Source of the DNA: Methylophilus medardicus
GTDB lineage: Bacteria > Pseudomonadota > Gammaproteobacteria > Burkholderiales > Methylophilaceae
Direction: 5' to 3'
NCBI RefSeq assembly: GCF_006363955.1
Contig: NZ_CP040948.1
Location: 496,001 to 560,000 of the forward strand
DNA length: 64,000 nucleotides
The translations under genes and the position numbers were made by a program. Positions 1-64,000 of this stretch are shown here, piece by piece (within the stretch, counting starts at the first letter, position 1; each line of letters opens with the position of its first letter). A model generated the notes under the pieces. The model saw nothing but the letters and a program-made list of their open reading frames with translations. It was not told the origin of the DNA and searched no databases.

Positions 1-270
1 CTTGTCTTTGGCCAGCAATTGCGTATCGGTATTTGCCAGACGCACTTTGACACCGCTGGCGTCCATAAACAAACCATCAAATGGGATGTTGGCCAGCTTC
101 AGCGTGTCCTCCACTTTTTGCAATAAAGCCTGATCGACTTTGAGCGAGGATTTCGCCGGGCTGATCTGCACCGCAGGCGATTCTCCAAAAAAATTGGGGA
201 TCGTATACAGCAGGCCAATGATAAACACTGTGCCAATCAGCACGAATTTCCATATCGGATAACGGTTCAT
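1..270 (-). CDS. secD: Protein translocase subunit SecD, N-terminal part (cut by window edge)
   Basis: The reading frame is open from the ATG at 268-270 to the window edge and encodes the first 90 residues of SecD. SecD is the membrane partner of SecF that helps pull preproteins through SecYEG using the proton motive force. The visible part starts MNRYPIWKFVLIGTVFIIGL, a short cytoplasmic lead followed by the first membrane helix, then the start of the large periplasmic domain. It follows yajC by 45 bases on the same strand, the usual tgt-yajC-secD-secF order. The rest lies outside the window. Confidence 0.93.
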   Translation of the reverse strand, partial: MNRYPIWKFVLIGTVFIIGLLYTIPNFFGESPAVQISPAKSSLKVDQALLQKVEDTLKLANIPFDGLFMDASGVKVRLANTDTQLLAKDK

Positions 271-315
271 AACAAACTCTAGTTCAGAATGAAAGACAAG
301 CGCGTCTTGTGCGGG

Positions 316-630
316 TTAAATGGACTTCAAGGTGCCAGCTGGCAACAGGGTTTGTACGGTATGTTTTTGCACATGCACAACGGTGTTGGCCGCGATTTCG
401 ATGCTGACAAAACTGTCACTCACTTTGGTGACTTTGCCGACGATGCCGCCGGTGGTGGCTACTTCGTCGCCGGCTTTCAAGGCTTCCAGCATCAACTTGT
501 GTTGTTTTGCTTGCTTCATTTGCGGACGAATCAGCATAAAGTAGAACAAAACAAAAATCACTACCATGGGCAAAAAGCTCATGATGTCGGTGGCTGGGGC
601 GCCGGCTGCGTAAGCGTTGCTAATAAACAT
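316..630 (-). CDS. yajC: Sec translocon accessory protein YajC
   Basis: A 104-residue single-pass membrane protein of the YajC family, which associates with SecD-SecF. Residues about 18-36 (IMSFLPMVVIFVLFYFMLI) form the membrane helix, followed by the family motif RPQMKQAKQH. The cytoplasmic part carries the conserved AGDEVATTGGIVGKV segment. The start at 628-630 is preceded by an AGGAAA ribosome-binding site. It lies between tgt and secD in what is probably one minus-strand transcript. Confidence 0.96.
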   Translation of the reverse strand: MFISNAYAAGAPATDIMSFLPMVVIFVLFYFMLIRPQMKQAKQHKLMLEALKAGDEVATTGGIVGKVTKVSDSFVSIEIAANTVVHVQKHTVQTLLPAGTLKSI

Positions 631-957
631 ATGCTTGATTTCCTGAGTAAAACGACTAAATAACTCGCGATTCTAGCACAGGCGGGCGAAGAATATGTGT
701 CAGCGGGGTTTGAGGAACGCATGTGTGGCAATCAGGCCAACGCCCTGGGCTGGGTGTGCGCGATTGAATCATCGCCAGCTGAGAAGTGCGTCAGTGGCGC
801 GCGTTTGGTGTGCGATCAATGGTGATTTGCAGCTGGCTTTGCCGCACACAGCAGGGTCTCGCTTGGATAGGGTAGCTTGTTAGCGAGAGGCTTTGCATGC
901 ACGCGTTCAAGCCTAGAGCCCTCTGCAAAAAACATCATGCTACCTTTTGTTTGACCG
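631..957. other. Gap between yajC and tgt, no gene seen
   Basis: This 327-base gap holds no convincing gene on either strand. Open frames here are short and resemble nothing I recognise. It does contain nested inverted repeats: GGTAGC at 871-876 pairs with GCTACC at 939-944, and AGGCTT at 888-893 pairs with AAGCCT at 909-914, so the tgt-yajC transcript could fold there. The yajC ribosome-binding site lies at its left end. Confidence 0.5.
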
Positions 958-2178
<1,221 letters not shown>

Positions 2179-2307
2179 CTATTTTACCACAGCCATTGTG
2201 ATTGCCTTCTGCCGCCCCCGTATGCGTTCAGCATGGCGCTGTGCTTGCATTTTTTGTGATTGCCCGCAACAATGTTGATAATTCTGCAATTCTGAAAATT
2301 TCCCTCT

Positions 2308-3096
2308 ATGGATGAATCCCAAAACCGCCTTTCAAGACGCGAACAACATACCAGTCTGCGTCAGCGCGGCATTTATTTGCTCCCGAATCTATTCACCTCC
2401 GCTTCGTTGTTTGGCGGTTTCTACGCCATTGTGCAGGCGATGAATCTGCATTTCGAACAATCCGCCATCGCGATTTTTATCGCCATGGTGATGGACGGAC
2501 TGGATGGGCGGGTCGCACGCATGACCAATACGCAAAGCGCATTTGGTGCGGAATATGATAGCTTGGCAGATATGGTGTCGTTTGGAGTTGCGCCGGCATT
2601 GATCATGTACGTATGGGCGCTGCAGCCAATGAACAAACTGGGTTGGATTGCGGCATTTATTTATTGCGCCTGTGCTGCCCTGCGGTTGGCACGCTTTAAC
2701 ACCAAGATTGATGACCCGTTTCAAGACAAGCGCTTCTTTCAGGGCTTGCCGAGTCCAGCAGCAGCGGCCTTGCTGGCCGGGTTTGTTTGGGTGTCGTATG
2801 AATATAACATTGACGGCCGCGAAATTTTCTTTGGCGCCCTGCAAGTGAAATGGATCGCTTGGTTCTTAACGATATTTGCTGCTGGTTCAATGGTGTCTGA
2901 CCTTAAATTTTACAGCGGCAAAGACATCAATCTGAGACATTCAGTGCCTTTTGTGGCGATTCTGGCGGTGGTCATGGCCTTTGTGCTGATTTCATACAGC
3001 CCGCCCGAAGTGTTGTTTAGTGTGGTGTTCGTGTATGCCTTGTCCGGCTACTACATGTGGACACGCGAGCGACTAGCCAAACGAACCCCCGCCTAA
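2308..3096 (+). CDS. pssA: CDP-diacylglycerol-serine O-phosphatidyltransferase
   Basis: An inner-membrane enzyme of 262 residues that joins serine to CDP-diacylglycerol, making phosphatidylserine, the precursor of phosphatidylethanolamine. The CDP-alcohol phosphotransferase signature DGxxAR-x8-G-x3-D-x3-D is complete, starting at MDGLDGRVARM and ending in EYDSLADMVSFG. Several hydrophobic helices follow to the C terminus. The length and the LLPNLFTSASLFGGFYA entry helix match the integral-membrane PssA subclass rather than the E. coli peripheral enzyme. A clear terminator separates it from leuA. Confidence 0.95.
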   Translation: MDESQNRLSRREQHTSLRQRGIYLLPNLFTSASLFGGFYAIVQAMNLHFEQSAIAIFIAMVMDGLDGRVARMTNTQSAFGAEYDSLADMVSFGVAPALIMYVWALQPMNKLGWIAAFIYCACAALRLARFNTKIDDPFQDKRFFQGLPSPAAAALLAGFVWVSYEYNIDGREIFFGALQVKWIAWFLTIFAAGSMVSDLKFYSGKDINLRHSVPFVAILAVVMAFVLISYSPPEVLFSVVFVYALSGYYMWTRERLAKRTPA

Positions 3097-3112
3097 CTGG
3101 ATGCATCCGATC

Positions 3113-3142
3113 AAAAACGCGCTGCACCAAGCGCGTTTTTTT
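3113..3142 (+). terminator. Intrinsic terminator after pssA
   Basis: The stem AACGCGC/GCGCGTT closes an 8-base loop and runs into seven T residues. It lies 17 bases past the pssA stop codon. Confidence 0.85.
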
Positions 3143-3243
3143 ATGGCGTTGGCGCGTCAATGTTGTCGTGCATCCGCTTAGCAAGTGTGGTGGTCAATTG
3201 TAGGACAAGCGAGTAAAATTCAGCTGTCAGATTAGGAAAATCC

Positions 3244-4776
3244 ATGGAACACATTATTATTTTTGATACCACGTTGCGTGATGGTGAACAAAGCCCCGGC
3301 GCGGCGATGACCAAAGAAGAAAAAATCCGTATTGCGCGCCAGTTAGAAAAATTAGGCGTTGATGTGATTGAAGCAGGGTTTGCGGCCGCCAGTCCCGGCG
3401 ATTTTGACGCGATTTCAGAAATCGCCAAAGTGATTAAAACCTCGACGGTATGCTCGTTGGCGCGCGCCAGTGAAAACGATGTACGACGCGCCGGTGAGGC
3501 CATTAAACACGCAGTCAATGGTCGTATCCATACGTTTATTGCTACCAGCAAAATCCACATGGAAAACAAGCTGCGCATGAGCGAAGACCAAGTGGTCGAA
3601 CGCGCAGTGCAAGCAGTCAAATGGGCGCGCGAGTACACCGACGATGTGGAATTTTCAGCAGAAGACGCCGTTCGTTCTGAGATTGACTTTTTGGTGCGCG
3701 TGTTTGAAGCCGTGATCGAGGCAGGTGCCAAAACCATCAATGTGCCGGATACCGTGGGCTACAGCATTCCCGCACTGTGGGGCGAGCGTTTTGCAATTTT
3801 GCGCCAGCGCGTCAAAGGCGCAGATCAAGTGGTGTGGTCTACGCACTGCCACAATGACTTAGGCATGGCCGTGGCGAACTCGCTGTCGGCCGTGATGAAT
3901 GGCGCCCGTCAGGTGGAGTGCACCATCAACGGTTTGGGTGAGCGTGCTGGCAACGCCAGCCTCGAAGAAATCGTGATGGCGATCAAAACCCGTAGCGATA
4001 TTTTCAATTTAAGTACCCGTATTGATACGACGCAAATCGTGCCGTCGTCTAAGTTAGTGTCTACCATCACTGGTTATCCAGTGCAGCCGAACAAGGCAAT
4101 TGTCGGTGCCAATGCCTTTGCGCATGAGTCTGGCATTCATCAGGATGGCGTGCTCAAGCATCGCGAGACCTATGAAATCATGCGGGCTGAAGATGTGGGT
4201 TGGGGCGCAAACAAGCTTACCTTGGGCAAATTGTCTGGCCGCAACGCTTTCCGTACCCGATTGAAAGAGCTCGGCATCGAACTCGATAGCGAAGATGCGT
4301 TGAACGCGGCATTTGCCCGCTTTAAAGAGTTAGCTGATAAAAAGTCAGAAATTTTTGATGAAGACCTGCACGCCTTGGTCAGTGACGAGGTGGTGCAAGA
4401 GAGCCGCGAGATGTTTAAGCTCACCTATCTGCAAGTCGCTTCGCAAACCGGGGAGATTCCGCATGCGATTTTGACCCTAAGCGTCGATGGCGCGGAGCAG
4501 CGGACAGAGGCTGATGGCGGCGGTCCGGTGGATGCCACCTTTAAAGCCATTGAGAACGTGGTGCAAAGTGACGCCGAGTTGCTGTTGTATTCAGTGAACA
4601 ACATCACCAGTGGCACTGACGCGCAAGGCGAAGTGACCGTGCGTTTGTCCAAAGGTGGGCGTATCGTCAATGGTCAGGGGGCTGATACCGATATCGTGGT
4701 GGCCTCCGCCAAAGCCTATTTGAACGGGCTGAACAAACTTTACGCCAAAGCAGAAAAATTGAACCCGCAGGTGTAA
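3244..4776 (+). CDS. leuA: 2-isopropylmalate synthase
   Basis: LeuA condenses acetyl-CoA with 2-oxoisovalerate, the first committed step of leucine synthesis. The 510-residue protein has the catalytic TIM barrel opening with [16 protein letters not shown] (metal-binding Asp and Arg), the metal-binding motif [13 protein letters not shown], and the linker around [13 protein letters not shown]. The C-terminal part from about residue 390 is the leucine-binding regulatory domain ([22 protein letters not shown]). It is the long LeuA type with the allosteric domain. The ATG at 3244 agrees with the family's N terminus. It is flanked by terminators and is probably a single-gene unit. Confidence 0.98.
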
Positions 4777-4790
4777 ACCGGTTCTGATTA

Positions 4791-4828
4791 AACGCTTGCT
4801 GCCAATGGGTGGCAAGCGTTTTCTTTTT
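4791..4828 (+). terminator. Intrinsic terminator after leuA
   Basis: AACGCTTGC at 4791-4799 pairs with GCAAGCGTT at 4812-4820, followed by a T-rich run. This hairpin argues against a start for the next gene at 4809, which would lie inside it. Confidence 0.85.
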
Positions 4829-4871
4829 TGGGGTGTTGAATCATGGGGATGAAAGGTTGGGCAAGGGGACG

Positions 4872-5765
4872 ATGAGGCAAAAAAATCATTGGATTTTGCT
4901 CACGGTTGCGCTGGCTTGCACCTATCTGATCTGGGGCTCGACGTATCTCGCGATCAAATATGCGATTGAGAGTTTTCCGCCGTTTTTTATGGTGGGATTA
5001 CGCTTTAGCATTGCAGGTGGCTTGCTTTATTGCATTCTGCGCCGTTTGGGGCATGCCGCACCCACGCGCTTGCAATGGCGCGGGGCTGCGCTGGTGGGCT
5101 TGCTGTTGCCTGTGCTTGGTAACGGCACGGTATCGAATGTGCAGTTGCATGTCTCGTCCAGTGTCGCGGCATTAGCGATTGCCACGGCGCCAATCTGGAT
5201 GGCCATTTTCTCGAGTTTGTGGGGGCACAAAATTAGTCGTCAGGAGTGGTTGGGGATCGCCATTGGTCTGGTGGGGATCGTGTTACTCAATACCCGTGGC
5301 AGCTTGCAAGGCGATTGGCACAGCGCAAGTCTGCTGATGTTTGCCGCAGCGTGTTGGTCGCTCGGCTCGGTATGGAGTAAGCACTTGACCATGCCGCAAG
5401 GCTTAATGGGCGCCGCCAGCCAAATGTTGTGCGGCGGCCTGATTGCCTTGCTGTTTAGTCTCGCCTTTAGTGAACAGTGGCCCACGCAAGTGTCGGCGCG
5501 TTCATGGTCGGCGATTGCATTTTTGATATTGTTTGGCACCATGATCACTTTTTCCGCGTATCACTGGTTGCTGCATCATGTGCGTCCACTGGTCGCCAGC
5601 AGCAATACTTTTGTCAACCCAGTGGTCGCGTTTGTGGTGGGGGTTTGGTTTGCTGATGAGCAGATTCACCGCATGGAATATGTGGCCCTAGCCGTGATTT
5701 TGGTAGGCGTGTTTTTGGTGCTGACCGCCAGCAAAGAAGCGCTGCCCGAAGAACAAATTGTTTAA
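4872..5765 (+). CDS. DMT-superfamily exporter, YedA-like (EamA domains)
   Basis: A 297-residue inner-membrane transporter of the drug/metabolite family with two EamA repeats and about ten helices. The first helix carries TYLIWGSTYLAIKYAIESFP, close to E. coli YedA. Members export amino acids, metabolites or drugs; the substrate cannot be told from sequence. The ATG at 4872 is preferred because AAGGGGA lies 3-9 bases upstream, whereas the longer frame from 4809 starts inside the leuA terminator. The HAD-phosphatase gene follows 25 bases after the stop, so the two may be cotranscribed. Confidence 0.88.
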   Translation: MRQKNHWILLTVALACTYLIWGSTYLAIKYAIESFPPFFMVGLRFSIAGGLLYCILRRLGHAAPTRLQWRGAALVGLLLPVLGNGTVSNVQLHVSSSVAALAIATAPIWMAIFSSLWGHKISRQEWLGIAIGLVGIVLLNTRGSLQGDWHSASLLMFAAACWSLGSVWSKHLTMPQGLMGAASQMLCGGLIALLFSLAFSEQWPTQVSARSWSAIAFLILFGTMITFSAYHWLLHHVRPLVASSNTFVNPVVAFVVGVWFADEQIHRMEYVALAVILVGVFLVLTASKEALPEEQIV

Positions 5766-5790
5766 TTATCTTATTTGAAAAAGTGAATCT

Positions 5791-6459
5791 ATGAAGCAAA
5801 ACTTGGCGTTATTTGACTTAGACAATACCCTGTTGGCGGGCGACAGTGACTATAACTGGAGCGTGTTCCTGATTAGTGAAGGGTTGCTTGATGCGGCGCA
5901 ACACAAAGCACGCAACGAACAATTTTATGAAGATTATAAAAATGGCAGCCTCGATATTTACGCGTTTCTCAAGTTTCAGTTGCAACCGCTGTCGCAACAC
6001 CCCAAAGCATTTTTAGACACACTGCATCAAAAATACATGCAGACGGTGATTCGGCCGATGATGACGCAAAAAGCACAAGCATTGGTCGATGCGCATAAAG
6101 CCAAGGGCGATTTGTGCATGGTGATCACGGCGACCAACAGTTTTGTCACCAAGCCGATTGCGACGGCTTATGGAATTGAGCATTTGATAGGCACCGATCC
6201 TGAAATGGTCGATGGGCAATTTACGGGCGGCGTCAGTGGGACGCCTAGTTTTCAGCAGGGCAAAGTGACGCGCCTGAATGACTGGTTGGCCGCACGCGGA
6301 CAAACGCTGGCAGATTTTGACACCAGCCATTTCTACAGTGATTCACACAACGATTTACCGTTGATGAAGCTAGTAACGCATCCGGTGGCGGTCGATGCGG
6401 ATCCAACCTTGACTGCGCATGCCGAGGCGCACGGCTGGCCCATCATCAGTCTGCGTTAA
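5791..6459 (+). CDS. HAD-IB family phosphatase, SerB-like
   Basis: A 222-residue cytoplasmic HAD-superfamily phosphatase. Motif I is FDLDNTLLAGD (nucleophile Asp and acid/base Asp, residues 9 and 11), motif II lies in MVITATNSF, and motif IV is FYSDSHNDLPLM. The cap insert between motifs I and II is the helical type of the HAD-IB subfamily, which includes phosphoserine phosphatases and related enzymes. The substrate is not evident. It sits 25 bases downstream of the YedA-like gene and converges on the porin gene. Confidence 0.9.
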   Translation: MKQNLALFDLDNTLLAGDSDYNWSVFLISEGLLDAAQHKARNEQFYEDYKNGSLDIYAFLKFQLQPLSQHPKAFLDTLHQKYMQTVIRPMMTQKAQALVDAHKAKGDLCMVITATNSFVTKPIATAYGIEHLIGTDPEMVDGQFTGGVSGTPSFQQGKVTRLNDWLAARGQTLADFDTSHFYSDSHNDLPLMKLVTHPVAVDADPTLTAHAEAHGWPIISLR

Positions 6460-6471
6460 AAGCCAGCTACG

Positions 6472-7566
6472 CTAAAACTGCACAGTCAGCGCGGTGACGG
6501 CCATCAAGCTATGGTCGGTCAATCGCGCATCCCCCTGCGTAAACAGCGCATCGCGGCTGTTTAACTGCCTTAACTCATTACGCCAAACCATGCGATTGTT
6601 CAGCCGATAGTCCACGTTGATCGAATAACCGGTGGTTTGAAACCCATGCGCCGTGCCGGTGTTGATAATTACGCCTTGCCGATCGTTAAAGTGTTCAAGT
6701 CGGCCGGCAAACTGCAAACGATCTGAATAGCGATAGCGCAAAATGAGGTTAGGGCTAAACCAAACCGAATAGCGCTCACTGCCAGGGGCGGCTTGTTCGG
6801 CGCCGATATCCAAGGCGGCGGTCAGCCCCCACTGTGGGTCAAGCTGCCATTGCACATAAAAATCATGAAAATAGCGCATTTGGCGCTGCGCATCCGATTT
6901 GTCATTGCCAATAAACGAGCTGCTATTGATGGTGAGATGTTCGTAGGGTTTATAAGTGAGTTGATGACCAATGGCCGGCGTGGTGTTGCCATCCGGGCGA
7001 TGAATACGCTGCCAGCCAGTGAGCAACAACCCGCTGAGCAGCCATTTGCCATCTTCGCTGGTATAACTCAATTTAGCGCCCGTTTCAAAGTAGGGCGAGT
7101 TGTCCGCCATCAGGCTGCGTGTCAGTGTCCAGTTGTCGATGCCGATGGCACTCTCAAAACCAATGTGTGAGGGCAGCACACCTAAATCCAGCCATAACTG
7201 ATGTTGGTCTGAGAGTTTAAAGCCGATGTTGGCCTCGTAGAGGTTGCGTAGGCCATGCGGCTCAGCCGCATAATTGGTCCGCACATACGAGCCGCTACCC
7301 AATGCGAGATTGCCACGCACGCGTTCGGTGCTGAGGGCCGCTTTGAGCACCGCCAAATTGACGCTGGGGCGATCAGTCACATTGTGACTGTAGACAAAAT
7401 CAGGTCGTCGATGATCCGCCGGCTGGTTGAAGTCGTGTATCTGGTAAGTTTCGAGGTAGGCGCTCCACTGCACCGGGGCTGGTTGCGGGCTGGTAGGCAA
7501 GCCTTCGGCCTGCGCCACACAGGCGAGGCTCAAGCAGGGTAAGCAGAAATATACATAAGCAGGCAT
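6472..7566 (-). CDS. Outer-membrane beta-barrel porin, OmpL-like (BBP2 type)
   Basis: A 364-residue outer-membrane protein. A signal peptide (MPAYVYFCLPCLSLACVAQA) is followed by alternating polar/hydrophobic strands throughout and a final phenylalanine in ALTVQF, the barrel-assembly signature. The motifs YFETGAKLSYTSEDGKW and GWQRIH fit the putative OmpL-like beta-barrel porin-2 family. The transported compound is unknown. It stands alone, convergent with the HAD phosphatase gene, with no obvious regulator beside it. Confidence 0.75.
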   Translation of the reverse strand: MPAYVYFCLPCLSLACVAQAEGLPTSPQPAPVQWSAYLETYQIHDFNQPADHRRPDFVYSHNVTDRPSVNLAVLKAALSTERVRGNLALGSGSYVRTNYAAEPHGLRNLYEANIGFKLSDQHQLWLDLGVLPSHIGFESAIGIDNWTLTRSLMADNSPYFETGAKLSYTSEDGKWLLSGLLLTGWQRIHRPDGNTTPAIGHQLTYKPYEHLTINSSSFIGNDKSDAQRQMRYFHDFYVQWQLDPQWGLTAALDIGAEQAAPGSERYSVWFSPNLILRYRYSDRLQFAGRLEHFNDRQGVIINTGTAHGFQTTGYSINVDYRLNNRMVWRNELRQLNSRDALFTQGDARLTDHSLMAVTALTVQF

Positions 7567-7694
7567 GTTGACGTTCCAAACAAGGATTGGTCAGCATTGT
7601 GTGACACAGCACCTATCAATCACGTAAACATACTGCATGAGCGAACTTTGTTGAGCGCTGAAAACGGCAACAAAAGCGCTTTAGTTTGTAGCGA

Positions 7695-8519
7695 TTAACG
7701 CCCCAGTACCACATGCAGCACAAAGCGGCTGCCGATATACGCGAGCATCAATAACACAAAGCCTAGCAGCGTCCAGCGGGTGGCCGTTTTGCCGCGCCAG
7801 CCAAATTTAAAACGACCAAACAACAGCCAAGCATAAATCAGCCACGAGGCAATCGAAAAAATCGTTTTGTGATTAAACTGCAAGGGCTTACCGAAAATTT
7901 CTTCACTAAACAGCATGCCACTAATTAATGTGATGGTCAGCAACACAAACCCCACGTGCAACACCTTAAAGAGCAATGCATCCAGCACCATGAGCGGCGG
8001 AAAATCAGGCAGAGATAACCAGCTCTGTTTTTGATGCAAGGCGCGCTCTGCCACCCGCATCAAACAGGCGTGCAAGGCGGCAAAGGTAAACAAGCTATAA
8101 GCAACCATGGCGATTAAAATGTGCAGATTAAACAAGGTAAAGCCGTGGGTATCCACATAGTAGTCTTTGACGGCAAAGCCGGGCATCAGCACAAACAAGG
8201 CCGCGGGGGGCAATACAAAGGCCTGCAAGCTGCGTAGCGAGTGTTTTAAATCGGCCAGCCAGTAAATCAGCACCGTCAACCAAAAAATGGCTGAGAGCGC
8301 GTAATACACCCCTAGATTAAGCGAGCCAATCGCAAAAATATCGCGGTAGAGCAATCCGGCATGCATCACCAAGCCTAAGGCCACCATGGCGCTGTGCAGC
8401 TGAAACGGAAACGCGTTTTCGTCCACGGGTTTGCCCTGAGTAGCAATACGCCAGTAGTCCAGCGCCACCGCCATGTAAACAAACGCGACAATCAGGTAAG
8501 GAAGCAGGTGTTGAGTCAT
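7695..8519 (-). CDS. CcsA/YpjD-like inner-membrane protein
   Basis: A 274-residue polytopic protein of the cytochrome c assembly (CcsA/HemX/YpjD) family, with about eight helices. The conserved core is YALSAIFWLTVLIYW and LNLHILIAMVAYSLFTFAALHA, with family histidines there and in LQFNHKTIFSIASWLIYA. The start MTQHLLPYLIV at 8519 is preferred; the upstream 23-residue extension is polar and outside the family length. It is divergent from ffh, the same arrangement as ypjD-ffh in E. coli. Whether it handles haem is not established. Confidence 0.85.
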   Translation of the reverse strand: MTQHLLPYLIVAFVYMAVALDYWRIATQGKPVDENAFPFQLHSAMVALGLVMHAGLLYRDIFAIGSLNLGVYYALSAIFWLTVLIYWLADLKHSLRSLQAFVLPPAALFVLMPGFAVKDYYVDTHGFTLFNLHILIAMVAYSLFTFAALHACLMRVAERALHQKQSWLSLPDFPPLMVLDALLFKVLHVGFVLLTITLISGMLFSEEIFGKPLQFNHKTIFSIASWLIYAWLLFGRFKFGWRGKTATRWTLLGFVLLMLAYIGSRFVLHVVLGR

Positions 8520-8668
8520 ATTCGCATTATGGCAAAACTCGCCGCATTCGACCAGCGCGACAATGACAGGCCTCCAAGGCCTAGGCATGAGTTTATTTTA
8601 GGGATGGCGCTGCATGAGGTAAAATTCAATCTATTGAATACTCACCCGTTGTGAAAGAAAGGCATTGC

Positions 8669-10030
8669 ATGCTTGAAAACCTGACCGGTCGCTTGCAGGG
8701 CGTGATTAAAAACCTGCGCGGCCAAGCCCGCCTGACTGAAGAAAATATTGCCGATGCCATGCGCGAAGTGCGGATGGCCTTGCTTGAGGCCGACGTGGCC
8801 CTGCCCGTTGTCAAAGACTTTATTGCCCGCGTAAAAGAGCGCGCCAATGGCCGTGAAGTGTTGCAGAGCCTCACCCCCGGCCAAGCTGTGATTGAGGTCG
8901 TCAACCAAGAGTTGACCGCACTCATGGGCCAAGCCAATGTCGGCCTGAACTTAGCCGCCGTGCCGCCAGTGGTGATTTTAATGGCCGGCTTGCAAGGGGC
9001 AGGTAAAACCACCACCTCGGGTAAACTAGCCAAACTGCTCAAAGAGCAAAAGAAAAAAGTGTTGCTCGCCAGTGCCGACGTGTATCGTCCGGCGGCGATC
9101 ACCCAACTGCAAACGCTGGCCAAACAATTAGAGATCGATTGCTTTGACAGCAACCCGCAACAAAAGCCGCTCGATATCGCCGCCCAGGTGATGGATCAAG
9201 CCAAAAAAAGCTACTACGATGTAGTGATTTTTGACACGGCCGGCCGGTTAGCCATTGATGAAGCCATGATGGCCGAAATCAAAGCCCTGCACGCATACCT
9301 GCAGCCAACCGAAACGCTATTCGTCGTCGACGCCATGCAAGGCCAAGATGCGGTGAACACCGCCAAAGCCTTTGGCGAGACCTTACCGCTCACCGGCGTC
9401 ATTGTCACCAAGCTAGACGGCGATGCCCGCGGCGGTGCCGCCCTCTCTGTGCGCCACGTCACCGGCAAGCCGATCAAGTTTATTGGGGTCAGCGAAAAAG
9501 TCGACGGCCTTGAGCCTTTCCATCCTGATCGGATGGCGGGCCGTATCCTCGGCATGGGCGATGTATTAAGCCTGATTGAAGAAGCACACAAAAAGGTCGA
9601 CATGGCCGAGGCGCAAAAAGTCGCCGACAAAATCAAATCCGGCGCCAAGTTCGACCTCGAAGACTTTAAAGCGCAAATGATGCAAATGCAAAAAATGGGC
9701 GGCATGGCCTCGCTGATGGACAAAATGCCCGCGCAGATCTCCGGCATGGCGCAAAAAATCAACACCACCGACGTCGATAAATCGCTACGCCGCCTCGAAG
9801 GCATCATCAATAGCATGACCCCAGAAGAGCGCCGCAAACCTGAGTTAATCAAAGCCACGCGCAAAAAACGCATCGCTGCTGGTAGCGGTGTGCAAGTGCA
9901 AGAAGTTAACCGTCTACTCAACCAGTTTGAAGAAACGCAAAAGATGATGAAGATGTTCAGCAAAGGCGGCATGGCTAAACTCATGCGTGGCATGGGCGGG
10001 ATGATGGGCGGTAAATTTCCGGGAATGTAA
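8669..10030 (+). CDS. ffh: Signal recognition particle GTPase Ffh
   Basis: Ffh binds 4.5S RNA and signal sequences and targets nascent inner-membrane proteins to FtsY. The 453-residue protein shows the N domain (MLENLTGRLQGVIKNLRG), the G domain with P-loop GLQGAGKTTTSGKLAK, DTAGR and TKLDGDARGGAA, and a methionine-rich M domain ending GGMMGGKFPGM. The ATG at 8669 matches the family N terminus and has an AAGAAAGG site upstream; a GTG at 8651 would add six residues. No hairpin is evident after the gene. Confidence 0.97.
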   Translation: MLENLTGRLQGVIKNLRGQARLTEENIADAMREVRMALLEADVALPVVKDFIARVKERANGREVLQSLTPGQAVIEVVNQELTALMGQANVGLNLAAVPPVVILMAGLQGAGKTTTSGKLAKLLKEQKKKVLLASADVYRPAAITQLQTLAKQLEIDCFDSNPQQKPLDIAAQVMDQAKKSYYDVVIFDTAGRLAIDEAMMAEIKALHAYLQPTETLFVVDAMQGQDAVNTAKAFGETLPLTGVIVTKLDGDARGGAALSVRHVTGKPIKFIGVSEKVDGLEPFHPDRMAGRILGMGDVLSLIEEAHKKVDMAEAQKVADKIKSGAKFDLEDFKAQMMQMQKMGGMASLMDKMPAQISGMAQKINTTDVDKSLRRLEGIINSMTPEERRKPELIKATRKKRIAAGSGVQVQEVNRLLNQFEETQKMMKMFSKGGMAKLMRGMGGMMGGKFPGM

Positions 10031-10090
10031 AGCAAAAAAAGGGGATGAATAAAAAAATAAACTTTTTATACAAAAAATGCCAAAACAGCA

Positions 10091-10119
10091 TTGACCAAAG
10101 TGAATTCATCCCCCATAAT
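10091..10119 (+). promoter_or_regulatory. Promoter for tRNA-Lys
   Basis: TTGACC at 10091-10096 and CATAAT at 10114-10119 are separated by 17 bases, a good sigma-70 promoter about 50 bases before the tRNA. Confidence 0.6.
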
Positions 10120-10167
10120 CGCGTTCTTTCAAATTTGACGCAAAACAAGCGGCAGACTAGAAACAGA

Positions 10168-10243
10168 GGGGTGTTAGCTCAGCTGGTAGAGCAGCGGACT
10201 TTTAATCCGTTTGTCGTGGGTTCGATCCCCGCACACCCTACCA
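10168..10243 (+). tRNA. tRNA-Lys (anticodon TTT)
   Basis: A complete 76-base cloverleaf with encoded CCA. The acceptor stem GGGGTGT pairs with ACACCCT (one G-U pair), followed by T8 A9, the D arm GCTCAGCTGGTAGAGC, anticodon loop CTTTTAA with TTT at 10201-10203, and the T loop TTCGATC. It is followed immediately by a terminator. Confidence 0.97.
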
Positions 10244-10251
10244 AAATATAA

Positions 10252-10284
10252 AAAAACGGCTCGCAAAAATGTGAGCCGTTTTTC
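10252..10284 (+). terminator. Intrinsic terminator after tRNA-Lys
   Basis: AACGGCTC at about 10255-10262 pairs with GAGCCGTT at 10273-10280, preceded by an A run and followed by a T run. Confidence 0.85.
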
Positions 10285-10755
10285 TTTTCTCGATACTGAA
10301 CTGAGTTTCAGATTTCAGTTTTTCAGCATTTCGCTAATTTTGTGGTTTTCAGAATTCCAGCTTTTCGGATTCTTAGCCAGTTGGCATCCAAGCTATTCCC
10401 GAGTTTCACCCACTCGCAGCCCCAAACCCTGCCCAGAGTCGCTCGCCTTGAGCCATGGGCTGGCAAACAGGGGCTGGCTTATACGACGGTGATCCCGGCT
10501 GAGATCGTTGGGCATTATGTTGGCTTGGCATGGGAATTTGGATTTGTTAAGTCGGGAGAGCCTATTAAAGAGATTGGGAAAAGTCCCAACATTCGTATCC
10601 CTGTTTCAAAATAAGCATCGCATCTACCCATTCGGGCTAATCGTTATCTTTGAGGCTACCTAGTGTTAGTGTAATGGCTAAGTTACAATCTTTTTGTTGC
10701 TTGTAATACTTTTTATGTGGATACGCACAAAAAACTAATAAGAAAGCATTTCTCG
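10285..10755 (+). other. Gap between tRNA-Lys and the PEP-CTERM gene, no recognisable gene
   Basis: About 470 bases with no convincing gene. A 90-codon open frame at 10342-10614 lacks a ribosome-binding site and its product resembles nothing I know; its last third (from about 10485) has a more protein-like composition and could be a decayed gene end. The right end should hold the promoter of the PEP-CTERM gene, but no confident match is seen. Confidence 0.4.
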
Positions 10756-11598
10756 ATGTTTAAAATAACCAACTTGAAAACCTGTTTGATTGGAGCTTAT
10801 GCGCTCAGTTTTTTCAGTCTTACTGCCAATGCGGCACTGATCAGTTACACATCAGGTGGCAAGGATTTGGTGTATAGCTCAATTAGTGATGTAACTTGGA
10901 CCAAAGATGCAAATCTTCTTGGGAGTATGATTGCTGTCAACGGATACGATGCTGTTGTAAATGCAATCATTCATGTAACTCCGACAGTAGCATCATTGCC
11001 CAATTATGATGCTCCAACTGGATTGTATACACTGAGTCAAAGTGATTTTGTTGACGGCTATGTCAGTTGGTATGGTGCAGTCGCCTTTGCGAATTATCTG
11101 AACAGTATTCAATATGGCGGAAGTAACCGCTGGCAATTACCATCTGCTCTAATTCCAGATAACTCAGGTTGTACAACCGATAATAGCTCAACAGCGTGTG
11201 TATATGATGCTATTTACCAAGGCAATGGGGTTGCGCCAGGTAATGAGTTGGCAGAGCTTTATTTTCATGAACTTGGTGGCAGGAGTCGTCGAATAGTCAA
11301 CGGTGGACTTGATTTAGGCACTGGTATGCCACAAACAATTATATTTGATAATGAAAACGATAATCCTGCTTTTGCAACAAGCACCGAGGTCACAAGCAAT
11401 GGCAATACAAACTACTACTTTGATACTCGCAATGGTTTGCAGCTTTCTTACCTAAAGGGGGGCGCTGATCTTTACTATGCTTGGGCTATCACTCCAGGCT
11501 TAATCAGTGCTGTGCCTGAGCCTGAAAGTTTAGGAATTTTAATGGCCGGATTGGGCTTGATCGGTTTGATTCAAAGACGAAGAAGATTGAGCTCATAA
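10756..11598 (+). CDS. PEP-CTERM sorted exported protein with DUF1566-like region
   Basis: A 280-residue exported protein with a signal peptide (CLIGAYALSFFSLTANA) and a C-terminal PEP-CTERM tag: AVPEPESLGILM, a hydrophobic helix and RRRR. Such tags are processed by an exosortase, often in exopolysaccharide producers. The middle (DVTWTKDANLLGS, WYGAVAFANYLNS, RWQLPSA) resembles the DUF1566/Lcl-type modules of other PEP-CTERM proteins. The start at 10756 has AAGAAAG upstream; the frame opens further back at 10717. The stop codon falls inside the tRNA-Met remnant (11596-11598). The gene is richer in A+T than its neighbours, which fits recent acquisition. Confidence 0.85.
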   Translation: MFKITNLKTCLIGAYALSFFSLTANAALISYTSGGKDLVYSSISDVTWTKDANLLGSMIAVNGYDAVVNAIIHVTPTVASLPNYDAPTGLYTLSQSDFVDGYVSWYGAVAFANYLNSIQYGGSNRWQLPSALIPDNSGCTTDNSSTACVYDAIYQGNGVAPGNELAELYFHELGGRSRRIVNGGLDLGTGMPQTIIFDNENDNPAFATSTEVTSNGNTNYYFDTRNGLQLSYLKGGADLYYAWAITPGLISAVPEPESLGILMAGLGLIGLIQRRRRLSS

Positions 11599-11636
11599 TC
11601 CGTTGGTGCTGTGTTCGACTCACAGAGGGGCCACCA
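11592..11636 (+). other. 3' half of a tRNA-Met gene, candidate attachment-site scar
   Basis: These 45 bases are exactly positions 32-76 of an elongator tRNA-Met: anticodon loop CTCATAA with CAT at 11594-11596, stem TCCGT, T arm CTGTG-TTCGACT-CACAG, acceptor strand AGGGGCC, discriminator A and CCA. No 5' half exists upstream; the sequence there is the end of the PEP-CTERM gene. A tRNA 3' end cut at the anticodon loop is the typical product of tyrosine-integrase insertion into a tRNA gene. No integrase gene remains nearby. Confidence 0.8.
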
Positions 11637-11644
11637 ATAAAATC

Positions 11645-11677
11645 AAAGGGTTACGGAATTTCGTAACCCTTTTTTAT
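11645..11677 (+). terminator. Intrinsic terminator after the tRNA-Met remnant
   Basis: GGGTTACG at 11648-11655 pairs with CGTAACCC at 11662-11669 and is followed by a T run. It is probably the original terminator of the tRNA-Met gene and also serves the PEP-CTERM gene. Confidence 0.8.
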
Positions 11678-12109
11678 TTATTAGTAGCCGTATAGTAGCC
11701 AAGAAGCTTAGTCGATTCTTTTAAATTTCTTTCGACGATTATCTTGCACCGACTAACTGCAAGATGGTTAGAAAAGCTTCAGTTTTTGTAGCGCCCATGC
11801 GGTTGTGACCTGCTCCCCGTTTGACCTACCAATTAAAAGTTAGTAAGGTGCCTTTCCTAAAACTCACCTTGCTTCGCAATATAATCAGTCGCCCAATCTT
11901 TGTTCGCATCGATTTTTATGGCGCCTAAGCGCCTGTCAGCAGCACCTTTTTCATCGCCATCTTAATGCATCGCATATTCTCGATTCACCTCTGTTAATCA
12001 TTCAGCATGGTTTGGTTGTCCTACATATTTATCAGCCTCATGACACTCGTGACACAGTGCGCTCGTTCATATACTGGTGGCTCCTTTAACAAACAATTAG
12101 GAGATCAAC
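11678..12109. other. Gap between the tRNA remnant and the stress-protein gene, with possible decayed sequence
   Basis: About 430 bases without an intact gene. It starts with a direct repeat TAGTAGCC (11682-11689 and 11693-11700). On the minus strand, 11857-11961 is an open stretch of 34 codons ending in TAG, with the protein-like text RRLGAIKIDANKDWATDYI and a stop codon just before it, so it looks like the tail of a lost gene. A good AGGAG site for the next gene lies at the right end. Confidence 0.4.
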
Positions 12110-12613
12110 ATGGCGGCAGTGACTGGATTATTTCATGATCAAGAAAGCGCAGAGCGCGCGTATATCTCAGCGACAGAGGCTGGTTATGGCGCGAATGACA
12201 TCAACGTTATCATGTCAGATGAAACACGTGAGCGTTACTATGGTGAACATGCCACCTTGGAAACCGAGGTGGGAAACAAAGCCGCTGAGGGTGCCGCTGT
12301 GGGTGGCGCGCTAGGAGCGACAGCAGGGGCCATTGCGGGGGCGATTGCAGCCGTAGGCACGGCGATCGTTTTACCAGGCTTGGGTTTAGTGATTGCTGGC
12401 CCATTGGCCGCGGGTATTGCAGGTGCTGGCGCGGGTGGCGTGACCGCTGGCTTGGTGGGGGCTTTAATCGGCTGGGGCATCCCAGAAGATACCCTTAAAA
12501 AATATGAAGCCGATGTGAAAGAGGGCGGCATTTTAATCGGGCTTAATCCGAAAAGTGAAGATGATGCCCGCCGATTTCAAAATGAGTGGGCGAAATCAGA
12601 AGCCGTTGTTTAA
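12110..12613 (+). CDS. General stress protein 17M/YflT-like protein
   Basis: A 167-residue protein. The N-terminal part (AAVTGLFHDQESAERAYISA, YGANDINVIMSDE) fits the YflT/GspM-type module found in stress proteins, in which an alpha-beta fold precedes a glycine-alanine-rich hydrophobic segment. The hydrophobic part at about residues 60-125 (GGALGATAGAIAGAI, GPLAAGIAGAGAGG) looks like glycine-zipper helices able to insert in a membrane. The C terminus returns to a polar fold (EGGILIGLNPKSEDDARRF). Function in the cell is unknown. It is preceded by TTAGGAGATC and followed by a strong terminator. Confidence 0.75.
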   Translation: MAAVTGLFHDQESAERAYISATEAGYGANDINVIMSDETRERYYGEHATLETEVGNKAAEGAAVGGALGATAGAIAGAIAAVGTAIVLPGLGLVIAGPLAAGIAGAGAGGVTAGLVGALIGWGIPEDTLKKYEADVKEGGILIGLNPKSEDDARRFQNEWAKSEAVV

Positions 12614-12628
12614 AACGCATGCCTTTAC

Positions 12629-12657
12629 AAAAAAACCACCTTCGGGTGGTTTTTTTA
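12629..12657 (+). terminator. Intrinsic terminator after the stress-protein gene
   Basis: AAAACCACC and GGTGGTTTT flank a TTCG tetraloop, followed by a T run. Confidence 0.9.
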
Positions 12658-12754
12658 TGAGGGTGTTTAGCCAGCGCTGAATGGTTAGACTTTAATTGCT
12701 CCGCTAGACATTCGATGGTTTACCTTGTGTAATCGCATATATATTTTATGAAAT

Positions 12755-12783
12755 GTGCATCTAATCACAGAAATGTGACGTAT
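12755..12783 (+). promoter_or_regulatory. Candidate ECF-sigma promoter of the sigma/anti-sigma operon
   Basis: GTGCATCT (12755-12762), a 15-base spacer and ACGTAT (12778-12783). The same elements with the same spacer length occur before the DUF3034 gene at 15083-15111. The CGTAT core of the -10 element is typical for ECF sigma factors, and autoregulation is usual for RpoE/ChrR systems. Inference, as no transcript start is known. Confidence 0.65.
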
Positions 12784-12819
12784 TTAATGAATAATCAAAT
12801 ATCAATTTGAAAAAGAAGC

Positions 12820-13380
12820 TTGGAATGCATTGTGATAGATGATATCGAGGATTTAATCGCTCGAATAATAGATAGGGATGAGGATGCTTTTAACGAATTG
12901 TATGAAGCTACTTTTAGCAAAGTCTATGGTTTGGCGTTGAAGATTACCAAGGATCCTAGTACTGCTGAAGAGGTGGTTGAAGATACGTATTATCAAGTGT
13001 GGCAAGAAATTTACCGTTACGATTTTAACAAGTGTCCCTTAAATAACTGGATGTTGATTATTTGTCGTTCTCGCGCCATTGATGCGGTGAGAAAGCTCAA
13101 TGCCATCCCTGAGATGGTGGTCGATTTCGAGTGGGCGATAGAGTCTACCGATTTGCCAGCAGACGATAGATTACAGGGCAAGCAAGAATCGTTGGCGGTG
13201 GTTAAAGCCTTATCAGAAATCAAACCCTTGCAAAGGCAGTTATTACACCATGTTTTTTATTATGGATTAACGCATCAAGAAATTTCTGATGTGATGAATA
13301 TGCCGCTTGGCTCGGTGAAATCAACGATTAATAGAGCACAAAAATTATTAAGAGAGAAACTCAAAGGTGAACAGTTTTGA
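12820..13380 (+). CDS. ECF-type RNA polymerase sigma factor, RpoE/ChrR class
   Basis: A 186-residue ECF sigma factor. Region 2 is at about residues 10-80 (DAFNELYEATFSKVYGLALK, AEEVVEDTYYQVWQE), and region 4 at about 125-182 has the helix-turn-helix LTHQEISDVMNMPLGSVKST. There is no ATG start: the frame can begin at TTG 12820 or GTG 12832, and the true start is uncertain. It overlaps the ChrR-like anti-sigma gene by four bases and probably controls itself and the DUF3034/haemoglobin unit through the shared GTGCATC-N16-ACGTAT motif. Confidence 0.92.
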   Translation: MECIVIDDIEDLIARIIDRDEDAFNELYEATFSKVYGLALKITKDPSTAEEVVEDTYYQVWQEIYRYDFNKCPLNNWMLIICRSRAIDAVRKLNAIPEMVVDFEWAIESTDLPADDRLQGKQESLAVVKALSEIKPLQRQLLHHVFYYGLTHQEISDVMNMPLGSVKSTINRAQKLLREKLKGEQF

Positions 13381-13826
13381 ATAAAGATATAAAGATGAAC
13401 AAACCTGAGTCTTTAGAATTTGATTTGTTTCTTGAGCTGTTTGAGGCGACGCCCGTGGTGACGCCTGCGGCCTCTGTTAAAGAGCGTATTAAAACGAAAT
13501 TGATGCAACGCGTTGCGCAAAGCCGTGGTGCACAGTTTTTTGTTTTTGAAGAGCAGGGCAATTGGAAATCATTTAAGCAAGGCATACACATCAAAATATT
13601 GAAAAGCGATGCCAAAAGTAAATCATTTTTGTTGAAGCTCGACCAAAACACCATTATTCCGTACCACGACCATCAAAAAAATGAAGAAACATTTGTGGTG
13701 GATGGTGAGGCTTGGCTAGATGGCGTGCATTGTAAAAATGGGGATTTTCACTTTGCCGGTGCGGGAACGTTTCATAAAGAGATTCGTACTGAACAAGGGT
13801 GCACGCTGTTGATTAAGACTTATTGA
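13377..13826 (+). CDS. ChrR-like cupin anti-sigma factor
   Basis: A 149-residue partner of the sigma factor. The C-terminal cupin keeps the ChrR metal site: His97, His99, Glu103 and His133, with the same spacing as His141, His143, Glu147 and His177 of Rhodobacter ChrR. The N-terminal sigma-binding part (residues 1-50) has no His or Cys at all, so the zinc site of classical ChrR is absent. The TTG start at 13377 overlaps the sigma stop codon (TTGA) and has AAAGGTGA seven bases upstream; an ATG at 13395 is the alternative. In ChrR the cupin domain is needed for the singlet-oxygen response. Confidence 0.8.
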   Translation: MNKDIKMNKPESLEFDLFLELFEATPVVTPAASVKERIKTKLMQRVAQSRGAQFFVFEEQGNWKSFKQGIHIKILKSDAKSKSFLLKLDQNTIIPYHDHQKNEETFVVDGEAWLDGVHCKNGDFHFAGAGTFHKEIRTEQGCTLLIKTY

Positions 13827-13846
13827 AACGTGAGCAACTAATAAAA

Positions 13847-14953
13847 ATGAACGTTCTTTATTCTATTCTGATCATGACTGCATCCACCTTGTTATCGGCA
13901 TCTACCTCCTTTGCAAACAACGATTTCAAAGCGCCGATATGGCAACTGGGCGGGCACTTGCAGACGATTATTCCGTCGCTTTTTCCGCAAGTGGCCAAGC
14001 AGACCTATGTGCGGGAGCGTTGGGAGTTGCCGGATGGGGATTTTGTGGATGTGGACTGGACCGAATCGCCTGCACGTTTGGACAAAGCGCAACCCAAGCC
14101 TGTGCTGGTGCTGTTTCACGGCCTAGAGGGAACCTCTCAAAGCCATTATGCCCGGGTGCTGATGGCTGCGGCCAAGCAACGCGGTTGGCTAGGCGTGGTG
14201 GTGCATTTTCGTGGCTGTTCGGGCGAGCCGAATCGATTGCCACGTGTGTACTATGCCGGCGATGCAGATGAGATCAACACGTTTATTTCAATCATTCATC
14301 AAAAATTACCCGACAACGTGATTTATGCGGCTGGTGTATCGTTGGGTGGGAACGCACTATTAAAGTGGCTGGGCCAATACCCAGAAAATGCGCGTCGCCT
14401 GGTGAAAGCGGCGGCGGCCATTTCAGCCCCCATTGCGTTGAAAGAGACAGCGCACAGTTTGGATACAGGGTTGAATTACCTCATATACAGTAAACACTTT
14501 GTGGCCACGATGAAACCAAAAGCGTTGCAAATGGCGGAGCGATTTCCGGATTATTTAGACGCTAGCCGCATTCAGACCGCCCGGAGCGTGCAAGACATGG
14601 ATAACGCGGTGACCTCGGTGTTGTTCGGAACCAAAAATGCCGACGAATACTATGATGTCAACGCCTCTAAACCGTGGCTACGCTCGATACAAACTGAGAC
14701 CCTTATTTTAAATGCGAAGAATGATCCGTTTGTGCCATTTGATACCTTACCGTCTGAAACAGAAGTCTCCAGCGCGGTGCAGCTAGATTATCAGGCTGAG
14801 GGCGGACATGCCGGCTTTTATGGCAAGACTGATCAAGCTTCGCCGTGGCTGGCGGCGCGCATTTTCCAATTTTTTGACAACACCGAGCATGTGCAACTCG
14901 ATGCTTTGGTTGATCAGCTGATTCAATTTCACCCTGCTGCGCTGTATCAATAA
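13847..14953 (+). CDS. YheT-family alpha/beta hydrolase with a signal peptide
   Basis: A 368-residue alpha/beta hydrolase of the YheT/EMB8 family. Key segments are GGHLQTIIPSLFP, the oxyanion strand LVLFHGLEGTSQSHYAR, the nucleophile elbow AAGVSLGGNALLKWLG, the Asp segment ILNAKNDPFVP and the His segment EGGHAGFYG. Unlike cytoplasmic YheT it starts with a signal peptide (YSILIMTASTLLSASTSFA), so it should work in the periplasm. The ATG at 13847 is preferred for this reason; a TTG at 13823 would overlap the anti-sigma stop. It is the third gene of the sigma operon. Confidence 0.8.
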   Translation: MNVLYSILIMTASTLLSASTSFANNDFKAPIWQLGGHLQTIIPSLFPQVAKQTYVRERWELPDGDFVDVDWTESPARLDKAQPKPVLVLFHGLEGTSQSHYARVLMAAAKQRGWLGVVVHFRGCSGEPNRLPRVYYAGDADEINTFISIIHQKLPDNVIYAAGVSLGGNALLKWLGQYPENARRLVKAAAAISAPIALKETAHSLDTGLNYLIYSKHFVATMKPKALQMAERFPDYLDASRIQTARSVQDMDNAVTSVLFGTKNADEYYDVNASKPWLRSIQTETLILNAKNDPFVPFDTLPSETEVSSAVQLDYQAEGGHAGFYGKTDQASPWLAARIFQFFDNTEHVQLDALVDQLIQFHPAALYQ

Positions 14954-15082
14954 GCGCGCATCAAGCGCTTAAACTCCTCTCGTTGACTCCAATCGTCGGT
15001 GGTGCATCCACCCACGCAAACCCGCGCATCAGGCAAATAGTTGCATTTATTTTTGCCCATAGCGTCATTGATTGCATCTGAA

Positions 15083-15111
15083 GTGCATCCATTTTCAAAT
15101 CCATTACGTAT
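15083..15111 (+). promoter_or_regulatory. Candidate ECF-sigma promoter of the DUF3034/haemoglobin operon
   Basis: GTGCATCC (15083-15090), a 15-base spacer and ACGTAT (15106-15111), matching the motif before the sigma gene at 13 fixed positions. It ends 45 bases before the DUF3034 start codon. Confidence 0.65.
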
Positions 15112-15156
15112 ATGTGATGAGAGATGTTTCTAGTAAACGAAAATAGGGTGTATGTA

Positions 15157-16128
15157 ATGCAGCTTTCATTATCAAAAAAAATAGTACTTGGTGTATTGAT
15201 CTCCAGTGGTTGGCTATCAACCGCGGTCATGGCCGAGGTCACCACCAGCAATAAGCTGTTGCTGACAGGTGGCGTGTCACAGGTTGAGGGTGCAGCGGGC
15301 GGTGGTTTAACGCCATGGGCGGTGATCGGGGGCTATGGCACCAACGATGAAATCGGCGCCAATGTGCATTACACCTATGCAAAAACCGGGGATTACAAGC
15401 TAGACAGTTACGGCATCACGGTCGGTTTTTATGATCGTTTTGAGCTCTCGATTGCGGAGCAGAAGTTCGACATTGGTAACTTAAGAAACAAGGTTGCCAG
15501 TGGCTTAGGCGCCGATGTGATTGGCCGAGATACGCTGGATCAAACCATTATTGGTGCCAAGCTGCGGGTGTTTGGTGAGGCGGTGCTGGATGCAGATACC
15601 TGGATGCCGCAAGTGGCGATTGGTGCGCAATACAAAAGAAACCACGACGAAAAATTCATCAAAAGTGCGGTCATCGGCGCCAAGAGTGCTGAGGGTGTCG
15701 ATTTCTATGTGGCTGCGACAAAACTATTTTTGGATCAAAGCTTTTTGGCGAACGCGACCTTGCGTCTGACCAAAGCGAATCAATTTGGCTTGTTAGGCTT
15801 TGGCGGTGCAAAAGACGACAACTACACGCCGCAATTAGAGCTTTCTGGCGCATATTTGATTAATAAAAAACTGGCGATTGGTGCGGAATATCGCATGAAA
15901 CCCAACAATTTACGTAGCCCTGCCAATGCTGCGCTCTTTGGTGGCCAAAATGTGGTGGACCTGAAGGAAGAAGATGCGTTTGATATTTTTGTGGCCTATG
16001 CGCCAACAAAGAACGTCGCGTTGACGTTGGCCTATGTGAATCTAGGAAACATTGCCACCGTTGCCCCTGTGGGCGCCAATTATGGTGACCAAGAAGGCGT
16101 CTATCTCTCTGCACAGTTCGGTTTTTAA
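15157..16128 (+). CDS. DUF3034-family outer-membrane beta-barrel protein
   Basis: A 323-residue protein with a signal peptide (GVLISSGWLSTAVMA) and repeated amphipathic strands ending in LSAQFGF, an outer-membrane barrel signature. The pattern LLLTGGVSQVEGAAGGGLTPWAVIGGYG at the mature N terminus matches the DUF3034 family as I recall it. Function is unknown. The ATG at 15157 has AGGG upstream; the longer frame from 15124 adds a polar stretch. The haemoglobin gene follows 18 bases after its stop, so the two share the promoter at 15083-15111. Confidence 0.75.
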   Translation: MQLSLSKKIVLGVLISSGWLSTAVMAEVTTSNKLLLTGGVSQVEGAAGGGLTPWAVIGGYGTNDEIGANVHYTYAKTGDYKLDSYGITVGFYDRFELSIAEQKFDIGNLRNKVASGLGADVIGRDTLDQTIIGAKLRVFGEAVLDADTWMPQVAIGAQYKRNHDEKFIKSAVIGAKSAEGVDFYVAATKLFLDQSFLANATLRLTKANQFGLLGFGGAKDDNYTPQLELSGAYLINKKLAIGAEYRMKPNNLRSPANAALFGGQNVVDLKEEDAFDIFVAYAPTKNVALTLAYVNLGNIATVAPVGANYGDQEGVYLSAQFGF

Positions 16129-16146
16129 TCTTAAAGGCACATCCAA

Positions 16147-16605
16147 ATGAACAACATTTTTAAATTCTTAATCATTATTTTGTTGGCGATCGTGTCGTCA
16201 TCAAGCTTTGCCGAAACCAGCCCAAATTTAGGCAATACACCGATGGAGACCAATGAAACCTTCCAAGACTTTGGCGGCAAGCCAGGGCTCGTCTCCATCA
16301 TGGATGACTTTATGGTGAATTTGGTCGCAGATCCGAGAACAAAGCCGTATTTCGATAATGAGAAGCAAACGTACATCAAGGCCATGCTGGTTGAGCAAAT
16401 GTGTGAACTGATGAACGGCGGCTGTAGCTATCCCGGTCGTGACATGAAATCGTCACACGCTGGTCTCAAAATAAATCGCTCTGCTTTCAATGCGCTGGTA
16501 GAAAACTTTCAGGTCGCAATGGAAAAACATAACGTGCCTTTCCGTGCGCAGAATAAGTTGCTCGCGAAGTTAGCGCCCATGTACAGGGTGATTGAAGAGA
16601 AATAG
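16147..16605 (+). CDS. Periplasmic group 1 truncated haemoglobin
   Basis: A 152-residue truncated globin behind a signal peptide (FLIIILLAIVSSSSFA). The globin motifs are LxFGGKPGLVSIMDDF-like at helices A-B, DPRTKPYF at the C-E region, GGCSYPGRDM and SHAGLKINRSAF with the proximal histidine. Such globins bind haem and handle oxygen, nitric oxide or peroxide; export to the periplasm is less usual. It is the second gene after the DUF3034 barrel and is probably controlled by the upstream ECF sigma factor. Confidence 0.85.
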   Translation: MNNIFKFLIIILLAIVSSSSFAETSPNLGNTPMETNETFQDFGGKPGLVSIMDDFMVNLVADPRTKPYFDNEKQTYIKAMLVEQMCELMNGGCSYPGRDMKSSHAGLKINRSAFNALVENFQVAMEKHNVPFRAQNKLLAKLAPMYRVIEEK

Positions 16606-16819
16606 TGCGCGCGATAATCAGTATTGAAGTAAGCAAGTTGACAATGCAAGGCAGTTATCAACCGTTGAGGGATATTAAATAACAACGGCTTGTGTTGTAG
16701 TTGTTAATGGGGAGCGTTAGTTGTGACGCTGGGTTTGGTTGCTATAAAAGGCTTGCCCAGCGCGCAATTTTTTGTAGTTCATTTTAATAACTTAATTGAA
16801 ATTTTGAAGAGAGGTTAAC

Positions 16820-17704
16820 ATGAAGATTGGCTATTTTTATCGTTCGGTATTCGCTGCAAGTTTGCTGATGGGCGCTGCTCAGGTAAATGCGGATACATTG
16901 TATGGATTTAACAGTAGCAAGATTGCTGTGATCGATTCATTGAATCTGGGCGCGGTTTCTTATATCGATATTTCTGGCTTGTCTGCCGGTGAGCGCTTGC
17001 TTGGTGTTGATCTGAGACCGACAGATGGCTTGGTATATGGCCTTACAAGCCAGAACAGAGTGTATACGCTAGACACCACCACCGGTGCGGCAACGTTTAA
17101 GAGCACCCTCACTGGGGCTTCTCTGACGGGGCAGTCTGTCGCATTGGACTTTAACCCGCAAGCAGATTTTATGGGTAGCCCATCCCTGCGTGTGATTACT
17201 GGTGCTGGCAACAACTATGCAGTGAACGTGAATACAGGCGTAGTAGGTAACACGGCTGGTGCGAACATTGGCAGTGGTTACACCGCAGTTTCGTATATCA
17301 ATTCTATCCCAGGTGTACCGCCAACCAGCACTGGTTTGTATTATGTAAACACCAATAGTGATTCGCTACAGTTTTTGGCTTCTACCTTTAACAACCCAGC
17401 AGCAGTGGGTGGCATCCAGATGGTTGGTTCACTGGGTGTGAATGCACTCTCCGCGGGTGGCTTTGATATTCTGGGCAACGGCAAGGCTTATGCTTTGTTT
17501 AACTTAGATGATGGCACCTTAGATACACAGTTGTTCTCCATCAATCTGACCACAGGCGCAGCGACTTATGTCACGACGCTGGATGGGACGTTCAATGGTC
17601 TGACAGGCGTTGCAGCGGTACCTGAACCAGCGAGCTATGCCATGGTATTGCTTGGTTTAGGTCTGATGGCCGGTGCGGCAAGACGTCAAAAGCGTCAAGC
17701 TTAA
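16820..17704 (+). CDS. DUF4394 PEP-CTERM exported protein
   Basis: A 294-residue exported protein with a signal peptide (SVFAASLLMGAAQVNA), a DUF4394-type repeat region (LYGFNSSKIAVID, GVDLRPTDGLVYGLTSQNRVYTLD, GQSVALDFNPQAD) that probably forms a propeller-like fold, and the C-terminal sorting tag AVPEPASYAMVLLGLGLMAG followed by RRQKRQ. An AGAGG site precedes the ATG. It stands alone with its own terminator. It is the second PEP-CTERM protein of the window; the exosortase lies elsewhere. Confidence 0.85.
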   Translation: MKIGYFYRSVFAASLLMGAAQVNADTLYGFNSSKIAVIDSLNLGAVSYIDISGLSAGERLLGVDLRPTDGLVYGLTSQNRVYTLDTTTGAATFKSTLTGASLTGQSVALDFNPQADFMGSPSLRVITGAGNNYAVNVNTGVVGNTAGANIGSGYTAVSYINSIPGVPPTSTGLYYVNTNSDSLQFLASTFNNPAAVGGIQMVGSLGVNALSAGGFDILGNGKAYALFNLDDGTLDTQLFSINLTTGAATYVTTLDGTFNGLTGVAAVPEPASYAMVLLGLGLMAGAARRQKRQA

Positions 17705-17740
17705 AAAGAACGCAGTAAACAATACTGCGCTAAAGTAAGC

Positions 17741-17773
17741 AAAGGCCGATGTTGCATAAACATCGGCCTTTTT
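17741..17773 (+). terminator. Intrinsic terminator after the DUF4394 gene
   Basis: AAAGGCCGATGT pairs with ACATCGGCCTTT around a 7-base loop and is followed by T residues. Confidence 0.9.
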
Positions 17774-17926
17774 GTATGCGGTTCCTCTGCGCGTTTGTGT
17801 TCGCTTTGCCAGTTGAATGTAAGGTGCGTAGCGTCTACGCACATGCCGTGTATGTTTGACGGCGCCCATTTACTTGCAGCGCTTAAGCCGTAATAATGGG
17901 GATAAACCGAGGGTGGTAAGCAGTTG

Positions 17927-18877
17927 ATGCAGCCCACTTTTCATCTTTTACCGTGTGACCTGCCCCCGCCTAACATGAAGCCTGACCAATCCGCCTCGAC
18001 TTTACATCCGCGAAATCTGCATCGTGCTGGTTATGATTTTGCTGTGCTGATGCAGACGCACCCAGCCTTAGCGGCTTATGTGCGGCCGAATGCCTATGGC
18101 GATGCATCAATCGATTTTTCACAGCCAAAGGCGGTCAAGGCCCTGAATCAGGCGTTGCTAAAGCAGTATTACGGGGTGGCGGTGTGGGATATTCCGGCCG
18201 ATTATTTGTGTCCGCCTATCCCTGGACGGGCCGATTATGTGCATTATCTGGCAGATTTATTGGGTGATCAGGGGCCGCAAGTGCGCTTGTTGGACATTGG
18301 CACGGGCGCCAATTTGGTATATCCGCTGATTGCGGCGCACACCTATGGTTGGCAGTGTGTGGGAGTAGATATTGATGCCAACGCTTTACGCAATGCGCAG
18401 AACATCATCGATGAGAACGGCTTGCAGCCGCAACTGTGTGTGCGCCAACAGTCTAATCCGGCTTGTATGTTTAAGGGCGTCATCTTGCCGGGAGAGTTGT
18501 TTACGCTCACCATGTGCAACCCGCCTTTTCATGCATCGGCCGCTGAGGCGCAAGCCGGGTCGCAACGTAAATGGCGCGGATTAGGTAAACCGCCAGCGCA
18601 CACGCTCAATTTTGGCGGTCAGTCTAACGAGCTGGTGTATACCGGGGGGGAAGCTGCCTTTTTAACCAGCATGATCCATGAAAGTAAGCAGTTTGCGCAC
18701 CAGTGTGTATGGTTTACCACGCTGGTGTCTAAGGCAAGCAATCTGTCGTTGGTTTATCGCGCATTAAAGCGGGTGCAAGCGGTGCACGTGACCACTGTAG
18801 AGATGGCACAAGGGCAGAAACAAAGTCGTTTTGTGGCTTGGTCATTTCAGGCACTGACTGCTAAAAAGCGCGTTTAA
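17927..18877 (+). CDS. rlmF: 23S rRNA (adenine-1618-N6)-methyltransferase RlmF
   Basis: RlmF methylates N6 of A1618 in 23S rRNA using S-adenosylmethionine. The protein shows LHPRNLHRAGYDFAVL near the N terminus, SVDF/AVKALN-like DFSQPKAVKALNQALL, WDIPADYLCPPIPGRADYVH, the SAM-binding LLDIGTGANLVYPL and the N6-adenine motif NPPF in TMCNPPFHASA. The ATG at 17927 has GAGGGTGG about nine bases upstream; an internal ATG at 17975 would give the E. coli-like length. No operon partner is seen. Confidence 0.92.
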   Translation: MQPTFHLLPCDLPPPNMKPDQSASTLHPRNLHRAGYDFAVLMQTHPALAAYVRPNAYGDASIDFSQPKAVKALNQALLKQYYGVAVWDIPADYLCPPIPGRADYVHYLADLLGDQGPQVRLLDIGTGANLVYPLIAAHTYGWQCVGVDIDANALRNAQNIIDENGLQPQLCVRQQSNPACMFKGVILPGELFTLTMCNPPFHASAAEAQAGSQRKWRGLGKPPAHTLNFGGQSNELVYTGGEAAFLTSMIHESKQFAHQCVWFTTLVSKASNLSLVYRALKRVQAVHVTTVEMAQGQKQSRFVAWSFQALTAKKRV

Positions 18878-18969
18878 TCAGCAGCTTGGCATTTATCTTT
18901 AGGCGACATTGCACGGTTGAGCGATAATAGCGCCCTCAATATTGTTTGCAGCCGCTTGGACCGTCCCCT

Positions 18970-21174
18970 ATGGAAATTAAAGTCAACTTTCTCGATAAAC
19001 TCCGTTTGGAGGCCAAGTTCGACGACTTCACGGTGATTGCTGATCAGCCGATTCGGTATAAAGGCGATGGCTCGGCGCCCGGGCCATTTGATTACTTTTT
19101 GGCTTCATCGGCCTTGTGTGCCGCTTATTTTGTAAAGTTGTATTGCAGTACGCGCAATATTCCGACCGACAATATCCGCCTGTCACATAACAATATTGTT
19201 GATCCTGACGATCGGTACAAACAGATTTTTAAGATTCAGATCGAGTTGCCAGCGGAGATTTCTGAAAAAGACCGCACTGGGATTCTGCGCTCGATTGATC
19301 GCTGTACGGTAAAAAAGGTGGTGCAGGCCGGGCCAGACTTTGTCATTGAGCAAGTCGCTAATCTAGATGAAGATGCGCAGGCCTTATTAACTGTCAGTGG
19401 TGCTGCCGATGCGTTGACATACATCACTGGCAAAGATTTGCCGTTGGAGCAAACCATCGCCAATATGACGGCTTTGCTGGCGGGCTTGGGCATCAAGATT
19501 GAAATCGCTTCTTGGCGCAATATTGTGCCGAATGTGTGGTCGCTGCATATTCGGGATGCGCATTCGCCGATGTGCTTTACCAACGGCAAGGGCGCCAGTA
19601 AAGAAAGTGCATTGGCCTCGGCGCTGGGCGAATATATCGAGCGCCTGAGCAACAATCACTTTTATGCGGGCGCGTATTGGGGCCAAGACATCGCGCAAGC
19701 TGATTTTGTGCATTACCCCAATGAGCGTTGGTTTAAACCTGGCCGTAAAGATGCCTTGCCAAAAGAGATCTTGGATGATTATTGCCTGGGCATTTATAAC
19801 CCGGATGGCGAGCTCCGCGCCTCACATTTAATCGATACCAATAGCGGAAACAGCGAACGTGGTATTTGCGCGTTACCATTTGTGCGGCAGTCTGATGGCG
19901 CGCAGGTGTATTTTCCATCGAATCTGGTTGAAAATCTGTTTGTAAGCAATGGCATGAGTGCTGGCAATACCTTGGCTGAGGCGCAGGTGCAATGTTTGTC
20001 AGAAATTTTTGAGCGCGCAGTCAAACGTCAAATTATCGAAAGCGAAATGGCTTTGCCAGAGGTGCCGGCAGAGGTGCTAGCGAAATATCCGGGGATTGTT
20101 GCGGGCATTGAGGGATTGCAAGCGCAGGGTTTTCCCGTGTTGGTAAAAGATGCCTCGCTGGGCGGGCAGTACCCGGTGATGTGCGTCACCTTGATGAACC
20201 CGCGCACCGGCGGGGTCTTTGCCTCGTTTGGCGCCCACCCTTCACTAGAGGTCGCACTCGAGCGCAGTCTGACGGAGCTGTTGCAAGGCCGTAGTTTTGA
20301 GGGACTCAACGATTTGCCGCAACCCACATTTGCCAGTGAGGCAGTGACTGAACCAAACAACTTTGTCGAACACTTTATTGATTCGAGCGGCATCGTGTCT
20401 TGGCGTTTTTTTAGCGCCAAAGCAGATTACGCGTTTGTTGAATGGGATTTTTCTGGCAAAGGCGCGCACGCCAATGCCGACGAAGCCGCCACCCTGTTTG
20501 GCCTGTTGGCTGCGTTGGGTAAAGAGGCCTATGTGGCCGTGTACGATCAATTGGGGGCAACCGCTTGCCGCATTCTGGTGCCGGATTATTCCGAAATTTA
20601 TCCAGTGGAAGATCTGGTGTGGGATAACACCAATAAAGCATTGTTGTTCCGTGAAGATATTTTGAATTTACATTCGTTGGACGATGCCAGCCTCGAAGCG
20701 TTGCTGGACCGATTGGAGCATAACGAGCTGGATGATTACGGTGATATCGGCACCTTGATCGGCATTCAGTTTGATGAAAACACCGTCTGGGGCCAGCTTA
20801 CCGTGCTGGAACTCAAGTTATTAATCCATCTGGCCTTGCAGCAGTTTGAAGAGGCGTTGGATCTGGTGGGTGCCTTTTTGCAATACAACGACAACACCTT
20901 GGCGCGCGGTTTGTTTTATCAAGCGTTAAATGTGGTGCTCGAAGTGCAGTTGGACGACACCCTCGCGCTGGAGGATTATGAAGTGAACTTGCGCAGGATG
21001 TTTGGCGATGCGCAGATGGATGCGGTGATTGGCTCGGTGGATGGTGATGTGCGCTTTTATGGCTTGACGCCGACCAGTATGCAACTAGAGGGTTTAGAGC
21101 GACATCAGCGCTTGATCGACAGTTATAAAAAGCTGCATGCTGCGCGCGCAAAAGCGGTGACGCAGGGCAGTTAG
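18970..21174 (+). CDS. OsmC-YcaO fusion protein
   Basis: A 734-residue protein. Residues 1 to about 140 are an OsmC/Ohr-type domain (IRYKGDGSAPGPFDYFLASS, with cysteines at SALCAAYF and DRCTVKK). The rest matches YcaO: NGKGASKESALASALGEYIERL, then QCLSEIFERAVKRQ and ALERSLTELLQG, which carry the ATP-binding glutamates. The C terminus lacks the PxPxP end of azoline-forming YcaO enzymes and resembles E. coli YcaO, which has been linked to RimO-dependent methylthiolation of ribosomal protein S12. The ATG at 18970 is chosen over a TTG at 18946. No peptide-precursor gene is visible near it. Confidence 0.88.
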   Translation: MEIKVNFLDKLRLEAKFDDFTVIADQPIRYKGDGSAPGPFDYFLASSALCAAYFVKLYCSTRNIPTDNIRLSHNNIVDPDDRYKQIFKIQIELPAEISEKDRTGILRSIDRCTVKKVVQAGPDFVIEQVANLDEDAQALLTVSGAADALTYITGKDLPLEQTIANMTALLAGLGIKIEIASWRNIVPNVWSLHIRDAHSPMCFTNGKGASKESALASALGEYIERLSNNHFYAGAYWGQDIAQADFVHYPNERWFKPGRKDALPKEILDDYCLGIYNPDGELRASHLIDTNSGNSERGICALPFVRQSDGAQVYFPSNLVENLFVSNGMSAGNTLAEAQVQCLSEIFERAVKRQIIESEMALPEVPAEVLAKYPGIVAGIEGLQAQGFPVLVKDASLGGQYPVMCVTLMNPRTGGVFASFGAHPSLEVALERSLTELLQGRSFEGLNDLPQPTFASEAVTEPNNFVEHFIDSSGIVSWRFFSAKADYAFVEWDFSGKGAHANADEAATLFGLLAALGKEAYVAVYDQLGATACRILVPDYSEIYPVEDLVWDNTNKALLFREDILNLHSLDDASLEALLDRLEHNELDDYGDIGTLIGIQFDENTVWGQLTVLELKLLIHLALQQFEEALDLVGAFLQYNDNTLARGLFYQALNVVLEVQLDDTLALEDYEVNLRRMFGDAQMDAVIGSVDGDVRFYGLTPTSMQLEGLERHQRLIDSYKKLHAARAKAVTQGS

Positions 21175-21178
21175 CGTG

Positions 21179-21213
21179 TTGCGGCCATCTTGCTGATGGG
21201 CGGGATGGCCGCG
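21179..21213 (+). terminator. Hairpin after the OsmC-YcaO gene
   Basis: GCGGCCATC pairs with GATGGCCGC around a loop of about 14 bases, right after the stop codon. There is no T run, so it may act in transcript stability or as a Rho-type end rather than as a classical terminator. Confidence 0.5.
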
Positions 21214-21244
21214 AACTGCGATGAAAATCTAAATATATTCAATC

Positions 21245-21274
21245 TATTAGAAAATTGGCAATCGCGGGTATAAT
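21245..21274 (+). promoter_or_regulatory. Promoter for rhlE
   Basis: TATAAT at 21269-21274 with TTAGAA at about 21247-21252 and a 16-base spacer. It would give a leader of about 140 bases before the first plausible start codon. Confidence 0.5.
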
Positions 21275-21421
21275 GGATTCACCCTGTGCTCTACCAATCA
21301 ACGCAGCGGTTCAGAAATACCTCAAGCAGTTATCTCGTTAGTCCAGATTGGTGTTGCCGGTGGCAACAGACCAGCGCCTATTGAATATGTTGTATGGCAA
21401 TGCCATGCAATCTCTATAAAG

Positions 21422-22918
21422 TTGAATACCTTGTCCTTAGAAACTCCCATTGTAAACATTACGTTTGCTGATTTAAATTTGTGCGCGCCTGTGTTGCGCG
21501 CAATTGCCGATGCCGGTTATACCTCACCCACGCCGATTCAGGCACAGGCGATTCCATACGTGCTACGCGGCGGCGATTTGTTGGCCGGCGCGCAAACCGG
21601 CACTGGTAAAACGGCTGGGTTTACTTTGCCTATTTTGCACCGTTTGTCTGAGAAACCGCTCGCACATGCGGTCAAAGGCAAGCCGCGGTGTTTGATTCTT
21701 TCGCCTACCCGTGAACTAGCGGCGCAAATTGGCGAGTCTGTCACCACTTATGGCAAATATCTGCCGCTGAAAAGTATGGTGGTGTTTGGTGGTGTGGGGA
21801 TTAATCCGCAAATCAATCGTTTGAGTAAACCGCTGGATATTTTGGTTGCCACCCCCGGCCGCTTGCTCGATCTGGTGCAACAAAAAGCACTCGACTTGTC
21901 TGCCATTGAAATCCTGGTGCTCGATGAGGCTGACCGCATGCTCGACATGGGCTTTATTCATGACATCAAAAAAGTGTTGGCCATGTTGCCTAAAAAACGG
22001 CAAAACCTGTTGTTTTCCGCGACCTTTTCGGATGACATTAAACGATTGGCGGATAATTTACTCAACAGCCCGGACTTGGTCGAGGTGGCTCGCCGCAACA
22101 CATCGAATGCCTTAATCGAACAAAGCGTGCACATGGTGCCACAAGCGCATAAACGCGAAATGGTCAGTTATTTGATTAAACACCATGATTGGCAACAAGT
22201 GCTGATTTTTACCCGGACCAAGCATGGCGCTAACCGATTGGCTGAAAAACTGGTCAAAGATGGCATCCCAGCGATGGCCATTCATGGCAACAAAAGCCAG
22301 AATGCACGTACCGCCGCACTTGCTCAGTTTAAAGCGGGCACGATTCCGGCGCTGGTTGCCACTGATATCGCAGCCAGGGGCTTGGATATTGATCAACTGC
22401 CGCAAGTGGTCAACTTTGAATTGCCGAATGTGCCCGAAGATTATGTGCATCGGATTGGCCGTACCGGTCGGGCCGGGGCGACCGGCGCTGCGATTTCGTT
22501 AGTGGATCGCGAAGAGCTGGGGATGCTTAAAGACATTGAAAAACTGATCAAGCGCGAAATCCCGCGAGTACAAGTGGAAGGCTTTGTGCCGCCGGCAAAA
22601 AACAGCGAAGAACCAGAGCGGCCTGCGCGCGTGCAACAGAACGGACGTCAGCGTCAGGCAACGCAACATAAGCCGGCACAAGCGCGGCCAGCCGCTAAGC
22701 AGGCGCAGCCGGCAAACGCACCACGTGGTCAACGACCAGCAGCAGGCAAGCCTGCCCAGCCTAAGTCGGGTCAAACCAACCAAGCCCCAGCGCAAACACG
22801 TCAGGGCGCGGCTAAATCACCACACGCTAACAAGCCACAAGGTGCCTTGTTTAGTGCGCGTCCGGGCGGCAATGCTTCGGGTAGACAGGGCCAGCAAGCC
22901 GCGCCAAAACGGGGCTAA
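21422..22918 (+). CDS. rhlE: DEAD-box RNA helicase, RhlE type
   Basis: An ATP-dependent RNA helicase of 498 residues. The motifs in order are the Q motif ([22 protein letters not shown]-type), [17 protein letters not shown], the DEAD box in [29 protein letters not shown] and [10 protein letters not shown]. From about residue 385 a basic, low-complexity tail rich in Q, A, P and R probably binds RNA. The only plausible start in frame is TTG at 21422, with a weak AAAG site, so translation initiation may be inefficient or regulated. The yaiI-like gene begins two bases after its stop. Confidence 0.93.
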
Positions 22919-22919
22919 C

Positions 22920-23369
22920 ATGCAAATTTGGGTGGATGCAGACGCGTGTCCGGTCGTGATCAAAGAGATCTTGTTTCGTGCGGCCGACCGCTCTGCGATT
23001 ACCACCACCTTTGTCGCAAACCAGTGGTTGCGCTTACCGCCTTCGCCGCATTTACGGGCGATGCAGGTCGCTCAAGGCTTCGATGTTGCTGATGACGCAA
23101 TTGTGGCGGCGTTGGTGGCAGGTGATTTGGTGATTACTGCCGATATTCCACTCGCGTCACAGGTCATCGACAAAGGCGGCCATGCACTCAACCCGCGTGG
23201 TGAGTTTTATTCGCCCGAAAATATCAAAGCATGTTTATCCGTGCGTGACTTCATGGCGTCGCTGCGTGAGAGCGGTGTAGAGACAGGTGGCCCCAGCGCC
23301 ATGCAAGCCGCTGATCGCCATCGTTTTGCTGCGCAACTTGATCAATTTTTAGCGCAGCACAAAAGCTAG
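22920..23369 (+). CDS. UPF0178 (YaiI/YqxD) family protein
   Basis: A 149-residue protein of the UPF0178/DUF188 family, a PIN-like fold of unknown activity. Hallmarks are [52 protein letters not shown] and the C-terminal [19 protein letters not shown]. The ATG at 22920 lies just after the rhlE stop (22916-22918), so the two are probably cotranscribed and coupled. A longer frame runs back into rhlE in another frame but is not the gene. Confidence 0.93.
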
Positions 23370-23418
23370 TGCATGCTGCACGCACTGTGCTGGCGTGACA
23401 TCTCTGGGGTATGCATAC

Positions 23419-23447
23419 AAACGGTTGGCAGCGATGCCAGCCGTTTT
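23419..23447 (+). terminator. Intrinsic terminator after the UPF0178 gene
   Basis: AACGGTTGGCA pairs with TGCCAGCCGTT (one G-U pair) and a T run follows. Confidence 0.85.
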
Positions 23448-23623
23448 TGTTGATGCGTCGCCAAGGCCTCTGCGATTCATACACCTTGTGCGCGCCTTTG
23501 GATTGTAATGAATTGAAAACCCTTCTGATCTATCTGGTTATTTCTAAAGCCTTGTATTAGCATCATTCAAAAAGCGTTGCCACAAAACTAGTTATCACAA
23601 TAAAAATAAGAGGTCATGCATTA

Positions 23624-24769
23624 ATGAGTTTGCAATCTCGTATTGATGAGGCGTTGTTTCGTCAGCTGTTGTCGGGTGCACGCATCCCGCTGATTGGCAG
23701 TGCGTTTGGTGGTTTGTTGATCACGCTGTCTCAGCTTGGTTCTGCAAAAGGCCATTTGTTTGTTTTATGGTGTCTTGTGGTTTATTTGGTCATTGGTATA
23801 CGTGTTTTTTTTCTTAGACGCTGCCAAAAACAATTGGCCAAAAAAGGGTTTCATCATGCGTTGGCGTATCGGTATTGTTTGACCTTGGCGCTTTCTGGGT
23901 TTGCTTGGGGCGCCTTAGGGTGGTTGGTGGTGGATGCGTCACCGTTGACCGTGATTATGGTCGTTACAGCGATTCAGGCGATGGTGATGGGCGGTGTGGT
24001 GACCATGGCCTCGTTTACCCCGGCGTTTTTTGCATTTAGTTTGCCAGCGATGTTGCCGATCGTGCTGGTGTTTTCTTTTAGTGAAAACTTAACCAGCTTC
24101 ATTATGGCGGTCTTCAGTGTTATTTTTTATATTTTAATGATAGGGGTCATTTACCGTTTTAACCAGTCATTGCGACAAGCGACGCGCATTGGTTTTGAGA
24201 ACGAAGATTTGATTGGCTCTCTAAAGGATGCTTATCATCAGATTTCTATACAGAATCAAGAGCTTAATCATTTGGCCCATCATGATACGCTGACTGGTTT
24301 GCCAAACCGAAAATTGTTATCGTTGCGTTTACAACAAGCCATTGAATTGGGGCAACTTAAAAAAACCACCACTGCGCTGTTATATCTTGACTTAGATGGC
24401 TTTAAAGCAGTGAATGATCAGTGGGGCCATGATGCCGGCGATTTGGCATTGGTTGAAGTCGCTGCGCGCTTAAGTCAGGTGATTCGCGGCGGTGACACCC
24501 TAGCAAGAGTTGGCGGGGACGAATTTGTGATTGTATTGTCTGATTTGCCAGAACAGGCGAATGCCGCGGTAGAGATTGTCGCGCAAAAGTGCCTGATGGC
24601 GTTTGAGCTGCCATTTCAGATTCGTGATGCGGTGTGTCCCTTGGGGACATCGATTGGTTTGACGCTTTGTCAATCAGGCGAAACGATAGCGCAAACATTG
24701 GCAGCGGCAGACAAGGCCATGTATCAAGCCAAATTACTCGGTTGCGGTCAAATTTGTTGGGCACCTTAA
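23624..24769 (+). CDS. Membrane-anchored diguanylate cyclase (GGDEF)
   Basis: A 381-residue protein that should make c-di-GMP. Residues about 20-178 form five or six membrane helices, a sensor region I cannot assign to a named family. A short linker leads to the GGDEF domain (about 215-378) with DTLTGLPNR, YLDLDGFKAVND and an intact GGDEF at 297-301. An inhibitory RxxD site (Arg288-Asp291) lies at the usual five residues before it, so product inhibition is expected. Its start has a weak AGAGGTC site upstream. The GGDEF-EAL gene follows on the same strand after 189 bases. Confidence 0.9.
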   Translation: MSLQSRIDEALFRQLLSGARIPLIGSAFGGLLITLSQLGSAKGHLFVLWCLVVYLVIGIRVFFLRRCQKQLAKKGFHHALAYRYCLTLALSGFAWGALGWLVVDASPLTVIMVVTAIQAMVMGGVVTMASFTPAFFAFSLPAMLPIVLVFSFSENLTSFIMAVFSVIFYILMIGVIYRFNQSLRQATRIGFENEDLIGSLKDAYHQISIQNQELNHLAHHDTLTGLPNRKLLSLRLQQAIELGQLKKTTTALLYLDLDGFKAVNDQWGHDAGDLALVEVAARLSQVIRGGDTLARVGGDEFVIVLSDLPEQANAAVEIVAQKCLMAFELPFQIRDAVCPLGTSIGLTLCQSGETIAQTLAAADKAMYQAKLLGCGQICWAP

Positions 24770-24958
24770 GTGTTGCAGGCGGCGCGGCTGTTTTAGTTGC
24801 GCGGGCGCTTGTTTGAAAAGTGCCCTGCCTTACCCGCGTCAATCATTCGTTTAGCCACTTAAACGATTGAATTTGCCGGGCATTTATACAGCTATTTGCG
24901 AATTTGATTTTATTCGCATCCCTTAAAGTAGTAGACGGGGGCTTTAAGCGATTAATCC

Positions 24959-27409
24959 ATGTCTGCACAACCAAACACATCTGCAGGGCGGGCCAAACTG
25001 ATCAGGCGTTTGTGGCTGATGGCTTTGTTTGTCCTATGCATTTGTCTCATTCTGATCCCATCTGGCTTGCTAAGCGCGGCCGATCCGTGGGTGCTAGTGG
25101 TCTTTATTTTAAGCATGGTGATGGGGGCAATTTCTGGTTGGCTCGTCTGGCACCAGCAAACGCGCTCGGCCCAGCAGCAGCATCTACAACTGGAGCAGCT
25201 TTATTTGGCTTTGAGCGAGTGTAATCAGGCCATTGTACAGAGCCCGGATAAGCAAACGTTATATGCACAAATCTGCGAAATGATTGTCAATTTTGGCCAT
25301 GCCAACATGGCCTGGATTGGCGAGATCGAGCTAGACAGCAAACAGCTGATGGTGACCAGCGCGTTTGGCTCAGGCACCCATTATTTAGATGAAATTCAGA
25401 TTTCGGCCGACCCCGACACACCCAATGGCAGAGGCCCATGCGGCTTAAGTATGTCCTCCGATCAGCCCTATTGGTTGCCTGACTTTCAAACCAACCCGTT
25501 GAGCGCGCGTTGGCATGACAAAGCTAAGCAATATTCCTGGAAAGCTGCGGCTTTTTTACCCTTGCATACGGAGGGCAAGGTGATCGGTTGCTTATCGATG
25601 TATGCCGCTGATGGCAAGGCGTTTGATCCTGAGATTCAACACCTGATTGAAGGCATGGTTGCCAACATTGATTTTGCCCTCGATCGCTTTGAGGTGCAGG
25701 CACAACGACAGTTGTTTCAATCGCACTTGCAGGTAAGTGAACAGCGTGCGCAACTGGTGCTCGAACATGCGTTGGATGCCATTATCAATATTGATATGCA
25801 AGGCTTGATTGTGGAGTGGAATCAAGCGGCAGCCCAGATGTTTGGTTACGCGCGTGCGGAAGTGCTTGGGCAACCGTTGGGGGAGGTGATTGTCCCGCCA
25901 GCCTATCGCGATGCGCACCATCAAGGCATGCAGCGCTTGCAGCAGACCGGGCAATCGAAGTTACTGGGTCGGCTGATCGAAATGTCTGCCTTGCGTCGAG
26001 ATGGCAGCGAGTTCCCGATCGAACTGACGATTGTTGAAATTGCGCGTGATGATGAACATTGCTACAGCGCCTTTATTCGCGATATTACGCACCGCCGTGA
26101 AGCGGAAGAACGTATTCGCTTTTTGGCCAATTATGATGCACTGACCGGCCTACCTAATCGAAATTTGCTCAATGAGCGGGTGATCGTCGAGATTGAAAAA
26201 GCCTGGGCGCGCGATGGGCAATTTGCATTGATGTTTTTAGATCTCGATCATTTCAAAGACGTCAATGACAGCCTCGGTCATCGTTATGGGGATAATTTAC
26301 TCATCGCTTTGACCAAACGTTTTCAACGCTTGGTGCGGTCCGAGGATACGGTGTGTAGGTTGGGTGGCGATGAGTTTGTCTTTTTGCTGGCTGAAGCAGA
26401 CCATGCAGTGGCTAAAGAGTTGGTCGAGCGGCTGTTAAAAGCGGTTGAGCAACCTTTTGTGATCGATCAATATGAGCTGAATGTGACCGCGTCGGTCGGT
26501 GTGGCCATTTATCCGGATGACGGCTTAGACATGGAGAGCCTGCAACGCAATGCGGATGTGGCCATGTATCGGACCAAAAAAGAGAGCCGTAACAGCTATC
26601 GGTTTTTCAGTACACACATGCAGGTGCAAACTGCACGCAATTTGCAACTAGTCAATGCTTTACGTCATGCCATCGCACTCGATCAATTAGCTGTTTATTA
26701 TCAACCGCAAGTGGCACTCGACTCAGGTCAATTAATCGGTGTGGAGGCCTTGCTACGCTGGCAGCACCCGCAATTGGGCTTTATCTCACCGGCAGAATTT
26801 ATCCCGCTCGCCGAGTCCAGCGGCTTGATTATTTCCATCGGTAACTGGGTCTTAGAGCAAGCTTGCCAACAGATTCAAGCCTGGAAAGTAGCGGGCATTC
26901 AAGGCCTCTCTGTCTCGGTTAATTTGTCCAGTATCCAGTTTCGCGATCCTAAATTGCCTGCGCTGGTGAAAGGCTTTTTGGAACGTTATCAAGTGACGCC
27001 AGAATGTCTAGAGTTAGAACTCACAGAAGGGGTTGCCTTAGAGAATCCCGAGGGTGCGGTTGCCATGATGGACGCACTTTATGCGCTGGGTGTGCGGCTA
27101 TCGATCGATGATTTTGGTACGGGCTATTCCTCCTTAAATTATCTGAAAAAATTCAAAGTTTATAAGCTTAAGATCGACCAGACCTTTGTCAGAGAGGTCA
27201 CTAGCAATGATGAAGACCAGGCGATTGTCATTGCCATCATTCAACTTGCCCGCAGCTTGGGCATGAAGACCATTGCCGAAGGGGTTGAGACGCCTGTACA
27301 AAAAGCCTTCTTATTGGCGCAAGGGTGCGACGAGATGCAAGGCTACTTGCTCAGTAAACCCATGCACAGTGATGCTGCCACCGCATTCTTGCTCACTTAC
27401 AATCCCTAA
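24959..27409 (+). CDS. GAF-PAS-GGDEF-EAL c-di-GMP protein
   Basis: An 816-residue inner-membrane protein. Two membrane helices (about 16-38 and 44-64) are followed by a GAF domain (about 80-245), a PAS domain (about 262-378), a GGDEF domain with intact GGDEF at 469-473 and RxxD before it (Arg460-Asp463), and an EAL domain with EAL at 596-598 and DDFGTGYSSL. Both catalytic sites look intact, so it may make or degrade c-di-GMP depending on its sensors. The ATG at 24959 has no strong ribosome-binding site. Confidence 0.92.
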   Translation: MSAQPNTSAGRAKLIRRLWLMALFVLCICLILIPSGLLSAADPWVLVVFILSMVMGAISGWLVWHQQTRSAQQQHLQLEQLYLALSECNQAIVQSPDKQTLYAQICEMIVNFGHANMAWIGEIELDSKQLMVTSAFGSGTHYLDEIQISADPDTPNGRGPCGLSMSSDQPYWLPDFQTNPLSARWHDKAKQYSWKAAAFLPLHTEGKVIGCLSMYAADGKAFDPEIQHLIEGMVANIDFALDRFEVQAQRQLFQSHLQVSEQRAQLVLEHALDAIINIDMQGLIVEWNQAAAQMFGYARAEVLGQPLGEVIVPPAYRDAHHQGMQRLQQTGQSKLLGRLIEMSALRRDGSEFPIELTIVEIARDDEHCYSAFIRDITHRREAEERIRFLANYDALTGLPNRNLLNERVIVEIEKAWARDGQFALMFLDLDHFKDVNDSLGHRYGDNLLIALTKRFQRLVRSEDTVCRLGGDEFVFLLAEADHAVAKELVERLLKAVEQPFVIDQYELNVTASVGVAIYPDDGLDMESLQRNADVAMYRTKKESRNSYRFFSTHMQVQTARNLQLVNALRHAIALDQLAVYYQPQVALDSGQLIGVEALLRWQHPQLGFISPAEFIPLAESSGLIISIGNWVLEQACQQIQAWKVAGIQGLSVSVNLSSIQFRDPKLPALVKGFLERYQVTPECLELELTEGVALENPEGAVAMMDALYALGVRLSIDDFGTGYSSLNYLKKFKVYKLKIDQTFVREVTSNDEDQAIVIAIIQLARSLGMKTIAEGVETPVQKAFLLAQGCDEMQGYLLSKPMHSDAATAFLLTYNP

Positions 27410-27527
27410 TCCCATCTTGCTCGTCTGATTTGTATGCCTGCCGCACGCCTACGCTATTGCGTCAGCGCAGGCAGCCACGGTGTTTACGCGACACACAACG
27501 ATAGCGCTGCCGAAAACCGATGATCGC

Positions 27528-27556
27528 TTGACATTGTAAATGATAATTATTATCAT
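27528..27556 (+). promoter_or_regulatory. Sigma-70 promoter of the small-protein operon
   Basis: TTGACA at 27528-27533, a 17-base spacer and TATCAT at 27551-27556. The spacer and -10 element lie within the Fur box. Confidence 0.75.
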
Positions 27557-27558
27557 TT
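27538..27558 (+). promoter_or_regulatory. Fur box (perfect 21-base palindrome)
   Basis: AAATGATAAT at 27538-27547 and its exact reverse complement ATTATCATTT at 27549-27558 around a central T. It matches the classic Fur operator closely and covers the spacer and -10 of the promoter, so iron-loaded Fur would block transcription. Confidence 0.88.
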
Positions 27559-27586
27559 ATCAACGAGTGTGCTAAGGAGATCCACA

Positions 27587-27796
27587 ATGAAACGTCAAAC
27601 GGTCATGGCGAAAACGATGTTGGCAGGAAAAACTGCTTGTCAGGTGCTTTACCACCCCTCATCAGACACTGTTGCGTTGGAGGTCGGGGGCACGACACTG
27701 ACGTTTGAGGCCGATCATTTCATCATGATGCATGAAATGCTACGCAAGGCGGCGGCCCGCATCGTGATGCAAACCAACACTGCGTTCAGTGTTTAA
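27587..27796 (+). CDS. Small protein of unknown function, first gene of Fur-controlled operon
   Basis: A 69-residue protein without signal peptide or membrane helix that I do not recognise. It is related to the third gene of the operon: both have K-x-L-x-G-x-A at the N terminus, a VxYxxxSxTxxLExG strand segment and an L-x-x-x-A-D/A-x-x-x-M helix. The ATG at 27587 is fixed by AAGGAG eight bases upstream; a frame start at 27569 would lie before this site. A Fur box just upstream suggests expression under iron limitation. Confidence 0.8.
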   Translation: MKRQTVMAKTMLAGKTACQVLYHPSSDTVALEVGGTTLTFEADHFIMMHEMLRKAAARIVMQTNTAFSV

Positions 27797-27811
27797 TCAG
27801 GGGAGATCACC

Positions 27812-28096
27812 ATGAACACATTGCCTCTCCATGCCATCGGGGTGGACCCCAATTTGCCGGACGCTGAATCTGTGATGGCGTCCTTATTGTATGTCGCGAC
27901 CTTATACATTAAAAAACCCAGCCATGACTTGGCAAGGCAAGCATTGCAGTTGGCCGAAACGCTTATGTTGCCTGAATATGCGGAATCAGACCTCATCTGC
28001 AGGGTTTCGCGCAGGCTGTGCGTGCAATGGACATTGTTGGTCAACGAACATGCGCAGCTTACCCCCGTCGCCGACAATATAAAAACCACTAAATGA
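27812..28096 (+). CDS. Small protein of unknown function, second gene of Fur-controlled operon
   Basis: A 94-residue, apparently all-helical soluble protein (ESVMASLLYVATLYIKK, DLARQALQLAETLMLPEY, ICRVSRRLCVQWTLLV). I do not recognise a family. It has three cysteine or histidine clusters too sparse to call a metal site. It begins 15 bases after the first gene with a GGGGAGATC site, and the third gene starts 12 bases after its stop with AGGAGATC. The near-identical ribosome-binding sites suggest that the three are made together. Confidence 0.8.
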   Translation: MNTLPLHAIGVDPNLPDAESVMASLLYVATLYIKKPSHDLARQALQLAETLMLPEYAESDLICRVSRRLCVQWTLLVNEHAQLTPVADNIKTTK

Positions 28097-28108
28097 TAGG
28101 AGATCAGT

Positions 28109-28351
28109 ATGAGTGAAGCGTCTGTGTGTAAAAAAATCCTGTTATCTGGCCAGGCCGGATTTCGCGTACATTATTGCGAATCGCATCGCACGATTGAGCT
28201 TGAACTCGGGGCCATGAGTCTACGGTTAGATGAGGATGCGTTAATGTTAATGCGTGACGCTTTGGATAGCTCCGTCACTAAATTAGAGGCATTGCATGCG
28301 ACCAGAGGCTCGTTTCGGGCGTTTATGCGTCAATTAAATATGCCGGATTAA
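28109..28351 (+). CDS. Small protein of unknown function, third gene of Fur-controlled operon (paralogue of the first)
   Basis: An 80-residue soluble protein related to the first gene of the operon (shared pattern KKILLSGQAGFRVHY against KTMLAGKTACQVLY, then TIELELGAMSLRLDEDALMLM against TVALEVGGTTLTFEADHFIMM). Two beta-strand-like segments and one helix are likely. No known motif is seen. The operon ends at a strong two-way terminator. Two related small proteins around a helical one suggest a complex, but this is only inference. Confidence 0.8.
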   Translation: MSEASVCKKILLSGQAGFRVHYCESHRTIELELGAMSLRLDEDALMLMRDALDSSVTKLEALHATRGSFRAFMRQLNMPD

Positions 28352-28383
28352 GTGCTCGTTTTATCGCAGACGATGCGCCAAAC

Positions 28384-28418
28384 AAAAAAGGCTGTGATCT
28401 CTCGATCACAGCCTTTTT
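28384..28418. terminator. Bidirectional terminator between the small-protein operon and the ohrR-like gene
   Basis: AAAAAGGCTGTGATC pairs with GATCACAGCCTTTTT around a TCTC loop. The A and T runs allow termination from both sides, for the convergent genes at 28351 and 28433. Confidence 0.9.
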
Positions 28419-28432
28419 AAATGTCTAGTGGC

Positions 28433-28870
28433 TTAATCTGGGATTTTAGCCGTCACATTTTTGGTTAAAGTCCCTAATGTTTGGTTGAGTGAGTCAAAGG
28501 CAGTATTAGTGAGGCCTGTGTCACAAGCGACCCGTTTTTGGACTTCTGACAGTTTGTCTCGTAATGCCAAGCCTTCTTCGGTTAAGCTCACAATCACCAC
28601 GCGTTCATCATCTTTTTGCCGCGTACGTTTGGTCAGCTTTTTCACTTCGAGACGTTTCACCACGGGTGTGATCGTCGCGGGTTCGAGCATCAGTTTTTCG
28701 GCAATTTGTTTAATGGATAATTGTTTGTATTGCCACAATGCAACCAACACCAGATACTGCGGATACGTGAGATTGAACTTGTCCAGATCCGGTTTGTAAG
28801 AGCGCAACAGGGCATGGGTCGCCGAGTAAAGCGAAAAACACAATTGGTTTTCTAAGTATAGGTTAGTCAT
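28433..28870 (-). CDS. MarR-family regulator, 2-Cys OhrR type
   Basis: A 145-residue MarR-type repressor. The N terminus LENQLCFSLYSATHALLRSY matches OhrR, with the reactive Cys11. A second cysteine, Cys116, is 105 residues later, the same distance as Cys22-Cys127 in Xanthomonas OhrR, and Tyr25 and Tyr36 sit where its two hydrogen-bonding tyrosines are. The winged helix spans about 50-100 (LSIKQIAEKLMLEPATITPVVKRLE). OhrR senses organic peroxides and usually represses ohr next door, but no ohr gene lies in this window. The gene runs towards the Fur operon. Confidence 0.87.
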   Translation of the reverse strand: MTNLYLENQLCFSLYSATHALLRSYKPDLDKFNLTYPQYLVLVALWQYKQLSIKQIAEKLMLEPATITPVVKRLEVKKLTKRTRQKDDERVVIVSLTEEGLALRDKLSEVQKRVACDTGLTNTAFDSLNQTLGTLTKNVTAKIPD

Positions 28871-29156
28871 GATTTTAGAATTATATTGTCATTAATATGT
28901 ATCCCAGGCATTACAGCATCAAATGGGTTGGGTGTCTATAGGTGATTTGTAGGAGAAACGCTGGTTTTGTATAAGTTATGATACATACCATGCAATTTCA
29001 GCACTTTTAGGCACTGTTTCTTGCACACGCTTTGATGGAGCGCTAAAAAATTGGCAATGTAATGTTTGCTTCGATAACCGTTTAGAAGATCTAAATGCGC
29101 TAGAATCATGCACATTCCGAGCCACATTGTTGTGTATTAGAAAGTCTGTTTGAAGC

Positions 29157-30548
29157 ATGTTGCCTTCCGTTACTTTTCTCGATTTAGAAACCACTGGCGC
29201 GACCCCGTTGCGTGACCGTATCACCGAAATTGCACTGGTGCGTTTTGATCATGGTATAGAGACTGTACGCTGGCAGACATTGGTCAACCCACAACAGCCG
29301 ATTCCGCCTTTTATTCAATCATTAACAGGTATTAGTGATGCCATGGTGGCAGATGCGCCGCTATTTTCAGAGGTGGCTGACAAATTGCTGGCGTTGCTAG
29401 AAGGCTCGGTATTGGCTGCACACAATGTCCGCTTTGACCATGGCTTTTTAAAGTCTGAGTTTAAGCGGCTGGGCATCACCTTGCGGCAAAAGGTCTTGTG
29501 CACCGTCAAATTATCACGTCTGTTATACCCACAGTTTTACAGCCATGGGATTGATGCAATTGTCAGTCGGCATCAGATCACTGGCTTAGCGCGTCATCGC
29601 GCCATGGGCGATGTCGAGGCGATTTTAGTGATGCTCAATGATGCCAAGCGGGACCTTGGTGAAGCGGCAGTGCAGGCGGCAGCAATGAAGCTCATGGCCG
29701 CACCTACGTTGCCGCCGCATATTGATGCGAGCATGGTCGGCGAGTTGCCAGAAGCCCCCGGCGTTTATCTTTTTTATGGTGAGAACGATTTGCCTCTGTA
29801 TGTTGGCAAAAGTGTCAATATTCGGGCCCGCGTGCTGTCACACTTTAGCAGTGACCATGCCTCCACCAAAGAAATGCGCATGACGCAGGAGATGAAGCGG
29901 TTTGAGTGGATTCCGACCGCCGGTGAGTTTAGTGCTTTGCTGTTAGAGTCTCGCTTAGTCAAGGAGCGGCAACCGATTTACAACCGTCAATTACGACGCG
30001 AGCGCTCGCTGTGCAGTTGGCAGATCGACCCGCTGGCCCAGCCGCAAGTAAAGTTGGTGCATGAGGACGAGATTGATCCTAGCCAAATGACCCAGTTATT
30101 TGGCACTTTTAGAAGCAAGCGGCAAGCGATAGAAGCGTTGCGCAAAATTGCAGACCTGAGTCATTTATGTGTGAAAAAACTGGGTCTCGAAGCTGGTGGC
30201 CGCGGGCCGTGTTTTGCTTACCAGCTCAAGCGCTGCAAAGGCGTTTGTTGCGGGCAGGAGCCGCCAGAGATCCATGCCTTGCGCGTGCAACAAGCGCTGA
30301 TGGCACATAAGCTGAAATCTTGGCCATATCGCGGCAAGATCGGCATTGAGGAGTACAGCCTAGAAAATGACGTGCGCCAAATGCATGTGTTTGAACACTG
30401 GGTGTATTTAGGCGTCGCCGAAGACGATGACCGTTTGCAAGACCTACGGACGCAAAAAACGGCGCTCAAGTTTGATTTGGATAGTTATAAGTTGCTGTTA
30501 AAAATGTTGGCGCATAAAAAGACCCGCGTGCACGATCTGGCCGATTGA
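29157..30548 (+). CDS. DnaQ-like 3'-5' exonuclease fused to a GIY-YIG (UvrC/Cho-type) nuclease domain
   Basis: A 463-residue two-nuclease protein. Residues 1 to about 175 are a DEDDh exonuclease: FLDLETTG, HNVRFDHGFL and HRAMGDVEAI supply the acidic residues and the His. From about 195, EAPGVYLFYGENDLPLYVGKS and IRARVLSHF form the GIY-YIG domain of the UvrC N-terminal/Cho type, with a later Cys-rich segment (RGPCFAYQLKRCKGVCCGQE) as in UvrC. Such fusions are probably DNA-repair nucleases. The ATG at 29157 is followed directly by the first strand, so the start is well placed. It converges on ccoG. Confidence 0.88.
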   Translation: MLPSVTFLDLETTGATPLRDRITEIALVRFDHGIETVRWQTLVNPQQPIPPFIQSLTGISDAMVADAPLFSEVADKLLALLEGSVLAAHNVRFDHGFLKSEFKRLGITLRQKVLCTVKLSRLLYPQFYSHGIDAIVSRHQITGLARHRAMGDVEAILVMLNDAKRDLGEAAVQAAAMKLMAAPTLPPHIDASMVGELPEAPGVYLFYGENDLPLYVGKSVNIRARVLSHFSSDHASTKEMRMTQEMKRFEWIPTAGEFSALLLESRLVKERQPIYNRQLRRERSLCSWQIDPLAQPQVKLVHEDEIDPSQMTQLFGTFRSKRQAIEALRKIADLSHLCVKKLGLEAGGRGPCFAYQLKRCKGVCCGQEPPEIHALRVQQALMAHKLKSWPYRGKIGIEEYSLENDVRQMHVFEHWVYLGVAEDDDRLQDLRTQKTALKFDLDSYKLLLKMLAHKKTRVHDLAD

Positions 30549-30599
30549 GCCCCTGTGCAAGCTGCGGGTCGCGCGCGCAGGCGTTTCGTTCAAACTGCA

Positions 30600-32009
30600 T
30601 CAAGGCCGGTAAAAAGTGCTGTTGGTAATGACCGTTTCGCCGCTTGGCAACGCTGTGACTTCAATCTTAATCGGCTGACTGCCGCGTTGATAACTCGCTG
30701 GGGCAGATAGGCTCAGTGGTGACAATATTTCGTCGTTCGGCCCCGCAGTCAGTGTTTGCTCACTTTCTACATTCAGCATGGCGATGCCAGTGGCACGGAC
30801 TCGGTAGCGCTGCACCTGTTCGGTGGCGTTGCTGAGATGCAATTGGTATAAATTTTCTATGCCCTGTGGGGATTCACGGTACATGATATTGCGGTCACGC
30901 ATCACATCCACCTTGAAATCGGCTTTATGCATCAAGCCAAATACCAAGCCGCCAGTCATCAACGCCAGCAAGCTGCTGTAAATAATCACTCGTGGCCTGA
31001 ATAGATGCTGACGCAGTGGTTGCTTACCGCCGTCGCCTGCTGCAGAAAAACGGATCAGGTCACGTGGATATTGCATCTTGTCCATGACCTCGTTGCAGGC
31101 ATCAATACATAGGCCGCAGCTGATACACTCATATTGCAAACCGTTGCGAATATCAATGCCAACTGGACACACCTGCACACAGATATTGCAATCGATACAG
31201 GCACCCAGACCCAATGCATCCGGCGCTTGGCCTTTGCTACGACCGCCGCGTGGTTCCCCCCGTTTGCTGTCATAAGCCACAATCAAGGTGTGATCATCAA
31301 ACATCGCACTTTGAAAGCGGGCATAAGGACACATATGTTTGCACACTTGCTCGCGCATGAAGCCGGCATTGCCGTAGGTTGCTAAACCATAAAAACCTAA
31401 CCAGAAGCAAGACCAGCCCCCCAATTGCCATTGTTGCAAATCGCCGAGTAGTTCGCGTATCGGCGTGAAATAACCGACAAAGGTAAAGCCAGTGATTAAG
31501 GAAAAAGCCAGCCAAGCAGCGTGCTTACTCACTTTAAGACTCGTCTTACGCAGCCGCCAAGGTTGCGCATCCAGTTTTTGCCTGGCCAAGCGATCCCCTT
31601 CAATCTTGCGCTCTATCCATAAAAAGAGCTCGGTGTAGACGGATTGCGGGCAAGAAAAACCGCACCAAAGACGTCCAGCGACTGCGGTGAATAAGAAAAG
31701 ACCCGTGGCACAAATAATCAGCAATAGGGCTAAGTAAAACAAATCTTGCGGCAAGATCACCAACCCAAACAGATAAAAGCGGTGCGCATCAATATCAAGT
31801 AAAAACGCCTGACGCCCGCCATATTGCAGCCAAGGCATGCCGTAAAACACCAATTGAGTGGCCCAGATCATGAACCAGCGCCAATGGTGAAAATAGCCGC
31901 TCACCGCACGCGGATAGACTTTTTGGGTGGATTGATACAGTGACATCGTCTGTTCGCTCACTGGAGCGGCGACAATAGGAATGACAGATTTGCGGCGAGT
32001 GGAGGTCAT
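30600..32009 (-). CDS. ccoG: Cytochrome c oxidase accessory protein CcoG (RdxA/FixG)
   Basis: A 469-residue inner-membrane iron-sulfur protein needed for assembly of cbb3-type cytochrome oxidase, probably as a copper reductase. Membrane helices lie at about 43-60, 76-110 and 165-215. Two [4Fe-4S] ferredoxin motifs are Cys271, 274, 277, 281 and Cys295, 298, 301, 305, and a CxxxCP motif (WCGFSCPQSV) precedes them. The C-terminal 120 residues form the periplasmic FixG domain. No ccoNOP or ccoI genes are near, so it is separated from its usual operon. Confidence 0.94.
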   Translation of the reverse strand: MTSTRRKSVIPIVAAPVSEQTMSLYQSTQKVYPRAVSGYFHHWRWFMIWATQLVFYGMPWLQYGGRQAFLLDIDAHRFYLFGLVILPQDLFYLALLLIICATGLFLFTAVAGRLWCGFSCPQSVYTELFLWIERKIEGDRLARQKLDAQPWRLRKTSLKVSKHAAWLAFSLITGFTFVGYFTPIRELLGDLQQWQLGGWSCFWLGFYGLATYGNAGFMREQVCKHMCPYARFQSAMFDDHTLIVAYDSKRGEPRGGRSKGQAPDALGLGACIDCNICVQVCPVGIDIRNGLQYECISCGLCIDACNEVMDKMQYPRDLIRFSAAGDGGKQPLRQHLFRPRVIIYSSLLALMTGGLVFGLMHKADFKVDVMRDRNIMYRESPQGIENLYQLHLSNATEQVQRYRVRATGIAMLNVESEQTLTAGPNDEILSPLSLSAPASYQRGSQPIKIEVTALPSGETVITNSTFYRP

Positions 32010-32094
32010 AAAAATTCTAATCTATTAACACACTGCACAGTGTAGAGCGTGGATGCTGAATAAAACAGATTCAGTTTTCTAATAAAAAACCATA

Positions 32095-33540
32095 TCAGAT
32101 GCGCGATACTTGCATCCATTGACCAAGTTGTTCGATGGCCCGCACATGCGCTTCATTCATGGCATGGCCATAATTGAGCCGAATGTAACTGGCATATTGC
32201 TGTTGCGATGAAAATAGGTGACCAGGCGCTAAACTGATTCGCTGTGCGATGGCTTGTTGAAATAACGGCAGGCTATCTAGTGCCTCGGGGAGTTGTAACC
32301 ATAAAAAATAGCCGCCTTGCGGTAAAGTAAAGCGGACCGCTGCAGGCAGGTATTGGTGGATGGCCTGCGAAAATTGTAATTGTTGCAACATGAGTTGGTG
32401 CCGTAACTGGCGAAGGTGCTTGTCATATGCGCCCTTGGCTAGGTAATTGGCCAATGCCAATTGTGCGGGAATAGACGTTGCTAGGGTGGTTGAAATTTTT
32501 AACCGAGTGATTTTTTCGGTAAAGCGACCGGCGGAGACCCAGCCAACGCGGTAGCCGGGCGCCAGCGTTTTAGAAAATGAGCTGCAGTGCATCACCCAGC
32601 CTTCTTGATCCCAAGTCTTGGCGGGTAATGGACGCTGTTGGCCGAAATATAACTCACGATAGACGTCATCCTCGATTAGCGGTAATTGATAGCGAGTAAT
32701 CAAAGCGACCAATGCTTGTTTTTGTGCGCTAGACATCAGGCTGCCGGTCGGATTTTGAAAGTTAGTCATGACCCAACAAGCCTTGGGTTGGTGTTGCTGG
32801 ATTGCGCGCTCGAGCGCAACCAGATCGATGCCCTGTGCCGGATGGCTCGGGACTTCAATCGCCCGCAAGCCCATGCGTTCAATGGCTTGCAAAGCCGCGT
32901 AAAAGCTTGGCGATTCAATAATGACGCTGTCACCTGGCTGGGTGACTGCGGCTAGGCTCAGGTTGAGTGCTTCTAGCGCACCATTTGTCACCACAATGTC
33001 GTTGATGTCTGTGGCTTTGCCATCGAGTTGATAGCGTAAAGCAATTTGGCGCCGCAAACCGATATCGCCCTGACCAATATCCTGCACCGTCTCATGGGGC
33101 TGCATGCGGCGCACCGCGCTTGCCATATGGTCGGCCAATTTTTTTAGCGGGAACAAAAGCGGACTGGGAAACGCAGAGCCGAACGGAATGTGTTGGGGGT
33201 CTTTGATGCGCTCAAGTAGATTAAAGACAAGGTCGCTCACTTGCAGCGTGGTGGGGGTGCCACTATCAATGCCGCTGTGTGGCAATAACCGCTCATGATG
33301 CAATGGACCCGCAACATAATATCCAGAGCGCGGTCTGGCCACAATTAGGCCACGTGCCTCGAGCAGATAATACGCTTGAAATACCGTGGAGGCATTGACC
33401 AGCTTGCTGCGCTGAATCTCGCGGATAGACGGTAATTTATCGCCGCGTTTAAGCAGGCCTTGTTGAATGGCGCTGGCAATGTCCTCAGCGATGATTTCGT
33501 ATTTTTTCAAAATGTGTCCTGTGACTAAGTCGCCTGGCAT
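32095..33540 (-). CDS. MocR-type transcription regulator (GntR wHTH plus PLP aminotransferase domain)
   Basis: A 481-residue regulator. Residues about 10-80 are a GntR winged helix (DIASAIQQGLLKRGDKLPSIREIQRSKLVNASTV-type). The rest is a fold-type I aminotransferase domain: ALEALNLSLAAVTQPGDSV, MTNFQNPTGSLMS, LIEDDVYRELYFG and the PLP-lysine segment CSSFSKTLAPGYRVGWV. Many relatives control vitamin B6 or amino-acid genes, often a divergent neighbour; here the divergent neighbours are ribosomal protein genes, so the target is unknown. The operator should lie in the 312-base gap to rplU. Confidence 0.92.
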   Translation of the reverse strand: MPGDLVTGHILKKYEIIAEDIASAIQQGLLKRGDKLPSIREIQRSKLVNASTVFQAYYLLEARGLIVARPRSGYYVAGPLHHERLLPHSGIDSGTPTTLQVSDLVFNLLERIKDPQHIPFGSAFPSPLLFPLKKLADHMASAVRRMQPHETVQDIGQGDIGLRRQIALRYQLDGKATDINDIVVTNGALEALNLSLAAVTQPGDSVIIESPSFYAALQAIERMGLRAIEVPSHPAQGIDLVALERAIQQHQPKACWVMTNFQNPTGSLMSSAQKQALVALITRYQLPLIEDDVYRELYFGQQRPLPAKTWDQEGWVMHCSSFSKTLAPGYRVGWVSAGRFTEKITRLKISTTLATSIPAQLALANYLAKGAYDKHLRQLRHQLMLQQLQFSQAIHQYLPAAVRFTLPQGGYFLWLQLPEALDSLPLFQQAIAQRISLAPGHLFSSQQQYASYIRLNYGHAMNEAHVRAIEQLGQWMQVSRI

Positions 33541-33852
33541 CTGATATGGTTTATTTAAACCTAACCGACGCTGTTCTACAATGCAAATCTGTGTTGAATG
33601 TTGTGCGCTATACCCTGCGAAAGAAAGAGTGGTCTGCGAATGCGTGCTCGCGTGAAATTCATATTGAATGCTGAGTGTGAAAGCTTGTATCCGCCCTTGG
33701 CGACTTGCTGTAAGATGCAGTGTGATGAAACAAGTGCGCTGCGAATTCAGCAGCCGGTATCAACCTGACACGGATGCACAAATATATTTGCATTATGGAA
33801 TAAATTGCGTATAATTGCGGGTTCTTTAAAAGGCGATGTTTAAGGCAATATT
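33541..33852. other. Gap between the MocR gene and rplU
   Basis: A 312-base divergent gap without a gene. It holds the rplU promoter at its right end and presumably the mocR promoter on the left. No clear operator palindrome or terminator was found. Confidence 0.6.
33788..33815 (+). promoter_or_regulatory. Promoter for rplU-rpmA
   Basis: TTGCAT at 33788-33793, a 16-base spacer and TATAAT at 33810-33815, about 37 bases before the rplU start. Confidence 0.7.
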
Positions 33853-34167
33853 ATGTACGCAGTGATTAAAACAGGTGGCAAACAGTACAAAGTAGCCGCT
33901 GGTGACAAGGTAAAGGTTGAGAAATTGACTGGCGACGTGGGCTCAACAGTGGTGATCGACAAAGTGTTGTTGATTGCTGATGGTGAAACAACCACCGTTG
34001 GAGCACCTTTGGTAGCTGGTGCGAAAGTGAACGCCACTGTGGTATCACACGGTCGCGGTGACAAAGTGATGATTTTTAAAATGCGTCGTCGTAAACACTA
34101 TCGCAAGACTCAAGGTCATCGTCAGAGCTACACAGAAATCAAAATCGACACTATTTCAGCAAAATAA
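33853..34167 (+). CDS. rplU: Ribosomal protein bL21
   Basis: A 104-residue ribosomal protein of the large subunit that binds 23S rRNA. The family text [18 protein letters not shown] at the start and [16 protein letters not shown] near the end is complete. rpmA follows after 47 bases in the universal rplU-rpmA-obgE order, and a sigma-70 promoter lies upstream. Confidence 0.99.
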
Positions 34168-34214
34168 GCACGTTCTGCTTGCATCAAGCAGATTGCTAGA
34201 ATAAGGAATCAATC

Positions 34215-34472
34215 ATGGCACACAAAAAAGCAGGCGGTAGTTCACGTAACGGCCGCGACTCACAAGCCAAACGCCTCGGCGTGAAAGCTTTCGGTGAAAC
34301 AGTAGTTAACGCTGGTAGCATTATCGTGCGTCAACGTGGTACAAAAATGCACGCCGGCGAAAACGTTGGCATGGGTAAAGACCACACACTGTTCGCACTG
34401 GTTGAAGGCAAAGTTAAATTTGCAATCAAAGGCGCATTGAAGCGTCATACCGTGAGCATCGAAGCGGTTTAA
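34215..34472 (+). CDS. rpmA: Ribosomal protein bL27
   Basis: An 85-residue ribosomal protein whose N-terminal tail reaches the peptidyl-transferase centre. It begins [17 protein letters not shown], directly after the initiator Met, so it is the type without a cleaved leader. AATAAGGAA lies upstream. A terminator follows, leaving obgE as a separate unit. Confidence 0.99.
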
Positions 34473-34485
34473 CTGCAATATTGTG

Positions 34486-34517
34486 TAAAAAGCCCTGTCG
34501 CTTGACGGGGCTTTTTA
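34486..34517 (+). terminator. Intrinsic terminator after rpmA
   Basis: AAAAAGCCCTGTC pairs with GACGGGGCTTTTT (one G-U pair) around a GCTT loop. Confidence 0.9.
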
Positions 34518-34671
34518 CTTTATAGTTCTCAAGTGTTCGCCTTGTCCGGTTGTGTGCGCGGGTTGTGCATACATCTGTCACTGTTTTAACAGGCAGTGCA
34601 AGGCGTCGAGCGGTCACAATCGGCATGTTGGTAGGGGCGATGGATGCCGTGTAACGCAATCATGCGCTTAA

Positions 34672-35739
<1,068 letters not shown>

Positions 35740-35744
35740 GTGTT

Positions 35745-36866
35745 ATGGGCGTCTCCCTTATCCAAAATAGCAAAACCCTGATTGTGAAGGTCGGTTCCAG
35801 CTTGGTCACCAATAATGGCCAAGGCTTGGATAAAACGGCAATTGCGGCTTGGGCGCAACAAATAAGTGCGCTCGTCAAGCAGGGTAAGCAGGTGGTGTTG
35901 GTATCGAGCGGTGCGGTTGCGGAGGGGATGCAGCGCCTCGGTTGGAAAAAGCGTCCAGTAGAAGTCAATGCGCTGCAAGCGGCCGCGGCGGTGGGCCAAA
36001 TGGGATTGGTGCAGATGTATGAGCAATGCTTTGCGCAACATGGCCTGCACACCGCGCAATTGCTACTCACTCACGATGATCTCGCTGACCGTAAACGCTA
36101 TCTAAACGCCCGTACCACATTACGCACACTGCTCGATTTAAACGTCATTCCCATCATCAATGAAAATGACACGGTGGTGACCGACGAAATCCGTTTTGGC
36201 GACAACGATACCTTGGGTGCATTGGTGGCAAACCTGATTGAAGCGGATGCCCTGATCATCTTAACCGACCAGCAAGGCCTTTATTCGGCAGACCCGCGCA
36301 AAGATCCGCATGCCCGTTTTATTCATTTTGAAACCGCGGGTAATCCCGAATTGGAAAATATGGCGGGCGGTGCGGGCAGTGCCGTTGGTACTGGCGGCAT
36401 GCTCACCAAAATTCTGGCCGCTAAGCGTGCAGCGAATAGCGGCGCGCACACTGTGATCGCCTCTGGTCGTGAGCCTGAGGTGCTGCTGCGATTAAGTCTG
36501 GGCGAGGCCATTGGCACCCACTTGCAAGCGGTAAAAATGAAAACACTGGCCAAAAAACAATGGTTGGCCGATCATCTACGGGTCGGCGGTAAATTGGTCC
36601 TCGATGATGGCGCAGTCAATGTATTGGTCAAGGACGGTAAAAGCTTGTTGCCAATAGGCGTGGTGGAGGTCGTTGGCCATTTTGAGCGCGGTGATGTGGT
36701 GGCGTGTGTGGATGCTGCCGGTAAAGAATGGGCGCGTGGTATTGTCAATTATAATGCCAACGAAGTTGGTCGTATCAAGCGAAAAGCCAGCCATGAAATC
36801 GAGCATGTCTTGGGCTATGTTGAAGAAAAAGAATTGATACATCGGGATAATCTGGTCTTGATTTAA
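35745..36866 (+). CDS. proB: Glutamate 5-kinase
   Basis: ProB phosphorylates glutamate in the first step of proline synthesis. The 373-residue protein has the amino-acid kinase domain ([66 protein letters not shown]) and a C-terminal PUA domain from about residue 275 ([22 protein letters not shown]). It is full length and proline feedback inhibition is expected from the family. No proA is next to it. Confidence 0.98.
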
Positions 36867-36923
36867 TGCTGACCAGACACCCAACTAGATGAATAAATTG
36901 TATTGAGTAAATAAGGCAGCGTG

Positions 36924-37418
36924 ATGAGTAAACCTTTGGTAGCCATTATTATGGGATCGGACAGTGATTGGCCGGTAATGAAAAATGCGGCACAAATGCT
37001 GGCTGACTTTGGCGTTGCGTATGAAGCGCGCGTCGTCTCCGCGCACCGTACGCCAGATCTCATGTTCGAGTTTGCAGAGACTGCGATCGCGCAGGGCTTT
37101 CAAGTGATTATCGCTGGCGCCGGTGGTGCAGCGCACTTGCCGGGCATGATAGCGGCAAAGACCACATTGCCTGTGTTGGGGGTGCCGGTACCTTCTAAGC
37201 ATCTGCAAGGTCAGGACTCGTTACTGTCCATTGTGCAAATGCCTAAAGGGATTCCAGTGGCAACTTTTGCCATTGGTGATGCCGGTGCGGCCAATGCTGG
37301 TTTGTTTGCGGTGGCGATGTTGGCCAATCAAGATGCTGCGCTTGCAGAAAAACTGGCCACTTTCCGCAAAAAACAGGCGGAAAAAGTGCATGCCATGTCT
37401 TTGAGTGAACAACCATGA
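36924..37418 (+). CDS. purE: N5-carboxyaminoimidazole ribonucleotide mutase PurE
   Basis: PurE converts N5-CAIR to CAIR in purine synthesis. The 164-residue protein has the class I motifs [33 protein letters not shown] and [18 protein letters not shown]. The ATG at 36924 has AAGG seven bases upstream; a GTG one codon earlier is less likely. It overlaps purK by four bases (ATGA), so translation is coupled. Confidence 0.98.
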
Positions 37419-38563
37419 CTGCCGCTATGATTCAACCATCGGCTATGCTCGGCATGCTGGGCGGCGGTCAATTGGGCCGCTTTTTCGTGACGGCTGCGCA
37501 TGAAATGGGTTATAAGGTCACCGTTTTAGACCCTGATATAAAAAGTCCTGCCGGCATGATTGCCGACGTGCATCTGTGTGCTGCCTTTGATGACGCCGCG
37601 GCATTGAAAGTCATGGCGGACACTTGTCAGGCGATTTCTACTGAGTTTGAAAATGTGCCGGCTGAAACTTTGGCCACATTAGCAAAATCGACGATTGTGC
37701 ATCCGAGTGCCGAGGCGGTTGCTATTGCCCAGCATCGCATCAAAGAAAAATCCTTTTTTAAAGCGTCAGGCTTACCGGTGGGGCCATTTGTGCCGGTCAT
37801 GGCTGAGAGCGATTTGCCAGAAGATGGCGATATGTATCCTGCTGTGCTGAAGGTGGCGCGTTTTGGCTACGATGGCAAAGGTCAGGCTAGAGTCGCAAAT
37901 CGCGAACAAGCGGTTGCGGCTTTCCATCGCTTTAAGTTAGAGCATTGTGTGCTCGAAAAAATGCTGCCACTCGACCTAGAAGTCTCTGTGGTACTTGCAC
38001 GGGATGTGCACGGCAATATTGCTGCCTTCCCGACGGTGGAGAATAGTCACCTCAATGGGATTTTGGATGTGACTATTGCCCCCGCCCGTTGTAGTGAAGT
38101 GATTAAGGCCAATGCGCAAGCGCTGGCGAAACAGCTGGCAGACAAACTTGAATATGTGGGCGTGTTAGGCGTAGAGTTTTTTGTCGTTGGTAACCAGTTG
38201 TTGGTGAACGAAATTGCGCCAAGGCCACATAACTCCGGCCATTACACCTTAGATGCCTGTGTGACGAATCAGTTTGAGCAACAAGTGCGTGTCATCACAG
38301 GTCAAGCCTTGGGTAGCCCGCGTTTGCATAGCCAGGCCGTCATGGTGAATATTTTAGGCGATAGTTGGCTGTATAGTGGCCAACAGCTAGAGCCTGCTTG
38401 GGATAAAGCTTATACGCATGAGAATCTGAAAATGCACTTATACGCTAAGCAGGAGCCACGCAAAGGCCGAAAAATGGGCCACTTCACCGTCATTGGCGAA
38501 GCGTTGCAATCTGTGCTGAATACCGCCAAAGTTGCTCGCAGCGAGTTGCATATTGGTGAGTAG
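37415..38563 (+). CDS. purK: N5-carboxyaminoimidazole ribonucleotide synthase PurK
   Basis: PurK uses ATP and bicarbonate to make N5-CAIR from AIR, the step before PurE. The 382-residue ATP-grasp enzyme shows [41 protein letters not shown] and [15 protein letters not shown]. Its start overlaps the purE stop. A strong terminator follows, so purEK is a two-gene unit. Confidence 0.98.
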
Positions 38564-38579
38564 TGCGCTTTAAGTTGTC

Positions 38580-38606
38580 AAAAAGCCCGGGTCTCCGGGC
38601 TTTTTT
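38580..38606 (+). terminator. Intrinsic terminator after purK
   Basis: AAAAGCCCGG pairs with CCGGGCTTTT around a GTCT loop, followed by T residues. Confidence 0.9.
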
Positions 38607-38642
38607 GTATCGATTGGATTGACCGAGCGCTAACCATGGCCA

Positions 38643-38672
38643 ATAAAAAAGCCGGACATCCGTCCGGCCTCT
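38643..38672 (-). terminator. Intrinsic terminator after rpsT
   Basis: On the minus strand GCCGGAC pairs with GTCCGGC around a short loop and runs into six T residues, 23 bases past the rpsT stop. Confidence 0.85.
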
Positions 38673-38694
38673 TTAGTATGCACCCCTACTGAAA

Positions 38695-39066
38695 TTATTC
38701 AGCAGCTTTTTTCGCGCGAGGCTTAGCAGCTTTTTTAGCTGGTGCCGCTTCGGCTTTCGGTGCAGCTGCTTTTTTCACAGAAGCTAAAGTCGCTGGTGTA
38801 TCACCGGACAATGCTTTGATGGCAGCAGTCAAACGGCTCTTATGACGAGCAGCTTTGTTTTTGTGAATGATTTTTTTGTCAGCGATGCGATCGATCACGC
38901 TAACGTTTTCTTGGTAAGAAGCCACAGCAGCAGCTTTGTCACCAGTTTGGATCGCTTTAATTACTTTTTTAATCGCAGTACGCAAAGTTGAACGCAACGC
39001 AGCATTGTGTGCATTCACTTTTACGGATTGGCGCGCGCGTTTGCGCGCTTGTGCGGTATTTGCCAT
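38695..39066 (-). CDS. rpsT: Ribosomal protein bS20 with a basic C-terminal tail
   Basis: A 123-residue form of the small-subunit protein S20, usually about 87 residues. The core ([48 protein letters not shown]) is normal. From about residue 87 a tail rich in Ala, Lys and Pro follows ([20 protein letters not shown]). The tail looks like a histone H1-like or nucleic-acid-binding extension. The gene is divergent from murJ, as is common. Confidence 0.96.
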
Positions 39067-39274
39067 ATTCGTTTTATCCTGTAGCTTTCAAAAGGGGTGT
39101 GATACGAAACCGTGCATCATACTGTTTTCGCTTTGTTTTTGCAAGATTAAAAACGTATTTTAGTCGAATGATTGTAGCCGCATGGTAAAATCGCACCACT
39201 TTTGAATCTGTTGACAAGCTGCTGTCGGCAATGTGCTGGCAACCACATCGTTAGGCGCGTATTTTCCATCATTT

Positions 39275-40819
39275 ATGAATTTGCTCAAAGCACTCGCCAC
39301 CGTGGGTGGTATGACGTTTATCTCGCGCTTGCTGGGGTTTGTCCGCGACACCTTGATCGCCCGCATTTTCGGTGCCGGCATGGCCACGGATGCGTTTTTC
39401 GTGGCCTTTAAAATCCCCAATCTTTTGCGGCGTATCTCTGGCGAGGGCGCTTTTAGCCAAGCGTTTGTGCCTATTCTTTCTGAGTACCGTAAACAGCGCT
39501 CGCCTGAGGCCACAAAAGCACTCATTAATCACGTCTCTAGCTTGCTAGGGCTTTTTTTAGTCGCCATCACCATTCTGGGAATGCTGGCGGCGCCGCTCAT
39601 CGTGCGCCTGACTTCCCCCGGATTTGTGCACGATCCAGCCAAGTTTGCACTCACCACAGAATTGTTACGTATTACGTTCCCTTATATTTTATTTATCTCC
39701 TTGGTGTCGATGTCGGGCGGCATTTTAAATGCCTTTAGCAAATTTCAGGTGCCGGCTTTTACACCTGTGTGGCTCAACTTAAGCTTCATCGCAGCCGCTT
39801 TGTGGATTGCACCGCATTTTAATAACTCTATCTATGTGTTGGCTTGGGCGGTCTTTGTAGGCGGCATTATCCAATTGCTTTATCAACTGCCTTACCTACA
39901 GCAAATTGGCATGTTACCGCGCTACGCACTGAATCTGCAGGACGAAGGCGTGCGCCGAATTTTAAGGCTAATGGGGCCAGCCATCTTTGGTGTTTCGGTG
40001 GCGCAGATTTCGATTGTATTAAACAATATTTTTGCTTCGTTTATGCCCACCGGTAGCGTGTCCTGGTTGTATTTCGCCGATCGCTTGATGGAGTTTCCGA
40101 CCGGTGTGCTCGGTGTGGCACTTGGCACCATTTTATTGCCTAGTTTATCCAAGGCGCATGTTGACCGATCCAGTGAAGAATTTTCGCTATTACTAGATTG
40201 GGGATTGCGACTCACCTGCATGCTGGCGATTCCGGCTGCGGTGGCGATGGCGGTTCTGTCTAAACCCTTGGTGGCCAGTCTGTTTTATTACGGAAAATTT
40301 ACGCCGATGGATGTCATGCAGACGGAGCGCGCATTGATTGCTTATAGCTTGAGTTTGCTTGGCCTGATCATGGTTAAAGTCCTCGCACCGGGTTTTTACG
40401 CGCGCCAAAACGTCAAGACCCCAGTGAAGATCGCAATATTTACCCTCGTAATGACGCAAGTGATGAATGTGGGGTTCTTGCTTTTTACGCCTTTGCAGCA
40501 CGCCGGTTTAGCGCTCGCCGTCGGGCTCGGTGCTTGCCTGAACGCCATTTTGCTGTGGGTAAATTTGCAAAAGTCTGGCGCGTTTCGACCGCAAGCAGGT
40601 TGGGTGCTTTTTTTGCTTAAATTAATGGCCGCTGTCAGTGTCATGGCATTGGTACTCATGTTCGCTGCCAACTGGGCTGGCGATTGGCTGGCGATGCCGC
40701 CAGTGACGCGAATCTGGCATCTGGCAGTCGTCGTCTTATTGGGTATGGGCGTGTATTTCACCGCACTCGCTTTGCTGGGTTTTAGGCCAAAACACTTTAT
40801 GAAGCGAGTCGTCAATTGA
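39275..40819 (+). CDS. murJ: Lipid II flippase MurJ
   Basis: MurJ moves lipid II across the inner membrane for peptidoglycan synthesis. The 514-residue protein has 13-14 membrane helices and the family opening MNLLKALATVGGMTFISRLLGFVRDTLIA, with FGAGMATDAFFVAFKIPNLLRR and GEGAFSQAFVP. The ATG at 39275 matches the family start; the frame opens 42 bases earlier without added homology. Its TGA overlaps the ribF start by one base. Confidence 0.97.
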   Translation: MNLLKALATVGGMTFISRLLGFVRDTLIARIFGAGMATDAFFVAFKIPNLLRRISGEGAFSQAFVPILSEYRKQRSPEATKALINHVSSLLGLFLVAITILGMLAAPLIVRLTSPGFVHDPAKFALTTELLRITFPYILFISLVSMSGGILNAFSKFQVPAFTPVWLNLSFIAAALWIAPHFNNSIYVLAWAVFVGGIIQLLYQLPYLQQIGMLPRYALNLQDEGVRRILRLMGPAIFGVSVAQISIVLNNIFASFMPTGSVSWLYFADRLMEFPTGVLGVALGTILLPSLSKAHVDRSSEEFSLLLDWGLRLTCMLAIPAAVAMAVLSKPLVASLFYYGKFTPMDVMQTERALIAYSLSLLGLIMVKVLAPGFYARQNVKTPVKIAIFTLVMTQVMNVGFLLFTPLQHAGLALAVGLGACLNAILLWVNLQKSGAFRPQAGWVLFLLKLMAAVSVMALVLMFAANWAGDWLAMPPVTRIWHLAVVVLLGMGVYFTALALLGFRPKHFMKRVVN

Positions 40820-41712
40820 TGCAGGTTTTCCGTCATATCCCCCAAGCGCTAAATCCACAGGCAATCGCGATTGGAAATTTTGATGGCATGCATTTGGGCC
40901 ATCAAGCGTTATTGCGCCAACTGACTGCATTCACGCAAACCTATAAAATCACGCCTGCGGTGATGACATTTGAGCCGCATCCACGCGAGTTTTTCACGCC
41001 GCAAAACGCGCCTGCACGCTTGGCTTCCATGCGTGAAAAACTGGAGTATTTTGCTGAGTACGGCATCCAGCACGTGTATGTGCAGCGTTTTAATCGGGCC
41101 TTTGCTGCCCAGAGTCCAGCCGCATTCATGCAGCGCTTACGTCAGCAGCTCAATGCCAATGTGATTATGGTCGGCGAGGATTTTTGCTTTGGCGCCAAAC
41201 GTGCGGGCAATGTGCAAACACTGATCGAACATGGTTTTAATGTAATCCCCTTGCCGCAGGTGCAGCTGGCGGCTGAACGGGTCTCGAGTACCTTGGTCAG
41301 GGATGCCCTCGCTGCGGGCGACCTCAGCAAAGCACATACGCTACTCGGCCGAACTTATAGCATTAGCGGCAAAGTGGTGCATGGCGCCAAGCTGGGCCGC
41401 CAGCTCGGCTTTCCCACCGCAAACGTGCACATGCGTCACGAACGGCCTGCACTGACCGGGGTTTATGCGGTAAAATTGAATCATTTACCGGCAGTAGCCA
41501 ATTTGGGCATCCGCCCAACGCTCGAAGGTGTCCCCAAACTCAAGCTCGAAGTGCATGTGTTTGATTTTAATGGTGATCTCTATGATCAGCATGTGCACGT
41601 GCAGTTTTTTCATAAGCTACGCAGTGAGCAGAAGTTTGCTGGCCTAGAGGCGTTGAAAGCGCAAATTGCATGCGATGCCGAGCAGGCAAAACGTTATTTT
41701 AGCCACGGATAA
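40819..41712 (+). CDS. ribF: Bifunctional riboflavin kinase/FAD synthetase RibF
   Basis: RibF phosphorylates riboflavin to FMN and adenylates it to FAD. The 297-residue protein has the adenylyltransferase part (AIAIGNFDGMHLGHQALL, VGEDFCFGAKRAG, RVSSTLVRDALAAG) and the kinase part (GRQLGFPTANVH, GVYAVKL, NLGIRPTLEG). The start codon shares one base with the murJ stop, indicating coupling in the conserved murJ-ribF-ileS-lspA cluster. Confidence 0.97.
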   Translation: MQVFRHIPQALNPQAIAIGNFDGMHLGHQALLRQLTAFTQTYKITPAVMTFEPHPREFFTPQNAPARLASMREKLEYFAEYGIQHVYVQRFNRAFAAQSPAAFMQRLRQQLNANVIMVGEDFCFGAKRAGNVQTLIEHGFNVIPLPQVQLAAERVSSTLVRDALAAGDLSKAHTLLGRTYSISGKVVHGAKLGRQLGFPTANVHMRHERPALTGVYAVKLNHLPAVANLGIRPTLEGVPKLKLEVHVFDFNGDLYDQHVHVQFFHKLRSEQKFAGLEALKAQIACDAEQAKRYFSHG

Positions 41713-41723
41713 TTGCTGAATTT

Positions 41724-41754
41724 AAATCAGTCGATGTCTGTGGCTGATTTTTTT
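41724..41754 (+). terminator. Terminator-like hairpin between ribF and ileS
   Basis: AAATCAGTC at 41724-41732 pairs with GGCTGATTT at 41742-41750 (one G-U pair), followed by a T run. It ends about ten bases before the ileS start codon, which is unusually close, so it could also act as an attenuator for ileS. Confidence 0.75.
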
Positions 41755-41764
41755 GGATATTTAA

Positions 41765-44623
41765 ATGACTGACCAAACCAAAGATTCAAAATACACCCTG
41801 AATTTACCGGAAACCAGTTTTCCGATGCGTGGCGATTTGGCCAAGCGTGAACCGGCTTGGTTAAAAAGCTGGCAAGAACGCAAAGTGTACGATCGTATCC
41901 GCGCCAAACGTAAAGGCGCGCCTAGCTTCATTCTTCATGACGGCCCGCCTTATGCCAATGGGGATATTCACATTGGTCACGCCGTGAATAAAATCCTCAA
42001 AGACATGATTATCAAAGCCAAAACCATGGACGGTTTTGACGCGCCTTATGTGCCGGGCTGGGATTGCCACGGCTTGCCAATTGAATTGGTGGTGGAGAAA
42101 AACCACGGTAAAAATATAGACCCCGCCAAGTTCCGTGAGTTATGTCGTGCCTATGCCGCCGAGCAGGTCGAAAAACAAAAGAAAGATTTTATTCGCTTGG
42201 GCGTGCTGGGTGACTGGGATCATCCTTATCTGACCATGGCGTTTAATACCGAGGCCGACATCATGCGTGCCTTGGGTGAAATCTATCAAAATGGCTACCT
42301 TTACCAAGGCTCCAAGCCTGTGCATTGGTGTGTGGACTGCGGTTCTGCGCTGGCAGAAGCCGAAGTGGAGTATGAAGATGTTAACTCTCCGGCCATCGAT
42401 GTTGGCTTTAAAGTCGTGGATCGCGCTGCCTTAGGCAACGCTTTTGCGACCACCGTGACTAGCGATGCCTATGCCGTCATTTGGACCACCACGCCATGGA
42501 CCTTGCCTGCGAATCAAGCCGTGAGTGTGAATGCCGAACTCACGTATGACCTAATTCAAACCAGCAAAGGCTTGCTAATTTTAGCGCGCGACTTGGCTGA
42601 AAAAACCTTGGCAAGATACGCAGAGGAACAATCTTCTGTGATCGCCAGTTGCAAGGGCGAAGCGCTGCTTGGGCTGCTGTTGCAACACCCGTTTGACAAC
42701 CGTCAGGTGCCAGTCATCACTGGTGATCACGTGACAACCGAAGCAGGTACTGGTTTGGTGCACACCGCTGCCGCGCATGGCAACGATGACTGGTTGGTCA
42801 TGCGTGCGCACTTTCCACAAGAAAAACCCCGCGTCCTAATGGGCGGCGATGGCAAGTTTTTTGACAGTGCCTTGGTCGAGCTGGCTGAGATTCGTGGTTT
42901 AAGTCGTCAAGAGGCGAATAAAATCATTTTGTTAACACTGCAAACGAACGGGGTGTTGCTGGCTTCCGCAAGGTTAAACCATAGCTTTCCGCATTGCTGG
43001 CGCCACAAAACGCCCCTCATGCAATTAGCCACCCACCAATGGTTTATTGGCATGAACGCGGTCGGTCACGATGGCAGAGCGCTGCGTGAGCACGCGAATA
43101 CGGCAGTAGATGCCACCCAGTTTTTCCCGAGTTGGGGTCGGGCGCGTCTTGAAGCCATGATTAAAAACCGCCCAGACTGGTGCGTGTCGCGCCAGCGTAA
43201 CTGGGGCGTACCGATGCCATTTTTTGTGCATAAAGAGCGTGGTGAACCGCATCCGGAGACCGCGCGTCTGCTCGAGATTGTTTGTATGCAGGTTGAACAG
43301 CAGGGCATCGAGGCATGGTTCAGCCTGGATGGCGCCGCTTTTCTAGCACAGCACGCCCCAGCCGGTGCTGAGCAGTACAAAAAAGTGACGGATACACTGG
43401 ATGTTTGGTTTGATTCCGGCGCGACGCATTACGCGGTCGTGCGCTCAGCGCAACATCCGAGTTTGTCGGCGGCAGCCAATGTGCGAGAAGCGGCGCATCA
43501 GCCTGTGGCAGACTTGTACCTCGAAGGGTCTGATCAGCACCGTGGCTGGTTTCAATCTTCATTGTTGACCGGTTGCGCAATCGACGGCAACGCGCCTTAC
43601 AAGGCCTTGCTCACGCATGGCTTTGTGGTGGATGGCGCAGGCCACAAAATGAGTAAGTCAAAAGGCAATGTCGTTGCGCCGCAAAAAGTGATGGATACGT
43701 ATGGCGCCGATATTCTGCGTTTGTGGGTGGCCTCGACCGACTATTCCGGCGAGCTAACCATCAGTGACGAGATCCTCAAACGCGTGGCCGACGGCTATCG
43801 CCGCATTCGCAATACCTTGCGTTTCTTGCTCTCTAATCTGGCCGACTTTGACGCCAGCAAAGACTTGCTGCCAGTAGAACAGTGGCTGGAGATCGATCGC
43901 TATGCTTTGCATTTGACCCAGCAATTGCAGGCGGGCATTCTGGCGGATTACGACAAATACGAATTTCACTTGGCGGTGCAGAAATTTGTCGGCTTCTGTT
44001 CAGAGGACTTAGGTGGATTCTATCTCGATATTTTGAAAGACCGTCTCTACACCAGTGGTGAAACTTCACAGGCGCGCCGTGCGGCACAAAGTGCTTTGCA
44101 TCACATCACGCATGCCATGATGCGATTAATGGCGCCGATCTTAAGTTTTACCGCCGATGAAATCTGGCAGACCTTAGGGCTGGATACGGTTGCCACCGTT
44201 TTTGAAGAGACCTGGTATGACTTGCCTGCGCATGGGTTAACCGAGACACAATTACAGCACTGGCAAACCATGATTGCCTTGCGTGCGCAAGCCGCCAAAG
44301 AGATTGAGCTGTTGCGTGGCGAAGGAAAAGTAGGCGCTTCTTTGCAGGCTGAGCTTGAGTTTCATGTGACAGCAGAGGCGTTTGAGGCCTTAAACAGTCT
44401 GCAAGATGATTTACGTTTTGTCATGATTACCTCTAGCGCGACCACCTATAAAGTGGCCGACGTCGCCGCGCAGAAAATATTGGTGAAACCGAGTGCGCAT
44501 GCCAAATGCGAACGGTGTTGGCATTATCGTGCCGATGTCGGCAGTGATGCTGCGCATCCCACCATCTGTGGTCGCTGTGTGAGCAATTTGTTTGGCAGCG
44601 GTGAAGTGCGCAAGTATGCCTAA
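41765..44623 (+). CDS. ileS: Isoleucyl-tRNA synthetase
   Basis: A 952-residue class I aminoacyl-tRNA synthetase charging tRNA-Ile. It shows the HIGH signature in [20 protein letters not shown], the CP1 editing domain ([15 protein letters not shown]), KMSKS in [11 protein letters not shown] and the C-terminal zinc motif CERCWHY with CGRC. The length and zinc motif fit the bacterial (IleS1) type. lspA overlaps its end by eight bases. Confidence 0.98.
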
Positions 44624-45092
44624 GTTCCGATCGGCATTCCCTTGGTTAGTGTTGAGCGCGGTGGTGATCGGGCTCGACCTATACACCAAGCACCTGATTC
44701 AGAATGCTTTTGTGTATGGTGAGCATGTGCCTGTGACCGGTTTTTTTGATCTGGTGCGCTACCACAATACAGGCGCTGCATTTAGCTTTTTGGCCAATGC
44801 TGGCGGCTGGCAACACGGTTTTTTTACAGCGGTCTCCACCCTCGCTTCTGCGGTCATGGTCTACCTACTGGTGAAGCACCCGCATCGGCAGCTGTTTTGC
44901 TTAGGGTTGGCGTTGGTGTTAGGCGGCGCTTTGGGTAATCTATATGACCGGCTAACGCTTGGTTACGTGGTCGACTTTTTATTGTTTTATTATCAGCAAT
45001 GGGCGTGGCCTGCGTTTAATGTAGCAGATAGTGCCATTTGTGTTGGCGTTGGCTTGTTGATGCTTGATAGCTTTCGCCAGCCGGACGCTTAA
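44616..45092 (+). CDS. lspA: Lipoprotein signal peptidase LspA
   Basis: LspA cleaves the signal peptide of lipid-modified prolipoproteins in the inner membrane. The 158-residue protein has four membrane helices, the conserved [16 protein letters not shown] and the catalytic aspartates in [20 protein letters not shown] and [11 protein letters not shown]. The ATG at 44616 overlaps the ileS end and has GGTGAAG upstream; an earlier frame start at 44592 lies inside ileS. Confidence 0.97.
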
Positions 45093-45116
45093 GCCCAGCA
45101 CTGCTGCAAGGCCAAT

Positions 45117-45431
45117 ATGGACGGGTTGCAATACACTTTCAGCGGTGTCATCAAGCAGTGGTTGGGGAGTAAAAGCACTTGGCACTATGTGCGGTTGCCG
45201 CTCACCATGTCGGATGAAATCAAAACGTTGAGCCAATACCATCAGAGCAAGCGGCGTGGCTGGGGCGCCGTGAAAGTCGAGGCCACGATTGGCGCGCTGT
45301 CCTGGCAAACCTCTATTTTTCCTGCATTTGATCAAGGTTGCTATGCGCTGTTTTTAAAAGCGGATATCCGCAAACAGGCCGCGCTACGGGTGGATGATAC
45401 CGTCACCTTGCAGCTGACGTTGTTCATTTAA
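45117..45431 (+). CDS. DUF1905-domain protein
   Basis: A 104-residue soluble protein matching the DUF1905 pattern: YTFSGVIKQWLGSKSTWHYVRLP at the N terminus, then GWGAVKVEATIGALSWQTSIFP and YALFLKADIRKQAALRVDDTVTLQLTL. It would be a small all-beta barrel. Its biochemical role is not known. It lies 24 bases after lspA on the same strand, and AAGG precedes its ATG, so it may be translated from the same transcript. Confidence 0.85.
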   Translation: MDGLQYTFSGVIKQWLGSKSTWHYVRLPLTMSDEIKTLSQYHQSKRRGWGAVKVEATIGALSWQTSIFPAFDQGCYALFLKADIRKQAALRVDDTVTLQLTLFI

Positions 45432-45467
45432 AGTGGCTGATCTTGCAGTCATTAGCGAGAGGCTGTT

Positions 45468-47774
45468 TTAGGCTGAGAGGGGTTGCTGCTCAGCCGTGGC
45501 CAGCAGTGTGTAGATTTCCTGAATGGGCATGGGTCTGCCCAATAAAAAACCTTGTATACAGTCACAACCGGTTTTGCTTAAAAAGTCGAGTTGTGCCTGC
45601 GTTTCTATCCCTTCTACCACCACCGAAATGCCCAAGATACCAGCCGTTTTGATGATGGTGCTGACGATCTCGCTGTCGCCAGTACTCTCAGGCACATCGA
45701 CCATAAAAGCACGGTCAATTTTCAGTTCGTCGATGGGCATATGCTTGAGCTTAAACAAAGAAGAATTACCCACGCCAAAGTCATCCAATGAAATCCGCAC
45801 GCCGATCTCTTTCAACTGTTTGAGAATCTCTAGCGCCTGCTCTTCGTGCTCAAATACCGCAGTTTCAGTGATTTCTAGCGTGATGAGCGCAGGAGCGATG
45901 GCATATTGCTGAAGGTGCTGTGCAATGCGCAGCGGCAGGTTGTGATCACGAAACTGGCGAGGTGAAATATTGATGGATAAGCCTATGGTCTGCCCGGTTT
46001 GCAAGATAAGTTGCGATAAATGTTTAAAGGCCTCGGCAATAATCCACTCGCCCATGGGTAAGATCAGCCCGGACTGCTCCGCATAAGGAATAAATTCGGC
46101 GGGAGAAATAATCTCACCTTTGCTGTTTTTCCAGCGGATGAGCGCTTCTATGTTTTCAACCACGGGCTGTTTTTGCTTGTTTAAGCTGAATATCGGTTGA
46201 AACTGCAAAAAGAATTCTTGTTTTTTGATGGCCTTGCGTAATTGCACATCCAGCCGAAAGCGGTTTTGCGCCAGTTTGGTTTGCTCTTTGCTGTAAAACA
46301 AGTAGAGCTGATGCGTCGAACGTTTGGCATGGGCGAGTGCAGTATTGGCATTGCGAGCCAACTGCTCGGCGTTGCCTGCGTCACGTGGATATAGGCTAAT
46401 ACCAATACAGGCATCCAAAATCAGTTCATGGTCGTCGACCAGCACGGGCTTGTGCACAATTCGGCATAAATTGTGCGCCAGCTGGATCAGTTCGGCATCG
46501 TTCTTTTGCTGATGCACAATCAGTGCAAACTTATCGCCGTGTACCCGACCCAATTCGCCACACTGATGGGTGATGTATTGCAAGCGTTGAGCGATTTCTA
46601 ATAAGAACAAATCGCCCGTGCGGTGGCCAAAACTGTCATTAATGCTCTGAAAGTGTTTTAAATCGATCATTAGCAAAGCTAAGGTTCGGCTGTCACTCGC
46701 GGCACTGAGCATGGCGTGTTCTAGCAAAGTTTGCATGGCTAGCCGGTTGGGTAAGTGGGTGAGTGGATCTGAGCGGGACAGTTTCTGATATTCCATGTCT
46801 TTTTCGGCCAATCTTTTTTCGGCACGAAACAGTTTTTCACTCTCACGTAGCAAGATGCTTTGGCGGATGGCTGACAGGATCAGGATGCACACCACAGAGC
46901 CGATAGCAATATGGTAAGCGTAAGGGTGGGGGCCGCTTTGCAACCATATGAGCGTCAGCGTGCATACGCTGAACACAAACGCGATGGCGGGCACCCAGCT
47001 GCGCAAGCGTCGGCATTGTTTTAGATAGGCCGTTTGTTTTGCCACGCGCACTTGCCAGCCATACAAGCCGGTGCCGATTAACAAATCCGCCACCGAAAAC
47101 CCATAGTTGATCCATAGACTGGTTTGTGGGCTCTGGTTCAGCGCATTCAGGTTCCATTGCATCCAGCAGGCGCCGAGTAATGTCAGGCCAGCGCTTAATA
47201 ATACCCAAGGCAGCATCCAGGCCGGCCGCAAATAGGGAATCAGCAGCAGTGAGATTAAGGCGGCGCTCAGTAGGCTCGCCGGATAAGCGGTGAGCACCGC
47301 TAGTTGCAATACACTGACATTGGCTGATTGCGGGAGATAAGAAATCAGCACGTAGCCGAGCACGGCGGTACTGAAGGATAAGGCGTCTATGGTAAATGCC
47401 CAAGTTTTAGCACGTGACAGTTGTGTGCGAAGTGCGGCGACAAAACCAATGATGAGGCAGGGCCCAAGCAGTGGGTAAAAAATATCGGATTGGGCAGGGA
47501 AATTGGTTTGATCGGTGAGAAGTTGAAAGATCCAAAGTAAACCGCCGGTGAAATAGACGGCAGCCCCGAGAACGAACCAGCGTTTTACTCGGCGCTGGGT
47601 GCGGCTCGCGCGAAGATAACCCATCACGCAAAGAACCAAGCAGGCGGCGATGGTGGAGAACCAATGCACATTGTCTAGCCATACCAGAGTGCTGCGTGTG
47701 GCATTAATTGAAGCCAGTAGGCATATCCCTAATACCGATACAGCAACAACAATGACTTTACGAGAAAGTGTCAT
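45468..47774 (-). CDS. Membrane GGDEF-EAL protein with degenerate GGDEF
   Basis: A 768-residue membrane protein. About nine helices cover residues 5-305, a sensor region of no family I can name. The GGDEF domain (about 330-500) has LTHLPNR and LMIDLKHFQSIND but its active-site loop reads HGDKF (412-416) instead of GGDEF, so cyclase activity is unlikely. The EAL domain has EAL at 543-545 and DDFGVGNSSL, which keeps the catalytic acids, so it is probably a c-di-GMP phosphodiesterase. Confidence 0.9.
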   Translation of the reverse strand: MTLSRKVIVVAVSVLGICLLASINATRSTLVWLDNVHWFSTIAACLVLCVMGYLRASRTQRRVKRWFVLGAAVYFTGGLLWIFQLLTDQTNFPAQSDIFYPLLGPCLIIGFVAALRTQLSRAKTWAFTIDALSFSTAVLGYVLISYLPQSANVSVLQLAVLTAYPASLLSAALISLLLIPYLRPAWMLPWVLLSAGLTLLGACWMQWNLNALNQSPQTSLWINYGFSVADLLIGTGLYGWQVRVAKQTAYLKQCRRLRSWVPAIAFVFSVCTLTLIWLQSGPHPYAYHIAIGSVVCILILSAIRQSILLRESEKLFRAEKRLAEKDMEYQKLSRSDPLTHLPNRLAMQTLLEHAMLSAASDSRTLALLMIDLKHFQSINDSFGHRTGDLFLLEIAQRLQYITHQCGELGRVHGDKFALIVHQQKNDAELIQLAHNLCRIVHKPVLVDDHELILDACIGISLYPRDAGNAEQLARNANTALAHAKRSTHQLYLFYSKEQTKLAQNRFRLDVQLRKAIKKQEFFLQFQPIFSLNKQKQPVVENIEALIRWKNSKGEIISPAEFIPYAEQSGLILPMGEWIIAEAFKHLSQLILQTGQTIGLSINISPRQFRDHNLPLRIAQHLQQYAIAPALITLEITETAVFEHEEQALEILKQLKEIGVRISLDDFGVGNSSLFKLKHMPIDELKIDRAFMVDVPESTGDSEIVSTIIKTAGILGISVVVEGIETQAQLDFLSKTGCDCIQGFLLGRPMPIQEIYTLLATAEQQPLSA

Positions 47775-47821
47775 GCAGCCCCCGAATTTTTTGTTAATTC
47801 TAACAAGGGCTTAGAAAAAAA

Positions 47822-48718
47822 CTAGTCTTTCCTGATAAATATTATTGCAATACATATCACCACGAAACAAACGGCGCCGGTGAGCACGCCTACTGCCGCA
47901 TTAAATAACCAGCCCCAAGCTGGAAATTGGGCGATCCAAGCATGCAATGGGTGAATGCCGTGGGCAATGATGCCCCCGCCCACCAGAAACATCGCGGCGG
48001 TGCCAAGTACGCTGAGCGCACGCATCAAGTAGGGCACAATCTGCACCATAGACCAACCGAGTTTGCGGATGGCTTGTGTGTGCCAGGCTTGGCCATTGCG
48101 TTGCATCAGCCATAGCCCAATGTCGTCCATTTTTACGATGAGCGCGACCAAACCATAGACGCCGATGGTCATCAGCACAGCAATCGACGAAAGTACGAGA
48201 ATGCGTTGCGTGAGTGCCGCCTCCGCCACCACGCCGAGCGCGATGACGATAATCTCAGCGGATAAAATAAAATCGGTGCGCACTGCACCTTTAATTTTAT
48301 CTTTTTCCAGTGCCACCCAGTCTGTTTGTGGTGCTTGCATCGCTTTGTGTAAAGCTTGCTCATGGGCATCGCTGGTGGTGGAAGGGCGCAGCTTGTGCCA
48401 GACTTTTTCAAAACCCTCAAAGCACAAATATGCCCCACCGAGCATGAGCAAGGGCGTAATCAACCAAGGTAGAAAGGCGCTGATCAGTAAGGCCGCAGGC
48501 ACCAGGATGAGTTTGTTGATAAATGAGCCACGCGCGACCGCCCACACCACTGGCAACTCGCGGTTGGCGGCAATGCCCGCCACTTGCTGTGCGTTGAGTG
48601 CCAAGTCGTCACCGAGCACGCCGGCGGTTTTTTTGGCCGCTAACTGGCTCATGACCGACACGTCATCGAGCATGGTGGTAATGTCATCGATAAGCGCCAG
48701 CAAGTTTGAAGTGGCCAT
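47822..48718 (-). CDS. DUF808-family inner-membrane protein (YedI-like)
   Basis: A 298-residue polytopic protein of the DUF808/YedI family. Hallmarks are [40 protein letters not shown] at the N terminus and [17 protein letters not shown]. Helices occur at about 70-100, 150-215 and 225-295. Function is unknown. It is divergent from the DUF2946 gene across a 63-base gap. Confidence 0.9.
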
Positions 48719-48745
48719 GGTTTGTCCTGGGTCAATACTAAAGAG

Positions 48746-48775
48746 TTGTTTATTCTAAAGGAATCCCGTTAGAAT
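48746..48775 (+). promoter_or_regulatory. Candidate promoter of the DUF2946 gene
   Basis: TTGTTT at 48746-48751, 18 bases, TAGAAT at 48770-48775. The -10 lies only six bases before the ATG, so the message would be almost leaderless. Confidence 0.4.
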
Positions 48776-48781
48776 AGCGCC

Positions 48782-49216
48782 ATGGTAACGGGCAGATTTC
48801 AACGGTGGCTAGTACGCATGGCTTTGATGGCAATCATGCTGGCAGCGCTCGTCCCGACCTTGAGTCTGGCGTTTCCGATGCAGGGTGGCAAAACGTTTGT
48901 GCAAGAAGTATGCTCATCCCAAGGCGGAAAGTTAGTCATTCAAGTGCTGACCACCCAAGGACAATGGCGCGCCACATTGATTGATTACCAACCTTCACAA
49001 AAGCCAGTGTCACTCAGCCATCACCTCAATCATTGTCCCTTTTGCCAGATGGCGATGGACGATATTGTGATGCCGTCGCACAGTCCTGCTTATGTTTTGT
49101 TTCAACAAGCACAGGCAGCGATCGCACTCAGCGAATATCAATCGCCTGTTGTTTCAAATTTTTATCCCACTGCGCACACCAGCCGTGCGCCCCCTCTGAC
49201 CCCTCACTCAATTTAG
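48782..49216 (+). CDS. DUF2946-family exported protein
   Basis: A 144-residue protein with an N-terminal signal or anchor helix (MALMAIMLAALVPTLSLA) and the DUF2946 motif CPFCQM with the His before it (LNHCPFCQMAMDD). Proteins of this family often accompany TonB-dependent copper receptors, and the receptor, a copper-uptake-associated protein and a PepSY protein follow here. The Cys-His cluster may bind metal. The ATG at 48782 gives a positively charged n-region (GRFQRWLVR); no ribosome-binding site is visible. Confidence 0.75.
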   Translation: MVTGRFQRWLVRMALMAIMLAALVPTLSLAFPMQGGKTFVQEVCSSQGGKLVIQVLTTQGQWRATLIDYQPSQKPVSLSHHLNHCPFCQMAMDDIVMPSHSPAYVLFQQAQAAIALSEYQSPVVSNFYPTAHTSRAPPLTPHSI

Positions 49217-49281
49217 TCCCGTCTGTTGCTTAAGACGGCTTATGAGTATGCCTGTTGCGCAGGCATCGATGGAGTCATCCC

Positions 49282-49530
49282 ATGATTATTATCAATCTAC
49301 AGGCAATGATATTTGCCAAACAAGTGGAGTGGAAACGCCACATCACCCTCAAAGAAGTTGCCGATACCACTGGCATCAGCCGCATGACCTTGCACCGCAT
49401 GGTCAAAAATCCTAGCTACAACGCCTGCACCGAGCATCTCGACAAACTTTGTGCCTATTTTAGTTGTGAGATCAGCGCATTGCTGCACTGGCAGCCCAAT
49501 TGCGCTGTCAGGCAAGTCTTTGCTGCTTGA
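49282..49530 (+). CDS. Small XRE/Cro-type DNA-binding regulator
   Basis: An 82-residue protein consisting of a helix-turn-helix domain (ITLKEVADTTGISRMTLHRMVKN) and a short C-terminal helix (LDKLCAYFSCEISALLHW). It resembles small XRE proteins that act as solitary repressors. GGAG lies eight bases before the ATG at 49282; a TTG at 49255 is a less likely start. It lies directly before the TonB receptor and could bind the inverted repeat at 49541-49569. Confidence 0.85.
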   Translation: MIIINLQAMIFAKQVEWKRHITLKEVADTTGISRMTLHRMVKNPSYNACTEHLDKLCAYFSCEISALLHWQPNCAVRQVFAA

Positions 49531-49540
49531 GGATTGAGTG

Positions 49541-49569
49541 CACACTGCTTGTAAATCGCAAGCAGTGTG
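49541..49569 (+). repeat. Perfect 11-base inverted repeat before the TonB receptor gene
   Basis: CACACTGCTTG at 49541-49551 and CAAGCAGTGTG at 49559-49569 around 7 bases. There is no T run after it, so it is an operator or leader-hairpin candidate rather than a plain terminator. Confidence 0.75.
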
Positions 49570-49599
49570 GCTATCGCAAAAAAAGAGGAAGAATAAACA

Positions 49600-51660
49600 A
49601 TGAACAAAACAAAAAAGAGTATTGCCATCATGATGGCCTTGCCTTTGTTGGCAGAGGCAGAACATGAAGGCACTTTGGTTCTCGATGAAGTGCATGTGGT
49701 TGCTGAAAGACCAAAAACATCATCGACACAACCGAGTAAAGAGGCTGCTAAAGAAGCATTGAGCAAAACGGCGGGTGGAACGACCTTAGTAGACATGGAT
49801 AAGGTGCGTGAAGGGCGTGTATCAACCTACCAGGATAGCCTTGGCTTGGCAACGGGCGTATATATACAGTCACGGTTTGGTGCGGAGGAGAGTCGTTTGT
49901 CTATTCGTGGCTCGGGTTTACAAAGAACCTTTCACGGACGTGGCTTGAAATTAATGCAAGATGGTGTCCCTGTGAATTTGGCGGATGGTAGTTTTGATTT
50001 TCAGGCCATCGAACCGTTGGCCGCAAGTTATGTGGAAGTGTACCGCGGAGCCAATGCCTTGCGTTATGGTGCCAGTAATCTTGGCGGTGCAATCAATTTC
50101 TTGTCACATACAGGCTACACTGCGCCACGTTTAGAGGCCCGTTATGAAGCCGGTACGTATGACTATAGCCGCGCATCCGTTTCAACAGGTGAGGTGATCG
50201 GTGATTTGGATTATTACGTAAATGCAAGTTATTTTGATCAAAGAGGGTTCAGAGATTTTGCCGATCAAATGGCTCACAGAGTGAATGCTAATGTTGGATA
50301 TAAAATCAGCCCAGATATAGAAACACGCTTTTATGTTGGCTATACCCACAGTGATTCAAATTTACCTGGCAACCTGACAAAAGCACAGCTTAAGAATGAC
50401 CCAAGTGACGCGTTTCTAGGGAGTGTAGGGCAGCAGAAGCGCAATATTGACCTGTTCAGGATTGCCAATAAAACCAATATCCAACTGAGTGATCAGTCAA
50501 GTTTGCAAGTCTCGGGTTACTTTTCACACAAGGATTTATTTCATCCAATTTTTCAAGTCGTTGATCAAGATACGAATGACTATGGCATAGATATCCGTTT
50601 TCAACACAAAGGCGAACTGGTCGGTCACAGAAATGAATTCATTCTCGGATTTAATCCGAGTGCTGGCGTGGGCTATGATGAAAGAAATGTCAACTTGCAA
50701 GGTCGCAAAGGTGCGCTTGTAAACAAGTTGGAGAACCGTTCCAGGAATCTGGAAGCTTATGCTGAAAATCGTTTCTTTGTCACCGATGGGTTGACGCTGA
50801 TCGCCGGTTTGCAATACACCCACTCTCAAAGAAATCTAACAGACAAGTTTTTTTCAAATGCCTCTCAGAATGAGAGCTTTAAAGCAACATATGTCCAAAC
50901 CAATCCTAAGATTGGCGTTTTATATGACTTAAAACCTAATGTACAGTTATTTGCCAATCTTTCCAGAAGCTACGAACCTCCTTCCTTTGGCGAGTTGGCA
51001 GGAGGCATTCGACCTAATATTGTTAAAGCACAAGAAGGCACGACCTTTGAAGTGGGATCGCGTGGTAATTCGGAATCGATTGATTGGGATGTTGCAGTTT
51101 ACTATGGCAAGTTAAAAAACGAGTTGTTACAGACCGCGGTCTTCGCGGCGGGTAACAATCCTGTACCAGCAGCGCAAACGACAAATGCAGACAGGACCAT
51201 ACATGCAGGCCTCGAGTTCGGCATGACAGCAAGACTGCCGCTGAATATTGAGTGGCGTCACAGTCTGCTCGTTAATCGATTTAAGTTTGATGGAGACAAT
51301 ACATTTGGTAACAACACGTTACCTGGTATCCAAAAAAGTTTGATGAGAGCCGAGCTGATGTATCGGGGAAATGACCGCTTGAACGGGATCTACTTTGGAC
51401 CTACTTTTGAGTGGTCACCGCAGGACTACTATGTGGATTTTGCCGAAACATTCAAAGCAGATAGTTATTTCTTGTGGGGCCTAAAAGCTGGGCAAAAGGT
51501 GAATCAACACTGGTCCTGGTTCGTGGAAGGCCGTAATTTGGCGGATCAGAAGTATGCAGCAACAACCTCTGTAGTCAGAAACCAAAATGGGGCAGACGGT
51601 GCCTTGTTTTTGCCAGGCGATGGCCGCACGGCATACTTGGGCGTGACCTGGACTTATTAA
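49600..51660 (+). CDS. TonB-dependent outer-membrane receptor, probably for copper
   Basis: A 686-residue receptor with a signal peptide (IAIMMALPLLAEA), a TonB-box-like LVLDEVHVVA, a plug domain (DSLGLATGVYIQSRFG, SRLSIRGSGLQR, EVYRGANALRYGASNLGGAINF) and a 22-strand barrel with the C terminus FLPGDGRTAYLGVTWTY. The ligand cannot be read from the sequence; copper is inferred from the neighbours (DUF2946, copper-uptake-associated protein, PepSY). A GAGGAAG site precedes the ATG. Its codon use and A+T content are slightly higher than in the housekeeping genes. Confidence 0.88.
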   Translation: MNKTKKSIAIMMALPLLAEAEHEGTLVLDEVHVVAERPKTSSTQPSKEAAKEALSKTAGGTTLVDMDKVREGRVSTYQDSLGLATGVYIQSRFGAEESRLSIRGSGLQRTFHGRGLKLMQDGVPVNLADGSFDFQAIEPLAASYVEVYRGANALRYGASNLGGAINFLSHTGYTAPRLEARYEAGTYDYSRASVSTGEVIGDLDYYVNASYFDQRGFRDFADQMAHRVNANVGYKISPDIETRFYVGYTHSDSNLPGNLTKAQLKNDPSDAFLGSVGQQKRNIDLFRIANKTNIQLSDQSSLQVSGYFSHKDLFHPIFQVVDQDTNDYGIDIRFQHKGELVGHRNEFILGFNPSAGVGYDERNVNLQGRKGALVNKLENRSRNLEAYAENRFFVTDGLTLIAGLQYTHSQRNLTDKFFSNASQNESFKATYVQTNPKIGVLYDLKPNVQLFANLSRSYEPPSFGELAGGIRPNIVKAQEGTTFEVGSRGNSESIDWDVAVYYGKLKNELLQTAVFAAGNNPVPAAQTTNADRTIHAGLEFGMTARLPLNIEWRHSLLVNRFKFDGDNTFGNNTLPGIQKSLMRAELMYRGNDRLNGIYFGPTFEWSPQDYYVDFAETFKADSYFLWGLKAGQKVNQHWSWFVEGRNLADQKYAATTSVVRNQNGADGALFLPGDGRTAYLGVTWTY

Positions 51661-51670
51661 TACTTGAGGA

Positions 51671-51690
51671 CCGGGGTGATGTCACCCCGG
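51671..51690 (+). repeat. Perfect hairpin between the TonB receptor and the copper-associated gene
   Basis: CCGGGGTGA and TCACCCCGG with a two-base loop, ten bases after the receptor stop codon. It has no T run; it could protect the receptor message or lower expression of the downstream genes. Confidence 0.7.
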
Positions 51691-51703
51691 ATGGGGAGTA
51701 ATT

Positions 51704-52195
51704 GTGAATTTTTGGATGAAGTTAACACTATCGCTGCTGGCGCTTTGTGTCCCGATGGCCACCTTACATGCCCATCCGTCAGCGGCAGAAGATGTGCAGT
51801 CGGTGGCTGCCGAAATGCATGAAACGTGGGATAAACCCAACCTTGTATTAGACTTGCCGGTGATCGTGATGCATGCTGGCATGGCCATTGCAGATTGGGT
51901 GCAAGCAGAAAAGGGTGGGCGCGCGTTGCTCAAATATCACCCTGCGCATCAACACTGGCACACCTTATTGTGTGGTGGGGCAGAACTGACCGCTGTGAAA
52001 CACCTAGAGGCCGCAGGGATGTCTAGCGCCGACGCGCAGATACTGAGCGCAAAACTGCAACAAGCTGAGTTAGAAACGCTTACCAGCGCGCAACGTCAGC
52101 GCATCGATAGCTTTAGTGGTTTGGTTAAGTTTAGCAAGGGCAAACCAGTGGCCTCGTCAGCGCATGACATGCACGGAGACACGCATGGCCATTAA
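51704..52195 (+). CDS. Copper uptake system-associated protein
   Basis: A 163-residue exported protein with a signal peptide (SLLALCVPMATLHA). The mature part follows a pattern I recall for proteins annotated as copper uptake system-associated: VAAEMHETWDKPNLVLDLPVIVMHAGMAIADW, GGRALLKYH, LLCGG and DAQILSAKL. It ends in a His-rich tail (SSAHDMHGDTHGH) that could bind copper. The start is GTG at 51704 with GGGGAG five bases upstream. The PepSY gene overlaps its end by 11 bases. Confidence 0.75.
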   Translation: MNFWMKLTLSLLALCVPMATLHAHPSAAEDVQSVAAEMHETWDKPNLVLDLPVIVMHAGMAIADWVQAEKGGRALLKYHPAHQHWHTLLCGGAELTAVKHLEAAGMSSADAQILSAKLQQAELETLTSAQRQRIDSFSGLVKFSKGKPVASSAHDMHGDTHGH

Positions 52196-53669
52196 GTCGT
52201 CCGCGGTGAAAAATCATTGGTTGTTCTGGCACCAGTGGATCGGCGTCATTGCTTGTATCGGCATGGTGCTATGGGGGTTGTCAGGCGCGTCGCATCCCAT
52301 CATGAGCCGGCTGCAGCCCGCACCCAAACAGTTTATGCCGCCACTCTCAGCGGTAGATTTAAGTCAGTCAGTGTCACTGCCTGCCTTATTACAACAACAG
52401 CACATCAAGCAGTTTCAGCACATCAGTTTGGTGCAATTAGCGGGCCAACACTATTACCGAATCTCACAACTAGACGCTGCCCCCAGATTTTTTGCAGTGG
52501 CTAACGGCGCTGAGCGCCCGGGCGGCGAACAAGCGGCCGCAATGAGTCTTGCCGATTATTACACTGGCCTCAGCGGGCAATCTAAGGCGTCGCTCAAAGC
52601 CATCAACCGCTTTGAAACGGATTACCATCCAGTAAATCGGTTACTCCCGGTGTGGCAGGTCGCTTACCCGCGCGAGGATGGTTTGCGCGCGTATGTCGAT
52701 ACCGAGCAATCCAGGTTGGCAACCTTGGTGGATGACCGGCGTGCTTTTCTGACGCAAGTGTTTCAATGGGGGCATAACTGGTCATTTTTGCAGGCTTGTG
52801 CTGGATTACAACTTGCGGTGGCCACTGGGGTGCTGGTTTTGATTTTGGCCTCTGCGATCACCGGCATCACGCTTTATATCAAGCAACGCAAAACAGCGCC
52901 TTACCGCCTGCAACGCTGGGGCGTGCAATGGTGGCACCGCGAGTTCGGTTTGTGGGTGTCGCTGGTGATTTTACTGCTGGCGAGCACTGGCTTATTACAT
53001 TTATGGATGTCGGATCTTCAGCAGCGCCGCCCAACTGTGCAGACGACGTTCGCCAGTGACAGTGCGGCTTTGAGTGCGGCAGCTTGGTCGCAACTGGCCA
53101 GTGGCTCCGTGTTAAAACTCGATATTTATGGGCGTGGTGACACGCTGTTCTGGCAAATCATTCCGCAGTCGGCTGGGGCGCAAGGCTTGCCGTCTGCACA
53201 GGTGGCTGCCCTGCATCAGCATCATCATGCAGGCATGCAGCCAGCGGCTGAAGCGCCTACCCTTTGGCTGACCAGTGCGCAGGCGGTGCGGGCGTTAACA
53301 CCGCAAGACTATGCGTCGCAGTGGCTCAGTATCATGACGCGACAAGCTGCATCGCAAGTGCAATCTGTCACCTGGGTCACGCAGTTTGCCAATGAATATG
53401 GTTTTATTTTTAAGCGCCTGCCGGTGTTAAAAGTGCAAACTGCAGAGGATCATCACACACGCTATTATCTCGAGCCTGCCACGGGCGCGCTGGCTGCCAG
53501 CGTCAATGATCGTGATGGGTTAGAAGGATTTATTTTTGCTTATTTACACAAATGGAGTTTTCAATCGCTGAGCAAAGATCTGCGTGATGCGTTGGCCATT
53601 GTTGCGGCGCTAGCAGTGAGTCTTACCGGCTTGCTAGGGGCTTATTTGTTTTCAAAGAAACGCCTGTAA
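52185..53669 (+). CDS. PepSY-associated transmembrane protein
   Basis: A 494-residue inner-membrane protein of the PepSY_TM family, often encoded beside metal-siderophore or copper receptors and thought to take part in reducing the imported metal. Helices are at about 14-34, 205-232, 250-275 and 470-490. A conserved HQWIG and FQWGHNW lie near membrane ends, and a His cluster (LHQHHHAGM) sits in the large periplasmic loop. The ATG at 52185 has GGAG upstream; earlier starts lie inside the previous gene. Reductase activity is inferred, not shown. Confidence 0.85.
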   Translation: MAIKSSAVKNHWLFWHQWIGVIACIGMVLWGLSGASHPIMSRLQPAPKQFMPPLSAVDLSQSVSLPALLQQQHIKQFQHISLVQLAGQHYYRISQLDAAPRFFAVANGAERPGGEQAAAMSLADYYTGLSGQSKASLKAINRFETDYHPVNRLLPVWQVAYPREDGLRAYVDTEQSRLATLVDDRRAFLTQVFQWGHNWSFLQACAGLQLAVATGVLVLILASAITGITLYIKQRKTAPYRLQRWGVQWWHREFGLWVSLVILLLASTGLLHLWMSDLQQRRPTVQTTFASDSAALSAAAWSQLASGSVLKLDIYGRGDTLFWQIIPQSAGAQGLPSAQVAALHQHHHAGMQPAAEAPTLWLTSAQAVRALTPQDYASQWLSIMTRQAASQVQSVTWVTQFANEYGFIFKRLPVLKVQTAEDHHTRYYLEPATGALAASVNDRDGLEGFIFAYLHKWSFQSLSKDLRDALAIVAALAVSLTGLLGAYLFSKKRL

Positions 53670-53736
53670 AGCGGAAGGGCACCCGCATGCGGTACCCTGC
53701 TGATTAAAAAGGCGATTGGACGCGTATGCTTACGGA

Positions 53737-55020
53737 TCAAGAGGTCGCGTAAATTTTGTCCAAAAAGTAGCTGGTGCGCTGTTTCAAACGCAGTCTGTTT
53801 TGCAGAATATTGGGCAGTTGATCCGGCTTCAAGCACTGAATGATGTTGATATCCAGCGCTTCTCTGAGGTCAACGATGTCGCCCTCTTCCTCTCGGTTGT
53901 CGCTCAGCATTTGAATAAACGGCCGCAATGGTTGCTGTGGATTGGTCGAGAGCACGGTGGCTAGTTTTTGGTCTGATAATCGCACGATGCTGCCGGGTGG
54001 ATAAATACCCAAACATTTAATAAAGCGACGCAGAATCGTTTGGTCAAACTGATGCCGTTGTTGGGCAAACATCACACTCAAAGCCTCATAAGGCGTTTTG
54101 GTATGTGCTGGGTTCGAGGGGTTGCACAGGTTGTCATACATATTGGCAATGATCAAAATATGTGACAGCGGGTCAATTTGATCGCAATGCAGGCCTTTAG
54201 GATAACCGCTACCATCGGCAAGCTCATGGTGTTGCGAGATCAATGTCAGGACTTTTCTCGGCACAGCCACATCGCGCAACATGTTCATACCTAGCAACAC
54301 ATGGGTTTGATAAATCGATGTTTCACGGACACTGAGCGGGTCTTTTTTTAGCAGAATTTTGTCACTGATCTGCCGTTTACCAATGTCGTGCAGCATGGCG
54401 GACATGCCCAAAATGACGGCATCTTCATCGCTAATATCCAAGTTTTTAGCCAAAAGCATAGCCACAACCAAGGTATTCAGTTCATGCTGAAAATGCTGAT
54501 CGCCGATCCGGTGGCCATTCATCGCATGAATCGCAATGTCGCCTTCGGTCAATGTGCTGGTGACTAAGTCTTCGACCAGTGTCGAGGCCAATGCATAGGC
54601 TTGCTCAGGGCGCTCAGTCGACAGCTTCTGAATGTTTTTGACATCTGTGCTGGTCCGCATGAACTTCTGCTCGCTTTCAGCGATGGCTTGTCGTAGCGCT
54701 AGTTGTTTTTTCTGTGCCGGGCTCAACTCGGGGATAGCATCGATGATTTCCACTTTAGTTGCGGCTGTTTTTTTGAGTGGAAACTCAAGCACATTCTGCG
54801 AGGCGGCATTTTTAAGTGGCACCGTCGTGCTGCGCCTTGGGTCGTAACGCAGCTGCTTCAAGCCTAAAGACTTAATGGTCTCAATCTGCGCATCCTCGGT
54901 GATTTTGAAGTTACTCACCGAAAACGGATGATCCATCCATCCCAAGTCCAAATGAATATACAGACCGGCTTGCAGCTGATCTATGTCGATATAAAAAGTA
55001 TCTGAAGCGTGATTAGGCAT
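53737..55020 (-). CDS. HD-GYP c-di-GMP phosphodiesterase
   Basis: A 427-residue cytoplasmic protein. Residues 1 to about 120 fit the DUF3391 N-terminal domain (IDIDQLQAGLYIHLDLGWMDHPF). The HD-GYP domain follows at about 155-335 with LHDIGKRQISD (His211-Asp212), a HETSIYQTH-type segment (RETSIYQTHVLLG), QHHELADGSGYPKG (GYP at 272-274). All recognisable metal ligands are present, so c-di-GMP hydrolysis to GMP is expected. Its start overlaps the end of the GGDEF-EAL gene by eight bases, so the two are coupled. Confidence 0.93.
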   Translation of the reverse strand: MPNHASDTFYIDIDQLQAGLYIHLDLGWMDHPFSVSNFKITEDAQIETIKSLGLKQLRYDPRRSTTVPLKNAASQNVLEFPLKKTAATKVEIIDAIPELSPAQKKQLALRQAIAESEQKFMRTSTDVKNIQKLSTERPEQAYALASTLVEDLVTSTLTEGDIAIHAMNGHRIGDQHFQHELNTLVVAMLLAKNLDISDEDAVILGMSAMLHDIGKRQISDKILLKKDPLSVRETSIYQTHVLLGMNMLRDVAVPRKVLTLISQHHELADGSGYPKGLHCDQIDPLSHILIIANMYDNLCNPSNPAHTKTPYEALSVMFAQQRHQFDQTILRRFIKCLGIYPPGSIVRLSDQKLATVLSTNPQQPLRPFIQMLSDNREEEGDIVDLREALDINIIQCLKPDQLPNILQNRLRLKQRTSYFLDKIYATS

Positions 55021-57955
55021 GGCGTTTTATTTTTCTTTGATTATTTAATACTAACAGTTGTACGAAATCGTCTGCGTTTACCGGATAGGCATACAAAAAT
55101 CCCTGTGCGGTCTGGCAACCGAGCCGCTTTAAGAATTTTTCTTGCTCTTCGGTTTCGACCCCTTCGGCAACCACCGTAAATCCTAGCTGCGTTGCCATGG
55201 CATAAATCGCGCTGGTGATGGCAGCATCATCTTTGTCACCCGGCAAATCTTTGACAAAACTACGATCTATCTTGATCTGATCTAGCGGTAACCGCTTCAG
55301 GTGTGATAACGAGGAGTAGCCAGTGCCAAAGTCGTCGATGGCAATGCTCACGCCCAGTAGTTTTAACTGATTAAAGGTGTCGACCACATGCTGTGTATGT
55401 TGCATCAGGGTGCTTTCGGTGATTTCTAGCTCGATGATCGCAGGATCGCATTCACTTTCCATCAAAATGCCATACACCGTATCGGCAAACTTGCTTTTCA
55501 TAATCTGCACACCCGACACATTAATCGCAATCTTTTTAAACTCGGGATGTTTTTTGTGCCAAGCGTGGGCTTGGCGCACCGCTTGGGCCAGCGCCCATTC
55601 GCCGATGCCTAAGATTAAGCCGGTTTCTTCCGCCAGCGGAATAAATTTGGCTGGTGAAATGATGCCCTGGGTGGGGTGCATCCAGCGTATCAGCGCTTCA
55701 GCACCGATAATGAGGCCTGTTTTCAGATCGATCTGTGCTTGATAGAACATCTTAAGCTGATTTTTAGTGAGTGCTTGACGTAACTCGGTTTCCAGCTGGA
55801 AGTGTTCAACCGCGTCGCGACTCAATGCCGCGTCATAGAATGAAATGTGGTTTTTACCGTTATTTTTCACCTGATACATGGCGAGATCTGCGGCTTTGAT
55901 TAAGCTCTCCACATCCTGTCCATCTTGCGGATACATCGAAATACCGATACTGGCGCCGATAAAAATGTCATGGTGGTCAATCACAAACTCGTGCCTGAGT
56001 GCATCCAGAATGTCATGCGCTTTTTGTGCGGCATCTGCTTTGCCATGCAGGTTTTCGAGCAGAATAATAAATTCGTCGCCACCCAATCGGCCAACAATAT
56101 CCGATTCACGCAAGGAAGCTCGCAGGCGATCCGTGACGCCCAGCAGCAACTGGTCACCGGTATAGTGGCCCAAGCTGTCGTTAATGTTCTTGAAGCGATC
56201 CAAATCGATGAACAGCACCGCTGCCTGTTGCTCATTGCGGCTGGCGCGTTGAATCGAATGCGTAAACAAGTGATGAATCAGTCTGCGGTTAGGTAGCCCC
56301 GTCAACGGGTCATGGTTGACCAGCGAGTTGAGCTGCGTTTGCGAACGCTTCATTTCAGTGATGTCGGCAAACACGCCCACATAATTGGTAATCACGTTTG
56401 CATGGTTACGCACCGCGGTAATGGTCATCCACTCGGTATAGGTGTCGCCATTTTTGCGGACATTTTCTATTTCGCCCGACCATTTGCCATGACGCTTGAG
56501 TGCGCCAAACAGCCCGCGCGGGCGCTGGCGGAAAATTTGTGGCTTACTGCCCAGCACTTCAGACTCGGCAAAGCCGGTGATCAAGGTGTAACCCTGATTG
56601 ATGCCGACCAGCTCGCCGGCTGGGTTGACAATCATGATGCCCTCTGTGGTGCTGTCAAAGGCAATTTTAGCCAGTTTTAGATGCTTGCCGGTTTGTTCAC
56701 GGTCAATCGCCACGCTTAAGGTGCGGCCAATCGCCATCAGTGAGCCTAGCTCTTGTGAGCTGGTGTTTTCGGCATCAAAACAACGCTCAATCACCATCGA
56801 GCCCCACCAGGCGTCATCAATCATCAATGGCACGATAACCAGATTTACCGTGTCATGCGATTTCAGCAAGGCACGCTCTGACTCAGGCAGGGTCAGCGCA
56901 TCACACATCACTGGTTGCCCTTTCGATAGCAGGCTATACCAGCGCTGTAATTCGGGGGACAGGAAAGAAATTTTTTCCCAATGCGCATAGCTGGTATGAA
57001 AGCCGTTCATTGACCAATGGAACAGCGCTTTAGAACGCACATCCGTGGTCTTGCGGCTAGGGATGGTTTCATGTTGTAGCAACACGGCACGGCTAAAGCG
57101 GAACGATAAGCAGCATTGCTGCAGTACATTTTCGGCCACACTTTGCCAGCGCTCAGCGGAGTGCAACATCCAGTCACATGAAATCAGCGTGTCCAGCACA
57201 GCACTGCGGTTTAACAGCTGGGTTTGAATAAATTTTTGTTCACTGACATCGCGTGCAACCGTGATCAAGTGACTGGGCTGTTTTTTCGGATCATGGTAGG
57301 CGATTTTATTCACTTCTAGCGTTTTAAAACCACCCTGCGGCAAATGCACCAACTCTTCGTTATGATAGGCCTGCCCAGTTTGCCAAACTTGTTGGTCGGA
57401 TTTTTCGTGGTGTTCAAAACTATTGCGGAAGACCGGATGTAAGGTGTCGGCAATTTGTAGATTGTTGAGGAACTGATAGTCAAAATCATCAATCTGAAAC
57501 GTATTCAGCATTTGCTGGTTGGCCATCATCCAGCGATTGTCGTGGTCTTTGATGCAGATGAGGTCTGGGCTCATTTCAATCAGTGAGTGCACGATAGATT
57601 GCATATGTAACAGCTGATCGACCAGCGTGCGAGATTCTTCTTCCAGCATCAATCCCACGGCTCGGCGACCAGATTGTGGGTAAAACAAGCGGCATTTAAA
57701 ATCGCGTTTTAAGCCTTGAAGTGTCAGACTAAGGTTGAGTTGGGTCTGTCCTGCTTTCATTGCTTGGGTGAGGGCTTGCCGAATTTCTTTGGCAAATCCG
57801 TCAGTCAGTGGCCCGAGCAGTTTGCTCGCAGAAGCGCTGATGGCTAGACACTGCGCCCGGCGATTGATGGCCAGCATAGGCGTATCCGGCATGGTGACTG
57901 CCAGAGGCTGCAACCATGCTGTGCTATGATGATCAAAAACTTGAGGTAAGGACAT
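55013..57955 (-). CDS. PAS-GAF-PAS-GGDEF-EAL c-di-GMP protein
   Basis: A 980-residue, apparently soluble protein. In order: an N-terminal region of unclear type, PAS (about 118-240), GAF-like (about 255-420), PAS (about 425-535, with a PAC-like KNGDTYTEWMTITAV), GGDEF with intact motif at 625-629 and an RxxD I-site (Arg616-Asp619), and EAL with motif at 753-755 and DDFGTGYSSL. Both catalytic sites look complete. It overlaps the HD-GYP gene downstream, making a pair that combines c-di-GMP synthesis and two types of hydrolysis. Confidence 0.92.
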   Translation of the reverse strand: MSLPQVFDHHSTAWLQPLAVTMPDTPMLAINRRAQCLAISASASKLLGPLTDGFAKEIRQALTQAMKAGQTQLNLSLTLQGLKRDFKCRLFYPQSGRRAVGLMLEEESRTLVDQLLHMQSIVHSLIEMSPDLICIKDHDNRWMMANQQMLNTFQIDDFDYQFLNNLQIADTLHPVFRNSFEHHEKSDQQVWQTGQAYHNEELVHLPQGGFKTLEVNKIAYHDPKKQPSHLITVARDVSEQKFIQTQLLNRSAVLDTLISCDWMLHSAERWQSVAENVLQQCCLSFRFSRAVLLQHETIPSRKTTDVRSKALFHWSMNGFHTSYAHWEKISFLSPELQRWYSLLSKGQPVMCDALTLPESERALLKSHDTVNLVIVPLMIDDAWWGSMVIERCFDAENTSSQELGSLMAIGRTLSVAIDREQTGKHLKLAKIAFDSTTEGIMIVNPAGELVGINQGYTLITGFAESEVLGSKPQIFRQRPRGLFGALKRHGKWSGEIENVRKNGDTYTEWMTITAVRNHANVITNYVGVFADITEMKRSQTQLNSLVNHDPLTGLPNRRLIHHLFTHSIQRASRNEQQAAVLFIDLDRFKNINDSLGHYTGDQLLLGVTDRLRASLRESDIVGRLGGDEFIILLENLHGKADAAQKAHDILDALRHEFVIDHHDIFIGASIGISMYPQDGQDVESLIKAADLAMYQVKNNGKNHISFYDAALSRDAVEHFQLETELRQALTKNQLKMFYQAQIDLKTGLIIGAEALIRWMHPTQGIISPAKFIPLAEETGLILGIGEWALAQAVRQAHAWHKKHPEFKKIAINVSGVQIMKSKFADTVYGILMESECDPAIIELEITESTLMQHTQHVVDTFNQLKLLGVSIAIDDFGTGYSSLSHLKRLPLDQIKIDRSFVKDLPGDKDDAAITSAIYAMATQLGFTVVAEGVETEEQEKFLKRLGCQTAQGFLYAYPVNADDFVQLLVLNNQRKIKRHA

Positions 57956-58091
57956 AGTTAAATCTGCTTCGTTGATTGATGCATTGTTGTGTTGCGGGTA
58001 AGTGGGTTATCGGCGCAAATGCTTGCAAACTTTAGCGACCTTAACGGTTGATAATTCAAGTGAAATTTTATGCTTTTGGGATGAAGTAATC

Positions 58092-59270
58092 ATGACGATA
58101 CGGCCGTGGACGATTCAGTGGTGTTGGGCCTGCGCGATGGTGGTGCTGCAATCGGTTGCAGTCCACGCCGTCGGCGCCGAATTTTCGCAGCCGTCGTTGG
58201 CAGTCAGTGTGGCTGCCGATGCCGCAGGGCGCGTATACCAGACACAGTTGCGGCAAGGTCAACTATGGCTGCTTAGCAGTGACGATGGGGGTAAGCATTT
58301 TAGCCGCGAGGTAGCGGTCAGCCCGCAGCAGCCCAAAGGTGGGGCAGTGGCTGAGGCCTCGCCTATAGTAGCTATCGGAGGGCCGGACGAGCTCTTTGTC
58401 AGTTGGACGGAGCGCTTGCCTAACCACCAAGCAGGAGATCTCTGGCTCGCCCGCTCAGGCGATGCGGGCAAGCATTTTGATCCGCCCTATCTCGTGCTGC
58501 AACATCAGGACGACATCGCCACGCGGTATGCCGCGATGCAAGCCACGGCTGACGGTAGTATCACGATTGCATGGCTGGATGCTCGCGACAAAGCTGCGAA
58601 CCAGGCCTCCACTGGTGCCGCCATTTATTATGCGGTGTCTCGCGACCATGGCCAGCATTTTAGTCCCGAACAAAAGTTGGCTGAACATGGCTGTGAGTGC
58701 TGCGCGTTAGCCATGGCCAGCCAAGCAGACGGCACCGTGGCCTTATTGTGGCAGCATGTGTTTGACAATGCAGAGCGTGACCAAGCGATGGCTGAGATCC
58801 GAGCCACCGGCAAACCGATGGTGGTGCGCGCGAGCTATGGTCATTGGAAAATGGCTGGTTGTTCGTCATATGGGGCAGCCATTGCAGTGGGTGCGGGGTT
58901 TGGTTATCACTTGGCCTATTATGATGGGGCAGGTGAAAAGCCTGGCTTACGCATTGCGCGGATGGATGGTGAGGCATGGGTCACGTCGCCCCCAAGACGT
59001 TTTGGTGATGCGCAACGCAATGCGAATTTTCCGGCCCTAATGAGCGCTGGCGAACAAGTCTGGTTGGCTTGGCAAGAGCATGATAGTCATGGGGCTGATA
59101 TTGTTGCGATGACCTCAGACGATGGCGGTAGGACCTGGGGCAACCCAGTGGTTATGCTGCACAGCTTGAGCAAATTAGACTATCCGCAATGGATTCAACT
59201 GCAAGGACAGGCCATATTGGTTTTGCACACGGCCGACAAAGGCTTGCAACTGCTGCCTTTTGTGCCCTAA
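58092..59270 (+). CDS. BNR-repeat (sialidase-fold) exported protein with a CxCC cluster
   Basis: A 392-residue protein with a signal peptide (CWACAMVVLQSVAVHAVG) and repeated Asp-box motifs (SSDDGGKHF, SGDAGKHF, SRDHGQHF, TSDDGGRTW), which indicate a six-bladed propeller. The sialidase catalytic residues are not recognisable, so hydrolase activity is doubtful. A cysteine cluster Cys201-x-Cys203-Cys204 (GCECCALAM) and Cys257 suggest a metal or disulfide site. The ATG at 58092 precedes the signal peptide; the longer frame from 58002 is less likely. Confidence 0.75.
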   Translation: MTIRPWTIQWCWACAMVVLQSVAVHAVGAEFSQPSLAVSVAADAAGRVYQTQLRQGQLWLLSSDDGGKHFSREVAVSPQQPKGGAVAEASPIVAIGGPDELFVSWTERLPNHQAGDLWLARSGDAGKHFDPPYLVLQHQDDIATRYAAMQATADGSITIAWLDARDKAANQASTGAAIYYAVSRDHGQHFSPEQKLAEHGCECCALAMASQADGTVALLWQHVFDNAERDQAMAEIRATGKPMVVRASYGHWKMAGCSSYGAAIAVGAGFGYHLAYYDGAGEKPGLRIARMDGEAWVTSPPRRFGDAQRNANFPALMSAGEQVWLAWQEHDSHGADIVAMTSDDGGRTWGNPVVMLHSLSKLDYPQWIQLQGQAILVLHTADKGLQLLPFVP

Positions 59271-59304
59271 GTAATACAAAATCAGCCACATTTGATCTAC
59301 CTCT

Positions 59305-59332
59305 ATTGAAAACGCAAAAACCCGCCGCATTA
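59305..59332 (+). promoter_or_regulatory. Candidate heat-shock (sigma-32) promoter of clpB
   Basis: ATTGAAA at 59305-59311, 13 bases, CCGCATTA at 59325-59332. It resembles the sigma-32 consensus (CTTGAAA and CCCCATNT) with two or three mismatches, and clpB is a typical target. Confidence 0.5.
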
Positions 59333-59385
59333 TAGGGTTATCCCGCCTCGTCTGAGGCACCATTAAAATAATGAAAGGGTTTGCC

Positions 59386-61968
59386 ATGCGTTTTGATAAA
59401 CTCACCACCAAATTTCAACAGGCACTCGCCGATGCGCAAAGCATGGCTGTGGGTGCTGACCATCCCACCATAGAAGCGCCGCATTTGTTGCTGGCAATGC
59501 TCAATCAAGACGATAGCGGCGTGGCCGCCTTGTTATCGCGCGCAGGGGCGCAAGTGAGCGCGCTAAAAAACGGTTTGCAAGCCGCCATTGAGGCATTGCC
59601 TAAAGTGAGCGAAAACAGCGGCGATGTGGCGGTTTCGCGTGACCTGAATAACCTGTTAAATGTCACTGACAAACTCGCGCAAAAAAGTGGCGATAGCTAC
59701 ATTGCCAGTGAAATGTTTTTATTGGCCTTGGTCGACGACAAAGGGCACACCGGCAAATTACTCAAACAGCACGGCCTCAATAAAGCCGCGTTAGAGCAAG
59801 CCATTAAAGCCGTGCGTGGCAATGACGGCGTCAACAGCCAAGAAGCCGAGGGCCAACGCGAGGCGCTCAAAAAATATACTTTAGACCTGACTGAGCGGGC
59901 CCGTGCCGGCAAGCTGGACCCTGTGATTGGGCGAGATGATGAAATTCGCCGCGCGATTCAAGTGTTACAACGCCGCACTAAAAACAATCCGGTGCTGATT
60001 GGTGAGCCCGGTGTCGGCAAAACGGCCATCGTCGAAGGATTGGCGCAACGCATTGTCAACGGTGAGGTGCCTGATTCACTTAAAAATAAGAAAGTGCTCA
60101 GTTTGGATATGGCCTCTTTGTTGGCGGGGGCTAAATACCGTGGTGAATTTGAAGAGCGCTTGAAGTCTGTGCTGAAGGAGCTGGCGCAAGACGAAGGCCA
60201 AACCATTGTGTTTATTGATGAAATTCACACCATGGTCGGCGCCGGCAAAAGTGAGGGTGCGATGGATGCCGGCAATATGCTCAAACCCGCTTTAGCGCGC
60301 GGTGAGTTGCATTGTGTCGGTGCCACCACGCTCGACGAATATCGCAAATATATTGAAAAAGATGCTGCGCTTGAACGTCGGTTTCAAAAGGTATTGGTGG
60401 ACGAGCCGAGTGTTGAAGCGACCATCGCCATTTTGCGTGGTTTACAGGAAAAATACGAGCTGCATCACGGGGTTGAAATTACCGACCCGGCCATTGTTGC
60501 TGCGGCAGAATTATCGCATCGCTACATCACGGACCGTTTCTTGCCCGATAAAGCGATTGACTTGATTGACGAGGCGGCTTCACGCATCAAGATGGAAATC
60601 GACTCCAAGCCTGAAGTGATGGATAAACTGGATCGGCGCTTGATTCAACTCAAAATTGAACGCGAAGCCGTGCGCCGCGAGAAGGACGAAGCCAGCCAGA
60701 AACGCTTTGGTTTGATTGAAGATGAGATTGCCAAACTTGAAAAAGAATACGCCGATCTTGACGAGGTTTGGAAAGCTGAAAAAGCGGCGGTACAAGGCTC
60801 TGCTGGGGTAAAAGAGGCGATTGAGAAAATCAAACTGGACATGGAAACTGCCACACGCAAAGGCGATTGGCAAAAGGTGTCTGAGCTACAGTATGGCAAG
60901 TTGCCTCAGCTCGAAGCCCAATTGAAGCAGGCCTCATCGGTCGAAGCACATGGCGTGGTTAAACATAAAATGTTGCGTACCGAGGTCGGGGCAGACGAAA
61001 TCGCCGAGGTCGTCAGTCGGGCCACGGGGATTCCGGTCAGCAAAATGATGACCGGTGAGCGCGAAAAATTGCTCAATATGGAAGACCGTCTGCATGCACG
61101 TGTCGTCGGCCAGGACGAAGCCGTGCGGCTAGTATCGGATGCGATCCGCCGTTCACGTAGTGGATTGAGTGATCCAAACCGACCCTACGGCAGCTTTTTG
61201 TTTCTGGGGCCGACCGGCGTGGGTAAAACAGAGCTGTGTAAAGCGCTGGCTAGTTTTCTGTTTGACAGCGAAGATCACTTGGTACGCGTAGACATGAGTG
61301 AATTTATGGAGAAGCATTCGGTCTCCCGCCTGATTGGTGCCCCTCCGGGCTATGTCGGCTATGAGGAGGGCGGCACGCTAACCGAGGCTGTGCGTCGCAA
61401 ACCCTATTCCGTTGTACTGCTGGATGAGGTTGAAAAAGCCCACCCGGATGTTTTCAATGTGTTGCTGCAAGTGCTGGATGATGGCCGATTAACCGATGGT
61501 CAGGGCCGCACCATCGACTTTAAAAACACCGTTATCATCATGACTTCCAATCTGGGTGGTCAGATGATTCAAAGCATGGCCGATCAGGATTATCAGGTGG
61601 TGAAACTGGCAGTGATGGGCGAAGTTAAAACGCACTTCAGGCCAGAATTCATCAACCGGATTGATGAGGTGGTGGTGTTTCATTCTCTGGGGGAAGCGCA
61701 TGTGAAGTCGATTGCCAATATTCAGCTGCAGTTATTGGCCAAGCGCGTGACTGCCATGGATATGCACTTAGAGGTCAGCGATGCCGCCTTGGGTGAAATT
61801 GCCAATGCTGGTTTTGACCCGGTATATGGTGCGCGGCCATTAAAACGCGCTATCCAAAGTGAAATAGAGAATCCACTCGCCCGTGAAATTTTGGCCGGTC
61901 AGTTTGCGGCTAAAGATGTGATCCGCGTTGATTTTCAGGGTGGAAAAATGCAGTTTCGCAAGGGCTGA
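59386..61968 (+). CDS. clpB: ATP-dependent disaggregase ClpB
   Basis: An 860-residue Hsp100 chaperone that, with DnaK, extracts proteins from aggregates. The N domain ([17 protein letters not shown]) is followed by AAA+ module 1 with [13 protein letters not shown] and the conserved [21 protein letters not shown], the coiled-coil M domain (about 400-520) and AAA+ module 2 with [14 protein letters not shown] and [13 protein letters not shown]. The ATG at 59386 has AAAGGG upstream and matches the family start. A terminator follows the gene. Confidence 0.98.
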
Positions 61969-62002
61969 TCGTTTGTTGCGTTGAATGAACCAGCGTAGCG
62001 AT

Positions 62003-62037
62003 GAAAGGGTCATAGTGGTATGGCCCTTTCTTTTTTT
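62003..62037 (+). terminator. Intrinsic terminator after clpB
   Basis: GAAAGGGTCATA pairs with TATGGCCCTTTC (one G-U pair) around GTGG and is followed by seven T residues. Confidence 0.9.
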
Positions 62038-62057
62038 ATCGGGTGTAGAATGGAAAT

Positions 62058-62582
62058 ATGATGCCTACTTTTCACTTTTTGCGAGTCTTAATTGTCACGG
62101 GTTTATTGAGTATGCTAGCCGCTTGCGCCACGCAGCCCCCGCCACCGTTACAGATTGACCGTATTTCACCTGAGCAGCTATCGGCACTGGTGCCGCCTGC
62201 ACAGTCATCGCTGAGTTTGCAGCAGGTGGTCGACATGAGCAAGCAAGGTAAAACGGATGCTGAAATCATTGAGGCCATCAAACAGTCGCAATCACGCTAC
62301 TCGTTGACGCCCTCTGAGGTGCTAGATTGGCATCAGCAAGGCATCTCAAAAGGGGTGCTCGATTATATGCAGCAGGCCAATGCCTTGGCTGCGCAAAACG
62401 CAATCGCTGATGAAATCAATAAGCGCGAAAAAGCGCGCGTTGAGTCTGAAGCCAAGCTCAAACGCGAGCGCGACATGGCCAGATTGCGTAGCATGGACCC
62501 TTGGTTTTATGGCGGGCCGGGTTTTTACGGCGGCCCTTGGGGCTACCGCCCTTACTGGGGAGGCGGCTGGCGCTACTGGTAA
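62058..62582 (+). CDS. Lipoprotein with a Gly/Tyr/Trp-rich C terminus
   Basis: A 174-residue lipoprotein: LLSMLAACA forms the lipobox at about residue 23. The middle is helical (SSLSLQQVVDMSKQGKTDAEI, WHQQGISKGVLDYM), similar in style to short domains of unknown function in outer-membrane-linked lipoproteins. The last 25 residues are glycine- and aromatic-rich (YGGPWGYRPYWGGG). The function is unknown. Two adjacent ATG codons (62058, 62061) are possible starts. Confidence 0.8.
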   Translation: MMPTFHFLRVLIVTGLLSMLAACATQPPPPLQIDRISPEQLSALVPPAQSSLSLQQVVDMSKQGKTDAEIIEAIKQSQSRYSLTPSEVLDWHQQGISKGVLDYMQQANALAAQNAIADEINKREKARVESEAKLKRERDMARLRSMDPWFYGGPGFYGGPWGYRPYWGGGWRYW

Positions 62583-62648
62583 AGTATTTGGGATGCAACG
62601 ATCCCCGGTATAATGCGATTTTTATTTTGCTTGTCTCGGGAACGCTGC

Positions 62649-63068
62649 ATGCGACAAAGCCACGAAACACTTTCTATCGAAGCGCAGGGACGTCGACTCT
62701 ACGACATCACGCCGCAGGTGATGCAGTGGGTGCAACAGACGGGGATTGAACAGGGTTTACTCACGCTCTACATCCAACACACCTCTGCCAGTCTGTTGAT
62801 CAACGAAAATTACGACGGCGATGTGCTGGTCGATCTCGAAGCTTTTTTCAACCGCTTAGTGCCAGATGGGGATGCATTGTTTATTCACACCGTCGAAGGC
62901 CCTGACGATATGCCTGCGCATGTGCGCACGGCACTTACCCAGACCAGCTTGTCTATTCCGGTGTTGCAAGGCAAAGTCGCCTTGGGCCAATGGCAAGGCA
63001 TTTTCTTGTTTGAGCACCGCCACTTGCCTGCGCACCGTCGAGTGCTCATGCATGTGATCGGCGCGTAA
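62649..63068 (+). CDS. YjbQ/UPF0047-family protein
   Basis: A 139-residue protein of the YjbQ family, some members of which have secondary thiamine-phosphate synthase activity in vitro. Hallmarks are YDITPQVMQWVQQTGI, LLTLYIQHTSASLLINENYD, HTVEGPDDMPAHVRTALTQTSLSIPV and GIFLFEHRH. The ATG at 62649 agrees with family length; the frame is open further upstream. A TATAAT-like -10 lies at about 62609-62614. Confidence 0.9.
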   Translation: MRQSHETLSIEAQGRRLYDITPQVMQWVQQTGIEQGLLTLYIQHTSASLLINENYDGDVLVDLEAFFNRLVPDGDALFIHTVEGPDDMPAHVRTALTQTSLSIPVLQGKVALGQWQGIFLFEHRHLPAHRRVLMHVIGA

Positions 63069-63100
63069 TTTATTGTTTTTTTGGATTGAAGCAGCGTGTA

Positions 63101-63379
63101 ATGAAGTTTTTTGTGAATGTGTGGTGTGTCGTGTGTGTGTTGGGTTTAGTGGCTTGTGAGGGCGAACAGTCCTCGACTAACGACCCTGTCGTGAGCCAGC
63201 CCGAGGCGGTCGTCAGCACCGGTGAGGCCCCGCCCGCGAGTGCCGGCGGTTATACGCCAACGGCTAATGAACATGTGCCTGGGATTACCATGTCGCAAGC
63301 GGCATTGGATCAAATATATGCCGAAGCCAAGCGCAATATGCCACTCCCTGTGATTCCGGACGACGCTCAAGCCCCCTAG
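63101..63379 (+). CDS. Small lipoprotein of unknown function
   Basis: A 92-residue lipoprotein with a lipobox LGLVAC at about residue 20 and a Pro/Ser/Gly-rich linker (PVVSQPEAVVSTGEAPPASA), followed by a short conserved-looking end (MSQAALDQIYAEAKRNMPLPVIP). I recognise no family. The ATG at 63101 is preferred to a TTG at 63086 because it starts the hydrophobic segment. It follows the YjbQ gene by 32 bases. Confidence 0.75.
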   Translation: MKFFVNVWCVVCVLGLVACEGEQSSTNDPVVSQPEAVVSTGEAPPASAGGYTPTANEHVPGITMSQAALDQIYAEAKRNMPLPVIPDDAQAP

Positions 63380-63415
63380 TGGCTTTTATCTATCTAATCT
63401 GAAACCTAGCACCTG

Positions 63416-64000
63416 TTAACGCACGCTGCTCCATTGCAACGGATCAAAAGGAATGCTGTTTCGGCGCAACTCGTAATAGACGCCATTTTCAGCATTGCCG
63501 CCACTGTTGCCAACCGCGGCAATCGTATCTCCAGATTTGACACTTTGCCCGGCGCCCTTATACAAGGCCTCATTATTGCCATATAAGCTCATATAGCCAT
63601 TGCCATGGTCGATCACAATCAGGTTGCCAAAGCCGCGCATCCAATCAGCAAACACCACTTGACCCCCGGCCACCGATTTCACTTCACCGCCTTCTTGGGC
63701 GCGGATGAAAATGCCTTTCCAGCTCACGCCGGTATCCTTACGCGCAGTGCCAAACCGGTTAATCACATCGCCGCGCACCGGTAGCCGCAAGCGGCCGCGC
63801 AGTTGTGCAAAGTTTTCTTTGATTGCACTGTATTCGGGCAAGGTTTCGTTTTTAGCGACCACGGTACTGTTTTGATTGGCGGGCTCGCTCTCATCCACAT
63901 TGGTTTGTGGTGCGCGCTCAGAGGTACGGCCGCCGGTTTTTTTCTTGCGCGCCAATTCGGCAGCTTTTTTGGCGGCTACTTCTTTTTCGCGTTTGGCTTT
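63416..64000 (-). CDS. envC: Murein hydrolase activator EnvC, C-terminal part (cut by window edge)
   Basis: The frame is open to the window edge and gives the last 194 residues of an EnvC-like protein. The left part of the protein visible here is a Lys/Ala/Glu-rich coiled-coil end (KAKREKEVAAKKAAELA), followed by a linker and the LytM/M23 domain (LRLPVRGDVINRFGTAR, GGQVVFADWMRGFGNLIVIDHGNGYMSLYGN). The catalytic HxH is replaced by YYELR, as in EnvC, which activates amidases rather than cutting peptidoglycan itself. The remaining N terminus lies outside the window. Confidence 0.88.
   Translation of the reverse strand, partial: KAKREKEVAAKKAAELARKKKTGGRTSERAPQTNVDESEPANQNSTVVAKNETLPEYSAIKENFAQLRGRLRLPVRGDVINRFGTARKDTGVSWKGIFIRAQEGGEVKSVAGGQVVFADWMRGFGNLIVIDHGNGYMSLYGNNEALYKGAGQSVKSGDTIAAVGNSGGNAENGVYYELRRNSIPFDPLQWSSVR

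Follow-up and report, generated by a model that had tools for sequence, protein, structure and literature searches.

The window analyzed here is a stretch of 64,000 nucleotides from Methylophilus medardicus, a methanol-consuming bacterium, and it carries two neighboring gene units, each preceded by a putative ECF-type promoter (Table 1). In the first operon, an ECF sigma factor gene is followed by those of a ChrR-type cupin and a YheT-like hydrolase; DUF3034 and truncated hemoglobin (globin) genes make up the second unit, with a DUF4394 gene downstream. The sigma factor scored over the cut-off for both Sigma70_r2 and Sigma70_r4_2, has sigma regions 2 and 4 alone (182–186 aa), and is 88–92% identical across 8 other Methylophilus-group genomes. 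The hydrolase scored 269 bits against NF008218, for which the cut-off is 267. The DUF3034 protein matched PF11231 with 321 bits (cut-off 25), and its AlphaFold2 model consisted mostly of beta-strands (mean pLDDT 74), the best Foldseek matches being the barrels FapF, OmpG, NanC and KdgM, with E values down to 2e-8 and query TM-scores of about 0.4–0.5. The five best PDB profile matches of the globin were all group 1 truncated hemoglobins (one group 1 chain at E 5e-20), and its residues H104, which we take to be the proximal ligand, C86 and C93 were invariant in 13 of 13 cases.

Table 1. Putative promoters and genes of the two units, with positions in the window.
Feature	Position	Strand	Basis and remarks
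Promoter 1, ECF type	12755..12783	+	TGCATCTA-N15-CGTAT, 5' of sigma/cupin/hydrolase operon; exact match
ECF sigma factor gene	12832..13380	+	Sigma70_r2 and Sigma70_r4_2; likely start GTG at 12832, with an open TTG at 12820 as well
ChrR-type cupin, likely anti-sigma factor	13377..13826	+	Cupin_7 'ChrR cupin-like', E 1.7e-13
YheT-like alpha/beta hydrolase	13847..14953	+	Abhydrolase_1; N-terminal signal-like stretch, judged by eye
Promoter 2, ECF type	15083..15111	+	TGCATCCA-N15-CGTATA; exact match
DUF3034 protein, predicted outer-membrane beta-barrel	15157..16128	+	PF11231, E 7e-96
Group 1 truncated hemoglobin, two cysteines	16147..16605	+	PF01152; export-signal-like N-terminus, judged by eye
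PEP-CTERM/DUF4394 exported-type protein	16820..17704	+	PF14339 and PEP-CTERM; probable third regulon member

Promoter 1 reads GTGCATCTAATCACAGAAATGTGACGTAT and promoter 2 reads GTGCATCCATTTTCAAATCCATTACGTAT. Thirteen fixed positions are identical between them at equal spacing, with 16 bases between the two elements, and their spacers and flanks are dissimilar. The initial annotation, which had proposed one motif at both places, was accurate as to the coordinates, the identities and the spacing, and its one variable base plus 15-base spacer correspond to the same 16 bases. The pattern GTGCATC-N16-ACGTAT had 2 matches in the single-contig genome of 2,602,980 bases, both of them in the window, and none in the reversed control, compared with about 0.08 genome matches expected for the exact pattern from the base composition of the window. 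With up to 2 mismatches allowed, there were 47 genome matches versus 29 in the reversed control, and with up to 3 mismatches the window itself held 13 matches, below the 17.5 that shuffles gave on average. It is thus the exact or near-exact form alone that stands out, and because a pattern picked after seeing two sites has an inflated significance, we put the weight on related genomes. A sigma-70 promoter scan of the area remained at shuffle level (9 matches versus 8.1), and Rfam at gathering scores returned one tRNA and nothing else in the whole window.

Examination of the DNA upstream of ECF genes revealed TGCATC-N17-CGTA in 11 of the 19 loci inspected, namely those of the window, of eight genomes of the same genus (G002, G004, G005, G007, G008, G009, G020 and G021), and of G010 and G047. 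The element lies 76–166 bases upstream of the matched ECF start in the 10 loci other than the window, and all eleven have TGCATC, CGTA and an A at position 8 without exception but differ in the spacer. The same test gave no site 5' of the ECF gene in cupin-type loci L098 and L115, in loci L104, L113, L116 and L118 with the other ECF type, or in the order-level loci L107 and L108; the L115 site stands further upstream, 5' of DUF3034, and that of L098 about 470 bases upstream.

Promoter 2 could be followed in the same manner. DUF3034 genes of the Methylophilaceae are of two kinds: behind one, a globin gene follows in the same orientation; the other is a paralogue whose globin gene is divergent. 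TGMATC-YW-N14..16-CGTA was present within 130 bases of the start in all 11 readable same-strand orthologues of the family (69–100% identical), versus 0 of 21 divergent-globin paralogues; L118 and L168, in which the upstream DNA is unreadable, are outside the 11. A weight matrix was then built from ECF-gene promoters alone, using 10 of the 11 (L091 is nearly identical to L090 and was omitted). It placed 10 of the 11 orthologues above the 99th background percentile of 10.8, the background segments still including the true sites of the loci; the eleventh, L114, scored 10.7, and none of the 21 paralogues passed. The sequence logo for DUF3034 was drawn from 7 sites, after removal of L119 from Pseudomonas, of L102 as a near-duplicate, and of sites spanning 26 bases. 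Outside the Methylophilaceae, 9 of 44 same-strand DUF3034-globin pairs exceeded the 99th percentile, among them loci from Pseudomonas (L119), Noviherbaspirillum (L136), Undibacterium (L143) and Acidovorax (L147), and 12 of 13 Caballeronia/Burkholderia loci and most of those from Roseateles/Mitsuaria fell below it. Locus L137, which is labeled Methylotenera but is 53% identical and has Roseateles-like surroundings, was counted in neither the 11 nor the 44; like L138, it carries a match that possibly falls within the coding part, at 45 bases upstream. Two divergent-globin paralogues from Aquabacterium (L162 and L163), outside the 21, scored high (15.4), which counts mildly against a clean split between orthologues and paralogues. 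A reversed-pattern control for the DUF3034 loci (0 versus 63) involved overlapping loci and was left out of the evidence.

These comparisons bear on whether the likeness of the two promoters could be due to chance or to a recent DNA duplication without function. The motif was recognized post hoc, from two sites in total that lie only 2.3 kb apart, as such an explanation would have it; however, the elements are conserved in other species and genera ahead of three types of genes, with spacers that vary and with spacers and flanks that differ, and we consider this explanation extremely improbable.

The initial annotation would have been undermined by the motif appearing at many unrelated places in related genomes, and scans of the genus and family revealed no such pattern. 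Among 22 genomes of the genus, TGCATCYW-N15-CGTA occurred 0–7 times per genome, and the 8 Methylophilus genomes with a full sigma-cupin-hydrolase-DUF4394 cluster had the two sites of the cluster plus 0–2 others each. All 8 of these stray sites were inspected: six lie inside reading frames of 411–847 aa, and that of G008 falls between two genes of the opposite strand rather than before a gene on its own strand. The eighth, at G000:C1:238548, is a third exact family-pattern site in the genome of the window and stands 133 bases before a gene for an exported-type protein of 111 aa. As a candidate third regulon site it was rejected, since it is intergenic but absent in 6 of 6 homologues, and is thus due to chance or specific to the strain; a one-mismatch site in the same genome, at G000:C1:2066029, was rejected as lying inside a reading frame of 546 aa. 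In 100 genomes of the family, a stricter pattern gave 27 sites in 21 genomes (reversed control, 6), and 12 of the 27 precede ECF, DUF3034, DUF4394 or CFA genes.

The gene order ECF-cupin-hydrolase-DUF4394, without the DUF3034-globin pair, was found in seven Methylophilus genomes (G002, G004, G005, G008, G009, G020 and G021), and in all seven an orthologue of promoter 2 lies 319–332 bases 5' of the DUF4394 gene, with 83–94% identity over 32–50 bases. In G008, the closest of the seven, the match to the window runs about 18 bases past promoter 2 and picks up again near 16638, roughly 33 bases beyond the stop codon of the globin gene. The second stretch of matching DNA starts later in the other six genomes. 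In the window, the DUF3034-globin pair therefore sits inside the DUF4394 unit, as its flanking DNA matches the promoter and leader of these relatives. A promoter does stand before DUF3034 and the globin gene, as the initial annotation held for its second operon, but that promoter is orthologous to the one belonging to the DUF4394 gene, and the pair lies between them. From these alignments we infer that the pair was inserted downstream of a promoter that already belonged to the same regulon; the opposite history, with repeated loss of the pair, is possible. The pair is located elsewhere in G007 and G010, and in L168 (probably G018) another gene follows the globin gene.

It is conceivable from this arrangement that the DUF4394 gene is the sole functional target here, and that the pair was inserted behind its promoter by accident: the promoter precedes DUF4394 without the pair in the seven genomes, and leader homology in G008 resumes just past the globin stop of the window. 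In 10 other Methylophilaceae genomes, however, the pair has its own site and no DUF4394 gene beside it, and we therefore regard an accidental insertion as quite improbable.

Of the 9 genomes that have the cupin gene, 8 carry a site directly upstream of the DUF4394 homologue (149–332 bases), and none of the 4 that lack it does (Fisher p 0.007, with kinship ignored); 'lack' refers to a search for the cupin gene alone, and two of the four genomes are 88% complete. The ninth genome with the cupin gene is that of the window, in which the site precedes DUF3034. Three of the four DUF4394 homologues without a cupin gene are just 45–47% identical; the fourth, in G003, is 72% identical and its genome is 100% complete. 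The homologue in G007 begins at the end of a contig and is outside the 9. The long leader of the DUF4394 gene was examined for an RNA element, and the idea was rejected because the leader did not stand out from its shuffles (z −0.51 and 0.72).

Gene neighborhoods in Methylotenera revealed further arrangements of the same genes. Locus L115 has one site followed by DUF3034, globin, ECF, cupin and hydrolase genes in a row, and a CFA-synthase-like gene after them has a second site to itself. In G047 (L099), CFA, DUF3034-globin and ECF-cupin-hydrolase form adjacent units with one site each, and those 19 kb contain no further strict site. The CFA-like gene in the genome of the window is 68% identical to that of Methylotenera and has no site upstream. 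Among 62 DUF3034 loci, 54 have a same-strand globin gene, and 17 of the 54 have an ECF gene within 4 kb. When the comparison was limited to the 39 loci that have 10 kb of flanking DNA on either side, an ECF gene lay within 4 kb in 9 and at 4–10 kb in none.

In four other Methylotenera loci (L113, L116, L117 and L118), the genes that come after DUF3034 and globin are an ECF gene, one of RskA type and CFA. The pairs adjoining RskA-type genes mostly carry a TGAATC −35 element (domains were checked in L113), and because RskA-type ECF loci also carry variants of the motif, its class extends beyond the sigma family of the window. A division of TGCATC and TGAATC by the type of neighboring ECF gene was considered and rejected, as the results were mixed (TGCATC at the RskA-type locus L113, TGAATC at the cupin-type locus L115). 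The promoters could therefore be of a genuine ECF class that is read by another sigma factor, or by several, with the neighboring sigma gene as one target among others. Variants of the form TGAATCYA...CGTATA in relatives, at RskA-type anti-sigma loci, B12-binding MerR regulators and a bufferin-like gene, are consistent with such wider recognition. On the other hand, when the best 7 of the 15 region-4 matches in the genome were inspected, the six top-scoring ECF-type genes other than that of the window had no motif within about 400 bases upstream, and within the genus the DUF4394 site tracks the cupin gene. We consider it improbable that another sigma factor is responsible.

The gene of the cupin protein may start at a TTG at 13377, overlapping the stop codon of the sigma gene, or at an ATG at 13395. 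The metal ligands H91, H93, E97 and H127, forming H-x-H-x3-E with a distal histidine, were invariant in 15 of 15 aligned relatives, and their spacing (2, 6, 36) is identical to that of the cupin ligands at positions 141, 143, 147 and 177 that PMC6852236 gives for Rhodobacter sphaeroides ChrR. The best Foldseek PDB match was ChrR (2q1z), ChrR structures were also among the best profile matches, and no other full-length homologue of this cupin occurs in the genome. The HxxxCxxC zinc anti-sigma motif was found in none of 27 cupin reading frames, ECF-paired or not (29 loci gave 27 frames, with one frame duplicated and one cut by a contig end), and scores for the NCBIfam ChrR models fell far under the cut-offs (TIGR02451, 27.1 versus 124.5 bits; NF051881, 26.5 versus 300). 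The 'ChrR' of the initial annotation thus holds for the cupin type and its metal ligands, but the protein is not a ChrR in the strict sense, because the zinc anti-sigma motif is absent.

A model of the protein built from two sequences has two short helices in the roughly 50 residues before the cupin, with pLDDT below 50 there. According to PMC7406223, helices 1 and 4 of anti-sigma domains make the two main contacts, and many such domains are without zinc, so that a short N-terminal clamp of the cupin protein on the sigma factor is conceivable. The missing HxxxCxxC motif and the small, low-confidence region ahead of the cupin could instead mean that the protein is an enzyme or co-sensor, and that the sigma factor is controlled mainly through its own transcription. 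This appears unlikely to us, in view of the ChrR structures among its best matches, the frequency of zinc-free anti-sigma domains in that source, and the gene order: all 11 Methylophilaceae loci with an ECF-cupin pair, as well as L115, have the cupin gene directly 3' of the ECF gene. Gene order and homology suggest that the cupin protein is likely the anti-sigma factor of the adjoining ECF gene.

The system shares several traits with the RpoE/ChrR systems of ECF11, described from Rhodobacter sphaeroides and with relatives in Shewanella and Pseudomonas syringae: in both, the ECF gene is followed by a ChrR-type cupin gene, an ATCY-N16-CGTA core is common to the promoters, and a site precedes the sigma gene itself. 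ECF11-type sites are given as TGATCC-N16-CGTA in PMC4336711 and PMC5507510, so that the spacing and −10 element are the same, but the −35 element here is GCATCY instead of TGATCC, and the cupin partner lacks the zinc anti-sigma motif of ChrR. Activation by singlet oxygen or organic peroxide is a further mark of the ECF11 systems. Sites here are found at the DUF3034 barrel and exported-type globin genes, and also at those for a YheT-like hydrolase and a PEP-CTERM protein. A CFA-type gene, the sole published core gene of the regulon that we compared, has a site in Methylotenera also, but none in the genome of the window; photolyase is among the published core genes according to PMC5507510. The best NCBIfam score of the sigma factor was for SigK (118 bits, below the cut-off of 226), and in several Methylotenera ECF genes with an RskA_C partner adjoin DUF3034-globin, yet the partner in the window is a cupin and not an RskA-type protein. 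The globin shares the profile match and conserved histidine of group 1 truncated hemoglobins such as HbN/GlbN, but differs in having an export-signal-like N-terminus and two invariant cysteines, and in being encoded with a predicted outer-membrane barrel. We read the window system not as an ordinary ECF/ChrR system but as a variant of that kind, and the variant is apparently new. A literature search (DUF3034, DUF4394, Methylophilus ECF, exported truncated hemoglobin), with most subscription papers outside its scope, brought up no apparent published account of it.

The best explanation of these results, which we hold with considerable confidence, is a small autoregulated ECF regulon in which the sigma factor drives its own operon and the barrel/globin unit. 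Because the same promoter stands at both operons and is kept before the same genes in relatives, this stress-type sigma factor very probably switches on both, and the earlier idea of a sigma/hemoglobin regulon is well supported by the comparison of related genomes, although the counts are not independent, as all genomes compared are related. The cupin protein would probably hold the sigma factor until a signal at the metal-bound cupin releases it; photo-oxidative or lipid-peroxide stress would be a guess from the ChrR family. The freed sigma factor would then direct RNA polymerase to GCATCY-N16-CGTA(T) promoters, of which this genome has two good examples, and thus to its own operon of sigma, cupin and exported hydrolase genes, and to the DUF3034 barrel and exported truncated globin, probably including the PEP-CTERM/DUF4394 protein through read-through. 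Recognition of the motif by this sigma factor, the signal, the read-through, the export of these proteins (with signals judged by eye) and the anti-sigma role are steps that we infer.

A more far-reaching possibility, which we offer tentatively, is that the system represents a betaproteobacterial ECF class with a stripped-down ChrR, in which a metal-binding cupin with a short two-helix N-terminal clamp replaces the zinc bundle. Such a class would serve a tiny dedicated regulon with a periplasmic truncated globin and its own outer-membrane barrel as the main output, a new envelope module for heme-based defense or small-molecule handling. The findings suggest ChrR-type control without the zinc anti-sigma domain. 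They also link both DUF3034, a family of unknown function, and a truncated globin of the exported type with a single sigma factor and a single promoter, and the role of DUF3034 and the globin thereby becomes testable through a single deletion and a stress panel.

Promoter sites of the same class as those preceding the sigma operon and the DUF3034-globin pair, here in the form TGAATCYA-N15-CGTATA, also precede a cysteine-rich, bufferin-like gene and MerR-type regulators in related genomes (loci L188–L191). The cysteine-rich gene had no Pfam match and its bufferin-like label was judged by eye, and the MerR-type regulator of L189, the only one domain-tested, carries B12-binding domains. Among the loci examined, 21 from Methylophilaceae, including that of the second DUF3034 gene in the genome of the window, combine a DUF3034 paralogue with a divergent globin, and none of these 21 has an ECF-type site before the DUF3034 gene. 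In two Aquabacterium loci with this arrangement (L162 and L163), the DUF3034 paralogue is preceded by CGCATCCGGACGATATCCATCTCCGTATTT, which closely resembles the site.

Coordinates of sites and genes (bare positions refer to the window)
Feature	Location	Remark
TGAATCYA-N15-CGTATA site	L188 1501-1530	
TGAATCYA-N15-CGTATA site	L189 and L190 1501-1530	
TGAATCYA-N15-CGTATA site	L191	minus strand
Second DUF3034 gene of the window's genome	G000:C1:56452-57246 (L105)	adjoining globin divergently transcribed, ~30% identical
Glycine/alanine-rich protein, 167 aa	12110-12613	directly ahead of sigma operon
tRNA gene	10168-10240	Rfam match, gathering scores

The glycine/alanine-rich protein had no Pfam match, and Rfam at gathering scores matched nothing in the whole window besides the tRNA gene. 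In another Methylophilus (L168), the globin is followed by an opposite-strand gene (L168 819-4202) whose 1128-aa product combines phytochrome (PHY, GAF), PAS, GGDEF and EAL domains. Residues C86 and C93 of the exported-type globin (16147-16605) are kept in 13/13 aligned homologues, two of them distant paralogues, and this conservation suggests that the pair may form a disulphide.
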